Position numbers and translations under genes: made by a program. From NCBI GenBank assembly GCA_021793275.1, contig JAJYTC010000013.1, forward strand, positions 1-46,421: a stretch of DNA of 46,421 nt. Reading direction: 5' to 3'. The stretch is from Deltaproteobacteria bacterium (GTDB taxonomy: Bacteria > Desulfobacterota > Syntrophobacteria > Syntrophobacterales > Syntrophobacteraceae). This document shows, one piece after another, positions 1-46,421 of the stretch; within the stretch, counting starts at the first letter, position 1, and the number at the start of each line of letters is the position of its first letter. The notes below the pieces were generated by a model that was not told the DNA's origin, searched no databases, and was given only the letters and a program-made list of their open reading frames with translations.

Positions 1-1
1 T

Positions 2-1222
2 AGCGCCGCTTCGGCCCTTGCGGATGTGGGAGTCGGGGTGCTGCTGGTCGAAAGGGAAGCCGAACTCGGGGGCCTTGTGCGCCGCCTGAACAGGATCGGG
101 CCGTCGAACGAGATGGCTTCCGACCTCCTGGCTCCGCTGATCGAACAAGTAGAGGGCGCTTCCAATGTCCGCATCTTTCTCGATACCGATCTAGTCGGCG
201 TAAGCGGCGTGGTCGGTAACTATGAGATCAGCCTGAAAAGCAAAAACGGCGCGGAAACAAAAGAGATGGTCGGAGCGATCATCGTGGCGACGGGAGCGAT
301 ACCGTTAAAACCCGAAGGCATGTTCGGATACGACGGCAGGAAGGTGATCACCCAGATAGAACTCGAGGAAAAACTTCGAAACGGCTCGATGCCAGAGGCC
401 AAAAGTATCGTCATGATTCAGTGCGTAGGCGCCCGAGGTCCCGGCAGAAGCTATTGCTCGCGCATATGCTGCCTTACGGCGGTAAAAAACGCGCTGTTGA
501 TCAAATCGGCCAATCCCGCGGTCCGCGTCCATATTCTCTACCGCGATATCCAGATGTACGGGGCGGAAAACGAGAAGATGCTCTGGGAAAGCCGGGGGGC
601 GGGAATAAAGTTCGATATCTTCGATCCCTCGGTCCCTCCGGTCGTAAAGGAGGGCGGAGTAGAATTCTACCAGCCTCTTACCGGTATGACGATAGAGGAG
701 GTCTGCGATCTGGTCGTGCTTTCGACTCCGCTCGTAGCGCCGGAAGGCTCGTCTGCTACGGCTAATCTTATGCGCATCCCGGTTGACGGAAATCATTTCT
801 TTATGGAGGCCCATGCCAAGCTGCGTCCGCTGGATTTTGCAACGGAGGGCATTTTCCTGGCCGGAACAGCCAGGTATCCGGCTACGGTCCGGGAAGCCGT
901 CGCCCAGGGCCTTGGCGCCGCATCGAGGGCAAATTCCATACTTTCAAAGGATAGACTCGTTTTCAGCGCGCTCGTTTCCCAGGTCACCGACAGGTGCGAC
1001 GGATGCGGACTCTGCCTGGACGTCTGTCCGTACCACGCCATTACCATCGAAGAATACGAACTGGGCGGGCGTGTTTTTAAAAAAGTCCGAACAGACCCCA
1101 TTTTATGCAAGGGATGCGGCGTTTGCGGGGCAACCTGCTCCAAAAGGGGGGTAGTGGTCCGCGGATTTACTCCTTCCCAGATAAAGGCCCAGGTGGATGC
1201 GCTGCTCGAGGTGTTGCATTGA
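2..1222 (+). CDS. hdrA: HdrA-like heterodisulfide reductase subunit A (5' truncated)
   Basis: The reading frame is open from base 2, so the start lies outside the window; 406 residues are visible. The first residues belong to the end of a Rossmann FAD-binding fold (VGVLLVEREAELGG). A CVGARGPGRSYCSRICC segment matches the cysteine-rich insertion of HdrA, and the C-terminus has two 4Fe-4S motifs (CDGCGLCLDVCP and CKGCGVCGATC). HdrA carries the flavin that, in characterised HdrABC-MvhADG complexes, bifurcates electrons between ferredoxin and a second acceptor. It is followed after 27 bases by mvhD and then mvhG, the usual partners. No hdrB or hdrC is visible, but they could lie upstream. The family is clear; the physiological electron acceptor is not. 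Confidence 0.93.
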   Translation, partial: SAASALADVGVGVLLVEREAELGGLVRRLNRIGPSNEMASDLLAPLIEQVEGASNVRIFLDTDLVGVSGVVGNYEISLKSKNGAETKEMVGAIIVATGAIPLKPEGMFGYDGRKVITQIELEEKLRNGSMPEAKSIVMIQCVGARGPGRSYCSRICCLTAVKNALLIKSANPAVRVHILYRDIQMYGAENEKMLWESRGAGIKFDIFDPSVPPVVKEGGVEFYQPLTGMTIEEVCDLVVLSTPLVAPEGSSATANLMRIPVDGNHFFMEAHAKLRPLDFATEGIFLAGTARYPATVREAVAQGLGAASRANSILSKDRLVFSALVSQVTDRCDGCGLCLDVCPYHAITIEEYELGGRVFKKVRTDPILCKGCGVCGATCSKRGVVVRGFTPSQIKAQVDALLEVLH

Positions 1223-1249
1223 AAACCAATTCTTTGAAAGGGCGGTTCG

Positions 1250-1690
1250 ATGCCTGACGATTATCAGCCGGTCATAATAGGATTTCTGTGCACCTGGTGA
1301 GCCTTCGCCGCCGCTGACCTGGCAGGGGTCAGTCGTATGCAGTATCCGCCGAACTTGCGGGTCATCAGGGTCGCGTGCTCGGGGATGATCGACCCGGAAA
1401 TAGTGGTCTATGCACTTTCGAACGGGATCGACGGGATCATCGGAATCGGCTGCCGCCTCGGTGAATGCCATTATCTCGAGGGTAACGAAAAGGCAAAGGC
1501 GAGGGAGCAGGCGATAAGAATTGTCCTGGCAAACGGCGGGATCGATCCGGACCGGTTTCGAATGGAATATCTTTCTTCGGCCGAATCAGCGAGATTTGTC
1601 GAGGTGGTTACGAACTTTGTAGGCGAAATAAAAGCGCTAGGTCCCAATCCTTTGCGGCAGCAAAAAGCCGCTGACATTGTTGCGAGGTGA
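1250..1690 (+). CDS. mvhD: MvhD-like electron-transfer subunit, selenoprotein (in-frame UGA at 1298-1300)
   Basis: The full reading frame from ATG 1250 gives 146 residues if TGA at 1298-1300 is read as selenocysteine (residue 17). The context is GFLCTW-Sec-AFAAADLAGVSR, where MvhD homologues have a Cys or Sec at the same place (C-x-W-C/U). Downstream, RVACSGMIDPE and GCRLGECHYLEGN carry the other conserved cysteines. MvhD is a small 2Fe-2S protein passing electrons between the MvhAG hydrogenase and HdrA. A conventional caller would start at ATG 1337 and lose the Sec and first Cys. The hairpin just after the UGA supports recoding, and the frame stays conserved on both sides of it, which argues against a nonsense mutation. 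It lies between hdrA and mvhG, whose start is 6 bases beyond its stop. Confidence 0.92.
1298..1332 (+). promoter_or_regulatory. UGA (Sec) codon with bacterial SECIS-like hairpin
   Basis: TGA at 1298-1300 is followed, 13 bases later, by a perfect 6-bp stem CTGACC (1314-1319) / GGTCAG (1327-1332) with a 7-base loop TGGCAGG. The loop guanines lie about 21-22 bases after the UGA. That fits bacterial SECIS elements, which sit immediately 3' of the UGA inside the coding region and present loop guanines to SelB. The assignment rests on position and shape; no folding program was run. Confidence 0.75.
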
Positions 1691-1696
1691 TGCCCC

Positions 1697-2632
1697 ATGG
1701 CCGCTAGAGTGGCGGAAGAATGGCTTAACTCGTGTTCCGGGTGCGAGATATCCATCGTGGATTTGGGCGAGCGTATCCTCGATGTGCTCGAACTGGTCGA
1801 ATTCGTCCATATGCCGGTCCTTATGGACCATAAGTACTACGGGCAGCTTGGCGAGGGCACGAGGATCGACATCCCCGAAGCGGAGCTCGGCATAATCACG
1901 GGCGGGCTCCGTAACGAGGAGCATCTCGAAGTGGCGCGCGAGATGCGCGACAAATGCAAGCTCATTATCGCGCTTGGGACCTGCGCCACCCATGGCGGCA
2001 TTCCCGCTCTCGCCAACTCTTTCACCAGTGAAGCCGTACTGGAGCGCTATTACACGACGGAGACAACGGATAAAGACCAGGCGCGGCCAAAAGAAGGAGT
2101 CCCGCCTCTTCTCGATGCGGTCTACGCGCTGGATGAAAAGATAAAGGTGGATGTCTATCTGCCGGGATGCCCTCCGCATCCCGACCAGGTTTTCGAGGTC
2201 CTGGCAGGGCTCCTTACGGGCGCTCCGGTTTCGCTTTCGGATAAGAGCGTCTGCGATTTCTGTCCAACGATTCGCAAGGGCAAAGGCCAGGTGAAAAGGC
2301 TGCGCCGTTTCCTGTACTCACCCGAATACAGCGCTGCCGGCGAGCCACTCGATAAAATGCGGTGCCTGCTCGAACAGGGCTTCCTGTGCATGGGGCCTGT
2401 TACGAAAGGCGGCTGCGGCGGCGCCCTTATCGTTCCCCGGTGCCTCAAGGCGAGAGTTCCCTGCCGAGGATGCAGCGGTCCGGTCAGCCATGACGGGAAT
2501 CAATTGCTCCAGATGCTTAACGCGCTCGCCTCAAACGGAATAGAGCTCGATTCGCTGTCCGATTACGCTTCGCTTCTGAGGTTTTCCGGATCTCACGGTC
2601 TTTTGCGGCCCGTGCAGTCCGTGCGCAAATAG
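1697..2632 (+). CDS. mvhG: MvhG-like [NiFe] hydrogenase small-subunit homologue
   Basis: 311 residues, starting at ATG 1697, 6 bases after mvhD. NSCSGCEISIVDLGE near the N-terminus is the CxGC motif of [NiFe] hydrogenase small subunits that binds the proximal Fe-S cluster. GTCATHGG and LPGCPPHPDQ are further cluster-ligand regions, and the C-terminal part (CDFCP, EQGFLCMGPVTKGGCG, CRGCSGP) matches the MvhG type. In known systems it relays electrons from MvhA to MvhD. Here no large subunit follows: the next gene is a universal stress protein. The protein may therefore work with a large subunit encoded elsewhere, or act as a plain Fe-S relay for HdrA. Confidence 0.9.
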   Translation: MAARVAEEWLNSCSGCEISIVDLGERILDVLELVEFVHMPVLMDHKYYGQLGEGTRIDIPEAELGIITGGLRNEEHLEVAREMRDKCKLIIALGTCATHGGIPALANSFTSEAVLERYYTTETTDKDQARPKEGVPPLLDAVYALDEKIKVDVYLPGCPPHPDQVFEVLAGLLTGAPVSLSDKSVCDFCPTIRKGKGQVKRLRRFLYSPEYSAAGEPLDKMRCLLEQGFLCMGPVTKGGCGGALIVPRCLKARVPCRGCSGPVSHDGNQLLQMLNALASNGIELDSLSDYASLLRFSGSHGLLRPVQSVRK

Positions 2633-2693
2633 GAAATGAATCGCTTGGCTCGAACCATTGGTCTTTCGTCATATCCATTTCCGGGAGGCACTT

Positions 2694-3626
2694 ATGGATC
2701 CTGAACGTAAACTTATTCTTTTAGCGATGGACGGCTCGGAGCAGTCGATGGAGGTTGTAAGGTATATTTCCAAGGCTGTGAACCTCGTAAACGCCGAGAT
2801 CGTCCTGCTGTCCGTCATAGACAAAACACCCGACGTATTCTGGGACTCGGAACGGGACGAGGCGGTCAGCGAGCACCTGGAACATATGAAGAGCTGGGAC
2901 AAATACAAGGAACAGAAAATGCGGGAGTGTATCGGGACCGCCTGTGAAATCTTCGAGGCCTGCGGTGTGCCGAAATCCGCCCTTACCTGCAATATCCTCA
3001 AAAGGCAAAGAGGGATCGCCCGGGACATTATCGATGAGTCCAGGTTTGGCTATGACGCAGTGGCCCTTGCGCGAAGCGGTCTCGGGAGGATGGACGAGTC
3101 CATGCTCGGCAGCGTCGCCGCCAAGGTATTTATTAACGTCACGGACGCCACCGTATGCCTTTTGGGAGGAAAACCCGAAGCCGGCAGGATATTTGTCTGC
3201 ATTGACGATTCGCTCGGCGCCGTGAGGGCGGTCAACTTCGTATGCAAGATGCTCAATACCGCCGGCTCGGTCGTCTGCCTGACGCATATCATAAGGCTCC
3301 CCCGGACCAGTAACGGAAAACAGCTTGACGAAGATATTGCAGGCAGGATCACGCTCCAACACGAAGCCGCGATGAAACGGGTCTTTGATAAGGCTATCGA
3401 TCGTCTGGTAGCCGCCGGTTTTGCGCCTGAAAATGTCTCCTGCAGGGTGATCAAAACAAGCGGAAGCCGTGCGGTAAATATTTTCAACGAAGCTAAAGCG
3501 GCCGGCTTCGGTACGATCGTGGTGGGCAGAAGGGGCCTTGACGACGTTGCCGATTTCAACATGGGCAGGGTCCCCTACAAACTCGGCTATATCGCCAAAG
3601 ATGTCGCTCTTTGGTTGGTAGCGTAG
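2694..3626 (+). CDS. Universal stress protein, two tandem Usp domains
   Basis: 310 residues from ATG 2694, chosen over an earlier in-frame start because GGGAGG lies just upstream and MDPERKLILLAMDGSEQS is the usual Usp N-terminus. Two Usp folds of about 150 residues each are visible. The first begins ILLAMDGSEQS and ends with LARSGLGRMDESMLGSVA; the second begins RIFVCIDDSLGAVRAV and ends with VVGRRGLDDVADFNMGRV. The first retains a GS at the end of its ATP-binding loop, whereas the second has GR there, so nucleotide binding may differ. It follows mvhG closely in the same direction and could be co-transcribed. Its ligand and role cannot be read from sequence. Confidence 0.88.
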   Translation: MDPERKLILLAMDGSEQSMEVVRYISKAVNLVNAEIVLLSVIDKTPDVFWDSERDEAVSEHLEHMKSWDKYKEQKMRECIGTACEIFEACGVPKSALTCNILKRQRGIARDIIDESRFGYDAVALARSGLGRMDESMLGSVAAKVFINVTDATVCLLGGKPEAGRIFVCIDDSLGAVRAVNFVCKMLNTAGSVVCLTHIIRLPRTSNGKQLDEDIAGRITLQHEAAMKRVFDKAIDRLVAAGFAPENVSCRVIKTSGSRAVNIFNEAKAAGFGTIVVGRRGLDDVADFNMGRVPYKLGYIAKDVALWLVA

Positions 3627-3722
3627 GACCCCGCCCGTTCTTCGTATCTGCCGTGAGCCTCTTGCTCTGAAAAACCGCTCGTCCGAAGCCCGCAGATTTC
3701 GGCAAACGACGTTCCCGGCGCC

Positions 3723-4583
3723 TCAGGCGGCCTTGCGGATTTCGCAGGCGTCGATATTTTTCCGGGTGAACTCTTTAAACGACATGGGCGGTTTTCCCGT
3801 AACTTCGCGGACTACGCCGGTCGTATCGGCCATGAGTCCCGCACGGACCTGGTCGAAAAGCCCGGCCAGGTATAGTATCGCGCTTTCCGGCATGCCTTGC
3901 TGCCGGGCATGCTGCACCATTTCCGCTTCAGTCATGGGAATGTAGTTAACGGTCCTGCCGCAGGCATCCGATATTATCCGGGCCACCTCGCCGTAGGTGA
4001 GCGATTCGGGGCCCGTGAGGCTGCATTCCTCCCCGTAGCGCCTTTCCTCAAAGCAGGCTGCGACCACCCCGGCTATATCTTCTACCGAAATGAAGCTTGT
4101 CCGGGCATCGCCCGCCGGCACACGTATTGTTCCGGCTGCGATCATCGGCGAAATCCATCCGGACGAAAAATTTTCCATGAAAAAATTGGGCCGAAGGATC
4201 GTGTAATCGAGTCCCGATTTCATGAGATAGCGCTCAATTATCCTCAGCGGGTTTTGTTTGTCGGAATTGGCCGACATCGCCGAATTGAACACTATATGCC
4301 TGACCCCCGTCTCGCCGGCCTTGTCGATAAAAGGTATCAACTTTTCGGGGGCTTGAAAATCCAGGGGCGGGGCGACAAGAAAAACTTCCGAGATATTGTC
4401 CAGGGCAGCCCTGTACAGGCCGGGGTCCTCGTAGTCGAAGAGCACGGGCTGCACCCGGTCCGTCCATTTGATCCGCGTGGTTTTTCTGGTAGCGGCCCTA
4501 ACGTTGAAGTCTTTGTCCAACAGGGCCTCTATGACTGCTTTTCCCAACTTCCCGGAGGCGCCTGTTACAAGAATTGTCTCCAT
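3723..4583 (-). CDS. NmrA-type atypical short-chain NAD(P)-binding reductase
   Basis: 286 residues. The N-terminus METILVTGASGKLGKAVIEALL holds the GxxGxxG dinucleotide-binding motif. The central part (GVRHIVFNSAMSAN, DYTILRPNFFMENF) is typical of the NmrA/QorB group of atypical SDRs, which includes NAD(P)H quinone oxidoreductases and redox sensors without catalysis. A strong AAGGAG ribosome site precedes ATG 4583. It is convergent with the Usp gene and divergent from the glutaredoxin-like gene. A perfect short dyad lies in its promoter region (4609-4621), suggesting a dedicated regulator. Substrate unknown. Confidence 0.85.
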   Translation of the reverse strand: METILVTGASGKLGKAVIEALLDKDFNVRAATRKTTRIKWTDRVQPVLFDYEDPGLYRAALDNISEVFLVAPPLDFQAPEKLIPFIDKAGETGVRHIVFNSAMSANSDKQNPLRIIERYLMKSGLDYTILRPNFFMENFSSGWISPMIAAGTIRVPAGDARTSFISVEDIAGVVAACFEERRYGEECSLTGPESLTYGEVARIISDACGRTVNYIPMTEAEMVQHARQQGMPESAILYLAGLFDQVRAGLMADTTGVVREVTGKPPMSFKEFTRKNIDACEIRKAA

Positions 4584-4608
4584 CGTTGTCTCCTTTCCTA
4601 TAATTTTG

Positions 4609-4621
4609 ATAGTTTAACTAT
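4609..4621. promoter_or_regulatory. Short palindromic operator candidate upstream of the NmrA-type gene
   Basis: ATAGTT-T-AACTAT is a perfect 6-1-6 inverted repeat lying 26-38 bases upstream of the minus-strand start codon. A related half (TTAGTTAT) follows at about 4626-4633. The position and length suit the operator of a small dimeric repressor such as an HxlR or MarR type, but no such regulator is encoded in the window. Confidence 0.4.
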
Positions 4622-4852
4622 GATTTTAGTTATCCAAGGTTGCCTGCACAACTGCGGGGCGGAGGGATGGCCGGCCGGGTCAGCCGCTGACATTGCCTTC
4701 GGCAGAGCGGATTTTTCCAGGCCAAGAGCCTCCGTAGAGCCGCAAAGCACGCAGGGGGGGAGGGGGAATTTAGAAAATAGCCCTGCTGCCTGCGGCTTTT
4801 GACTCTTGACACCGGCCCGGGCGGATACAGATTTATTTAGGAAGGAGATAAA

Positions 4853-5101
4853 ATGGAAAAAGAGGTCAATGTGTATGTGTTTCCCGCATCTCCTGACACC
4901 GATAAGATCAAAAATTACCTGGCGAGCAAGGCGATTCCCTTCAAGGTCTATGATGTCCATTCCGATCAGAAGGCCCACAAACGCATGCTCGAAGCGACCC
5001 GTGGCGCATGCAGGGCGCCCGTGATCGAGATCGGGAACCGGATTGTATGCGGACTGGATAAAAACCGACTGGACGAAACGATAGCTACGGAGCTTAAGTG
5101 A
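4853..5101 (+). CDS. Glutaredoxin-like small protein lacking the redox cysteines
   Basis: 82 residues with a very good ribosome site (AGGAAGGAG) before ATG 4853. The pattern VNVYVFPASPDTDKIKNYL, then IPFKVYDV, then RAPVIEIGNRIVCGLD follows the glutaredoxin beta-alpha-beta layout, with RAPVIEIG at the cis-proline position. The usual CPYC active site is SPDT here (residues 13-16), so both redox cysteines are missing. Two other cysteines remain, about residues 47 and 63. A thiol-disulfide exchange role is therefore unlikely, and a binding or regulatory role is possible. A weak promoter with TTGACA at 4806-4811 may serve it. It is convergent with aroC. Confidence 0.75.
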   Translation: MEKEVNVYVFPASPDTDKIKNYLASKAIPFKVYDVHSDQKAHKRMLEATRGACRAPVIEIGNRIVCGLDKNRLDETIATELK

Positions 5102-5114
5102 TGCCGGGGGCGGC

Positions 5115-5143
5115 GGGAACGGTGCGGTTTGGCGGCCGTTCCC
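5115..5143 (+). terminator. Hairpin between the glutaredoxin-like gene and aroC
   Basis: GGGAACGG (5115-5122) and CCGTTCCC (5136-5143) form a perfect 8-bp GC-rich stem with a 13-base loop, 14 bases after the glutaredoxin-like stop codon and between two convergent genes. No T-run follows, so a classical intrinsic terminator is only one reading. Confidence 0.4.
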
Positions 5144-5203
5144 TCCCCCAAGAGGGGCTACAGCCGATAGCTCGTCCGGGGAGAAGCCTCACCCGTTCGT
5201 TTT

Positions 5204-5230
5204 AATCCTGTCAATCCTGTTAATCCTGTC
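5204..5230. repeat. Tandem AATCCTGTC repeat, three copies
   Basis: Three consecutive 9-base units, AATCCTGTC, AATCCTGTT and AATCCTGTC, run up to and into the stop codon of aroC (minus strand). A shorter relative with two units, on the opposite strand sense, lies at 26232-26249 between argF and argG. This kind of sequence occurs as dispersed intergenic repeats in many bacterial genomes. Confidence 0.85.
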
Positions 5231-6299
5231 AAAGATTTTTCTCTCCGCCGTCCCGCTTCGGGAAAGGATGAAGCATAAAGTCGGCCAGTACAAGGAGGGT
5301 CATTGCTTCCAGGACGGGGACGATCCTTGGGATGGCGGCGACATCGTGTCTGCCCTTGACCGTGATGATGGCCGGCTTGCCGTCCGAGTCCACGGTGTGC
5401 TGGGGCTTGGATATGGAGGGTATGGGTTTTACCGCTGCCCTCACTACGATGTCCATGCCTGTCGAGATGCCTCCCAGGATTCCGCCCGCGTGATTGGATT
5501 GGTAGCCGTCGGGAGTTATGGGGTCGTTGTTCTGGCTGCCGAGCATGGCCGCAGCTCTAAACCCTTCCCCTATTTCAACTCCTTTTACGGCGCCTACCGA
5601 CATTATGGCGGCCGCCAGGCGGGCGTCGAGCTTGTCGAAGACCGGCTCGCCAAGACCGGGAGGGCATCCTTTGGCGTGGATTTCCACAATCCCGCCCGCA
5701 GAATCCCCCTGTTCGCGGATTTGCTTGAGGCGGGCCAGCATCTTTTCGGCCGCCTCCGGGTCCGGGCAATAGAGCGGATTTGTATTTATCCGGTCCGGGT
5801 CGAAGCGGGTGCACTCAATTCCCGCGAGGGCCAGGGTGAAGGCCTGCACGGAAATCCCGCACCCGTCCAAAAACTTCCTTGCGATCGCTCCCGCAGCCAC
5901 CCTGGCCGCGGTCTCCCTGGCCGAACTCCTGCCCCCGCCCCGCCAGTCTCTCAAGCCGTATTTCTGCACATATGTCCTGTCGGCGTGACCGGGGCGGTAG
6001 AGTTTAGAAATCTGCGAATAATCGCTGGTTCGCACGTCGCGATTGTGTATAATTAAATTTATCGGGGTCCCGGTTGTCAGGCCCTCGAATACGCCGGAGA
6101 GGATTTCGACGGTGTCGGTTTCGGCTCGCGGTGAAGTAAGCGCCTTGCCCGGTCTTCTGCGGTCCAGGTCCTTCTGGATGTCGGCCGCGCTAAGAGGGAT
6201 TGCGGGAGGGCAGCCGTCGACGACGGCGCCCAGGGCGGGGCCGTGCGATTCTCCCCAGGTGGTTACTGAAAAAAAGCGTCCGAAGCTGTTTCCTGCCAA
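5229..6299 (-). CDS. aroC: Chorismate synthase
   Basis: 356 residues, the usual length. It converts 5-enolpyruvylshikimate-3-phosphate to chorismate using reduced FMN, the last step of the common aromatic pathway. The N-terminus [20 protein letters not shown] contains the family signature [39 protein letters not shown] and [13 protein letters not shown] are further conserved blocks for FMN and phosphate binding. No other aro gene is nearby. The gene is divergent from clpS across an AT-rich gap, and a repeat overlaps its stop codon. Confidence 0.97.
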
Positions 6300-6430
6300 A
6301 TCTGTTCTCCGTTTTGATGATAGAATCTCACTTTTAGATACTGTGCGATTAAGAGGTGATACATTATATTATAATTAATAAAAAAGCGCAGAGGAGTTTC
6401 CTGCTTTGATTTCGATTCGGAGAAACAAGG
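6300..6430. promoter_or_regulatory. AT-rich divergent promoter region of aroC and clpS
   Basis: 131 bases separate the divergent starts of aroC and clpS. The stretch around 6355-6382 is strikingly AT-rich and contains several overlapping TATAAT-like hexamers on both strands (for example within ATTATATTATAATTAAT). I could not pick a single convincing -35 element, so this marks the region rather than one promoter. Confidence 0.35.
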
Positions 6431-6745
6431 ATGAGTGATCATGAACCGGATTTCTGGGAGGAGATGGAACAAAAGGTCGAAGAGGAACTTGAGTTGCCTC
6501 CCATGTTCAAGGTCTTGCTTCACAACGACGATTACACCACTATGGAGTTCGTCGTTGAGATTCTCCAGCAGGTCTTTCATAAAAACGCCGCTGAAGCCAC
6601 TCGGATCATGCTTCTGGTGCACAAGACCGGTTTTGGCGTCTGCGGAGTTTTTAGCGAAGACATAGCTGAAACCAAAGTGGAAATCGTGCGTCATCTGGCG
6701 AAGAAGAGCGGTTTTCCGCTAATGTGCACCATGGAAGAAGCTTAA
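6431..6745 (+). CDS. clpS: ClpS adaptor protein
   Basis: 104 residues. ClpS delivers N-end-rule substrates to ClpAP. FKVLLHNDDYTTMEFVVEIL is the hallmark N-degron-binding segment, and HKTGFGVCGVFSEDIAETK is the conserved C-terminal half. The N-terminal tail (EEMEQKVEEELELPP) is acidic, as expected for the flexible part that engages ClpA. ACAAGG precedes ATG 6431. Its stop codon is one base from the clpA start, so the two are surely co-transcribed. Confidence 0.97.
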   Translation: MSDHEPDFWEEMEQKVEEELELPPMFKVLLHNDDYTTMEFVVEILQQVFHKNAAEATRIMLLVHKTGFGVCGVFSEDIAETKVEIVRHLAKKSGFPLMCTMEEA

Positions 6746-6746
6746 A

Positions 6747-9065
<2,319 letters not shown>

Positions 9066-9068
<3 letters not shown>

Positions 9069-9187
9069 AGTCAAAAAGTCGAAAGTCGGAAAAGAAACAT
9101 AGAGCCGGGGTCTTGCCTTCTTGCTTCTTGCTTTGGACTTTTGACTTTTTGTTTTTTTACTTTCGACTTTAGACTTTTACTTTTGAC
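9066..9187. repeat. Degenerate AAAGTC / GACTTTT repeats in inverted arrangement between clpA and aat
   Basis: Just after the clpA stop codon three AAAGTC words occur in about 22 bases. A spacer follows, then from about 9134 five GACTTT words occur in the opposite sense, separated by T-rich runs. The two sides can pair imperfectly into a long stem-loop, and the T-runs (GACTTTTTGTTTTTTT) would suit transcription termination. It fills most of the clpA-aat gap. Confidence 0.7.
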
Positions 9188-9193
9188 TTACTT

Positions 9194-9865
9194 ATGCCTG
9201 TTTACCGGCTTTCAGACGAACTCGTATTTCCGCACCCCTCGCTTGCCGACCCCGAGGGTCTTCTGGCTGTGGGAGGGGATTTGTCGCCGGAACGCCTTTT
9301 GCTCGCCTATGCCAACGGGATATTCCCGTGGTATTCCGACTCCGACCCTATTCTGTGGTGGTCTCCCGATCCTCGGCTGGTTCTTTTCCCCGCAGAACTC
9401 AAGATTTCCCGCAGCCTCATGCGCACTATAAAAAAACAGGTTTTCAAAGTAACGGTGGACGGGGCATTCGGCAAGGTGATTCGCGCGTGCGCTCGAACCC
9501 GAGAAGAAACCTGGCTAACCGCGGAAATGATCGAGGCGTATGAAACGCTTCATGAACTGGGATTCGCCCATTCGGTGGAAACCTTTTGTGAGGACAGGCT
9601 GGTTGGCGGTCTGTACGGAGTTGCGCTGGGCAGGGCATTTTTCGGCGAGTCGATGTTTTCGGTCATGAGCGACGCCTCGAAGGTCGCTCTGGTTTGCCTG
9701 GTCCAACACCTGAGCGAGCGGGGTTTTGAATTAATCGATTGCCAGATGCCCACCGAACACCTCAAGAGGCTGGGCGCAAGAGAAATTCCCAGAAAAGAAT
9801 TTCTCGCTCTGCTTAGAGCGGCGCTGGACGATAAATGGAAAAATTCGAACCGCTGTGCTAACTGA
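9194..9865 (+). CDS. aat: Leucyl/phenylalanyl-tRNA-protein transferase
   Basis: 223 residues. It adds Leu or Phe from aminoacyl-tRNA to proteins with N-terminal Arg or Lys, creating substrates for ClpS/ClpAP. Conserved blocks are [60 protein letters not shown] and [11 protein letters not shown], all typical of the family. Start ATG 9194 matches the usual MPVYRL-like beginning, although the ribosome site is weak. The position after clpS-clpA is functionally coherent even though a repeat-filled gap separates them. Confidence 0.97.
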
Positions 9866-10003
9866 TGTCCTGTTAACGGGTGTTTTGGCCGTTCTGCGGA
9901 TCGGTCCGCTACTCGTTCGAGGGGTATGTGTCTCACTTTGCATAGTGGCTTAAACGGCTTGAAACCTGGCCTGCAGCGTTTCGCCAACTCACCGGAGCTG
10001 CGT

Positions 10004-11335
10004 ATGATTGAAAAAGTGATAATCGTTGGGGCAGCCGGACGTGACTTCCACAACTTCAACGTCTACTTCAGGGGAAATCCGCGCTACAGGGTAGTTGCTT
10101 TTACCGCGGCACAGATACCGAATATCGAAGGCCGCACTTATCCGCCCGAGCTTGCCGGGGAATTATATCCCGATGGTGTTCCCATTTACCCCGAAAGGGA
10201 CATGGCCGACCTCATCCGTGAACACCGAATCGATCTTGTGGCTTTTTCCTACAGCGACGTTTCATACCGGCATGTGATGCACAAGGCGGCCATAGCGATG
10301 GCTGAAGGGGCCGATTTCATACTTCTTGGCGCGACTTATACGATGCTCAAATCGAGCAAACCGGTCATAGCGGTCTGCGCGGTGCGCACGGGAGCCGGAA
10401 AGTCCCAGACCACCCGTAAGATTGCAAGCCTGCTCAAAGACGAGTTGGGTAAAAGGGTTGTCGTCGTTCGTCATCCGATGCCTTACGGCGATCTCCGAAA
10501 ACAGGTGGTCCAGCGGCTGTCCAGCTATGAGGATTTCGAGTCGAACAAATGCACCATAGAAGAGCGTGAAGAATATGAACCCCTGGTTGAAAGGGGGATT
10601 ACGGTTTATGCGGGAATAGACTACGGCCTTATTCTCGATCGGGCCGAATCGGAAGCCGACATAATCATTTGGGACGGGGGCAACAACGACACTCCGTTTT
10701 ACTTTCCCGACCTTCACATAGTTGTCTTCGACCCTCACAGGGCGGGCCATGAACTGCTTTACTATCCGGGAGAGACCAACATGATCATGGCCGACGTGGC
10801 GGTCATAAACAAGGTCGATACGGCCCCGCAGGCCAAGGTGGAAGAAGTGGCGAAAAACATCGCCGAGGGCAATCCCGCAGCGACCGTGGTGCTGGCGGAA
10901 TCCCCGATCACGGCCGATGATCCCGAACGCATCCGGGGGCGGCGCGTGCTGGTTATTGAAGACGGCCCCTCGATCACCCACGGAGGGATGCCTTTTGGCG
11001 CGGCGACGATCGCCGCCCGAAAGTTCGGGGCGGCTGCAATCGTTCCTGCGCAGCAGTTTGCGGTTGGTTCGATCAGGGAGACCTTCGAGCGTTATCCTCA
11101 CATCGGAAACCAACTGCCTTCCATGGGCTATTCGGAGCAGCAGATAAAGGATCTGGAGGCAACGATAAACAGGGCCGATTGCGACTTGGTGGTTTTTTCG
11201 ACCCCCGCGGACCTGAGCTGCATGCTGCAAGTAAACAGGCCGACGATCAGGGTCCGCTATGAGTACAAGGACCACGGCCCTCCGTTTCTGCAAGACATTG
11301 TCGTTAAGAGGCTTGAGCAAAAGGGGATTTTGTAA
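10004..11335 (+). CDS. Cyclic 2,3-diphosphoglycerate synthetase-like P-loop protein (COG2403)
   Basis: 443 residues from ATG 10004, preceded by CCGGAG at good spacing; the open frame extends upstream without family similarity. An N-terminal Rossmann-like part (IIVGAAGRDFHNFNVYF) is followed by a P-loop AVRTGAGKSQTTRKIASLL at about residues 125-143, and a NKxD-like VINKVDTA later. This matches the archaeal cyclic 2,3-diphosphoglycerate synthetase/predicted GTPase family, and the length agrees with the archaeal enzyme. In archaea the product is a thermoprotectant, which is not expected in this bacterium, so the true reaction is open. The stop codon overlaps the carbamate kinase start (TAATG), so the two are translationally coupled. 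Confidence 0.85.
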   Translation: MIEKVIIVGAAGRDFHNFNVYFRGNPRYRVVAFTAAQIPNIEGRTYPPELAGELYPDGVPIYPERDMADLIREHRIDLVAFSYSDVSYRHVMHKAAIAMAEGADFILLGATYTMLKSSKPVIAVCAVRTGAGKSQTTRKIASLLKDELGKRVVVVRHPMPYGDLRKQVVQRLSSYEDFESNKCTIEEREEYEPLVERGITVYAGIDYGLILDRAESEADIIIWDGGNNDTPFYFPDLHIVVFDPHRAGHELLYYPGETNMIMADVAVINKVDTAPQAKVEEVAKNIAEGNPAATVVLAESPITADDPERIRGRRVLVIEDGPSITHGGMPFGAATIAARKFGAAAIVPAQQFAVGSIRETFERYPHIGNQLPSMGYSEQQIKDLEATINRADCDLVVFSTPADLSCMLQVNRPTIRVRYEYKDHGPPFLQDIVVKRLEQKGIL

Positions 11336-12258
11336 TGCGTCCCATTCTTCTCGTGGCGCTTGGCGGCAACGCTCTTATTGGCAAAGGCGAGAGCGGGACG
11401 GTGGAAGAGCAGTTCAGGAACCTCTCGGTCCCTGTCGCCCAGATAGCGCGCCTGTCGAGGCAATTCCGCATCATAATCACTCACGGAAACGGCCCTCAGG
11501 TGGGCCATCTTCTTCTTCAGCAGGAATGCTGCAGCCAGGCGCCGAGGCTGCCTCTCGAGATCCTTGTGGCACAGACGCAGGGACAGATCGGCTACATGAT
11601 CGAATCCACGCTGGATAATGAGCTGACGAGGCTGGAAGGCGAGCACCAAAAACTCATCGTGACCGTGCTCACCTATGTGCTGGTCGATGAAAACGACCCC
11701 GGTTTCCTTACGCCCACAAAGCCTATAGGACCGGTTTTAAACGAAGACTCCCTTGCGAAGCTCCCCTACCCGGCGGTAAAAACGGTTCGCGGGGTAAGGC
11801 GGGTGGTTGCATCCCCCCGGCCCGTCACCATCATCGAAAAGCGGGAGATCAAGCAACTGATCGCCATGGGTTTCATTGTAATTGCGTGCGGGGGGGGCGG
11901 CATTCCGGTCATCCGGCATGGAAGGGCCTTTCACGGTGTTGATGCGGTGATCGATAAGGACCTGGCAAGCGCAAAACTGGCCGAGGAAGTCGGCGCGGAC
12001 ATATTGATAATAGCAACCGACGTCGAAGGGGCGGCAATTGCATACGGTGAGCCCGGCGAGAAGTTCCTGCGCAGGGTCGGGACCGAGGAAGCAGAACGAT
12101 GCCTGCGCGAAGGGTGTTTTGCGCCGGGTTCGATGGGCCCGAAAGTCGAGGCTGCGCTTAAATTCATTAAATCGGGCGGAAGCCGGGCCGTAATATGCTC
12201 TATCGACTCCATCGAAAAAGCTGTCGCCGGAGGTGCGGGCACCGAGATTGTGAGATGA
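11335..12258 (+). CDS. arcC: Carbamate kinase
   Basis: 307 residues, of normal length. It interconverts carbamoyl phosphate plus ADP with carbamate plus ATP. LLVALGGNALIGKGESGTVEEQ is the N-terminal phosphate-binding signature; ITHGNGPQVGHLLLQQE, VIACGGGGIPV and DKDLASAKLAEEVGAD are the other hallmark blocks of the amino-acid kinase fold in this family. No arginine deiminase (arcA) is nearby. Coupling to the COG2403 protein suggests that carbamoyl phosphate, or a related acyl phosphate, is handled by both. Confidence 0.94.
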   Translation: MRPILLVALGGNALIGKGESGTVEEQFRNLSVPVAQIARLSRQFRIIITHGNGPQVGHLLLQQECCSQAPRLPLEILVAQTQGQIGYMIESTLDNELTRLEGEHQKLIVTVLTYVLVDENDPGFLTPTKPIGPVLNEDSLAKLPYPAVKTVRGVRRVVASPRPVTIIEKREIKQLIAMGFIVIACGGGGIPVIRHGRAFHGVDAVIDKDLASAKLAEEVGADILIIATDVEGAAIAYGEPGEKFLRRVGTEEAERCLREGCFAPGSMGPKVEAALKFIKSGGSRAVICSIDSIEKAVAGGAGTEIVR

Positions 12259-12326
12259 TGCGGAGGGAGGCGGGAAAGGAGAAGTTCAATTCCCGCTTCC
12301 TGTTTCTCCATGAAAGAGATGTACGG

Positions 12327-13244
12327 ATGGAAAAGAATAATTTCAGCCTTACTGCGCTGGGTACCGCGTTCATGCGCGGTTATCACGCGCGGCACGACGA
12401 CTTGATGATATTTCACGATCCTTTGGCATACGGCCTGTTGACGGAGAAAGAACGTTTTCTCATCGCAAAGCATTGGATAAGCAGACTTGAGTCGGTTGAC
12501 GCCGAGGGGGCGGCTTCGTGTCCCGACGAGGCGAGCGCCCTCAGGCTGGCGCTTCAACTCTGTACCGGGGCCTCTGTCGTTCTAAGCCGCGCGAGATATG
12601 CGGAGGAAGCCCTGAGGAATGCCATTGGCCTGGGAATTCGGCAGTACGTGATTCTTGGGGCGGGGATGGACACATTCGCTTTTCGTTGCCCGCAGGCCCT
12701 GAAGAAGGTCGAAGTATTCGAGGTTGACCATCCTGCGACGCAGGCTTTCAAACGCAAGCGCATCGCCGAGTTGGGCTGGAATATCCCGGCCGGCCTGCAT
12801 TTTGTTTCGCTGGATTTCACGGAAAGCAGTCTTAGCGAGATTCAGGCGCTTTCACCCTATGACCCAACCGCTTTGACATTTTTTAGCTGGTTGGGCGTTA
12901 CATATTTCCTGCCCCGGGATGCGGTTTTAGACACCCTGGCCGCCGTGGCCGGGATTTCTCCTGCGGGAAGCATGGTCGTCTTCGATTACCTGGAGTCGAA
13001 TCCGGCCGGCAACGGAAAAGCGGCCGGGCGACTTAAGGCGATAGCGGATTCCCTCGAGGAGTTGGGTGAGCCGCTGAAAACGGGCTTCGATCCCGCAGCC
13101 CTCGGCGCCGATCTCGATAGAGCCGGTTTGCGCCTTTTGGAGGACCTCGCCCGATCGGACGTCCAGAGGCGGTACTTCGATGGACGAACAGACGGTTACC
13201 GCGCCTCGGAACATATCCACTTCGCCTTGGCGGCGGTTAAGTAG
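12327..13244 (+). CDS. SAM-dependent methyltransferase, leucine carboxyl methyltransferase-like
   Basis: 305 residues from ATG 12327. The start is chosen because LTALGTAFMRGYHARHD is the usual N-terminus of this family (the TIGR00027-type group). An in-frame ATG at 12258, overlapping the arcC stop, is an alternative. QYVILGAGMDTFAFR is the SAM-binding motif, and VFEVDHPATQAFKRKR and FFSWLGVTYFL follow as expected. The methyl acceptor in this group is generally unknown. Closeness to arcC suggests co-transcription. It is convergent with the COG1915 gene. Confidence 0.85.
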   Translation: MEKNNFSLTALGTAFMRGYHARHDDLMIFHDPLAYGLLTEKERFLIAKHWISRLESVDAEGAASCPDEASALRLALQLCTGASVVLSRARYAEEALRNAIGLGIRQYVILGAGMDTFAFRCPQALKKVEVFEVDHPATQAFKRKRIAELGWNIPAGLHFVSLDFTESSLSEIQALSPYDPTALTFFSWLGVTYFLPRDAVLDTLAAVAGISPAGSMVVFDYLESNPAGNGKAAGRLKAIADSLEELGEPLKTGFDPAALGADLDRAGLRLLEDLARSDVQRRYFDGRTDGYRASEHIHFALAAVK

Positions 13245-13301
13245 TTGTTGATCTCCCTTTGAGAACTGGCACAGACCAAAATAGAAAGCTGCCTGTTTCT
13301 G

Positions 13302-14399
13302 TCAGCCCTTTCGGATAAGCTTTCGGTGCAGATTGACGACGAAATCCTGCGTATTTGTAAGAATCGACCTTGCGGTCAGTGATCCGCGGTCGGCGAGCTT
13401 GTTGGCGGCAAATTCCGACATATCGATAACGAAAAAATAGACGGGACGGATTGTTCCGTCCTCCATCACCCGGTATGAAGGGGTCATGTTCCCTGTGGCG
13501 ATCGAGTGGAGCTGGGTGGCCATTGCGATTACCGTTGTGGCTTTTCGGGCGAGCGCGCGCATTTGCTCCTGGGCTTCGCAGGTGTTTGTGAAAACATCGG
13601 GCAAAGGCCCGTCGTCACGGATGGAGCCGGCGAGGACAAAAGGGACGCCTCTTTTGACGAGGGAAGCCATGATCCCGTCTTTGATCGCTCCGCTTTCGAC
13701 CGCTGCTTTGATTGAGCCGATCTGCCGGGTGCGGTTTATCGCATCGAGGTGCTTGTAATGGCCAAGGCGGGCGTGTTTTTTTGTGTAGATGTCCTGTCCG
13801 AGAGCGGTACCGAAGAGCGAGGCCTCGATATCGTGAGTGGCCAGGGCGTTTCCGGCCAGAACTCCATGCACGAATCCCGCCTCTATAATGGCAGCCAGGC
13901 AGTCGCGCGAATCCTTGTCGAAAGCGACCGCAGGTCCAAGCACCCAGAGAAGGAAGCCTTTTTCACGGTCATGTTCGAGCAGGTTATAGAGTTCGTCATA
14001 GTCGTAAGAAAAGGAAGTCTCGCGTGATATTCGGGTGCGAAAGGCGAATTTTTCAGACTCCGGGTGCTGCCATTCGAAAGCCCGGGCATGGACAAATATC
14101 CCTTCTTCGCCGTTTTCTCCCCTGCCGCATGCGACAAGATCGCCGGGCCTCAGTCGCCGGAATTCCCTTACTTCTATTGTCCGGCCGGCCTGGAGAAGCG
14201 CGACGCAGTCCATGCGCGAGTCCCTGGCAAGGACCCACTCTCCTTTTCGAACCTGGAAATACTCGGGGTAAATCGAGGTTGCGTGATACCCCTCCGGAGC
14301 GGTCCCCTCTTTTTTTACCTCTTTGAATTGCGCCAAAGGAGCGTCACGTAATGGAGGCGCGGTGAAATCGGGCGGGGTGAATTCCGGCAGTCTGAACAT
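13302..14399 (-). CDS. COG1915 / TIGR00300-type protein (LOR/SDH C-terminal domain, ornithine cyclodeaminase-like)
   Basis: 365 residues. It matches the conserved domain known from plant lysine-ketoglutarate reductase/saccharopine dehydrogenase and from archaeal TIGR00300 proteins, members of which act as ornithine cyclodeaminases. Recognisable blocks are FLLWVLGPAVAFDKDSRD, FVHGVLAGNALATHDIEASL, GHYKHLDAINRTRQIGS and DGPLPDVFTNTCEAQ. It is the last gene of the long minus-strand run, 8 bases after pgsA. With arginine and lysine genes upstream, an ornithine- or lysine-linked reaction is plausible but unproven. The cyanobacterial fusion to an arginine dihydrolase domain is absent. Confidence 0.82.
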   Translation of the reverse strand: MFRLPEFTPPDFTAPPLRDAPLAQFKEVKKEGTAPEGYHATSIYPEYFQVRKGEWVLARDSRMDCVALLQAGRTIEVREFRRLRPGDLVACGRGENGEEGIFVHARAFEWQHPESEKFAFRTRISRETSFSYDYDELYNLLEHDREKGFLLWVLGPAVAFDKDSRDCLAAIIEAGFVHGVLAGNALATHDIEASLFGTALGQDIYTKKHARLGHYKHLDAINRTRQIGSIKAAVESGAIKDGIMASLVKRGVPFVLAGSIRDDGPLPDVFTNTCEAQEQMRALARKATTVIAMATQLHSIATGNMTPSYRVMEDGTIRPVYFFVIDMSEFAANKLADRGSLTARSILTNTQDFVVNLHRKLIRKG

Positions 14400-14407
14400 T
14401 TTGCCCT

Positions 14408-15010
14408 CTACCTGGCAGGCTGCCCCTGTCGTTTTGCCTCCCTGTAAAAACTGACGAAGTAGTCAATGGCGGATACATAGCCAAGGACCAGCGAAATCCA
14501 CAGGAAGCAGATGCCTGTCACCGTCAGTATCGATTGGATCTCGGGGACTGCCGGCAGCAGAAACAGAAGCGCCAGAGTCTGGGAAACCATTTTGTTTTTG
14601 CCCATGCGGCTGGGGTTGATGATGAGGCCGTGGCCGGCCGCAATGGAGCGCAGGCCCGTTATGCCTATCTCTCGGCCCACGATCAGAAAAACCAGCCAGG
14701 CGTAAACGGCGTGGACTTTTGGGATCAGCATTATGAGCACGGCAGTGGTTAGAAGCTTGTCGGCAAGCGGATCGAGCAATTTCCCGATGGACGTCACGGT
14801 ATTGGAGCGCCGCGCCAGATGGCCGTCGAGGTAATCGGTAATCGAGGCGATGCAGTAGATTGCAAAAGCGAGATTTCGCGCAAAACCGGATTCGGTGGGC
14901 GCCAGGAGCGCCACGATCAACGGTATGGTAGCCATCCTGAAATAGGTCAGGACGTTGGGCCAAGTCGTAAGGCTTTGCCTGGACAGATCGCTTCGGTTCA
15001 AGACGAGCAT
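14408..15010 (-). CDS. pgsA: CDP-diacylglycerol-glycerol-3-phosphate 3-phosphatidyltransferase
   Basis: 200 residues with several hydrophobic helices. The CDP-alcohol phosphotransferase signature DG-x2-AR-x8-G-x3-D-x3-D is visible in DYLDGHLARRSNTVTSIGK followed by LLDPLADK. The N-terminal TWPNVLTYFRMATIPLIVAL is typical of PgsA, which makes phosphatidylglycerol phosphate in the inner membrane. It sits between the transglycosylase gene and the COG1915 gene on the same strand. Confidence 0.93.
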   Translation of the reverse strand: MLVLNRSDLSRQSLTTWPNVLTYFRMATIPLIVALLAPTESGFARNLAFAIYCIASITDYLDGHLARRSNTVTSIGKLLDPLADKLLTTAVLIMLIPKVHAVYAWLVFLIVGREIGITGLRSIAAGHGLIINPSRMGKNKMVSQTLALLFLLPAVPEIQSILTVTGICFLWISLVLGYVSAIDYFVSFYREAKRQGQPAR

Positions 15011-15071
15011 AAAGTCAAACTTTCCGGTTTTCCGGCCGAGCCGTAATCAAACTTTTCCACACTCCTCCTGA

Positions 15072-15737
15072 TTAGTAACGGTATCGATCATAAAAGTCCA
15101 TAACTCTCTTAACATAAATCTGAGTTTCATCGTAAGGCGGGATTCCACCCCATTCGATGACCGCCTCCGGACCCGCATTGTAAGCGGCCAGGGCAAGGGG
15201 CATGTTGTCGCCGAACATGTCGAGCATCATTCTGAGATATCGCACCCCGCCGACGATATTCTCGCCGGGATTGAAAGGGTCGGCTACGCCGAGATCGCGC
15301 GACGTTCCCGGCATTAGCTGCATGAGGCCCATCGCGCCTTTGGGAGATACCGCCGAGGGATTGAAGCCCGATTCGGTCATGATGACCGCTTTTACCAAAT
15401 TGCAATCCAAGCCGTAAAGGCTGCATACCTGTTTTATCTTGCGGTCGTAGGCCGCCCGATCTACCGGACCCGGCATGCGGGAAAACCCCGCCGACCGGAG
15501 CCTCCCGTAGGAAGACGGGTAAGTGGGGAAATACTTGCGAAAATTTGCCTGGGTAAGAGGCGGCAGGTTAACGGCTTTTGCCTGCGCATAAGTGGGGGTG
15601 TTGGTGTAATGAATTGTCCCGTTTTGATCGACATACCTGAAAATTTCAGCGCGAAGGACCAACGGGAAGAAAACTGTAATGAGAATGATAGTCACGGCTA
15701 AAAGGAGATACCGGGAAGTCCCTGCCGTTTGCTTCAT
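15072..15737 (-). CDS. Lytic transglycosylase with N-terminal DUF4124-like domain
   Basis: 221 residues from ATG 15737, preceded by GGAGGGG; a longer open frame upstream lacks a good start. A signal peptide (YLLLAVTIILITVFFPLVLRA) is followed by EIFRYVDQNGTIHYTNTP, a DUF4124-type segment. The Slt-like catalytic domain follows: VKAVIMTESGFNPSAVSPKG contains the catalytic Glu, then GLMQLMPGTSRDLGV and LALAAYNAGPEAV. It should cleave peptidoglycan in the periplasm with 1,6-anhydro product formation. Confidence 0.93.
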   Translation of the reverse strand: MKQTAGTSRYLLLAVTIILITVFFPLVLRAEIFRYVDQNGTIHYTNTPTYAQAKAVNLPPLTQANFRKYFPTYPSSYGRLRSAGFSRMPGPVDRAAYDRKIKQVCSLYGLDCNLVKAVIMTESGFNPSAVSPKGAMGLMQLMPGTSRDLGVADPFNPGENIVGGVRYLRMMLDMFGDNMPLALAAYNAGPEAVIEWGGIPPYDETQIYVKRVMDFYDRYRY

Positions 15738-15908
15738 AGCCCCTCCTTTTTTCGTAACCCGTAAAACCGGCGCTGAAAGGCTTAAGCCCGAGGTGGCTTC
15801 GACCCGCGCGCGCAATTCAACCGGATCGCGGCCCGCGGGGTGCGGGGCGATCCAACTCCCCGCACTTTTGTCCTTCGCTTTTTTCAGACGACCCCAAGCC
15901 TGCGCCCC

Positions 15909-16565
15909 TTATTTTTCCACTTTTTTCCAGTCCTCCGAAAATTTTTGTATGCCCTGGTCGGTCAATGGATGGCGCGCAAGCTGTTCAATGACCTTGTAAG
16001 GTATGGTAGCAATATCCGCGCCTAACCGCGCAGCCTCTAGCACATGCACGGGATGCCTGATGCTGGCCACTATCACTTCGGTTTCAAAAAGGTAATTGGA
16101 GAATATCTCGAGCATATCGCGAACCAGATGCATGCCGTCCTGGGATATATCGTCGAGCCTGCCTACGAACGGGCTTACGTAACTGGCGCCGGCCTTTGCG
16201 GCCAGAAGGGCCTGGAGAGGAGAAAACACCAGGGTGACATTGGTATTAATCCCCTCGGCTGACAGGATTTTGACTGCTCTTAGCCCCACGGTGGTCATAG
16301 GTATTTTGACCACAACGTTTTGGTCTATTGCGGAAAGCTCCCTGGCTTCGGCCAGCATGCCGTCGAGGTCCTCGGAGACGCTTTCGGCGCTGACCGGGCC
16401 TCCTACAATTTCACATATCTTGAGGATATGGTTCTTAAAAGCGTTTCTGCCGCTTATGCCCTCCCTGGCGATCAGGCTGGGGTTGGTTGTGACTCCGTCA
16501 AGAACTCCGAGGTTGTGAGCATTTTTTATTTCGTCAAGGTTGGCTGTATCGATAAAGAATTTCAC
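15909..16565 (-). CDS. tal: Transaldolase of the TalC / fructose-6-phosphate aldolase-like subfamily
   Basis: 218 residues starting at GTG 16565, chosen because (V)[12 protein letters not shown] is the family N-terminus and GGGAG lies at proper distance; an ATG seven codons earlier is possible. [28 protein letters not shown] with the Schiff-base lysine region, [19 protein letters not shown] and FVGRLDDIS are conserved blocks. The enzyme belongs to the non-oxidative pentose phosphate pathway. It lies between a small membrane protein and the transglycosylase gene. Confidence 0.93.
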
Positions 16566-16592
16566 GTCAGTCTCCCGGTAAAACATGGTTGG

Positions 16593-16856
16593 CTATTTGG
16601 CGCTTCGACTCTTGAGATAGCGCTCGTAGCATCGTTGGCTGCAAAAGTAGACCACCTGGCCGTCTATAACTCCCTTTACCCCTTTTTGTTTCATGAAGTA
16701 GGCGCCGCATTGCGGGTCCCGGATCAGTTCGGCGTCGGAATCCGAGCCGTACTGGTCTTGCCGGGGATGAAAAGAGGCGAAATACGCTTTCGTTATCTTC
16801 TTGATAAGATGATAGGCGCCCCAGACTAACATAATGAAGACAAGCAGACGCACCAT
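16593..16856 (-). CDS. Small membrane-anchored protein with TRASH/YHS-like metal-binding cysteines
   Basis: 87 residues: one N-terminal hydrophobic helix (LLVFIMLVWGAYHLI), a short linker, then DAELIRDPQCGAYFM and VVYFCSQRCYERYL. The C-x-n-FCS-x2-C arrangement resembles small TRASH/YHS-type metal-binding domains such as those in PP0621-like proteins. Topology suggests the metal site is just off the membrane. It starts one base after the folK stop codon and so belongs to the same operon. Function unknown. Confidence 0.78.
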   Translation of the reverse strand: MVRLLVFIMLVWGAYHLIKKITKAYFASFHPRQDQYGSDSDAELIRDPQCGAYFMKQKGVKGVIDGQVVYFCSQRCYERYLKSRSAK

Positions 16857-16857
16857 T

Positions 16858-17355
16858 TTACTTTTCCAGTTTTTGAATTTGCTGCCCGTGATCGGTTTGA
16901 AGGAGCAGAGCCAGCATTTGACGAACCGAGCGCCCGGTCTGCGGATGTACCCAATCAGGTGCTATTTCGGCCAGCGGCATCAGTACAAAAAGCCGTTCGC
17001 TCATCAACGGATGAGGCGCCTTTAGTCGGGGCAGGTCGATTTGGCTGTCTCCATAGAAAAGAATGTCCAAATCCAGGGTCCGCGGTCCCCATTTGATCGT
17101 CCGTACCCTCCCGAAGCTCCTCTCGATATCGAGCATCAAATCGAGCAGGGCCAGCGGCTCAAGAAGGGTCTCGATCAGCACGGCGCCGTTTATGAACCAG
17201 CCGCCGGCATCACTGCCCACAGGGCTGGTTCTGTAGAGTGAGGATGTCTTTACAATACCAAGCGCCGGGTGATTCCGCAACAGGTGAAAAACATCCCGGC
17301 ATATGCGCACCGAGTCCCCGAGGTTGCTTCCTACTCCGATCGCAGCTTGTTTCAC
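16858..17355 (-). CDS. folK: 2-amino-4-hydroxy-6-hydroxymethyldihydropteridine diphosphokinase
   Basis: 165 residues from GTG 17355, whose GTGA overlaps the dapL stop codon. The long upstream extension of the open frame is a shadow of dap[14 protein letters not shown] is the N-terminal signature, and [16 protein letters not shown] is the family motif (GPRxxDxDIL) that binds the two metal ions and substrate. [20 protein letters not shown] follows. It transfers pyrophosphate to the pterin in folate synthesis. No other folate gene is near. Confidence 0.95.
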
Positions 17356-18536
17356 GGGCGCGGCGGGTCGTTGAGGTCCAGGCTGCAAATCCGCTCTACG
17401 GCCTCTCGAATGCGATCGGCGGAAACGGTGAGAGCCATTCGGACATATCCTTCCCCCGGATCGCCGAAGCCGCTGCCCGGAGTGGTCACAATTCCGGTTT
17501 CGCGCAGAAGAAGGGCGGTAAAATCCTTTGAAGTGTATCCGGACGGGGTAGGGCACCATACATAGAACGTGGCTTTGGGAACTGCCGGATGAAGCCCTGC
17601 TTTTTGGAGACCGGCAATAAGGATGTCACGCCTTTCCTCATAAATCTTCCGCATGCTGTCTACCGGCGCCTGATCGCCCTCCAGCGCGGCAATGCCGGCC
17701 CACTGGACTGCGTTGAACGCACCTGAGTCGATGTTGCTCTTTATCTGGCCGAGGGCGGCTATGACGTCCCTGTTGCCGACCGCGAACCCAAGCCTCCATC
17801 CGGTCATGTTATAAGTCTTGGAGAGAGAATGAAATTCCACTCCCACCTCCTTAGCCCCCGGGACCTCGAGAAAGCTCATCGGGCGATAGCCTCCGAAAGC
17901 CATCTCCGAATAGGCGGCATCATGGCAAACGACAATATCGTAGTTTCGGGCAAACCGTACCACCCGCTCGTAAAAGTCCCTGTCGGCCGTAGCGCCGGTG
18001 GGGTTGTTGGGATAATTTAGAAACATGAGTTTGGCGCGCCGCGCGGTTTCGGGCGCAATTGCGTCAAGGTCGGGCAGAAACCCGTTTTCTTTAAGAAGAG
18101 GCATGAAGCAGGATTCCCCGCCGGCAAACATGGTTGCAATCTGATATACGGGATAGGCCGGAGAAGGAACCAGGGCAAGGTCTCCCGGATTGATCAGGGC
18201 AAGCGGCAGGTGCGCCAGCCCTTCCTTGGAGCCTATCAGGGTGAGCGTTTCAGCCATCGGGTCCAGATCGACTCCGAATCTTCTCCCGTACCATTTGGCG
18301 ACGCTTACCCGAAAGTCGTTCATGCCGGAATAAGAAGGATACTGGTGGTTGGCGGGATCTTTTGCGGTTTGCGCCAGTTTTTCGATTATATGCGGCGGGG
18401 TCGGCAAATCGGGATCGCCCACCCCGAGGTTGATCACGTCGACTCCCTTGGCGATAAGGTCCGCCTTGAGCCGGTCGATTTCGGCGAAAAGATAGGGCGG
18501 GAGCCGGCGCACCCGTTCGGCTTTTACAAATGACAT
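17352..18536 (-). CDS. dapL: LL-diaminopimelate aminotransferase
   Basis: 394 residues, fold-type I aminotransferase. [25 protein letters not shown] and [15 protein letters not shown], with the PLP-binding lysine, are clear. Its place after dapF, dapA, dapB and lysA makes LL-diaminopimelate aminotransferase the best call: it converts tetrahydrodipicolinate directly to LL-diaminopimelate, replacing the DapD-DapC-DapE branch. None of those three genes is seen here, which fits. Other class I aminotransferases share the motifs, so the call depends partly on context. Confidence 0.9.
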
Positions 18537-18597
18537 CAGTTCCTCCCAGCAGATGACGGAGGCCGGAAAAAAAGTTCCATCCCCCGTTTTCCGTCCG

Positions 18598-19401
18598 TTA
18601 TTTTATTCCCAATACATCGCTCATGTCGTACATGCCGTGGGGTTGGGCGACGACCCACCTGGCAGCCCGTATCGCTCCCCTGGCGAAATTGTCACGGTTG
18701 TGGGCCTTATGAACGAGTTCTATTCTTTCGCCAAGCGAGGCGAAAATGACCGTATGCTCGCCCGTAATGTCGCCGCCGCGGATGGTCTGAATGCCGATCT
18801 CGGTCCCCGTGCGCTCCCCGATCATCCCGTGCCTTGCATAGACTCCGACCTCATCGAGGTCTCTGCCAAGGGCCGAGGCCACTATCCGGGCCAATTTCAG
18901 CGCCGTTCCGCTGGGCGCGTCTTTTTTGAACCGATGGTGGGCCTCGACTATTTCTATATCGCAACCCTCTCCGAGCAGTCGGGCTGCTTCGGCAACCATT
19001 TTGAACAAAATATTTACGCCGACACTCATGTTGGGTGAGATTACGCACGCGGCCGACGAGGCGAGTTTTCTTGCTTCATCGAGCTGTTCGGGCGTAAACC
19101 CGGTCGAGCCTATGACCATAGGCAGCCCGCGCGCCGATGCGGCCCTAAGGTTTGCGAGCGAGGAGGCGGCGGTGGTAAAGTCGATAATGACGTCTACAGA
19201 ATCCAACACCTCTTCGATCCGTCCCCCGATCTTCCTGCCGGTGGGACTTCCCCCGATCGCTTCGGCCAGGTCTTTGCCAACCAGAGGATGGCCTGAAAAT
19301 TCGAAGCCGCCCGCCAGTTCGAGGCCCTCCGACTCGCCCAGGATCTGCGCCACCCTCGATCCCATCCTTCCAGCAACTCCAGCAACCGCTGCGCGTATCA
19401 T
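18598..19401 (-). CDS. dapB: 4-hydroxy-tetrahydrodipicolinate reductase
   Basis: About 267 residues from ATG 19401, chosen because [14 protein letters not shown] is the family N-terminus and GAGGG lies 8 bases upstream. Earlier in-frame ATGs at 19407 and 19416 exist, the latter overlapping the dapA stop. The GxxGxxG nucleotide site is [27 protein letters not shown] is the signature with catalytic His and Lys. It reduces the DapA product with NAD(P)H. Between dapA and dapL on the same strand. Confidence 0.96.
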
Positions 19402-19415
19402 TTTCATGTCCCTCA

Positions 19416-20294
19416 TTATGAGAGAAGCCCCTGGGCTTCCAGAACCTTGCTCAACCGCTCCCTGTTACTTTCCGACATGGTTACCAGCGGAAGCCTCACT
19501 TCCTCGGATTCTATTTTCCCCATCATTGCCAGGGCGGCTTTGACAGGCGCGGGGTTGGTCTCGATAAAAAGAATGTGCAGAAGAGGCAGAAGCTTGTAAT
19601 AAAGCTTGCGCGATTCCTCGAACCTGCCTTCGAAAAAGAGATTGCAAAGGTCCGCCATTTGCCTCGGGGCAACATTTGACACAACCGATATGACCCCTTT
19701 GCCCCCGACGCACATCAACGGGAAGGTCAGGTAGTCCTCGCCGGAGAGCACTGTGAAATCGTCGGCGCAAAGGGATATTATGTCGGTGATCTGTTTCATT
19801 GAACCCGCAGATTCCTTGACGCCAATGATGTTATCGATCCTGGAAAGACGCTCCATTGTGGCGGGCTCGATATTGACAGCCGTGCGGCCCGGGATGTTAT
19901 AGACGATGATCGGGATATCGACGGATTTTGCCACCATCTCGAAGTGCCGGTAGATTCCTTCCTGAGTGGGCTTGTTATAGTAGGGAGTTATCAGGAGGGC
20001 TGCATCCGCGCCCGCTTTTTTTGCATGTTCGGTCAGGGAAATCGCTTCCTCCGTGCTGTTGGAGCCGGTGCCGGCAATGACCGGAATGCGTCCCGCGGTC
20101 TGTTCGATCACGATTTCAACAACGCGCTCGTGCTCTTTATAAGAGAGGGTGGGCGATTCGCCCGTGGTGCCGCAGGGCACGATGCCGTTAGTCCCGTTCG
20201 CTATCTGGAACTCGACCAGGCTTCTAAGGCCTGCCTCGTCGATCCCGCCTGCCTTAAAAGGCGTAACAATCGCTACAATTGCACCGCTAAACAT
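19416..20294 (-). CDS. dapA: 4-hydroxy-tetrahydrodipicolinate synthase
   Basis: 292 residues, the family norm. It condenses pyruvate with aspartate semialdehyde, the first committed lysine step. MFSGAIVAIVTPF and GTTGESPTLSYKEHERV match the N-terminal signature. VYNIPGRTAVN holds the catalytic Tyr, and IIGVKESAGS holds the Schiff-base Lys. A strong GGAAGGAGG ribosome site precedes ATG 20294. It follows dapF by 13 bases. Confidence 0.97.
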   Translation of the reverse strand: MFSGAIVAIVTPFKAGGIDEAGLRSLVEFQIANGTNGIVPCGTTGESPTLSYKEHERVVEIVIEQTAGRIPVIAGTGSNSTEEAISLTEHAKKAGADAALLITPYYNKPTQEGIYRHFEMVAKSVDIPIIVYNIPGRTAVNIEPATMERLSRIDNIIGVKESAGSMKQITDIISLCADDFTVLSGEDYLTFPLMCVGGKGVISVVSNVAPRQMADLCNLFFEGRFEESRKLYYKLLPLLHILFIETNPAPVKAALAMMGKIESEEVRLPLVTMSESNRERLSKVLEAQGLLS

Positions 20295-20307
20295 TGCAGC
20301 CTCCTTC

Positions 20308-21162
20308 CTATGCTCTCAAGGTTTCGTCCCAAAGTTCGGCATCGTAGACAACCTTTGCATCGCCTTCCAGGTAAACGGCCGAGAAGCTTGTTACACTGCC
20401 TTGTGAGATTTTCTCGAAATGAATGGTCAATGTTTCCCCGCTCCTGGTGAGCACCTCCACAGGAGAATCCGTGTAATTTCTGGCGGCGGCGACAAGCGCG
20501 GCCGCTATGCACCCCGTGCCGCATGCAAGGGTTTCGCCTTCGACTCCGCGCTCAAAGGTCCTGATCTGCATGTTATGGGGACCGCTGACAAAGACGAAGT
20601 CGGCGTTGGCGCCTGCGGGCTGAAAGCGCTCGTGGCGACGAATGGCGCGTCCGCGCTCATGGACGTCCATTTGTTCGAGTTGCGCCGGCGAGTCGGCAAA
20701 AAATACCGCGTGCGGGACGCCGGTGTTTATGAAATCAAGGCTGATCCGATGCCCGTCGAGATCTATGGGAATGTCCAGCTCCAGGCCGTGCGGTTTGGGC
20801 ATCCCGACCCTTGCGCTTTGGCCCGCGACCCGGGCTTCGACGATGCCGGCAAGCGTCCTGAAAGAAAGGTGCTCCTTATCCGTTATTCCCTTGAGCAACG
20901 CGAAGCGGGCCGCGCAACGTGCGCCATTGCCGCACATCTCGGCTTCGCTTCCGTCCGCGTTGAAAAAGCGCCACGCAAAATCCGCCTCGGGATCGTTTTC
21001 TATCAGAATAAGGCCGTCGGCGCCGGCAGAGAGCTTCCTGCGGCAGGCAAGCCGGGCCAGGTCGCGCCCGTATTCTTTGGGCACCTTGAGGTCACGATTA
21101 TCTATAATTATGAAATCGTTCCCGCTGCCGGTCATTTTCGTAAACGGGATTCTAGGCCGCAT
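20308..21162 (-). CDS. dapF: Diaminopimelate epimerase
   Basis: 284 residues from ATG 21162 (MRPRIPFTKMTGSGNDFIII); the open frame continues upstream only as a shadow of lysA. Two catalytic cysteines are visible in AEMCGNGARC and LACGTGCIAAAL, together with the substrate loop FTKMTGSGNDF. It converts LL- to meso-diaminopimelate, the step needed after DapL. It starts 5 bases after the lysA stop codon. Confidence 0.97.
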   Translation of the reverse strand: MRPRIPFTKMTGSGNDFIIIDNRDLKVPKEYGRDLARLACRRKLSAGADGLILIENDPEADFAWRFFNADGSEAEMCGNGARCAARFALLKGITDKEHLSFRTLAGIVEARVAGQSARVGMPKPHGLELDIPIDLDGHRISLDFINTGVPHAVFFADSPAQLEQMDVHERGRAIRRHERFQPAGANADFVFVSGPHNMQIRTFERGVEGETLACGTGCIAAALVAAARNYTDSPVEVLTRSGETLTIHFEKISQGSVTSFSAVYLEGDAKVVYDAELWDETLRA

Positions 21163-21167
21163 TTGGC

Positions 21168-22436
21168 TCACTTGAGGCCCCCTTCGAGGAAATCCGGGAC
21201 AGTTTCGGGCCGCACGAGATCTTCCCAGGTTTCTCTTCGCCTGATAACGGAAAATTGCCCGCCGTTTACGAGCACTTCGGGAACCCGGGGGCGGGAGTTG
21301 TAATTGGAAGACATGCTGAATCCGTATGCCCCGGCGCTCATCACGGCGAGATAGTCCCCCTGGGCGGAGATAGGCAGGCCGCGGTCCCTGGCCAAAAAGT
21401 CCCCGGACTCGCAAATCGGGCCCACCACGTCGACGATTTCCGTTTCTTTCAAGTTTCTTACGACCGGCTGTACGGAATGATAGGACCCGTAGAGGCTCGG
21501 CCGGATAAGATCGTTCATGGCCCCGTCGGTAATAACGAAATTCTTCGCCGGGGTTCGCTTGGTGTAGAGCACCTTGGTGACAAAAATGCCGGCGTTTCCG
21601 ACAATAACACGGCCCGGCTCAAAAATCAGCGTGCAGTCAATATCTCCCAGTTCGTGCAAAAGCGCCCTTGCATATTCATGAGGCTGGGGGGGCGCTTCCT
21701 GGTCGTAGACGATGCCCAGGCCGCCGCCCAGATCGAGATAGCGAATATCGGCGCCCCGCAGCCGAAGCCGTTCTATAAGGGAGTGTAGCCGTTTGAGCGC
21801 GTCAACGAACGGGGTGACGTCGGTGAGTTGGCTGCCTATATGGCAATCCAAACCTACCATATCGATATTCTTAAGATTTTTTGCGTCCTCAAAGGCCCGC
21901 AGCGCACTGTCTGTCGAGATGCCGAATTTGTTTTTCTTCATCCCCGTGGAAATATAGGGGTGAGTGTTCGGGTCGATGTCGGGGTTGACCCGCAGCGAAA
22001 CGGATGCCTTCGTGTTCATGGCTTCGGCACGGCGGTTGATCTGTTCGAGTTCCTGGGTGGATTCGATATTGAACATCAGGATTTTTTCCCGAAGAGCAAA
22101 ATCGATTTCTTCCACCGTTTTGCCGACTCCCGAATAGACGATGCGCTCGGAGGGTATTTGCGCCTTGAGCGCGCGATAGAGTTCGCCGCCCGATACGATG
22201 TCCACACCTCCGCCCATAGAGCCGAACAGTTTCAAAATCGCTATATTGGAATTGGCTTTTACCGAGTAACAGGTAAGGTGCCGAGCATCGGCAAAAGCCG
22301 AATCGAAAGTCACGAAATGGTGTTTGAGAGTAGCGAGACTGTAGATGTAGCAGGGTGTGCCGACTTGTTCGGCGACAAGCTTTACAGGAACATCCTCACA
22401 ATATAGCTCCTCTCCTTTGTATTGGAAATGATGCAT
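21168..22436 (-). CDS. lysA: Diaminopimelate decarboxylase
   Basis: 422 residues, PLP fold-type III. YSVKANSNIAILKL contains the PLP lysine; GLDCHIGSQLTD, IFEPGRVIVGNAG and GPICESGDFLARDR, with the catalytic Cys, are conserved blocks. It decarboxylates meso-diaminopimelate to lysine. In this run it precedes dapF, so the lysine branch is transcribed lysA-dapF-dapA-dapB-dapL. Confidence 0.97.
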   Translation of the reverse strand: MHHFQYKGEELYCEDVPVKLVAEQVGTPCYIYSLATLKHHFVTFDSAFADARHLTCYSVKANSNIAILKLFGSMGGGVDIVSGGELYRALKAQIPSERIVYSGVGKTVEEIDFALREKILMFNIESTQELEQINRRAEAMNTKASVSLRVNPDIDPNTHPYISTGMKKNKFGISTDSALRAFEDAKNLKNIDMVGLDCHIGSQLTDVTPFVDALKRLHSLIERLRLRGADIRYLDLGGGLGIVYDQEAPPQPHEYARALLHELGDIDCTLIFEPGRVIVGNAGIFVTKVLYTKRTPAKNFVITDGAMNDLIRPSLYGSYHSVQPVVRNLKETEIVDVVGPICESGDFLARDRGLPISAQGDYLAVMSAGAYGFSMSSNYNSRPRVPEVLVNGGQFSVIRRRETWEDLVRPETVPDFLEGGLK

Positions 22437-22455
22437 TGAATTATCCTCTAATGCT

Positions 22456-23511
22456 TCAGCGGTTTGTCACCTCGACCCACTTGGACAGCAGGCCTTCTTT
22501 ATGGCTCGGCAGCGCACTTACCGCCGAGACGGCGTAATAATAATTCTCACCCCGGGTGACGCCGCGATCTATAAAGGGCGGGTGCAACACCGGACTGGCG
22601 GTGAGCCGGACAATTTCTTTGCCCTGCTTGCGATATACGTAATAGCCGGAGGTTTTGACCTGGTCTTGGCGCCAATACACTTTCAGCCCCCCATGCGTTG
22701 GTACTGTCCAGACTGAGCCGGGAGGAGGCGGCGGCATCGACTGCGGCCCCATGACGGTGATCCTGGAAGACGGCTCCCCGTAAACATTTTCTCCATCTAT
22801 ATAGCGGACCGCTACGACTCGGTAAGTAAAACTCTGTCCGGGCGAGAGCTGCTGATCGTAATAGGCGTCTCCCCTTACCAGGGGCGATACATCTTTCCAG
22901 GCGCCGGCGGCGGTGAGCCTTTGCACGCGAAAAGAGATGGTCGAGGCATCTATGGGATGCCCTTGAGTGTCCCGGGGTGTCTGTTTCCACCGGAGCAGGA
23001 TCCCGAGTTGCTGCGTTATTGCCGTGAGATCCTCCGGCCCGACCGGTCCGGGGTAGATTTTGGCTATAACCGGGTTGGAATGGCTCAAAGTTACCCCGCG
23101 GTTGTTAATGAGGGCAATCTGGTAACGATACGCCTGGTGATACGAGACGTCGTGATCGGTCCAGTGGAGCTTGCCGTCGGGTCCGGGCTCCGCGGTTGCC
23201 GCCGCGATGCTTTGGACCTGCAGTTCAGCGGGCGGGGGGCATTGGAGGCAATTGCGCTTCTTCCAACTGATATTGCTTTTCATGATCGCATAGCGAATCG
23301 TCTTCGCCTCCGCGCGAGGCAGCGGGCTCCATGAAAGCGCTACGGCACGAGGTTCGATCCTGGCGCTCAGATCGTTTATCCCGGGGGGCGGAGGCGCCCC
23401 TATAGGTTCTGGAAAGGTTTGATGTCCGCAACCTGAGATTACAGCGCTCAAAGCGCAAAGGAAGATGATCCCCAACCACCCGTGTTTGGCAAAGTCAGGC
23501 AGAATTCGCAT
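22456..23511 (-). CDS. Lipoprotein with fibronectin type III-like domains
   Basis: About 351 residues from ATG 23511; upstream in-frame ATGs overlap argH. The N-terminal hydrophobic stretch (LGIIFLCALSAVISGCGHQ) ends in a lipobox with Cys 28. The body contains two or three beta-rich segments beginning with patterns such as INDLSARIEPRAVALSWSPL and ending in YRYQIALIN, YRVVAVRYIDG or YYYAVSAVSAL, which look like Fn3 domains. It is likely anchored in an envelope membrane facing the periplasm or the cell exterior. It sits between argH and lysA in the amino-acid run without an obvious functional link. Function unknown. Confidence 0.82.
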   Translation of the reverse strand: MRILPDFAKHGWLGIIFLCALSAVISGCGHQTFPEPIGAPPPPGINDLSARIEPRAVALSWSPLPRAEAKTIRYAIMKSNISWKKRNCLQCPPPAELQVQSIAAATAEPGPDGKLHWTDHDVSYHQAYRYQIALINNRGVTLSHSNPVIAKIYPGPVGPEDLTAITQQLGILLRWKQTPRDTQGHPIDASTISFRVQRLTAAGAWKDVSPLVRGDAYYDQQLSPGQSFTYRVVAVRYIDGENVYGEPSSRITVMGPQSMPPPPPGSVWTVPTHGGLKVYWRQDQVKTSGYYVYRKQGKEIVRLTASPVLHPPFIDRGVTRGENYYYAVSAVSALPSHKEGLLSKWVEVTNR

Positions 23512-23518
23512 ATGCCCC

Positions 23519-24937
23519 CTATTCATCCGTCTCAATGTTCTTTTTCGAACCTGGTTGGCGGGACTTTAACTCCGCCTTTGCCCGTGCAATGGCTTCCTTA
23601 ACTCTGGGTGTCGCGGTCCCCCCAACCGATTCCCTGCGGTCGATGATGCTGGAAACATCGAGGTAGGCAAAAACGTCCTCATCGAAGGCTTTATGGAAAC
23701 TCTTGAGTTCGTCGAGCGAGCAATCGCCCAGTTCTTTGCCGGCCTGAATGCAGTATTGAACGATCCGGCCTGCCACATGGTGCGCTTTACGGAAAGGAAC
23801 ATCACGTCTGGCGAGGTAATCGGCCAGGTCGGTTGCCGCAGTAAAACCCTGCCCAGCCATTCTGGCCATTCTCTCGGTGTTGATGCGGATTTGAGGAAGC
23901 ATTTTACTTAGCAGGCGCAAGGTGGCCATGACCGTGTCGACGGAGTCGAAGACCGGTTCCTTGTCTTCCTGCAGGTCGCGATTATAGGCCAGGGGCAGTC
24001 CCTTGGCGACGGTCAGCAGTGCGAACAGGTTTCCATAGACTCGCCCGGTTTTACCCCGCATCAACTCCGGCACGTCCGGGTTTTTCTTCTGGGGCATGAT
24101 ACTCGAGCCCGTACAAAATGCATCGCTTATCTCGATAAACGCGAATTCGGCGCTTGACCAGATAACAAGCTCTTCGGCCATGCGACTGACGTGCATCATC
24201 AGGATAGCCGAAGCCGAGCAAAATTCTATGAGGTAATCGCGGTCGCTCACCGCGTCGATCGAATTTCCAATAACCCTGGAAAAACCGAGATGGCGGGCCG
24301 TCCATTCCATATCGGTCGAAAAAGCTGTGCCCGCGAGCGCTGCGCTTCCCAGCGGCATTACATCCGTGCGGTTCAGGCAGTCCCTGAGTCTGGCGAAGTC
24401 GCGGCCGAACATTTCATAGTAGGCCATCAGGTGATGCGAGAAAAGGATCGGCTGCGCATGCTGGAGATGAGTAAAACCCGGCATGACTACGCCGATGTGA
24501 TTTTCCGCCATTTCCACCAGGCTCGATTGGACAAGGCCGATCAGGTCCAGTATGGAGGAAATCGCTTCTCGCATGAAAAGCCGCATATCGAGGGCGACCT
24601 GGTCGTTTCGGCTCCTTGCCGTGTGGAGCTTGCCGCCGGTCTCACCAATGCGCGCGGTAAGCTCGTTTTCGATTGCCATGTGGATGTCCTCCTGGGAGGA
24701 ATCCAGTTCGATCTTGCCCCGCTCGATGTCGCGGAGAATTTCACCGAGCGTTTGCACTATCAGGGAAGCCTCCTCGTGGGGAATTATCCCGCATTCGGCC
24801 AGCATGCGGCAATGCGCAATGCTCCCCTGGATATCATGACGGTAGAGCCGGCTGTCAAAATGAATGGAGGCGGTGTAGTCCTCCACCAGCTTGTCAGTGG
24901 GCTGTTCGAAGCGTCCCTTCCATAGCTTTTCGGCCAT
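23519..24937 (-). CDS. argH: Argininosuccinate lyase
   Basis: 472 residues. It splits argininosuccinate to arginine and fumarate. The family signature SSIMPQKKNPDVPELMRGK is present, and TARSRNDQVALDMRLF and FTHLQHAQPILFSHHL are other active-site blocks. The N-terminus MAEKLWKGRFEQPTDKLVE is typical. It follows argG after a 57-base gap that contains a palindrome. Confidence 0.97.
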   Translation of the reverse strand: MAEKLWKGRFEQPTDKLVEDYTASIHFDSRLYRHDIQGSIAHCRMLAECGIIPHEEASLIVQTLGEILRDIERGKIELDSSQEDIHMAIENELTARIGETGGKLHTARSRNDQVALDMRLFMREAISSILDLIGLVQSSLVEMAENHIGVVMPGFTHLQHAQPILFSHHLMAYYEMFGRDFARLRDCLNRTDVMPLGSAALAGTAFSTDMEWTARHLGFSRVIGNSIDAVSDRDYLIEFCSASAILMMHVSRMAEELVIWSSAEFAFIEISDAFCTGSSIMPQKKNPDVPELMRGKTGRVYGNLFALLTVAKGLPLAYNRDLQEDKEPVFDSVDTVMATLRLLSKMLPQIRINTERMARMAGQGFTAATDLADYLARRDVPFRKAHHVAGRIVQYCIQAGKELGDCSLDELKSFHKAFDEDVFAYLDVSSIIDRRESVGGTATPRVKEAIARAKAELKSRQPGSKKNIETDE

Positions 24938-24963
24938 TTAAAAACTCCGGGAAAAAACTATAG

Positions 24964-24984
24964 GTCCAATAGGACCTATTGGAC
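24964..24984. repeat. 10-1-10 perfect palindrome between argG and argH
   Basis: GTCCAATAGG and CCTATTGGAC are exact reverse complements separated by one A. The surrounding bases continue weakly (CTATAG on the left, TATATAG on the right). There is no T-run on either strand, so it is not a standard terminator. It occupies the middle of the 57-base argG-argH gap. Confidence 0.8.
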
Positions 24985-24994
24985 TTATATAGCC

Positions 24995-26206
24995 CTATTC
25001 GCCTTTAAAACCCTTCTTCACGAGCGCTTCGATCCGCAGCCTCAGTCCGAGCAGCCGGATGAAACCGTTCGCTTCATCCTGGCGGTAGACGTCGTCTTCT
25101 TCGAACGTGGCGAAGTTTGGCTGGTAGAGAGAGCGCTCGGATTTGCGCCCGATAACCTGGCAACCCCCCTTATAGAGTTTCAGCCGGGCTGTTCCATAGA
25201 CGGTTTCCTGCGCAAGGTCCATCATTTTCTGCAGGTAGCTCATCTCGGGCGAATACCAGAAACCGTTGTAGATCATCCTCGAGTATTCGGCGACAAGGCT
25301 GTCGCGCAGGTGCATGACTTCGCGGTCCATGGTTATGGATTCGACCGCCTGGTGGGCTATCCTCATGATGGTGCCGCCTGGAGTTTCATAGACACCGCGC
25401 GATTTCATCCCAACGAGCCGGTTTTCAACCAGGTCCACGCGGCCGACGCCGTGTTTTCCGCCGATTTTGTTCAAATGCTGGAGAAGGGCGGCAGGAGACA
25501 TGCGCTCCGCATTGACGGCCACCGGGTTTCCCCTCTCGTAGTCGATTTCGATAATTTCAGGCTTGTCGGGAGCATCTTCAGGATTGGTCGTCATAACGAA
25601 CATGCCCGGGTCCGGCTCCATCCACGGGTCTTCGAGAATGCCTCCCTCGTAGCTTATGTGCAGCATGTTTCGGTCGCTGCTATAAGGCTTGGCCTTGGTG
25701 ACCGGGACCGGGATCCCGTGCTTTTTGGCGAATGCAATGAGATCGCTTCGCGACTTCATGTCCCACTCGCGCCAGGGCGCAATCACCTTTATGTCAGGTC
25801 TTAGGGCCATGTAGGAGAGTTCGAAGCGCACCTGGTCGTTTCCCTTTCCCGTGGCGCCATGGCTCACGGCATCCGCGCCTTCCTCGTCGGCTATCCTGAT
25901 CTGGTGTTTGGCGATCAGCGGGCGGGCGATGGACGTGCCGAGCAGGTACTGCCCCTCGTAAATGGCGTTGGCGCGAAACGCAGGGAAAACAAACTCGCCT
26001 GCGAACTCCTCTCTCAAATCTTCGATGCGGGCTTTGACCGCACCTGTCGAAAGGGCCTTGGCCTCAATGCCGTCCAGCTCCTCATTTTGACCCAGGTCGG
26101 CGGAAAAGGCGACAACTTCGCACCCGTAAGTCTCGATGAGCCATTTTAAAATGATCGATGTGTCAAGTCCGCCGGAATAAGCGAGAACAACCTTTTTAAT
26201 GCTCAT
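24995..26206 (-). CDS. argG: Argininosuccinate synthase
   Basis: 403 residues. [20 protein letters not shown] contains the ATP-pyrophosphatase SGGxD loop; [15 protein letters not shown] and [14 protein letters not shown] are hallmark substrate-binding blocks. It joins citrulline and aspartate. Downstream of argF on the same strand across a 76-base gap with a repeat. Confidence 0.97.
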
Positions 26207-26231
26207 TTGACAAAACTCCGTTCAAATAATG

Positions 26232-26249
26232 GACAGGATTGCAGGATTT
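26232..26249. repeat. AATCCTG-type repeat between argF and argG
   Basis: GACAGGATTGCAGGATT on the plus strand reads as two consecutive AATCCTG-containing units on the minus strand, related to the three-unit array at 5204-5230. It lies in the argF-argG gap. Confidence 0.65.
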
Positions 26250-26282
26250 TGAGTTGCTCAGACTGTTTTGCTGCCAATCCCG

Positions 26283-27206
26283 TCACAGCTTTTGACTGCC
26301 GATCAGCCAGTCAAGCAGCGCCATTTGGAGGTGAAGCCGGTTTTCCGCCTGATCGAAGACCGGGGCGCGCGGACTTTCAAGCACCTCGGCAGTAATCTCC
26401 TCCCCGCGGTGAGCGGGCAGGCAATGCAGCACTATCGCGTGAGGCGGCGCGCACGACAGGAGGCGCGAATTTATCTGGTAGCGCTGAAAGGCTTCCTTTC
26501 GGACCTTGGCCTCATCCTCGCGTCCCATGCTGGCCCAGACGTCGGTATAGAGCACATCGGCGTGCGATACGGCTTCGTCGGGATCGGCGATCAGCCTGAT
26601 CCTGCCATTTGCCTCACGTGCGGCGCGCTCCCGCAGTTGACTATCCGGCTCGTATCCCGGAGGACAGGCGAGATTGAGCGAAAAGCCCAGGCGAAGGGCC
26701 GCATTTATCCACGAATTCGCAACGTTGTTTCCATCCCCTATCCAGGCCACCGTGAGATTTTCGAGCGATCCCCGCTTTTCGCGGATGGTCATAAGGTCGG
26801 CAATCACCTGGCACGGATGGGAGTAATCGGTCAGGGCGTTTATTACCGGAACGGAGGCGAATTTGGCCAGTTCTTCGACGTCGCTGTGAGCGAATGTCCT
26901 GACTACTATGGCGTCGATATAGCGTGCGAGGACCCTCGCCATGTCGGACAAGGGTTCATGGCGGCTGATCTGGGTATCCTGGCCGGTCATGAAAATTGGT
27001 TGTCCTCCCAGCCGGGAAACGGCGGCTTCGAAAGAAATCCGTGTTCTGGTCGAGGGTTTTAGAAAAATCAGGCCCACGATTTTTCCTTCAAGCGACTTTG
27101 GCAGGGCGCCTGCGGCAAGCTCGGCCTTCATCTTTTCAGCTTTAGCGATGAGGCCCAAAATTTCCCCTGTGGAGAGGTCCAGGATCGAAAGCAGATCTCG
27201 CTTCAT
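26283..27206 (-). CDS. argF: Ornithine carbamoyltransferase
   Basis: 307 residues. The carbamoyl-phosphate motif is KPSTRTRISFEAAV, HPCQVIADLMTI is the second binding site, and LHCLPAHRGEEIT contains the ornithine-site cysteine. It makes citrulline from ornithine and carbamoyl phosphate. ATG 27206 overlaps the argD stop codon (ATGA), indicating coupling. Carbamate kinase, which could supply or consume its substrate, is encoded about 14 kb away on the other strand. Confidence 0.96.
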   Translation of the reverse strand: MKRDLLSILDLSTGEILGLIAKAEKMKAELAAGALPKSLEGKIVGLIFLKPSTRTRISFEAAVSRLGGQPIFMTGQDTQISRHEPLSDMARVLARYIDAIVVRTFAHSDVEELAKFASVPVINALTDYSHPCQVIADLMTIREKRGSLENLTVAWIGDGNNVANSWINAALRLGFSLNLACPPGYEPDSQLRERAAREANGRIRLIADPDEAVSHADVLYTDVWASMGREDEAKVRKEAFQRYQINSRLLSCAPPHAIVLHCLPAHRGEEITAEVLESPRAPVFDQAENRLHLQMALLDWLIGSQKL

Positions 27207-28405
27207 AGGGCTTCCTCTTTAAAGGCCTCTTCCAGAATGGTGACCATCCTGTCGACCTCGGAGCGGCCGGCAATAAGAGGCGGAACGAACCTCAAAACGG
27301 TATCGTGAGTGCAATTTATTATGGCGCCCTTCTCCATGCACCTCGAAACGAATTTTGCCCCCGGCATGTCCAGCTCCATACCCACCATGAGGCCTCGCCC
27401 GCGGACATGCTTAACGAAGGGGAATCGATCTTTGAGTTCCCCGAGCCTGGACATGAAATAGGCGCCGGTCTCGCGGACCTTCTCGAGGAAACCGGGCTCG
27501 GAAATAACCTTCAGGGTTGCCAGGGCAGCCGAAGCTACCAGCGGCCCCCCTCCGAATGTGGTGGCGTGGCTGCCGGGGGTAAAGGCTTTAGCCACTTCAT
27601 CGGTGGCAAGCATCGCCCCCATCGGCAAGCCGTTTGCCAGCGCCTTTGCCAGGGTCATTATATCCGGGCTCGCTCCCTCCTGTTCATAGGCAAAGAGTGA
27701 ACCCGTTCTGCCAAGTCCCGACTGGATCTCGTCGAAAATGAGCAGGAGATTTTTTTCCCTGCACAGCGCCTTGAGGTCTTTTAAATAGCCCGGCGCCGGG
27801 AAATTCAGGCCGCCTTCTCCCTGCGCCGGCTCGACCAATACCGCGCAGGTCTTGTCCGTAACGGCCGCCTCGACCGCTGCGACCGAGTTGAAATCTACGA
27901 AAACGAAACCTTCGACCAGGGGTTCGAATCCCTTGTGCACCTTGCTTTGGCCGGTGGCCGAAAGCGTTGCCATGGTGCGCCCGTGAAACGAATTCTTCAT
28001 CGAGATGATGTGAAACCTGCCGGGGCCGAAGAGGTCGCTGCTGAACTTCCGGGCGAGCTTTATTGCGGCTTCGTTGGCCTCGGCGCCGGAATTGCAAAAG
28101 AATACCTTATCGGCAAACGAAAGCCGTGTCAATTCCGCCGCCAGTTCAACCTGCGGATAAGTGTAAAAGAGGTTGGAGACATGGATCAGTTTCCGCGCCG
28201 CCTCCTCGATTGCCCGGGTCACTTCCGGGTGGCAGTGTCCAAGGCCGCACACGGCTATGCCCGCCAGAAAGTCGAGGTATTCTTTTCCCTTGTCATCCAA
28301 TAGACTGCACCCTTCGCCTTTTACGAAAGCGACCGGGAACCTCGAATAGGTCCCGAATATATGTTTGGCGCACGCCTGCTCTATCCCGCCATCAAATGAG
28401 CTCAT
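27203..28405 (-). CDS. argD: Acetylornithine aminotransferase
   Basis: 400 residues from ATG 28405, which overlaps the argB stop (ATGA); the longer open frame is an argB shadow. [18 protein letters not shown] and [17 protein letters not shown], with the PLP lysine in the AKALANG segment, are diagnostic of class III aminotransferases. [20 protein letters not shown] is the N-terminal ArgD block. Such enzymes often also accept N-succinyl-diaminopimelate, but a DapL route exists here. Confidence 0.95.
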
Positions 28406-29292
28406 CTTTTCTGCCCGCTGCCTTTCAGAATTTCGGTCCCGATTCCTGCATCTGTGAACATTTCCAGCAAAATTGCATGAGGCAGTCTGCCATCGACTAT
28501 GTGGACCTTTGCTGCCCCGGCATCGATAGCATCCAGCGCGCATCGCACCTTGGGGATCATTCCTCCCCGCAGCATCCCGCTGCGTATGGCCTCTTCGACT
28601 TCCTCCGCCGTCATGCTCGATATGAGTTCACCCTGCGCGTCGAGAACTCCGGGCACATCGGTCATGAGCAAAAGCTTATCGGCCTTAAGCGCCCCGGCAA
28701 TCGCCCCCGCAACGAGATCGGCGTTTATGTTGTAGGTTTCCCCATTTTCACCCGTGCCGACCGGCGCAACGACCGGGATTATATCGCTTTGCGAAAATAT
28801 TTGCAGTATTTCCAGGTTTATCTTCTCTACCTCGCCGACCAGCCCTATGTCGATTATCTCGGCAGGCCTGTCCTCCATGGCTTCTCGAACGATCTTGAGC
28901 TTTTTCGCCTCGATCAGCCGTCCGTCCTTGCCGCTCAAGCCGACCGCGCGCCCGCCGTGCATGTTTATTAGAGATGCTATCTCCTTGTTTACCTTTCCCG
29001 CCAGCACCATTTCCACGATGTCCATGGTGTCGGCGTCGGTTATGCGCATGCCCTGGCAAAATTCGCTTTTCTTGCCGATCCGTTCGAGCATTTTGCCTAT
29101 CTGCGGACCGCCCCCGTGGACCACCACGGGATTTATCCCGATGTACTTCATCAGGACTACGTCCTTTGCGAAGCTCTCCTTGAGATCTTCGGCCACCATC
29201 GCGTGACCGCCGTATTTTATGACAATCGTCTTCTGATAAAACCGGCGGATATATGGGAGGGCTTCAACAAGAATGTTTGCTTTTTCGATCAT
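28402..29292 (-). CDS. argB: Acetylglutamate kinase
   Basis: 296 residues, amino-acid kinase fold. [31 protein letters not shown] and [20 protein letters not shown] are conserved. A long N-terminal helix ([20 protein letters not shown]) is the type seen in hexameric, arginine-inhibited enzymes, so feedback control is likely; this is inferred from the helix only. AGGGGACGG precedes ATG 29292. It is the first gene of the arg-lys run. Confidence 0.96.
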
Positions 29293-29308
29293 TTCCGTCC
29301 CCTAAGAA

Positions 29309-29345
29309 ACAAAAATCCTCCCTTTCCGCGGCCAGCGGGAGGATT
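29309..29345 (-). terminator. Intrinsic terminator between cbiB and argB
   Basis: AATCCTCCC (29314-29322) and GGGAGGATT (29337-29345) form a perfect 9-bp stem with a 14-base loop. On the minus strand the stem is followed by TTTTTGTTT-like sequence, as in a Rho-independent terminator. It would end the cobalamin operon before argB. An attenuator role for argB is possible, because it lies 22 bases before the argB start. Confidence 0.7.
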
Positions 29346-29440
29346 GAAAAAAATGCGTCATTTTTCCCAAGAATTTAAAGGATTATGAAAACCGTTTCAA
29401 CGATTTTCCATATGAATCAAGGAATTTGCGGGACGAAACA

Positions 29441-30403
29441 CTAAGCGGTCCGCAGTACCGCCATGAGGAACAGTGCCATCACGAAAGCCAGCCCCGAACT
29501 CAGGTACATCAGACGGACCATCCGCTCGTAAGTTTGGATCGTTATGGGGCCGATCGGTTCACCCAGAAAGGGTTTTTCGACAATGGTTCCAAAATAGCAA
29601 TTCGCCCCGCCGAGCCGGACGCCGAGCCCCCCGGCCGCCGCAGCTTCCGGATAACCGGCGTTTGGGCTTTTCATCTTCGGAGCATCCCTCATCATGGTTC
29701 GGGCTGCCGCCCGCCAGTCCATGCCCATACAGGCGCAAGCACCTACCATGAGCCATCCGCTGATCCTCGCCGGGACCCAGTTGACGGCATCGTCGGCCCG
29801 GGCTGCGAAAGAACCGAAAAAGCGGTAGCGCTCATTTTTGTACCCGATCATGGAATCCATCGTGTTAACGGTTTTGTACAGGATGGCGCCGATGGGACCT
29901 CCTATGGCCAGGTAGAAAAGAGGCGCCACGATTCCGTCGGAGAGATTTTCGGAAACGGTTTCCACCAGAGCGCGTAAAATGGCTTCCTGATCGAGCTGCG
30001 AAGTTTCCCTGCTTACGATGAACGAAAGACGCGAGCGGGCAAGGTCGAGGTCGCCCGCTCGAAGGGCCTCTGCGACCTGCCTCGATTCATCATGGAGGCA
30101 GCGGGTGGCAAGCGTTGAGTAGGCAAGCCATATGGCGGCCAGGTCTCCGAAGAGCGGGCCGACGGAGTTCGACAGATCGAGAAACGCTTTTGCGCCCAAA
30201 AGGACCACCGCCATAACGACGATCCAAAGAGAGAACCCCGAAAATCTCATTCGGGCCGGAGAAGCCTGCCCGGGATAAAGGGCTTTTTCGGTGCGGGCAA
30301 TGAGCCTTCCGATCCAGCGGACCGGGTGGGGCATCCATCGGGGATCTCCCGCCGCGAGGTCTAAAAGATAAGCTGCAACAAGCTGCCAAGGTGCGAAATT
30401 CAC
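29441..30403 (-). CDS. cbiB: Adenosylcobinamide-phosphate synthase
   Basis: 320 residues, several membrane helices. LVAAYLLDLAAGDPRWMPHPVRWIG is the family N-terminus; ETVSENLSDGIVAPLFYLAIGGP and MIGYKNERYRFFGSFAARADD are further CbiB/CobD blocks. It attaches the aminopropanol arm to adenosylcobyric acid at the inner membrane. It follows cobQ by one base and ends the cobalamin run. Confidence 0.95.
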   Translation of the reverse strand: MNFAPWQLVAAYLLDLAAGDPRWMPHPVRWIGRLIARTEKALYPGQASPARMRFSGFSLWIVVMAVVLLGAKAFLDLSNSVGPLFGDLAAIWLAYSTLATRCLHDESRQVAEALRAGDLDLARSRLSFIVSRETSQLDQEAILRALVETVSENLSDGIVAPLFYLAIGGPIGAILYKTVNTMDSMIGYKNERYRFFGSFAARADDAVNWVPARISGWLMVGACACMGMDWRAAARTMMRDAPKMKSPNAGYPEAAAAGGLGVRLGGANCYFGTIVEKPFLGEPIGPITIQTYERMVRLMYLSSGLAFVMALFLMAVLRTA

Positions 30404-30404
30404 T

Positions 30405-31949
30405 TTACTTTTGCCTTTTTACTTCCTCAAGGATCCGTGCCACATCGACGTGGTTTCGCACGAATTCTGCAAGTCGGTCATATTGCTCTTCTTTTCTCAG
30501 CCGGAAGGAAAAAGAATCGGAAAACGAGGAGACAACCTTGCCGGACCTTCTTGCGATATCTTCGATGAACATATTCCGGAAACCGTCGTTATCGAAAATG
30601 CCGTGGATGTATGTGCCCCACGCCCGCCCGTCGGGTTGCGCGAGTCCGTCCTCGATATCCGCAGGTTTACCGTCGCGCCGCACGATTTTGAAGAGGGGTT
30701 TGGCCAGTCCGCCCGAGATGCTCCGGCCCATGTGAATTTCATAGCCCGAGAGCGCCTCCCTTCGCCCGGGAAACGGCAGCGATTCGGATATAACACCGGC
30801 TTCGACCTGCGAGGTCGTCTTTTCCGGATACATCTCCGTCTCCATATCCAAAAGGCCAAGGCCGGGGGTAACCTCTATCGAGCTTTCAACGCCGTGGGGG
30901 TCGCGCACCACGCTGCCCATCATCTGGTAGCCCCCGCAAAGGCCAACGACGACGCCCCCCGATTTGTAAAAGGCCGACAGCGCGTCAGCCATGCCCGTTT
31001 TACGCAACGCCTCAAGGTCTTCAATCGTGTTTTTGCTCCCCGGAATGATCACCACGTCGAAGCCGAAAATCTCGGAGGGCCTGTCGAAATAGACCAGATC
31101 GACCCTTGGATCGCTTTCGAAGGGATCGAAATCGGTATAGTTGGAGATGAAAGGAAGGCGGACGACCCCGGCGCGAACAGCGGACGGGAGGGCTCTATCC
31201 GGTGTTGCGGCCATTCTTCTGCCGAGCGCCACGGAGTCTTCTTCGGGCAGTGAAATGTCTTCGAAATAGGGCACAACGCCAAGGACCGGCACACCGGAGC
31301 GCTTCTGCAAAATTTTGACCCCGTCTTCGAAAAGGCGCGGGTCTCCACGGAGTTTGTTCACGATAAAGCCGACGATCCGCTCCCGTTCGGCAGGTTCGAG
31401 CAGAGAGTAGCTGCCGAGAAGCGATGCAAATATGCCCCCCCGGTCGATGTCTCCAACCAGGATGCATTTGGCGTCGGCCATTTCGGCCATGGCCATGTTC
31501 ACCAGGTCGCGCTCCTTGAGGTTGAGTTCGACCGCGCTCCCGGCGCCTTCGATGACTATCAGGTCGTTTTTTGAACAGAGCCTTTCAAATGCGCCCCGCA
31601 CCACGGGGACAAGCTTTTCTTTGTATTCGTAGTAGCTGCCGGCGGAGAAATTTCCTATCGCCCGTCCGAGCACGATGACCTGTGAGCCCATTTGTGAAGT
31701 AGGTTTTAACAGGATGGGATTCATGTCCACATGAGGCTCGATTCCGGCAGCTTCGGCCTGGACGACCTGAGCGCGCCCCATTTCCCCGCCCTGCGGAGTA
31801 ATAAAGGAGTTCAGGGCCATGTTTTGCGCCTTGAAAGGCGCCACGCGGTACCCCTCGTTTCGGAAAATGCGGCAAAAAGCAGCAGCGAGAACGCTTTTGC
31901 CGACATCGGAGCCTGTACCAAGGAACATGATCGACTTTGCGCCCGACAT
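30405..31949 (-). CDS. cobQ: Cobyric acid synthase
   Basis: 514 residues from ATG 31949 (MSGAKSIMFLGTGSDVGKS), with GAGGAGG about 13 bases upstream; the longer frame overlaps cbiA. A P-loop-like dethiobiotin-synthetase domain (GTGSDVGKSVLAAAFCRIF, APFKAQNMALNS) is followed by a class I glutamine amidotransferase domain with GLCGGYQMMG containing the catalytic Cys. It amidates four side chains of adenosylcobyrinic acid a,c-diamide. Confidence 0.96.
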   Translation of the reverse strand: MSGAKSIMFLGTGSDVGKSVLAAAFCRIFRNEGYRVAPFKAQNMALNSFITPQGGEMGRAQVVQAEAAGIEPHVDMNPILLKPTSQMGSQVIVLGRAIGNFSAGSYYEYKEKLVPVVRGAFERLCSKNDLIVIEGAGSAVELNLKERDLVNMAMAEMADAKCILVGDIDRGGIFASLLGSYSLLEPAERERIVGFIVNKLRGDPRLFEDGVKILQKRSGVPVLGVVPYFEDISLPEEDSVALGRRMAATPDRALPSAVRAGVVRLPFISNYTDFDPFESDPRVDLVYFDRPSEIFGFDVVIIPGSKNTIEDLEALRKTGMADALSAFYKSGGVVVGLCGGYQMMGSVVRDPHGVESSIEVTPGLGLLDMETEMYPEKTTSQVEAGVISESLPFPGRREALSGYEIHMGRSISGGLAKPLFKIVRRDGKPADIEDGLAQPDGRAWGTYIHGIFDNDGFRNMFIEDIARRSGKVVSSFSDSFSFRLRKEEQYDRLAEFVRNHVDVARILEEVKRQK

Positions 31950-31959
31950 CTCGAACCGA

Positions 31960-33369
31960 TTACCTCCTCTTAGCCCACTCGGCGCATTGCCGGACGAACC
32001 GTCCGGCGGCCTCAGGAGCGCTTCCCCAGTGAAGATGAACATAGCTGGCAAGAACCGAACCCACCTGGTAGCCCTCCTGGCGCGAGACTTCAGTTCTGCG
32101 CCCGCGAAGGTCATAGGCGAACTCGAGACTCGAATCGAGCCCCTGTTCCACTATTTCGGAGTAGTGGAATTCATGCCCCCGAATAACCGTGCCCGGACCG
32201 CCCAGGAGGCATTCCCGGCGCAGGACCGCCTCCGTATACCCCAACGTCTTGAGTCGGCTAAGCATCCTGGTCCCGAACGGCAGTATGCCCGCCATCGGCC
32301 GTCTTTGTCCTTCGACCGTCTCGATGAAGCGTCCGAGCGTCATGAGGCCGCCGCATTCGGCATAGATCGGCATCCCCTGAGCGGCGCTCGCGCGAAGCGC
32401 GTCCAGGAAGGCGCAATTGCGGGATATGACGTCGGCAAAAAGCTCCGGGTATCCGCCGCCAAGATAGGCGCCCGAGCATTTCTCCGGAAGACTCTCGCCG
32501 TTTAAGGGAGAAAAGAAATGAAGCCTCGCCCCGGCCTGTTCGAGCAGTTCCAGGTTGTCGGGATAATAGAAACAATAAGCCGCATCGCGCGCCACCGCAA
32601 TTTCGGCCGGGTGCTCGGAGACGGAAGCCGCGTGCCTGGCCGATGAATCGGCAATCGGCATGGAATACCCTGTTCTTTCCAGGAGCAGGTCGATATCGAG
32701 ATGTTTTTCCACCAGCTCGGCCAATTGATTCTGCCAGGTGGAATCGAGCTTCATCTCGTCGGCGGTTACAAGCCCCAGGTGCCTCTCGGGTATTTGCACC
32801 CCGTTTTCTTTGGGAATGCCGCCCAAAACGACCGTTTCCGGACACGAGGAAGAGAGGGCTTCCTTCAGATACCTCAGGTGCTTTTCTCCGCTTACCCTGT
32901 TGAAAATCACCCCTGCAAACCTGAGCTGCGGGTCGAAATGGATGAACCCGTAGACAAGGGCCGCAACGCTTCTCGCCATGCTTTTGGCATCCACCACCAG
33001 TACGGCGGGCACCCCGAGCCATTTGGCCATCTCGGCGCTGCTGCCCGATTCACTCAGGCCGTCAATGCCGTCGAAAAGCCCCATTACGCCTTCGATCAAA
33101 CCCGCCTCAGCCCGCGCCATGAATCGCCGGAAAAGCGTCTCGTTCCAGCCGCGCCCGAGCATCCAACCGTCGAGGTTGCGGCTTTGCGATCCGGCAATCT
33201 GCGTGTGAAGCCCGGGATCTATGAAGTCAGGTCCCACCTTGAAGGGCTGCACATCCAGCCCCCTGGCTTTCAAGGCCGCGAGCAGCCCGAGCGATACCGT
33301 GGTCTTGCCGCACCCGCTGTGAGTCCCGCATATAAGGAATGCATGTTTCTGTCTGGAATTATCCGTCAT
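31960..33369 (-). CDS. cbiA: Cobyrinic acid a,c-diamide synthase
   Basis: 469 residues. The N-terminal ATPase domain has CGTHSGCGKTTVSLGLL and PFKVGPDFIDPGLH; the C-terminal amidotransferase domain has PIYAECGGLMTLG with the catalytic Cys. EGVMGLFDGIDG is also typical. It amidates the a and c side chains. First gene of the cobalamin run. I see no B12 riboswitch in its upstream region (33370-33540). Confidence 0.95.
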   Translation of the reverse strand: MTDNSRQKHAFLICGTHSGCGKTTVSLGLLAALKARGLDVQPFKVGPDFIDPGLHTQIAGSQSRNLDGWMLGRGWNETLFRRFMARAEAGLIEGVMGLFDGIDGLSESGSSAEMAKWLGVPAVLVVDAKSMARSVAALVYGFIHFDPQLRFAGVIFNRVSGEKHLRYLKEALSSSCPETVVLGGIPKENGVQIPERHLGLVTADEMKLDSTWQNQLAELVEKHLDIDLLLERTGYSMPIADSSARHAASVSEHPAEIAVARDAAYCFYYPDNLELLEQAGARLHFFSPLNGESLPEKCSGAYLGGGYPELFADVISRNCAFLDALRASAAQGMPIYAECGGLMTLGRFIETVEGQRRPMAGILPFGTRMLSRLKTLGYTEAVLRRECLLGGPGTVIRGHEFHYSEIVEQGLDSSLEFAYDLRGRRTEVSRQEGYQVGSVLASYVHLHWGSAPEAAGRFVRQCAEWAKRR

Positions 33370-33568
33370 TTTGAAATTCTACTTGAGTTCCGGATGACGA
33401 ACAACCCTTTTTGCCGTGATTTTTCCTGGAACCCTCGCCTGATCAGCGCTCTCCTTCTATGTGGCGTCGCCTCGACACTGGCCGCCAGGGGCATCCAGTA
33501 TTTTTTCAAACTGTAGTTACATTTCTATCCATTTTGCTTGCTGTGGGGAAAATCTGCCAGCCTGCAAC
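33370..33568. other. Intergenic region between cbiA and the BrnTA promoter
   Basis: About 200 bases without a credible gene. A short ACTGG/CCAGT stem followed by T6 lies near 33477-33507 on the plus strand. There is no gene upstream for it to terminate, so it may be a relic of rearrangement at this junction. No cobalamin riboswitch core or B12 box is recognisable. Confidence 0.5.
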
Positions 33569-33599
33569 TTGACAGAGTTAGAATTTGTATGTACAATTT
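33569..33599 (+). promoter_or_regulatory. Near-consensus sigma70 promoter with overlapping dyad, upstream of brnTA
   Basis: TTGACA at 33569-33574, a 17-base spacer, and TACAAT at 33592-33597 make a near-consensus promoter. An 8-2-8 inverted repeat, AATTTGTA-TG-TACAATTT (33582-33599, 7 of 8 matches), overlaps the -10 element. BrnT/BrnA pairs are autoregulated by the BrnA-containing complex, so this dyad is a natural operator candidate. The leader to the brnT start is about 165 bases. Confidence 0.65.
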
Positions 33600-33640
33600 T
33601 CTCATGAATCCATGTTCTGTGACAAAGATAGGGCGAAGGC

Positions 33641-33742
33641 ATGGCGTTATCTTACTGGCTGGTCTGGACAGCTCCAATGAGCGATCTCATGATCCTGGCC
33701 GCCTGGAGGACCATTCTGGGGATAATGGGAGGAGGACGCTGA
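33641..33742 (+). CDS. Possible 33-residue hydrophobic leader peptide
   Basis: An ATG-to-TGA frame of 34 codons lies inside the leader between the promoter and brnT. It encodes a mostly hydrophobic peptide rich in Trp, Leu, Ile and Met (MALSYWLVWTAPMSDLMILA at the start). No good ribosome site is visible and it may be chance. It ends just after the GGGAGGAGG sequence. I list it only because the leader is unusually long. Confidence 0.2.
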   Translation: MALSYWLVWTAPMSDLMILAAWRTILGIMGGGR

Positions 33743-33769
33743 CATGCAATTTTGTATGGACACCAGAGC

Positions 33770-34051
33770 ATGAGATTTGAATGGGATGAGGAGAAGAATC
33801 AAATCAACATTACTAAACATGGCTTCGATTTCGCGGACGCCCGGGAAATTTTCGAGTCTGAGGTGCTGACTGCCCTTGATGACAGCGAGGATTATGGAGA
33901 AGATCGTTGGATCGGGGTTGGAACTTTTCGAGGTAGAACAATGATAGTCGCCTTTACCGAGCCGGGCGATGATCTGGTGCGCATAATATCGGTCAGAAAG
34001 GCAACGAAAAACGAGAGGGAAGCTTATGAAAAAACAATCCTCAGAAACTGA
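33770..34051 (+). CDS. brnT: BrnT family type II toxin (ribonuclease)
   Basis: 93 residues from ATG 33770; a TTG six codons earlier is unlikely. RFEWDEEKNQINITKHGFDF is the family N-terminus, and RIISVRKATKNEREAYE is the C-terminal active-site strand and helix. BrnT toxins are small ribonucleases of RelE-like fold neutralised by BrnA. The gene overlaps brnA by 26 bases, the common toxin-first order of this family. It lacks its own strong ribosome site at this start. All key blocks look intact. Confidence 0.92.
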   Translation: MRFEWDEEKNQINITKHGFDFADAREIFESEVLTALDDSEDYGEDRWIGVGTFRGRTMIVAFTEPGDDLVRIISVRKATKNEREAYEKTILRN

Positions 34052-34397
34052 CCTGAAACGCATTGACGCAATGAGAGACGCCGATATCGACACCTCCGAC
34101 ATTCCGCCGCTTGGCGAAGATTTCTTCAGAAAAGCTACTGTGTGGAAGCGTGAACGAAAGGTTTCCATCACTTTGCGGGTGGACAAGGAGGTTGTGGAAT
34201 GGTTTAAGTCCCAGGGAAAAGGCTACCAGTCGCTTATGAACGCGGTGTTGAAAGCCTACGCGAAGGACCAAACCGGCCGAGACCGGCACGACGATTCACC
34301 CTTCGACTGCTTGAGGGAAAAGGGGCTTATTTCGCAGGCCCATGCCCAAAGGGACAGCATCATGGAGAGGCGCTCCGTGTGGCCTATGGTTGCGTAG
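34026..34397 (+). CDS. brnA: BrnA family antitoxin with C-terminal extension
   Basis: 123 residues. The ribbon-helix-helix-like DNA-binding part is VSITLRVDKEVVEWFKSQGK followed by GYQSLMNAVLKAY, as in BrnA. The N-terminal part (DIDTSDIPPLGEDFFRKA) is the toxin-binding segment. A tail of about 35 residues after the helix (DDSPFDCLREKGLISQAHAQ and on) is longer than usual and resembles degradation tails of other antitoxins. It should bind BrnT and repress the operon. The next gene starts 9 bases later. Confidence 0.9.
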   Translation: MKKQSSETDLKRIDAMRDADIDTSDIPPLGEDFFRKATVWKRERKVSITLRVDKEVVEWFKSQGKGYQSLMNAVLKAYAKDQTGRDRHDDSPFDCLREKGLISQAHAQRDSIMERRSVWPMVA

Positions 34398-34406
34398 GGG
34401 ATAACA

Positions 34407-36224
34407 GTGCAAACCACTACATTCTTCTCTTATAAGGGCGGCGCCGGTCGTTCGCTGGCCGTGGCGAACGCGGCAGGCTATTTGTCGCAACTGGGATTTA
34501 AAGTTGCCGTGCTCGATTTTGACCTGGAAGCCCCAGGGCTGAATTATAAATTTAGCAGGGTTGAGGACGGCTCTCCCGTTGAAGTTAAACTCGGTATTGT
34601 CGACTACCTGCATCGCATTGTGGTTGACAAAGAAAAGCCTGATTCAATAAAGAAGTACACGGTTGAAATTGATCTTCTCGGAAACGATTTTCCCCCTGTT
34701 ATTTTTATACCGGCCGGGGGTGCCCCATCGGTTGAGTATTGGCGTAAGCTCAGCAGGCTGGACTGGCATGAGCTGTTTTATACTCCCGGGGCGCTTGGCG
34801 TCGAGATATTCCTCGATTTGAAGCTCCGTATCGAAGAGGAGATATCGCCCGATTTTTTGTTAATAGATTCGCGTGCCGGCATTACAGAAGTCGGCGGAAT
34901 TGCAACGACCCTCCTTCCAGACGCTGTCGTATGCCTGTTGCTTAACAATCGTGAAAACATCGAGGGCGCCAGGGTCGTCCTCAGGAGTTTGCAGAGCCAG
35001 GCCAGTACGAAGCCGATCAAGGTCATCGTGACTTTAAGTCGAATCCCGATGCTAAAAGATAACGAACCCGAGGCAAACATCCTCAACAATATAAAAAACC
35101 TTCTCATGGAGGGTGCTGAAGATCAGGAGGATTCACTCTTCGTCGATCAGATTTTTGTACTTCATTCGGAGCCCGCTCTCCAGATGCGTGAAACCCTCCG
35201 AGTGGGGCGCGGGTTCAGTCTGGACGAATCCGTATTGCTGCGGGACTATCTTCGGCTGTTTTCGCAATTCATCCCTGCTGGAGCGATTGAGGCCAGATTG
35301 GACCGGCTAATCAGAGTGGCAAAAGATAAAATATGGGACGATCCGGATGCGGCCACAAAGCAGATGGAGGAAATAGCGGAATTCCATATCGCCCCACAAA
35401 GCCTTATAGAGCTTCTTAAATTCTATGTTCTCAGGACGGCGAGGGGGGCGAAGGTGTTAAAAACGGCCCAGAAATACTGGGAGCTGACAGGAAACGCCGA
35501 GGAACCGATTCTGTACGCAGTCGTGAAGGCAAATTTTGAGGTTCAACGTAGCTGGAGGCCAAAGGAATGGGAGCCGGATTTACATTTCATTGAGGCCGTT
35601 TGGCTGGGCACGGCAGACATTGACCCGCTTCTGGGCAATATGCTGGGTGAATCGTGCCATGAAAAGGGCGATATCGCTGCCGCCTTGCGTGTATATCGGA
35701 GGCTGCTCGATCTTAACCTGGATGTAACGCAGGAGCCATTTAAAAACACTCCTGCCAGGTACCTGAGCGTTCTGCGAAGGAGCAATTTAATTGAGGAGTG
35801 CATAGCTGTCATAGAGCAATTTAAACCAGCCCTGCGGACTAACATCCCTTTTGTGCTCGAATGGGCCTATGTAACTCTTATGGCGAGCGCCGATGCCTAC
35901 GTGTCCGAGCTTAGTCAAGATGACACGCTTTTCACCCTCTTTTCAATTGATCCCGAAACCGCCAATTCCATTGCCACGATGGCCGACAAAGGAGATTTCG
36001 CCATCAAGCATTTGGAAGTATTAATGAAAGAAAATCGCCGCTCAACACATCAGTTGGCTCGACTCGGTAACATGCTGCGAGAATCGGGTCATGAGACGAC
36101 TTTTCAGGATGCGCTGAAATCACTTGTCTCCGAGCAGGTGAGGGAAGAAGTCCAGCTAAATATGCAGCGGCTTTCCCCCATGGTGCGAAGAAGATCAATA
36201 AGCGACCGTCGTCCGGATTTTTGA
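34407..36224 (+). CDS. KGGAGRS-type MinD/ParA-like ATPase with helical C-terminal domain
   Basis: 605 residues, start GTG 34407 after GGGGATAACA. FFSYKGGAGRSLAVANAAG is a deviant Walker A in which the usual second lysine (GK[ST]) is arginine; VAVLDFDLEAPGL follows. The Walker B-like strand is DFLLIDSRAGITEVGG at about residue 150. The second half, from about residue 330, appears all-helical with TPR-like segments (HEKGDIAAALRVYRRLLDLN). KGGVGR-type relatives are known from predicted bacterial conflict systems; the partner here is unknown. The 9-base gap to brnA implies one transcript. It may sense or scaffold rather than partition DNA. Confidence 0.8.
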   Translation: MQTTTFFSYKGGAGRSLAVANAAGYLSQLGFKVAVLDFDLEAPGLNYKFSRVEDGSPVEVKLGIVDYLHRIVVDKEKPDSIKKYTVEIDLLGNDFPPVIFIPAGGAPSVEYWRKLSRLDWHELFYTPGALGVEIFLDLKLRIEEEISPDFLLIDSRAGITEVGGIATTLLPDAVVCLLLNNRENIEGARVVLRSLQSQASTKPIKVIVTLSRIPMLKDNEPEANILNNIKNLLMEGAEDQEDSLFVDQIFVLHSEPALQMRETLRVGRGFSLDESVLLRDYLRLFSQFIPAGAIEARLDRLIRVAKDKIWDDPDAATKQMEEIAEFHIAPQSLIELLKFYVLRTARGAKVLKTAQKYWELTGNAEEPILYAVVKANFEVQRSWRPKEWEPDLHFIEAVWLGTADIDPLLGNMLGESCHEKGDIAAALRVYRRLLDLNLDVTQEPFKNTPARYLSVLRRSNLIEECIAVIEQFKPALRTNIPFVLEWAYVTLMASADAYVSELSQDDTLFTLFSIDPETANSIATMADKGDFAIKHLEVLMKENRRSTHQLARLGNMLRESGHETTFQDALKSLVSEQVREEVQLNMQRLSPMVRRRSISDRRPDF

Positions 36225-36252
36225 TATACTTGCGGAGGAGCGCTTAAAAGAT

Positions 36253-38001
36253 ATGGTTTGGAAACTCAAACAGCGGCAGCAAAAATGGCTGGAAGGCGAA
36301 AAAGGGACCGTTTTGAAGGACTGGGGCGGTAAGATCAGTATTGCCCTCGCCTTTCCGAACCGCTATGCGGTGGGCATGTCCAACCTCGGTTTTCAGTATG
36401 TATATTGTGCCCTTAACCGGTTTGAAACGGTGGTGTGCGAGCGGGTGTTCTATCCCGAGCCGGAAGATATCGCCTTGATCAGGCAAACCCCGGGGAGTCT
36501 TCTTTCCGTCGAATCTCAAAGACCGCTTCTCGATTTCGATCTGGTCGCCTTCTCCGTGCCCTATGAAAACGACTATACAAACCTTGTCGAAATGCTTCGG
36601 TTTGCCGGAATTGCGGCCCGGGCCGGGGACCGCACCACGGGTCAGCCTCTGGTGGCCGCAGGCGGCGTGGCCCTCTTTATCAATCCCGAACCACTGGCTG
36701 ATTACCTGGATTTCCTATTCGCCGGAGAAGCCGAATCGCTTTTGCCCGAGTTCGTGGACTTTTTAAAACAGTTCGAAAACAGCTCTGCCCCCCGCGCCGA
36801 GATTTTGAAGGATATGGCGAAATCGGTTAAGGGAATCTATGTGCCCTCTCTTTATGAACCTGTGTTCAAAAAGGATGGCGCCCTTGATTCCATTCACCCC
36901 CTGGCGCCGGATCTCCCGGAAAGGATCACGGTCAGGCGGGCGGATCTTTTGAAGAGCGATCCGTGCCGGACATCGGTATTTACGGCCAATACCGAATTCA
37001 GCAACGTAATGCTTCTTGAAATCGGAAGGGGCTGCGGCCGCGGGTGCCGGTTTTGCGCCGCCGGGTTTGTCTACCGGCCGGTCCGCTATCACAGCGCGGA
37101 AAAACTGTTGCAAACCGCCTCCTTTAATTCCGGGACAAATCGAATCGGTCTGGTCAGCGCCGCTGTATCCGATCATCCGGAAATAGCCAGCCTCTGCTCC
37201 TCACTGCTCGATCGGGGCGGCTCGCTTTCCTTTTCTTCCCTCAGGGCGGATAGTATCGATTCGCAAATCCTTTCGGCACTGGAATCGAGCGAACACCACG
37301 CTGTTGCGATCGCCCCCGAAGCCGGCTCGCAGAGGCTGAGGCGGGTTATCAACAAGAATTTGTCCGAAGAGCAGATATACAGGGCCGCCGAACTGCTGGC
37401 TCAAAAAGGAATTCTCAATATCAAGCTCTACTTTATGATCGGCCTTCCGACCGAAAACGGTGACGATCTCGAGGCCATCGTTGCATTAGCCAAAGGGATT
37501 CGCCATCACGTATTGAGTTCGAGCCGAGGCAAGACCCGGCTGGGGACCGTTACGTTAAGCGTGAATTCTTTTGTCCCCAAGCCTTTTACGCCGTTCCAGT
37601 GGACAGGGTTTGCAGGGGTGGTCGATCTGAGGGAAAAAGCGAAATGGATCCACAAGGCCCTGGCAAGGGTCCCGAACATCCGGGTACATTTCGATCTGCC
37701 CAAGTGGGCCTACGTCCAGGCCCTGCTCTCAAGGGGCGACCGCAGGGTTTCCTTTTTTATAGACAAGGTGGCGCAGGAGAACTTCAGCTGGACGCGGGCA
37801 ATGCGCAGTTCTCCGCTGAATCCTGATTTCTGGGTCATGAGGGAGCGCGAACGCGATGAAAAATTCCCCTGGGAGGTGCTGGACCACAGGATCGAGCGTA
37901 ATTACCTGTGGGAAGAATACGGGCGCGCTCTCCAGGAAAAGGAGAGCCCCGAATGCCTGCCCGGAGGGAATTGCAGGAAATGCGGCGTTTGCGGGCCGTA
38001 A
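36253..38001 (+). CDS. Radical SAM protein with N-terminal B12-binding-like domain
   Basis: 582 residues. The N-terminal 200 residues (IALAFPNRYAVGMSNLGFQ, LDFDLVAFSVPYENDY, LVAAGGVALFINPEPLADY) form the B12-binding-like domain of the TIGR03960-type family. EIGRGCGRGCRFCAAGFVYR gives the CxxxCxxC radical SAM cluster at about residues 260-267. A second Cys cluster ends the protein (CLPGGNCRKCGVC). A GGAGGAG site precedes ATG 36253, 28 bases after the ATPase gene. Substrate unknown. The fused DUF2344 domain of some relatives is not present. Confidence 0.88.
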   Translation: MVWKLKQRQQKWLEGEKGTVLKDWGGKISIALAFPNRYAVGMSNLGFQYVYCALNRFETVVCERVFYPEPEDIALIRQTPGSLLSVESQRPLLDFDLVAFSVPYENDYTNLVEMLRFAGIAARAGDRTTGQPLVAAGGVALFINPEPLADYLDFLFAGEAESLLPEFVDFLKQFENSSAPRAEILKDMAKSVKGIYVPSLYEPVFKKDGALDSIHPLAPDLPERITVRRADLLKSDPCRTSVFTANTEFSNVMLLEIGRGCGRGCRFCAAGFVYRPVRYHSAEKLLQTASFNSGTNRIGLVSAAVSDHPEIASLCSSLLDRGGSLSFSSLRADSIDSQILSALESSEHHAVAIAPEAGSQRLRRVINKNLSEEQIYRAAELLAQKGILNIKLYFMIGLPTENGDDLEAIVALAKGIRHHVLSSSRGKTRLGTVTLSVNSFVPKPFTPFQWTGFAGVVDLREKAKWIHKALARVPNIRVHFDLPKWAYVQALLSRGDRRVSFFIDKVAQENFSWTRAMRSSPLNPDFWVMRERERDEKFPWEVLDHRIERNYLWEEYGRALQEKESPECLPGGNCRKCGVCGP

Positions 38002-38026
38002 CAGTAGGTAGGGGGGAGAAAACTCT

Positions 38027-38485
38027 ATGAGTCAAAACAGGCTGAAATCCCGTCCCGTAAAATACCTGTTTCTCTTATCGCGCCTGCTGCTTGGAGCAGT
38101 CTTTATCGCCGCCGGCATCGGCAAGCTCTTCCATCCCGGCGAGTTTGCCGGTATCATATATAACTATCAAATCCTGCCGGACCACCTGGTAAATATTGCG
38201 GCCATAATCTTGCCATGGCTGGAGATGCTTGTCGGGCTGCTTCTGCTGTGCGGCTGTTGGCTGCCGGGCGCCATCGTGCTTGCCGATTCACTCCTGTTTG
38301 TTTTCCTGGCCGCGCTTGCCTCGGCCGCCGCGCGAGGCATCGATATCGGCTGCGGCTGTTTCAGCGTCAAGCCCACCGCGTCGCCGAACTTCGCGTGGTA
38401 TCTGTCGCGCGACTTGTTTTTCCTTTTACTGGGGGCCGCGGTAACATTTCAAACCCTGAAGATTCGATCGTTCGGTAAACATTGA
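38027..38485 (+). CDS. DoxX / MauE-like membrane protein
   Basis: 152 residues with four hydrophobic helices. FLLSRLLLGAVFIAAGIGKL and LPWLEMLVGLLLLCGCWLPG match the DoxX/MauE membrane family linked to thiol redox. DIGCGCFSVKP has the two cysteines typical of MauE-like members. It follows the radical SAM gene by 25 bases. Possible role in envelope redox or disulfide handling; no partner such as a thioredoxin is seen. Confidence 0.85.
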   Translation: MSQNRLKSRPVKYLFLLSRLLLGAVFIAAGIGKLFHPGEFAGIIYNYQILPDHLVNIAAIILPWLEMLVGLLLLCGCWLPGAIVLADSLLFVFLAALASAAARGIDIGCGCFSVKPTASPNFAWYLSRDLFFLLLGAAVTFQTLKIRSFGKH

Positions 38486-38515
38486 GTTTCGGAGACAACC
38501 TCGAAGGAGACAATT

Positions 38516-39052
38516 ATGAATGAAAAAATGTGCGATGCCTTGAACGAGCAGATAAATGCGGAACTTTATTCGTCTTACCTCTATCTTTCGATGGCCTCCT
38601 ATTGCAAGCGGCTCAATCTGGAAGGGTTCACCCGATGGATGGAAGTGCAGGCGCTCGAAGAATTAACCCACGCAATGAAATTTTTCAATTTTGTAAACGA
38701 ACGGGGCGGAAAAGTTGCACTCAAAGCAATCGCAGGTCCTCCTGTTTCCTGGGATTCGCCGCTTTCGGTTTTCGAAGCCGTCTACGACCATGAAGTCAAG
38801 GTGACGGGCCTGATTTACGAGTTGGTAAATCTGGCAACCGAGGCAAAAGACCACGCGACCGTCAATTTTCTTCAATGGTTTATAACCGAACAGGTAGAAG
38901 AAGAGACCAGTGCGGACAACATCGTGCAAAAACTGAGGCTGATCGGAAACGACGGCGGCGGTCTTTACCTGCTGGACCAGGAACTGGGGCGCAGGGTTTT
39001 TACGCCGCTTCCCGGCACGACCATCCTGGCAGGGGCCGGGGCCGGCGCCTGA
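38516..39052 (+). CDS. ftn: Ferritin
   Basis: 178 residues, bacterial non-heme ferritin. Ferroxidase ligands appear in LNEQINAELYSSYLYLSMA, EELTHAMKFFNFVNERGG and WFITEQVEEETSADNIVQKL. It oxidises and stores iron in a 24-subunit cage. AAGGAGACAATT precedes ATG 38516. The C-terminus is Gly/Ala-rich (LAGAGAGA). It ends before a strong terminator. Confidence 0.96.
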   Translation: MNEKMCDALNEQINAELYSSYLYLSMASYCKRLNLEGFTRWMEVQALEELTHAMKFFNFVNERGGKVALKAIAGPPVSWDSPLSVFEAVYDHEVKVTGLIYELVNLATEAKDHATVNFLQWFITEQVEEETSADNIVQKLRLIGNDGGGLYLLDQELGRRVFTPLPGTTILAGAGAGA

Positions 39053-39072
39053 TAACGGGGAAAATCCACCGC

Positions 39073-39120
39073 AGCTTTTCACGTCCGTTCCGGACACCCG
39101 GAAAAGGTGAAAAGCTTTTT
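39073..39120 (+). terminator. Intrinsic terminator after ferritin
   Basis: AGCTTTTCAC (39073-39082) and GTGAAAAGCT (39107-39116) form a perfect 10-bp stem followed by TTTTT. The loop may hold a smaller hairpin. It overlaps the lptG stop codon and, because the arms carry A-runs as well, could work in both directions between these convergent genes. Confidence 0.85.
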
Positions 39121-40195
39121 ACGAGATTTGTTTGATCCAGAAATAAACAAACAGGGCGAAAAAGATTATATTTCCCGCCCATACCCCCAAAAAGGGAGGC
39201 AGAGTGCCCGCGGAGGCAAGCGAACTTCCGATGTTTGCTACGGCAAGGTAGGCGAATGCCACAATGAGCGACATTCCGACTCCCGCTGCAATTCCTCCAT
39301 GGATTCCCTGTCTCATTGCCACAAGTATGCCGAGCAGGGTAAGGATGAAGGTGGCAAGAGGCGAGGCAATCCTCATATTCAGGTCGACCTGGTAAGGGGT
39401 AGCGCTGAACCCTTCCCGCTCAACTTTTTTCGTGTAGCGGTAGAGGTCCAACCATCCGAGGCTGTGCGGGGGGATCTCACCGGCCTTGAAGTCGGCGGGT
39501 GTGATTTTCAAATTGAGCATTTTCCGGTTGAACCACTGTTCATTGGTCTTTCCATCGTGATAGTTGACGATAAGGCCTTTTCGGGCAAGCCACCCGTGAG
39601 GAGTCCAGGCCATGCTTTGGGCATCTATCCTGCGCTTCATCCGAAAATTGTGATTCATGAAAAATATCGAGACAAGATGCATTACCTCTTGTTTCTTGTT
39701 GTAGAGCCCGATCTGGTAAATCGTGTCGTCCTGGTGATACCACATATTTTCCGGATTCATCCACATGGGCGGTTTCTTGCCCTGAACCTTGACCTGCCAG
39801 GTATTGTAGAGCCTTTGATTGAGGGGACGAACGGCATACTCGGCCAGGCAAAAGTGGAATATCGAAAGGAAAAGTCCGGCTATTGCTATAGGCGCGACAT
39901 AATAGGTCGGATTAAGACCGGCTGTATCCAGGGCTATCAACTCCCGGTTTCGCTTCATAATGCCAAGGGCTATGATAGAAGCAATGATTGCGGACATGGG
40001 GATGCCCTGTGTGAGGATCAAGGGGATTTTGCACAAGAAGTAGAGATAGATCTCCCGGAATTTGAGGTGATGCTGGAGCATGCTGTCGACGCGCTCGAAA
40101 AAATCCACCACAAGGTAAATCCCGACAAAGCCGGCATTGGCCAGAAAAAAAATGGGGAGAAAATGTTTAAGAACGTAGTTAGGGATTATCTTCAA
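39119..40195 (-). CDS. lptG: LPS export permease subunit LptG
   Basis: 358 residues of the YjgP/YjgQ family with N-terminal helices (IPNYVLKHFLPIFFLANAGF), a periplasmic middle domain, and C-terminal helices (LATFILTLLGILVAMRQG). ALGIMKRNRELIALDTAGL is the conserved cytoplasmic segment contacting LptB. With LptF and LptB it extracts lipopolysaccharide from the inner membrane. ATG 40195 overlaps the lptF stop (ATGA). Confidence 0.9.
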   Translation of the reverse strand: MKIIPNYVLKHFLPIFFLANAGFVGIYLVVDFFERVDSMLQHHLKFREIYLYFLCKIPLILTQGIPMSAIIASIIALGIMKRNRELIALDTAGLNPTYYVAPIAIAGLFLSIFHFCLAEYAVRPLNQRLYNTWQVKVQGKKPPMWMNPENMWYHQDDTIYQIGLYNKKQEVMHLVSIFFMNHNFRMKRRIDAQSMAWTPHGWLARKGLIVNYHDGKTNEQWFNRKMLNLKITPADFKAGEIPPHSLGWLDLYRYTKKVEREGFSATPYQVDLNMRIASPLATFILTLLGILVAMRQGIHGGIAAGVGMSLIVAFAYLAVANIGSSLASAGTLPPFLGVWAGNIIFFALFVYFWIKQIS

Positions 40196-41382
40196 AGTCC
40201 GATCGCCCTTTGTTTATTGCCACGGGAGGCGAACAAGCGGAGACGCGCAAGCAGGCGGCCGAGGGACGCCAGGCGAAACGGAGTTTCCCTGTGCAGTTTT
40301 GTCCACAAATATACTCCAAGGATAATACACAGGAGGTTGGGCGTCCAGACGGCAAAGAAAGGCGAGATCATGCCGTTATAGCCAAACGTCCTGCCTGCGG
40401 AGAGCATGATGTAGTAAGTGAGGAAAATTCCAATTCCCAGCGTAATTCCGGTCATTCGGCCCCTCTGGCCAAACATGGAGCCAAGCGGAGGGCCCAGCAG
40501 GCCGAGGAACAGGCAGGCAGTGGGGAAAGCGATCCGTTGCTCCAATTCAAGACTCCACATTACCTGTGCGGCCTTGCCCACCGCAGTTCTGAGCCTGCGG
40601 TAAAGCTGGGTGAGGTCCATTTCGCCTCTGTTCAGGGGCGCGTTTTTGACCTTGCCAAGGATTTCATCCATCGACAGGGTAAAGTTATACGTTTTAAACG
40701 AGACGGCCTGCGCATTTTTCAGGTTCCTGGCCGTGCGCGTTATGATGCCGTTGAAGAGCCTGAAAATGATGGCGCTCGAATCAGGCGGGAATTCGATTTT
40801 TGCGGTCTTTGCGGCTATCGTTACCTCTTGATCCGGGTGCCTCTGGTCCTGGATAAAAATTCCCTTGATCACGTAATCAGTGTGATCGATCGACCGGAAG
40901 AAGAAAACCAGTTTGGGAATGGCCGAAATGAACACTCCCTCCTCGAGTATCGACGGGATGGAGGTGCGTCCGAGCGATCTCAATTTTGCTTCGAACGCAC
41001 GGTTGGATGCGGGCATCAGCCAAATGGCGTTCACGAAGGAAAGTGCGGTTATAACGATGAGCACTCCCAGTGTCGGAGTCAGAAAGTCGAGAAAACTGGT
41101 CCCTGCCGCCCGGAAGGCGATCAGTTCGTTATCGCTGTCCAGGCGAACGAAAGCGAGCATCACACCAAGCAGGGAAGCCATGGGGGTCGCATACAAAAAG
41201 AGTCTCGGTAAGGCGTAAAGGATCAACTGGGCGATATCTTTGACGCTGCACGAGGAAGCGAAAAGAATGCGCATGAGCTGGAGAAGCTGCCCCGTAATGA
41301 GCACGAAAACGGCTCCGGCCAGGCATATGGCCACCGCAATCCACTGTTCTTTGAGCAAGTAGCTGTAGAAGGTCTTCTTCAT
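40192..41382 (-). CDS. lptF: LPS export permease subunit LptF
   Basis: 396 residues from ATG 41382 (MKKTFYSYLLKEQWIAVAIC); a TTG six codons earlier is less likely. LDSDNELIAFRAAGTSFLDFL is the LptB-contact segment, followed by a periplasmic region and C-terminal helices (RIAFPTACLFLGLLGPPLGS). LptF and LptG are similar to each other; order and context support this assignment. The presence of the pair implies an outer membrane with LPS. Confidence 0.9.
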   Translation of the reverse strand: MKKTFYSYLLKEQWIAVAICLAGAVFVLITGQLLQLMRILFASSCSVKDIAQLILYALPRLFLYATPMASLLGVMLAFVRLDSDNELIAFRAAGTSFLDFLTPTLGVLIVITALSFVNAIWLMPASNRAFEAKLRSLGRTSIPSILEEGVFISAIPKLVFFFRSIDHTDYVIKGIFIQDQRHPDQEVTIAAKTAKIEFPPDSSAIIFRLFNGIITRTARNLKNAQAVSFKTYNFTLSMDEILGKVKNAPLNRGEMDLTQLYRRLRTAVGKAAQVMWSLELEQRIAFPTACLFLGLLGPPLGSMFGQRGRMTGITLGIGIFLTYYIMLSAGRTFGYNGMISPFFAVWTPNLLCIILGVYLWTKLHRETPFRLASLGRLLARLRLFASRGNKQRAIGL

Positions 41383-41536
41383 GCCGGGTAATCTATCCAA
41401 TGAAAGCCGGTGAGGTCAATTGCAAAGATGGGTCTAAAAAAAACGGTAAAGGTTTGACGCTCCCGCGACGATATTTAAAAGCAAAAGGAAAAGGCGACAA
41501 GCTAAAAAAGCGAACCCCCTTGTCAGGAGAATTCCA

Positions 41537-41965
41537 ATGTTTCAAACGCAAGTGTCAAATATCTATCACCGGACGGCGATTCAGACCGCCGATCCGCTCC
41601 AACTGATTATCCTGTGCTACGATGGGGCGATTAACGACCTCAGGCAGGCCAAAGAACTGCACGAAAGACACGAGATGAACGATGCCTACCAGAGAATCAG
41701 GCACGCCCAGGACATAATTACCGAGCTCCTTGTCGGCCTCGACTATGAAAGGGGAGGCAGTATAGCGGGAAATCTCAATCGCATTTATAATTTCGTCCTG
41801 CGGCAGTTGATCGGCATAAACAGCCGGAAGGATGTCTCCATCTATGACGACCTGGTAAAAATCCTTTCCGATCTGAGGGACGGCTGGGAAACGATCAGGC
41901 TGATCCCCGGGCAGGCGCCCCTCAAGGCTGGTCTGCTCCCGAAACAATGGCAAGCTTCCGCATAG
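41537..41965 (+). CDS. fliS: Flagellar export chaperone FliS
   Basis: 142 residues. YHRTAIQTADPLQLIILCYDGAI is the FliS N-terminus, and ELLVGLDYERGGSIAGNLN with YNFVLRQLIGIN is the conserved middle. FliS binds flagellin and keeps it from polymerising before export. CAGGAG lies upstream of ATG 41537. No fliD or flagellin gene is in the window. Followed after 9 bases by a FliT/FlgN-like gene. Confidence 0.93.
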   Translation: MFQTQVSNIYHRTAIQTADPLQLIILCYDGAINDLRQAKELHERHEMNDAYQRIRHAQDIITELLVGLDYERGGSIAGNLNRIYNFVLRQLIGINSRKDVSIYDDLVKILSDLRDGWETIRLIPGQAPLKAGLLPKQWQASA

Positions 41966-41974
41966 GATTCAATA

Positions 41975-42334
41975 ATGGAAAGCAACGGATCGTGCGGCAC
42001 GGTGGACGCTGAATTAATCCTGGACCAGCTCCTGAAATTCGTCGGGCAGCTCGCAGAGTTCGAAAACGACGCGCAGGTGGATATTAAGGTCCTTTCGGAT
42101 GAATGCGCCAAGCGCACCGAGGCTCTGAAGCGGCTTCTGCCGAACGAGCTTAAAAACTCTGCGGCCGCGAGCGGTGAGATCCTCGAGAAAATGCGCGCCC
42201 TATATGAGCGCACCCAGGCCTGCCTGGACGCCCTGCATCGGAAAAGCAACGCCGTTTCCGCCAACCTCCAGCGGCTGTCCAGGACCAAGCATGCCGTCAA
42301 TGCCTACAGCCACCGGCGAGATTGTTGCCGATGA
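41975..42334 (+). CDS. FliT/FlgN-like small helical flagellar protein
   Basis: 119 residues, predicted mostly helical (LILDQLLKFVGQLAEFENDA, EKMRALYERTQACLDALHRK). The end, LQRLSRTKHAVNAY, resembles the tail of FliT/FlgN-type chaperones. The position directly after fliS supports a flagellar chaperone role. Sequence similarity alone is weak. Confidence 0.6.
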   Translation: MESNGSCGTVDAELILDQLLKFVGQLAEFENDAQVDIKVLSDECAKRTEALKRLLPNELKNSAAASGEILEKMRALYERTQACLDALHRKSNAVSANLQRLSRTKHAVNAYSHRRDCCR

Positions 42335-42410
42335 GGAGATAGTCCCGCAGGGTAAAAGCCGTTGACTGATCAGTGTAATAGAGGAGGGGCGGGGGATTGT
42401 GGGCCCACCC

Positions 42411-42680
42411 TCAGTCTGACTCCACCTTTTTCAGTTTCCTGTCCGACCATCTTTTGAAAAAACCGGTGACCTTCGAGACGGGTTGCTCAACTATCTCCAT
42501 TTTGCCCCGCTCGACCATCACTTGCTGCAGACATGCCCTGAGGTATGGGCATGGGACGCACTCCTTCCGAGGCTGCATTACGCCCTGTTCGTCGACCGGG
42601 CAAACCTTTTCCCCGTCTGCGAAGCACCTTGGGGGGCCCACAGCCTCGGACCGGCAATGACCCGGTGAATTATCTTTCAT
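42411..42680 (-). CDS. Small Cys-rich protein of unknown function
   Basis: 89 residues from ATG 42680. Six cysteines lie in the first 50 residues (GHC, PPRCF, KVCP, ECVPCPYLRAC), followed by a basic helical tail (FFKRWSDRKLKKVE). The spacing suggests a metal or Fe-S site, and CVPCPYLRAC looks like half of such a site. It follows khpA on the same strand after 22 bases. I do not recognise the family. Confidence 0.6.
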   Translation of the reverse strand: MKDNSPGHCRSEAVGPPRCFADGEKVCPVDEQGVMQPRKECVPCPYLRACLQQVMVERGKMEIVEQPVSKVTGFFKRWSDRKLKKVESD

Positions 42681-42702
42681 CCGCGCTCTCCGGCGAAGCG
42701 CC

Positions 42703-42948
42703 TTATTCGAGGATTTCCAGAACGGCGCGCTTTTTGAGTTTGGTTGCCGCCGCATTCACAATTGTTCGCATGGCGTGGGCGTTGCGACCTTCCTTGCCGA
42801 TGATCTTTCCAAGGTCATCTTTTGCTGCCCGCAGTTCTATCACGGATATCTGCTGTCCGGTAATCTCTTTGACAATAACCTCGTCGGGATGTTCCGCAAG
42901 ACAACGTGCAATGTATTCGACAAGCTCTTTGATCTGAATGTCTTCCAT
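42703..42948 (-). CDS. khpA: KH-domain RNA-binding protein KhpA
   Basis: 81 residues from ATG 42948 with GGAG upstream. The single KH domain has the GxxG loop in [19 protein letters not shown], and [19 protein letters not shown] is the family N-terminus. KhpA binds RNA, commonly with KhpB, and influences cell size and translation in other bacteria. In many genomes it lies with rpsP, rimM and trmD; here it stands apart with a small Cys-rich gene. Confidence 0.92.
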
Positions 42949-43117
42949 AAATACGGGCTCCATGTTGATGCCGTCTGTTCAGAGTCCGACAATCCGAAGG
43001 ATTGCCTCGAAATGATCCGCACGCCAGTCAGGACGAAAACATGAGATAAAAGCTGAGCGCTTTTTCGCAGGAGCAGGAGAAGCAGAATCTGGCAGCTAAA
43101 GTGGCTCAAGAGGTGTG

Positions 43118-43146
43118 AAATTATGAGAAAAAACACTTAGTGTCAA
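43118..43146 (-). promoter_or_regulatory. Sigma70-like promoter for khpA
   Basis: On the minus strand TTGACA (43146-43141), a 17-base spacer and TAATTT (43123-43118) form a plausible promoter; a CATAAT hexamer at 15-base spacing is an alternative -10. It lies about 170 bases upstream of the khpA start. The rest of the 367-base gap between khpA and the next gene shows no further gene. Confidence 0.5.
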
Positions 43147-43315
43147 CAGATTTCAACCGTTAACATAGTGAAATCGGTCACATCTATGCGCCCCACCCAG
43201 CGTCTCATCGGCATTAAAACCCATTCATAGAGAGAAAAAAAGTGGTTGAACAAAAGTAACGAACTGCATAAACTTTCCACCGATCAATCTGCGATCGGAG
43301 GTGCCCGCTAACCGT

Positions 43316-44887
43316 ATGAACCAGAATCCCGATATACCGGTCAAGGCCGAAAATCAGCCCTTTATCGAGTCTGTGCCCGTCGACCTGCCTGCCCCGAGCC
43401 TTAACGACAACACTGCCGACCTCGACAGGCTCGCCCGCTCCCTGGAGCATCTGGGGTTTTCACCGGTGCGGATCGCACCGGGCAGGATGGACGAGGTGGT
43501 TAGAAAAATACGCCAGGAAGGTCTGAGTTTTCGTACCGTGCTGGGGTACGCCGGTGCCCATTGGGAAGTCCTCGACGTGGTGGGGAGCTCATCCGATGCT
43601 GGTGTTTTCGGTTTTGCGGTTGACCTTGGCAGCACAACCCTCGTTATAAGGCTGATCGATATTTTTCGCAGGAAAACCATAAATGAGACGACTGTAAATA
43701 ACCCGCAGGTGAAGTGGGGAGCCGATATTCTCAGTCGTATCGTCTTCGCCCGGAATCGCGAATCGTTACTCGTCCTTCGAACTTGCCTGATCGAAGCCTG
43801 TTCGAACACGATGCGAAAAATGCTTGAAGATTCCGGTGTCCCGGCCTGTAGGGTCTACGGGGTATCCTGCGCCGGGAACACGACGATGAGCCATTTTTTC
43901 TGGGGCATCGATCCGTCCAACATTTGCCGTGAACCTTACATCCCGGCGGCCAATACCTTCCCCATCGCCTGCGCTGCAGAACTGGGCTTCGATTTTTTGC
44001 CCGCCTCACTGCTCTATCTTTTCCCGAACGTCGGTTCCTATGTGGGCGGCGATATCCTCGCAGGAGTTATTGCCGTCGATCTGGACAGATCGTCGCAAGC
44101 ACGCCTGTTTGTAGACGTGGGGACCAACGCCGAAGTGGTGCTTGGCAACCGCGAGTGGCTGCTCGCTTGCGCGGGCGCCGCCGGTCCCGCACTTGAAGGC
44201 GGAGTGGTCGAACGGGGAATGCAGGCCGCTTCGGGGGCCATCGACCGGGTGAGGATCGACAGAAAAACGCTCGAGCCGGATTTGCGGGTAATCGGGGGCG
44301 TCAAGGCCGCAGGAATCTGCGGCTCCGGCCTGATAGACCTGGTGGCCGAGATGTTTTCGTCCAAAATACTCACCATGGAGGGTAAATTCAACACCGACCT
44401 CGACTGCCCGCGCTTTAGAACCACCCCGGACGGCAGGGCTTATGCTCTTGCACTTTCCTCCCAGACGGTTGACGGACAGGAGATTCTCGTTTCCGAGATC
44501 GATATCGGAGTTTTTTTGAAGTCAAAAGCGGCTATGTACGCGATACTGACGGTCATCTGCCGAAAGGTGGGGCTTGGCTTCGCCGATTTAGAGGATTTCT
44601 ACATTGCGGGGAGCTTCGGAAATCACATCGATCCCGAAATGGCCGTTCGTATCGGTATGATTCCGGATTTACCCCTCGATAAGTACCACGGGATCGGGAA
44701 TTCGAGTCTTTTGGGAGCATCGATGCTTTTGTGCGACCGGTCGCTCCTGGCGGAAGCCGAACGGGTGCGCAACATGATCACCTATGTTGAACTGAACGTA
44801 AACGTCGAGTTGATGAGTGAGTTTCGGGGGGCGCTTTTCATTCCTCACACCGATCCGAGACTTTTTCCATCAGTGCAGTTGCTCTAA
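43316..44887 (+). CDS. RACo-like ASKHA-domain protein lacking the N-terminal 2Fe-2S domain
   Basis: 523 residues from ATG 43316; GTG 43301 sits on the GGAGG itself. GFAVDLGSTTLVIRLIDI at about residue 100 is the ASKHA phosphate-1 motif. NNPQVKWGADILSRI, SCAGNTTMSHFF, FVDVGTNAEVVLG and AGICGSGLIDLVAEMF match the reductive activators of corrinoid proteins (DUF4445 type), which use ATP to reactivate Co(II) corrinoid. Typical members begin with a plant-type 2Fe-2S ferredoxin domain; the first 100 residues here contain no cysteine, so that domain is missing. An electron donor in trans, or another role, is needed. Confidence 0.88.
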   Translation: MNQNPDIPVKAENQPFIESVPVDLPAPSLNDNTADLDRLARSLEHLGFSPVRIAPGRMDEVVRKIRQEGLSFRTVLGYAGAHWEVLDVVGSSSDAGVFGFAVDLGSTTLVIRLIDIFRRKTINETTVNNPQVKWGADILSRIVFARNRESLLVLRTCLIEACSNTMRKMLEDSGVPACRVYGVSCAGNTTMSHFFWGIDPSNICREPYIPAANTFPIACAAELGFDFLPASLLYLFPNVGSYVGGDILAGVIAVDLDRSSQARLFVDVGTNAEVVLGNREWLLACAGAAGPALEGGVVERGMQAASGAIDRVRIDRKTLEPDLRVIGGVKAAGICGSGLIDLVAEMFSSKILTMEGKFNTDLDCPRFRTTPDGRAYALALSSQTVDGQEILVSEIDIGVFLKSKAAMYAILTVICRKVGLGFADLEDFYIAGSFGNHIDPEMAVRIGMIPDLPLDKYHGIGNSSLLGASMLLCDRSLLAEAERVRNMITYVELNVNVELMSEFRGALFIPHTDPRLFPSVQLL

Positions 44888-45947
44888 GCGGGCATAAAGT
44901 AACAGGGCCTCGGGGTTTGAAGGTGAACGGACCGTCACAGGCCAACAGGTATCAGCAAAAAGCGGTCAGGGCACGATTTACGCTCAGGGGCATCTATGTC
45001 GTAAGGCTGCCGGCAGGCATGTTCCATCAAGACCAATCCCGAAGTCCAGGAACGACTTGTTCGCCGCCAATTGGGCTGGGTCGGCAAGAATGAGGTTATT
45101 TTCGAATCCCCTGGCCGAACCGAAAGCGGGAACAGCGGGCCGATAAGGCCTTTCGATTTCGCGAAATAGACCCGCGCAGGCGCAATACGGACCGCGACCA
45201 GCCGATGCGTTCGCGGAGCGCCTTCTCGATGCCGACCGTCGACTTTTGACGCCCCGATTCCGCACGACCTAAATGTAGATGCCTCGGGCGAGGTAAGCGT
45301 CCTCGCCCGTTTTGGGCCACCAGCAGGTCACCCCTCCGGACCCCTGCTCGGTCGCAGTAGCGATCAGATCGAGGAAAAACTTTTTGCCTTTGATGTCCTC
45401 CTTTTCAGCGGTGTCATGCTCAACAGGTTGTTGCGCCTGAGAGGGATGGGCGAGAATGGTGACCTTGCCTTTTGTTGAACCTGTGAGGCGCTGCCTGATG
45501 AAAATAGGGTTTGTTGCAAACTGGGGTGGTAAGCCCAAAACCGCGAAAATTCCGCTAGACTTTTAAGTATTGTGCGCAATATTTAGGGGCTTAACGTTGG
45601 GAAAACGTTTATCTATGATCTCAAATTGGAGATTTTAGGCGTATTTGCCTCGGTCCGGGACGGCCAACGTTCAACACGGCCCGAGCGAAATTAGGAGGAC
45701 ACGGAGCGTTATAAGAGCGGCGGGAGCACCCGGTCTTTAGCGTTCGCAGAGGGCCAATGTCGTGCTGGATAAGCTAATGGAGCACGATGGCGCGGACATC
45801 ATCCTTCGCTTCGGTGTCCATGTCGGCCTCACTACGATCTGCGTGGACGCGATCGCTCTTGGAATATCGAGGTTTCGCGGAGCGGGGTCCCTGAGATCCC
45901 CAATCCGGTATGGTTAAAAGCAGTATGCTAAAGAAAGGTGAGATTTT
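44888..45947. other. Long region without intact gene
   Basis: About 1.06 kb with frequent stops in all frames. The only recognisable coding remnant is the Cache-domain fragment at 45269-45538 (minus). The open frames at 44984-45265 (minus) and 45774-46022 (minus) show no family features. The stretch looks like decayed sequence between the RACo-like gene and the glycosyltransferase. Confidence 0.6.
45269..45538 (-). pseudogene. Fragment of a Cache-type sensor domain
   Basis: The frame contains KVTILAHPSQAQ, then DIKGKKFFLDLIATATEQGS, then GGVTCWWPKTGEDAYLARGI. This order (a HP strand, a D-x-KGKKFF helix, and a G-x-V-x-x-WWPKPGE-like strand) matches single Cache domains of chemoreceptors and histidine kinases. 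Neither a signal peptide and membrane helix before it nor a signalling domain after it is present, and the frame ends at a stop. A degraded receptor gene is the simplest reading. Confidence 0.6.
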
Positions 45948-46421
45948 ATGCCAATGAGTTCTTCCCGACAGGGTTCGCCGGGCGTGCGCGCCGATTCCCG
46001 AATTGAACCAATCCCCGGACAAAGAGCAATCAACTGGAACAAGCTTTTCTTAATTCTCCTGGGTCTGGTAACCCTGTTTCAGCTCGTCTACCTGTTCGTG
46101 TCCCCGATGAGCCTCGCCGCTGATGAAGCCTACTACTGGGACTGGTCCCGCCGGCTTGCCTGGGGCTATTTCGATAAACCACCGATGGTCGCCTGGATCA
46201 TCGCTCTTTTTACCCGCGCGTTCGGTTCGAACACAGCGGCGGTGCGGCTACCGGCGGTGGTGTTGGGAATGGTTTCGGCTGCGTTTGTTTTCCTGCTTGC
46301 AAGAAGGATGTACGATGCGCGCACCGGTTTCTGGGCAGCCGCCGTCGCAATGGCTTCCCCGGGTGCGGCGGCCCTTGACTTCATCATGACCATCGATACG
46401 CCTCTCATGTGCTGCTGGTCT
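45948..46421 (+). CDS. Glycosyltransferase family 39-type membrane protein (3' truncated)
   Basis: 158 codons are visible and the gene runs off the window. GGTGAG lies 7 bases before ATG 45948. After a short polar N-terminus, a membrane helix (LFLILLGLVTLFQLVYLFV) leads to DEAYYWDWSRRLAWGYFDKP, the acidic DE motif and following loop of the PMT_2/ArnT-like family. AVRLPAVVLGMVSAAFVFLL is the next helix. Such enzymes use polyprenyl-phosphate sugars at the periplasmic face. Acceptor unknown. Confidence 0.88.
   Translation, partial: MPMSSSRQGSPGVRADSRIEPIPGQRAINWNKLFLILLGLVTLFQLVYLFVSPMSLAADEAYYWDWSRRLAWGYFDKPPMVAWIIALFTRAFGSNTAAVRLPAVVLGMVSAAFVFLLARRMYDARTGFWAAAVAMASPGAAALDFIMTIDTPLMCCWS

Follow-up and report, generated by a model that had tools for sequence, protein, structure and literature searches.

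Proteins of the BrnT family are RNase-type toxins, and the cognate BrnA antitoxins neutralise them through the N-terminal part and repress the operon through the RHH domain. In the tripartite toxin–antitoxin modules known so far, the third partner is mostly a SecB-like chaperone, and in CmdTAC and HigBAC it can be the phage sensor. HigA or MqsA of TAC modules carries a C-terminal ChAD, which recruits SecB and is transferable (PMC5105189). The locus analysed here lies in a 46,421-nt stretch of a Syntrophobacteraceae genome (contig JAJYTC010000013.1, hereafter the window) and resembles the TAC modules (HigBA-SecB, MqsRA-SecB, CmdTAC) in its order of toxin, antitoxin and third partner, in an antitoxin C-terminal extension missing from two-gene relatives, and in a toxin family that can be exchanged. 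However, its third gene does not encode a SecB-like chaperone but an NTPase of MinD fold (NF047398), MinD/ParA-like and with a helical half, and the tail sequences are unlike those of TAC antitoxins.

A first-pass annotation of the window had described a unit of brnT, brnA and an ATPase gene behind one promoter with an operator-like dyad, and each of these features was recovered at its coordinates, the promoter as a prediction (Table 1). The brnT and brnA genes overlap by 26 nt, and brnA is separated from the ATPase gene by 9 nt. The dyad TTGTAtgTACAA is exact, and no other + strand site in the 46 kb of the window matches it with one mismatch or fewer; promoter-like sites in the region numbered 5, versus 2.7 expected from shuffles. 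No terminator-like site was returned by a simple scan of the + strand, and the layout suggests a single transcript for all three genes behind the one predicted promoter. A structured leader RNA was rejected (z −1.05), and scanning the window for Rfam families and tRNAs gave no matches.

Table 1. Coordinates of the features of the three-gene unit within the window
Feature	Position	Strand	Description	Basis
brnT	33773-34051	+	toxin, 92 aa	Pfam PF04365
brnA	34026-34397	+	antitoxin, 123 aa, C-terminal extension	Pfam PF14384
RHH part of BrnA, codons 43-84	34152-34277	+	common to the L043 MqsA::BrnA fusion	
C-terminal tail of BrnA, codons 85-123	34278-34394	+	candidate docking tail for the ATPase	
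KGGVGR-motif variant MinD/ParA-like NTPase	34407-36224	+	605 aa, GTG start at 34407	
Predicted sigma-70-type promoter, TTGACA-17-TACAAT	33569-33597	+	consensus match 11/12	
Operator-like dyad, TTGTA-TG-TACAA	33585-33596	.	overlaps the -10	
Imperfect second dyad copy	33752-33763	.	2 mismatches, just 5' of brnT	
Inserted three-gene cassette	33412-36212	.	cobyrinate synthase-like gene and radical SAM gene on either side; bounds set by where the alignments stop and not by mapped junctions	

The first two genes were assigned to a type II toxin–antitoxin pair of the BrnT/BrnA family, with the toxin gene first, the genes adjacent and both proteins above their Pfam cut-offs: BrnT scored 94.4 bits (cut-off 34.5; 5.2e-27) over model positions 1-77 of 77, and BrnA 59.9 bits (cut-off 26.1; 3.1e-16) over residues 26-79. 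The PDB relatives of BrnT are 7vd7 and 3u97 (B. abortus BrnT), and a PDB sequence search with BrnA gave no match below E 0.23. The locus thus shares with canonical brnTA of the Brucella abortus type the passage of both proteins in Pfam, the toxin-first order, the overlapping genes and the operator-like dyad on the promoter, but differs from it in that its BrnA carries a tail of about 39 aa and is followed by the NTPase gene. A canonical BrnA from Endozoicomonas (L165), for instance, ends directly after the RHH domain.

The third protein scored 148.4 bits with the NCBIfam model NF047398, 'KGGVGR-motif variant AAA ATPase' (cut-off 90), and carries the KGGxGR motif as KGGAGRS at residues 10-16. 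In its predicted structure (pLDDT 77.9, pTM 0.61), residues 1-293 match MinD (Z 20.3) and the remainder is all helical; the NTPase domain also matches the pSM19035 delta ParA (2oze, Z 15.9), and a PDB sequence search retrieved weak MinD/ParA matches only. K10, D37, D39 and D154 are invariant in an 11-sequence alignment, in which the P-loop lysine is replaced by arginine (R15) in all 11 members. Compared with ParA-RHH partition modules, in which an active deviant Walker A with two lysines goes with a centromere-binding partner, the MinD/ParA fold and an RHH partner are present, while the second Walker lysine is R15; ATP hydrolysis is doubtful because of this substitution, which may abolish it. 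The N-terminal domain alone matches the PADLOC models PDC-M28B (97 bits), which are candidates for defence and not tested systems, and PADLOC returned no match for BrnT or BrnA. Other loci of the family that were compared have a small variable gene directly 5' of the ATPase gene, as has the window, but here the small gene encodes a bona fide antitoxin, whereas elsewhere in the family the partners are HTH, HEPN or unknown and TIR is among the C-terminal parts. Neighbours at other KGGVGR loci include a HEPN gene, hsdR, BREX pglX or TIR genes. A tblastn search of phage records with the ATPase gave no match, and for two genomes, searches within their order or class gave no further full-length ATPase.

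The unit had also been described as an island between cobalamin and radical SAM genes, and this was confirmed, since the sister genomes G413 and G415 lack the cassette and its G+C content differs. In both sisters the window position 33411 adjoins 36213/36214, with 18 and 19 nt between, and the insert, of about 2.8 kb, has 50.4% G+C versus 57.9% and 54.1% in the flanks. A third sister, G414, retains at the same site a 128-nt brnA remnant (86%) and no ATPase. The insert is chromosomal, as seen from its cob and radical SAM flanks, and the ORF list of the 30-40 kb region contains no replication genes.

The nearest relative found was L043, a locus of the same genus, whose ATPase is 74% identical to that of the window. 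Instead of brnT, it carries mqsR (PF15723, 71 bits), followed by an antitoxin in which an MqsA part (PF15731, 80.9 bits) is fused to a BrnA domain (PF14384, 48.6 bits), and then by the ATPase gene. The RHH domain and tail of the two antitoxins are identical at 59 of 81 positions (73%), matching the 74% of the ATPase, with 78.6% in the RHH part and 66.7% in the tail. Judged by dN/dS values of 0.087 for the ATPase, 0.078 for the RHH and 0.19 for the tail, with dS near saturation, all three parts evolve under purifying selection, and the sequence comparison indicates that the RHH-tail-ATPase block was shared while the toxin was exchanged. The block was found in the window and in one further genome only. 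L043 also has two copies of a dyad of its own, at the promoter and immediately 5' of mqsR, differing in sequence from that of the window. The L043 MqsA is closest to SecB-linked MqsA, a further likeness to TAC: at L145 and L146, two MqsR-MqsA-SecB loci (SecB 64.2 and 62.4 bits), the antitoxins are 48% identical to it, whereas identity with the remaining MqsA loci in the comparison does not exceed 42%. In a tree that took in 22 of 30 control MqsA loci and 10 others, it grouped with the MqsR-MqsA-SecB antitoxins (support 87/83).

The expectation that the ATPase would recur beside brnTA in other genomes held only in part, because L043 lacks brnT and the G414 remnant of brnA has no ATPase. The RHH and tail of the window BrnA do stand beside a 74%-identical ATPase in the relative, but that relative carries mqsR and the MqsA::BrnA fusion; likewise, the ATPase class recurs beside toxin–antitoxin pairs, but a second intact brnT-brnA-ATPase operon was not found. 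The window is the sole close case of brnTA with this ATPase.

Within the samples searched, the tail is linked to the ATPase. The 39 genomes of the order sample contain 21 BrnA matches, and the tail was reached only in the window and in G409, the genome of the L043 contig; full-length ATPases occur in this sample in the same two places, and both tailed BrnA proteins precede the ATPase. It was not reached in the other 19 order-sample matches or, G409 apart, in the 68 phylum-sample matches. The A4 profile was built from two sequences and could miss diverged tails, and absence is not proof in the A3 search of 395 genomes of the phylum, because scoring covered only 3 candidates from each genome. 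A tblastn search of 72,556 plasmid records with the tail by itself gave nothing at E values up to 1, and a viral_contigs scan with BrnA gave two loci, with matches confined to residues 7-83. A plasmid tblastn hit in Endozoicomonas (H63), which seemed to cover residues 3-123 and was considered as a counter-example, turned out to encode a BrnA of 84 aa, the alignment having overrun the stop; it was among 15 matches listed, outside which two further records have a query cover of 80% or more. Thus, among the matches searched, the extension is missing from homologues without the partner, as also in L128 and L165.

MqsA antitoxins, mostly with MqsR-like toxins, also stand beside KGGVGR ATPases of about 620 aa in a second, independent set, from plasmids and IMG/VR contigs. 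This set and L043 resemble MqsRA modules in their MqsR-fold toxins and MqsA antitoxins, but differ from that two-gene operon in having C-terminal extensions and the NTPase. For the toxin of the set, a model of the L048 protein was matched best among solved structures by MqsR (3hi2_D, Z 8.2, rmsd 2.6, 81 aligned), the next-best reaching Z 4.8, and at L047 no toxin ORF of at least 60 aa was seen in the stretch examined. The seven antitoxins directly 5' of these ATPases (L032, L112, L034, L046-L049) all end their C-terminal extension in F-x-L, versus 3 of 30 control MqsA loci, these being the 30 listed of 143 genomes with a match; F-x-L-[RK] ends six of the seven versus 1/30. One control, L142, lacks downstream sequence, and others have 466 to 1617 nt of it. 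L128 falls inside the clade of the set (97/91) and has neither tail nor downstream ATPase, although both this and the F-x-L comparison involve few, related sequences.

No homology is detectable between the window tail (SVWP) and the F-x-L tails. Considering all full-length-type loci, a recognisable antitoxin lies −1 to 9 nt 5' of the ATPase at 9 of 13, while at the other four (L003, L004, L042, L033) the upstream genes belong to no known toxin or antitoxin family; a guess from sequence that the small L033 gene is HicA-like is not claimed, as Pfam gave nothing. Smith-Waterman comparison of the window and L043 tails with the 202-aa upstream-protein ends gave p 0.003 and 0.002 for L004, and was not significant for L003 (p 0.25 and 0.17) and L042 (p 0.21 and 0.27). 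A profile test of the tail against the whole L003/L004 protein gave p 0.0018, and a tail HMM run over 2563 ORFs did not pick these proteins out, so that any resemblance of the L003, L004 and L042 tails to that of the window is doubtful.

Considered together, with about even confidence, the locus may be a variant tripartite type II toxin–antitoxin module, with the NTPase in the place of SecB and bound to the antitoxin tail. The new element we propose is the C-terminal tail of BrnA, which would hand the antitoxin to the NTPase or be held by it. BrnT would act as the RNase-type toxin, neutralised by the N-terminal part of BrnA, whose RHH domain would repress the operon. The NTPase would be an obligatory antitoxin partner, binding the tail and keeping the antitoxin folded or protected, and hence BrnT off. 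Loss or titration of the NTPase, or its switching by a signal, for example a phage protein, would make the antitoxin fail and BrnT stop growth; the switching might depend on nucleotide, and the module might serve in defence. Control of the antitoxin by the ATPase through the tail is suggested because L043 kept the ATPase while swapping the toxin. The joint loss of tail and ATPase in L128 would fit a tail that is a liability without its partner, as a single case. Against this reading count R15, the single further genome with the block, the small number of related sequences in the L128 and F-x-L comparisons, the F-x-L tails that lack detectable homology to the window tail, the missing toxin ORF at L047 and the 4/13 loci without a known upstream family; SecB, moreover, is a chaperone, and the KGGVGR NTPase family is not known to have such activity.

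The first-pass annotation had instead given the ATPase a sensing role, and the same parts and the same contact could operate with the opposite sign: the NTPase would stay idle until phage or plasmid DNA or protein is sensed, and would then strip or sequester BrnA through the tail, freeing BrnT. The tail-ATPase linkage, the genes beside other KGGVGR loci and the N-terminal PDC-M28B match argue for it, but those models are candidates. Additionally, in the close analogue TAC the third protein holds the toxin off, and genomes could readily shed an activator that does no harm by its absence, whereas in L128, a single case, the tail disappeared along with the ATPase. We consider this version unlikely and favour an antitoxin-handling partner, because the antitoxin carries a tail, as with SecB in TAC.

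Two further explanations dispense with antitoxin guarding and are both decidedly improbable. The complex could be partition-like and DNA-bound, the RHH antitoxin being a ParG/omega-like DNA-binding partner. Its tail, in which basic residues are conserved, would then regulate the ParA-like NTPase, and the NTPase would modulate the binding of the operator or keep a mobile element stable. Partner peptides drive ATPases of the ParA type, which supports it, as do the MinD/ParA fold with its delta ParA match and the MqsA-type relatives found on plasmids and near integrases. RHH-ParA gene neighbours point the same way, 54 cases being tabulated in PMC2701414, which ascribes them to larger conserved gene associations. 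However, the P-loop lysine is an arginine in all aligned members, the insert is chromosomal with no replication genes listed around it, and the operator dyads of the window and L043 differ despite their common RHH and tail. Alternatively, an ordinary brnTA and an unrelated defence NTPase could share one promoter as loose neighbours, in no functional contact. Toxin–antitoxin pairs and defence genes do cluster in islands, and the occurrence of the RHH-tail block with the ATPase in only one other genome suits such an accident, but the block persisted while the toxin was swapped, its parts being equally diverged and under purifying selection; tail and ATPase also occur in correlation, and an antitoxin closely precedes the ATPase at most full-length-type loci.

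Extending the tripartite reading beyond the window is more tentative, and we lean against it: KGGVGR NTPases whose C-terminal half is all helical might represent a second, widespread antitoxin guardian, on which unrelated toxin–antitoxin pairs would depend through transferable tails, convergent with SecB/ChAD addiction and with nucleotide-controlled toxin release on infection. The pairs named in this connection are BrnT/BrnA, two MqsR/MqsA lineages and perhaps others. If the tripartite reading is true, an NTPase in the SecB slot would mean that this slot is open to quite different proteins, and it would provide a function for one branch of the uncharacterised KGGVGR ATPases.

The unit comprises genes for a BrnT toxin, a BrnA antitoxin and a KGGVGR-type MinD/ParA-like ATPase, with brnT and brnA overlapping by 26 nt and the ATPase gene starting after the 9-nt gap already stated in the first-pass annotation. 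A perfect dyad, TTGTAtgTACAA, overlaps the –10 element of the predicted promoter, a second, imperfect copy lies immediately upstream of brnT, and no terminator-like sites were found by a scan of the plus strand of the gene region. The initial observation, a three-gene unit behind a promoter with an operator-like dyad, was confirmed as a whole by the gene calls, family cut-offs, layout, promoter and dyad.

Predicted genes and promoter of the brnT-brnA-ATPase unit
Feature	Position	Strand	Support
BrnT (toxin)	33773-34051	+	above Pfam cut-off
BrnA (antitoxin)	34026-34397	+	above Pfam cut-off
605-aa ATPase	34407-36224	+	above the cut-off of NCBIfam NF047398 (KGGVGR-motif variant AAA ATPase)
Predicted promoter	33569-33597	+	11/12 matches

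The unit had also been described as an island between cobalamin and radical SAM genes, which was borne out, since the insert is missing in two sister genomes (G413 and G415), where the cob-side flank (to window 33411) lies only 18 and 19 nt from the radical-SAM-side flank (from 36213/36214), and its G+C content is 50.4% versus 57.9% and 54.1% in the flanks. A third sister genome, G414, has at the same site a 128-nt stretch with 86% identity to codons 1-43 of brnA, the 5' part of the gene and the one overlapping the 3' end of brnT; unrelated sequence follows. Because this remnant is kept at the same place, a brnTA-bearing insert was probably present there already in the common ancestor of G414 and the genome of the window. 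Additionally, the last ATPase codons (36195-36224) resemble the flank of sister genome G411, so that host DNA may supply the end of the frame.

In an AlphaFold model of the ATPase (9 sequences, pLDDT 77.9, pTM 0.61), residues 1-293 adopt a MinD/ParA fold, matching MinD 3r9j with Z 20.3, and the stretch from about 291 to 590 is made of helices only, a half that the structure comparison barely covered; Pfam TPR matches in the protein were below cut-off. The deviant Walker A motif keeps its first lysine (K10), and the P-loop lysine is replaced by R15 in all 11 aligned sequences. As judged from the sequence, the protein plausibly binds nucleotide, and its hydrolysis is doubtful; MinD/ARA-like (MinD/ParA-like) domains in other conflict systems have been termed inactive (PMC7159879).

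A genome scan with the ATPase as query returned six loci, the closest of which, L043, lies in a Syntrophobacteraceae MAG of the same genus as the window, its contig position coinciding with G409:C157. Its gene order is MqsR (71 bits), then MqsA (80.9 bits) and BrnA (48.6 bits) in one protein, then an ATPase with 74% identity to that of the window. The two loci share 59 of the 81 residues from BrnA codon 43 to the C terminus, the SVWP-ending tail included. The dN/dS values are 0.087 (ATPase), 0.078 (RHH part) and 0.19 (tail), dS being near saturation. The leader is flanked by two operator-like dyads in both loci, and the dyad sequences differ. Since L043 carries another toxin with the same RHH, tail and ATPase, it is, at the sequence level, the RHH-tail block and not the toxin that stays with the ATPase. 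Recurrence of the ATPase beside brnTA was therefore only partly found, the RHH-tail of BrnA being present, the toxin being MqsR and the antitoxin an MqsA::BrnA protein; the earlier interpretation overall is likewise supported in part, the support going to the three-gene unit and to the recurrence of such ATPases next to toxin-antitoxin genes.

In the order sample (39 genomes), the BrnA matches of the window and G409 reach position 123 and the other 19 of the 21 stop at or before 101, and among the 69 matches from 54 genomes of the phylum sample (395 genomes), the window alone extends beyond 109. Full-length ATPases were found in the genome of the window (G000) and G409 among the 39 genomes of the order sample, in the same two among the 55 of the class sample, and in G000, G005 and G042 among the 395 of the phylum sample, where the best three candidates per genome were scored. 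The BrnA tail alone gave no match at E up to 1 against 72,556 plasmid records.

On plasmids and IMG/VR contigs, ATPases of about 620 aa were found directly after MqsA-family antitoxins at seven loci (L032, L112, L034, L046, L047, L048 and L049). The antitoxins of L032, L046 and L048 pass the Pfam MqsA cut-off and those of L034 and L049 fall short of it, that of L112 is annotated as MqsA-family, and that of L047 is 73% identical to that of L048. An ORF of about 120 aa lies upstream of the antitoxin in six of the seven loci and was not found in L047; Pfam gave no match or noise only in the four loci tested, and the modelled L048 protein (pLDDT 69.7) best matched MqsR 3hi2_D, with Z 8.2, the next match reaching 4.8. 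F-x-L occurs in the last 30 residues of all seven antitoxins versus 3 of 30 control MqsA loci, and F-x-L-[RK] in six (L046 has FELF) versus one, counts drawn from related sequences and to which no probability is attached. The tail is also present in L132, cut by the contig end, and L128, within the clade of this set (support 97/91), has neither tail nor ATPase. No such ATPase was found in the 30 control loci, one of which is without downstream sequence. On a Fibrella plasmid (L129:2085-3436), next to CBASS genes, an MqsA-like antitoxin whose C-terminal domain is long lies beside a small protein with a similar SFH terminus.

In all 13 full-length-type loci (window, L043, L003, L004, L042, L032, L112, L033, L034 and L046-L049), the upstream gene ends at most 15 nt from the chosen ATPase start or overlaps it, and a recognisable antitoxin is upstream in nine. 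This position is taken by a 274-aa-type and a 202-aa protein in L003, L004 and L042, and by a 76- to 85-aa and a 221-aa protein in L033; no family was found at a meaningful score for those of L003, L004 and L033, the L042 pair being outside the scan. The 274-aa-type and 202-aa pair, seen before full-length ATPase relatives at L040:3562-4988 and L042:2353-4163 and hosted by two Deltaproteobacteria MAGs and one Planctomycetaceae MAG, is a candidate new toxin-antitoxin pair. More distant KGGVGR ATPases are preceded by an HTH or HEPN gene or contain TIR, so that the layout of a small gene plus an ATPase extends beyond toxin-antitoxin pairs. The genome of the window holds a second KGGVGR-type ATPase (G000:C221:3251; L002:1498-3633), whose open frame of 786 aa shows 38% identity over 2-215; it is located directly after a 239-aa HTH-like gene and has a weak Csx1/Csm6 (CARF+HEPN) match over 236-372.

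In toxin-antitoxin-chaperone (TAC) modules, a short, transferable C-terminal antitoxin sequence recruits SecB (PMC5105189); in CmdTAC, a phage capsid protein draws off the chaperone, which leads to degradation of the antitoxin and release of the toxin (PMC11618068), and the lambda tail protein acts likewise on HigBAC (PMC11980606). Among the control loci, a SecB gene is next to MqsA in L145 (64.2 bits) and L146 (62.4 bits), both being MqsR-MqsA-SecB operons from further genomes in the phylum. In its MqsA part, L043 has 48% identity to L145 and L146, 42% to L143 and no more than 34% to the remaining loci listed, and it groups with L145 and L146 in a 32-sequence tree, with support (87/83) that is not strong. 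In L143 (862-1275), a 138-aa gene without Pfam family directly follows a C-terminally extended MqsA, and in L163 (163-1633) the gene of an MqsA-family antitoxin overlaps the next one, which encodes an IrrE/ImmA-type peptidase (PF06114) and may represent a further kind of third partner.

No KGGVGR or MinD/ParA-type ATPase was found as a third component with MqsA or BrnA in the open-access literature searched, and a 2009 count of RHH-ParA neighbours attributed them to larger associations (PMC2701414). The third slot is occupied by SecB in TAC modules, whereas the KGGVGR NTPase stands there in the window, whose module is not a TAC member because SecB is absent. The most likely reading, to which we give about even weight, is a tripartite toxin-antitoxin module in which the KGGVGR NTPase would fill the place of SecB, so that the module would work in the TAC manner.
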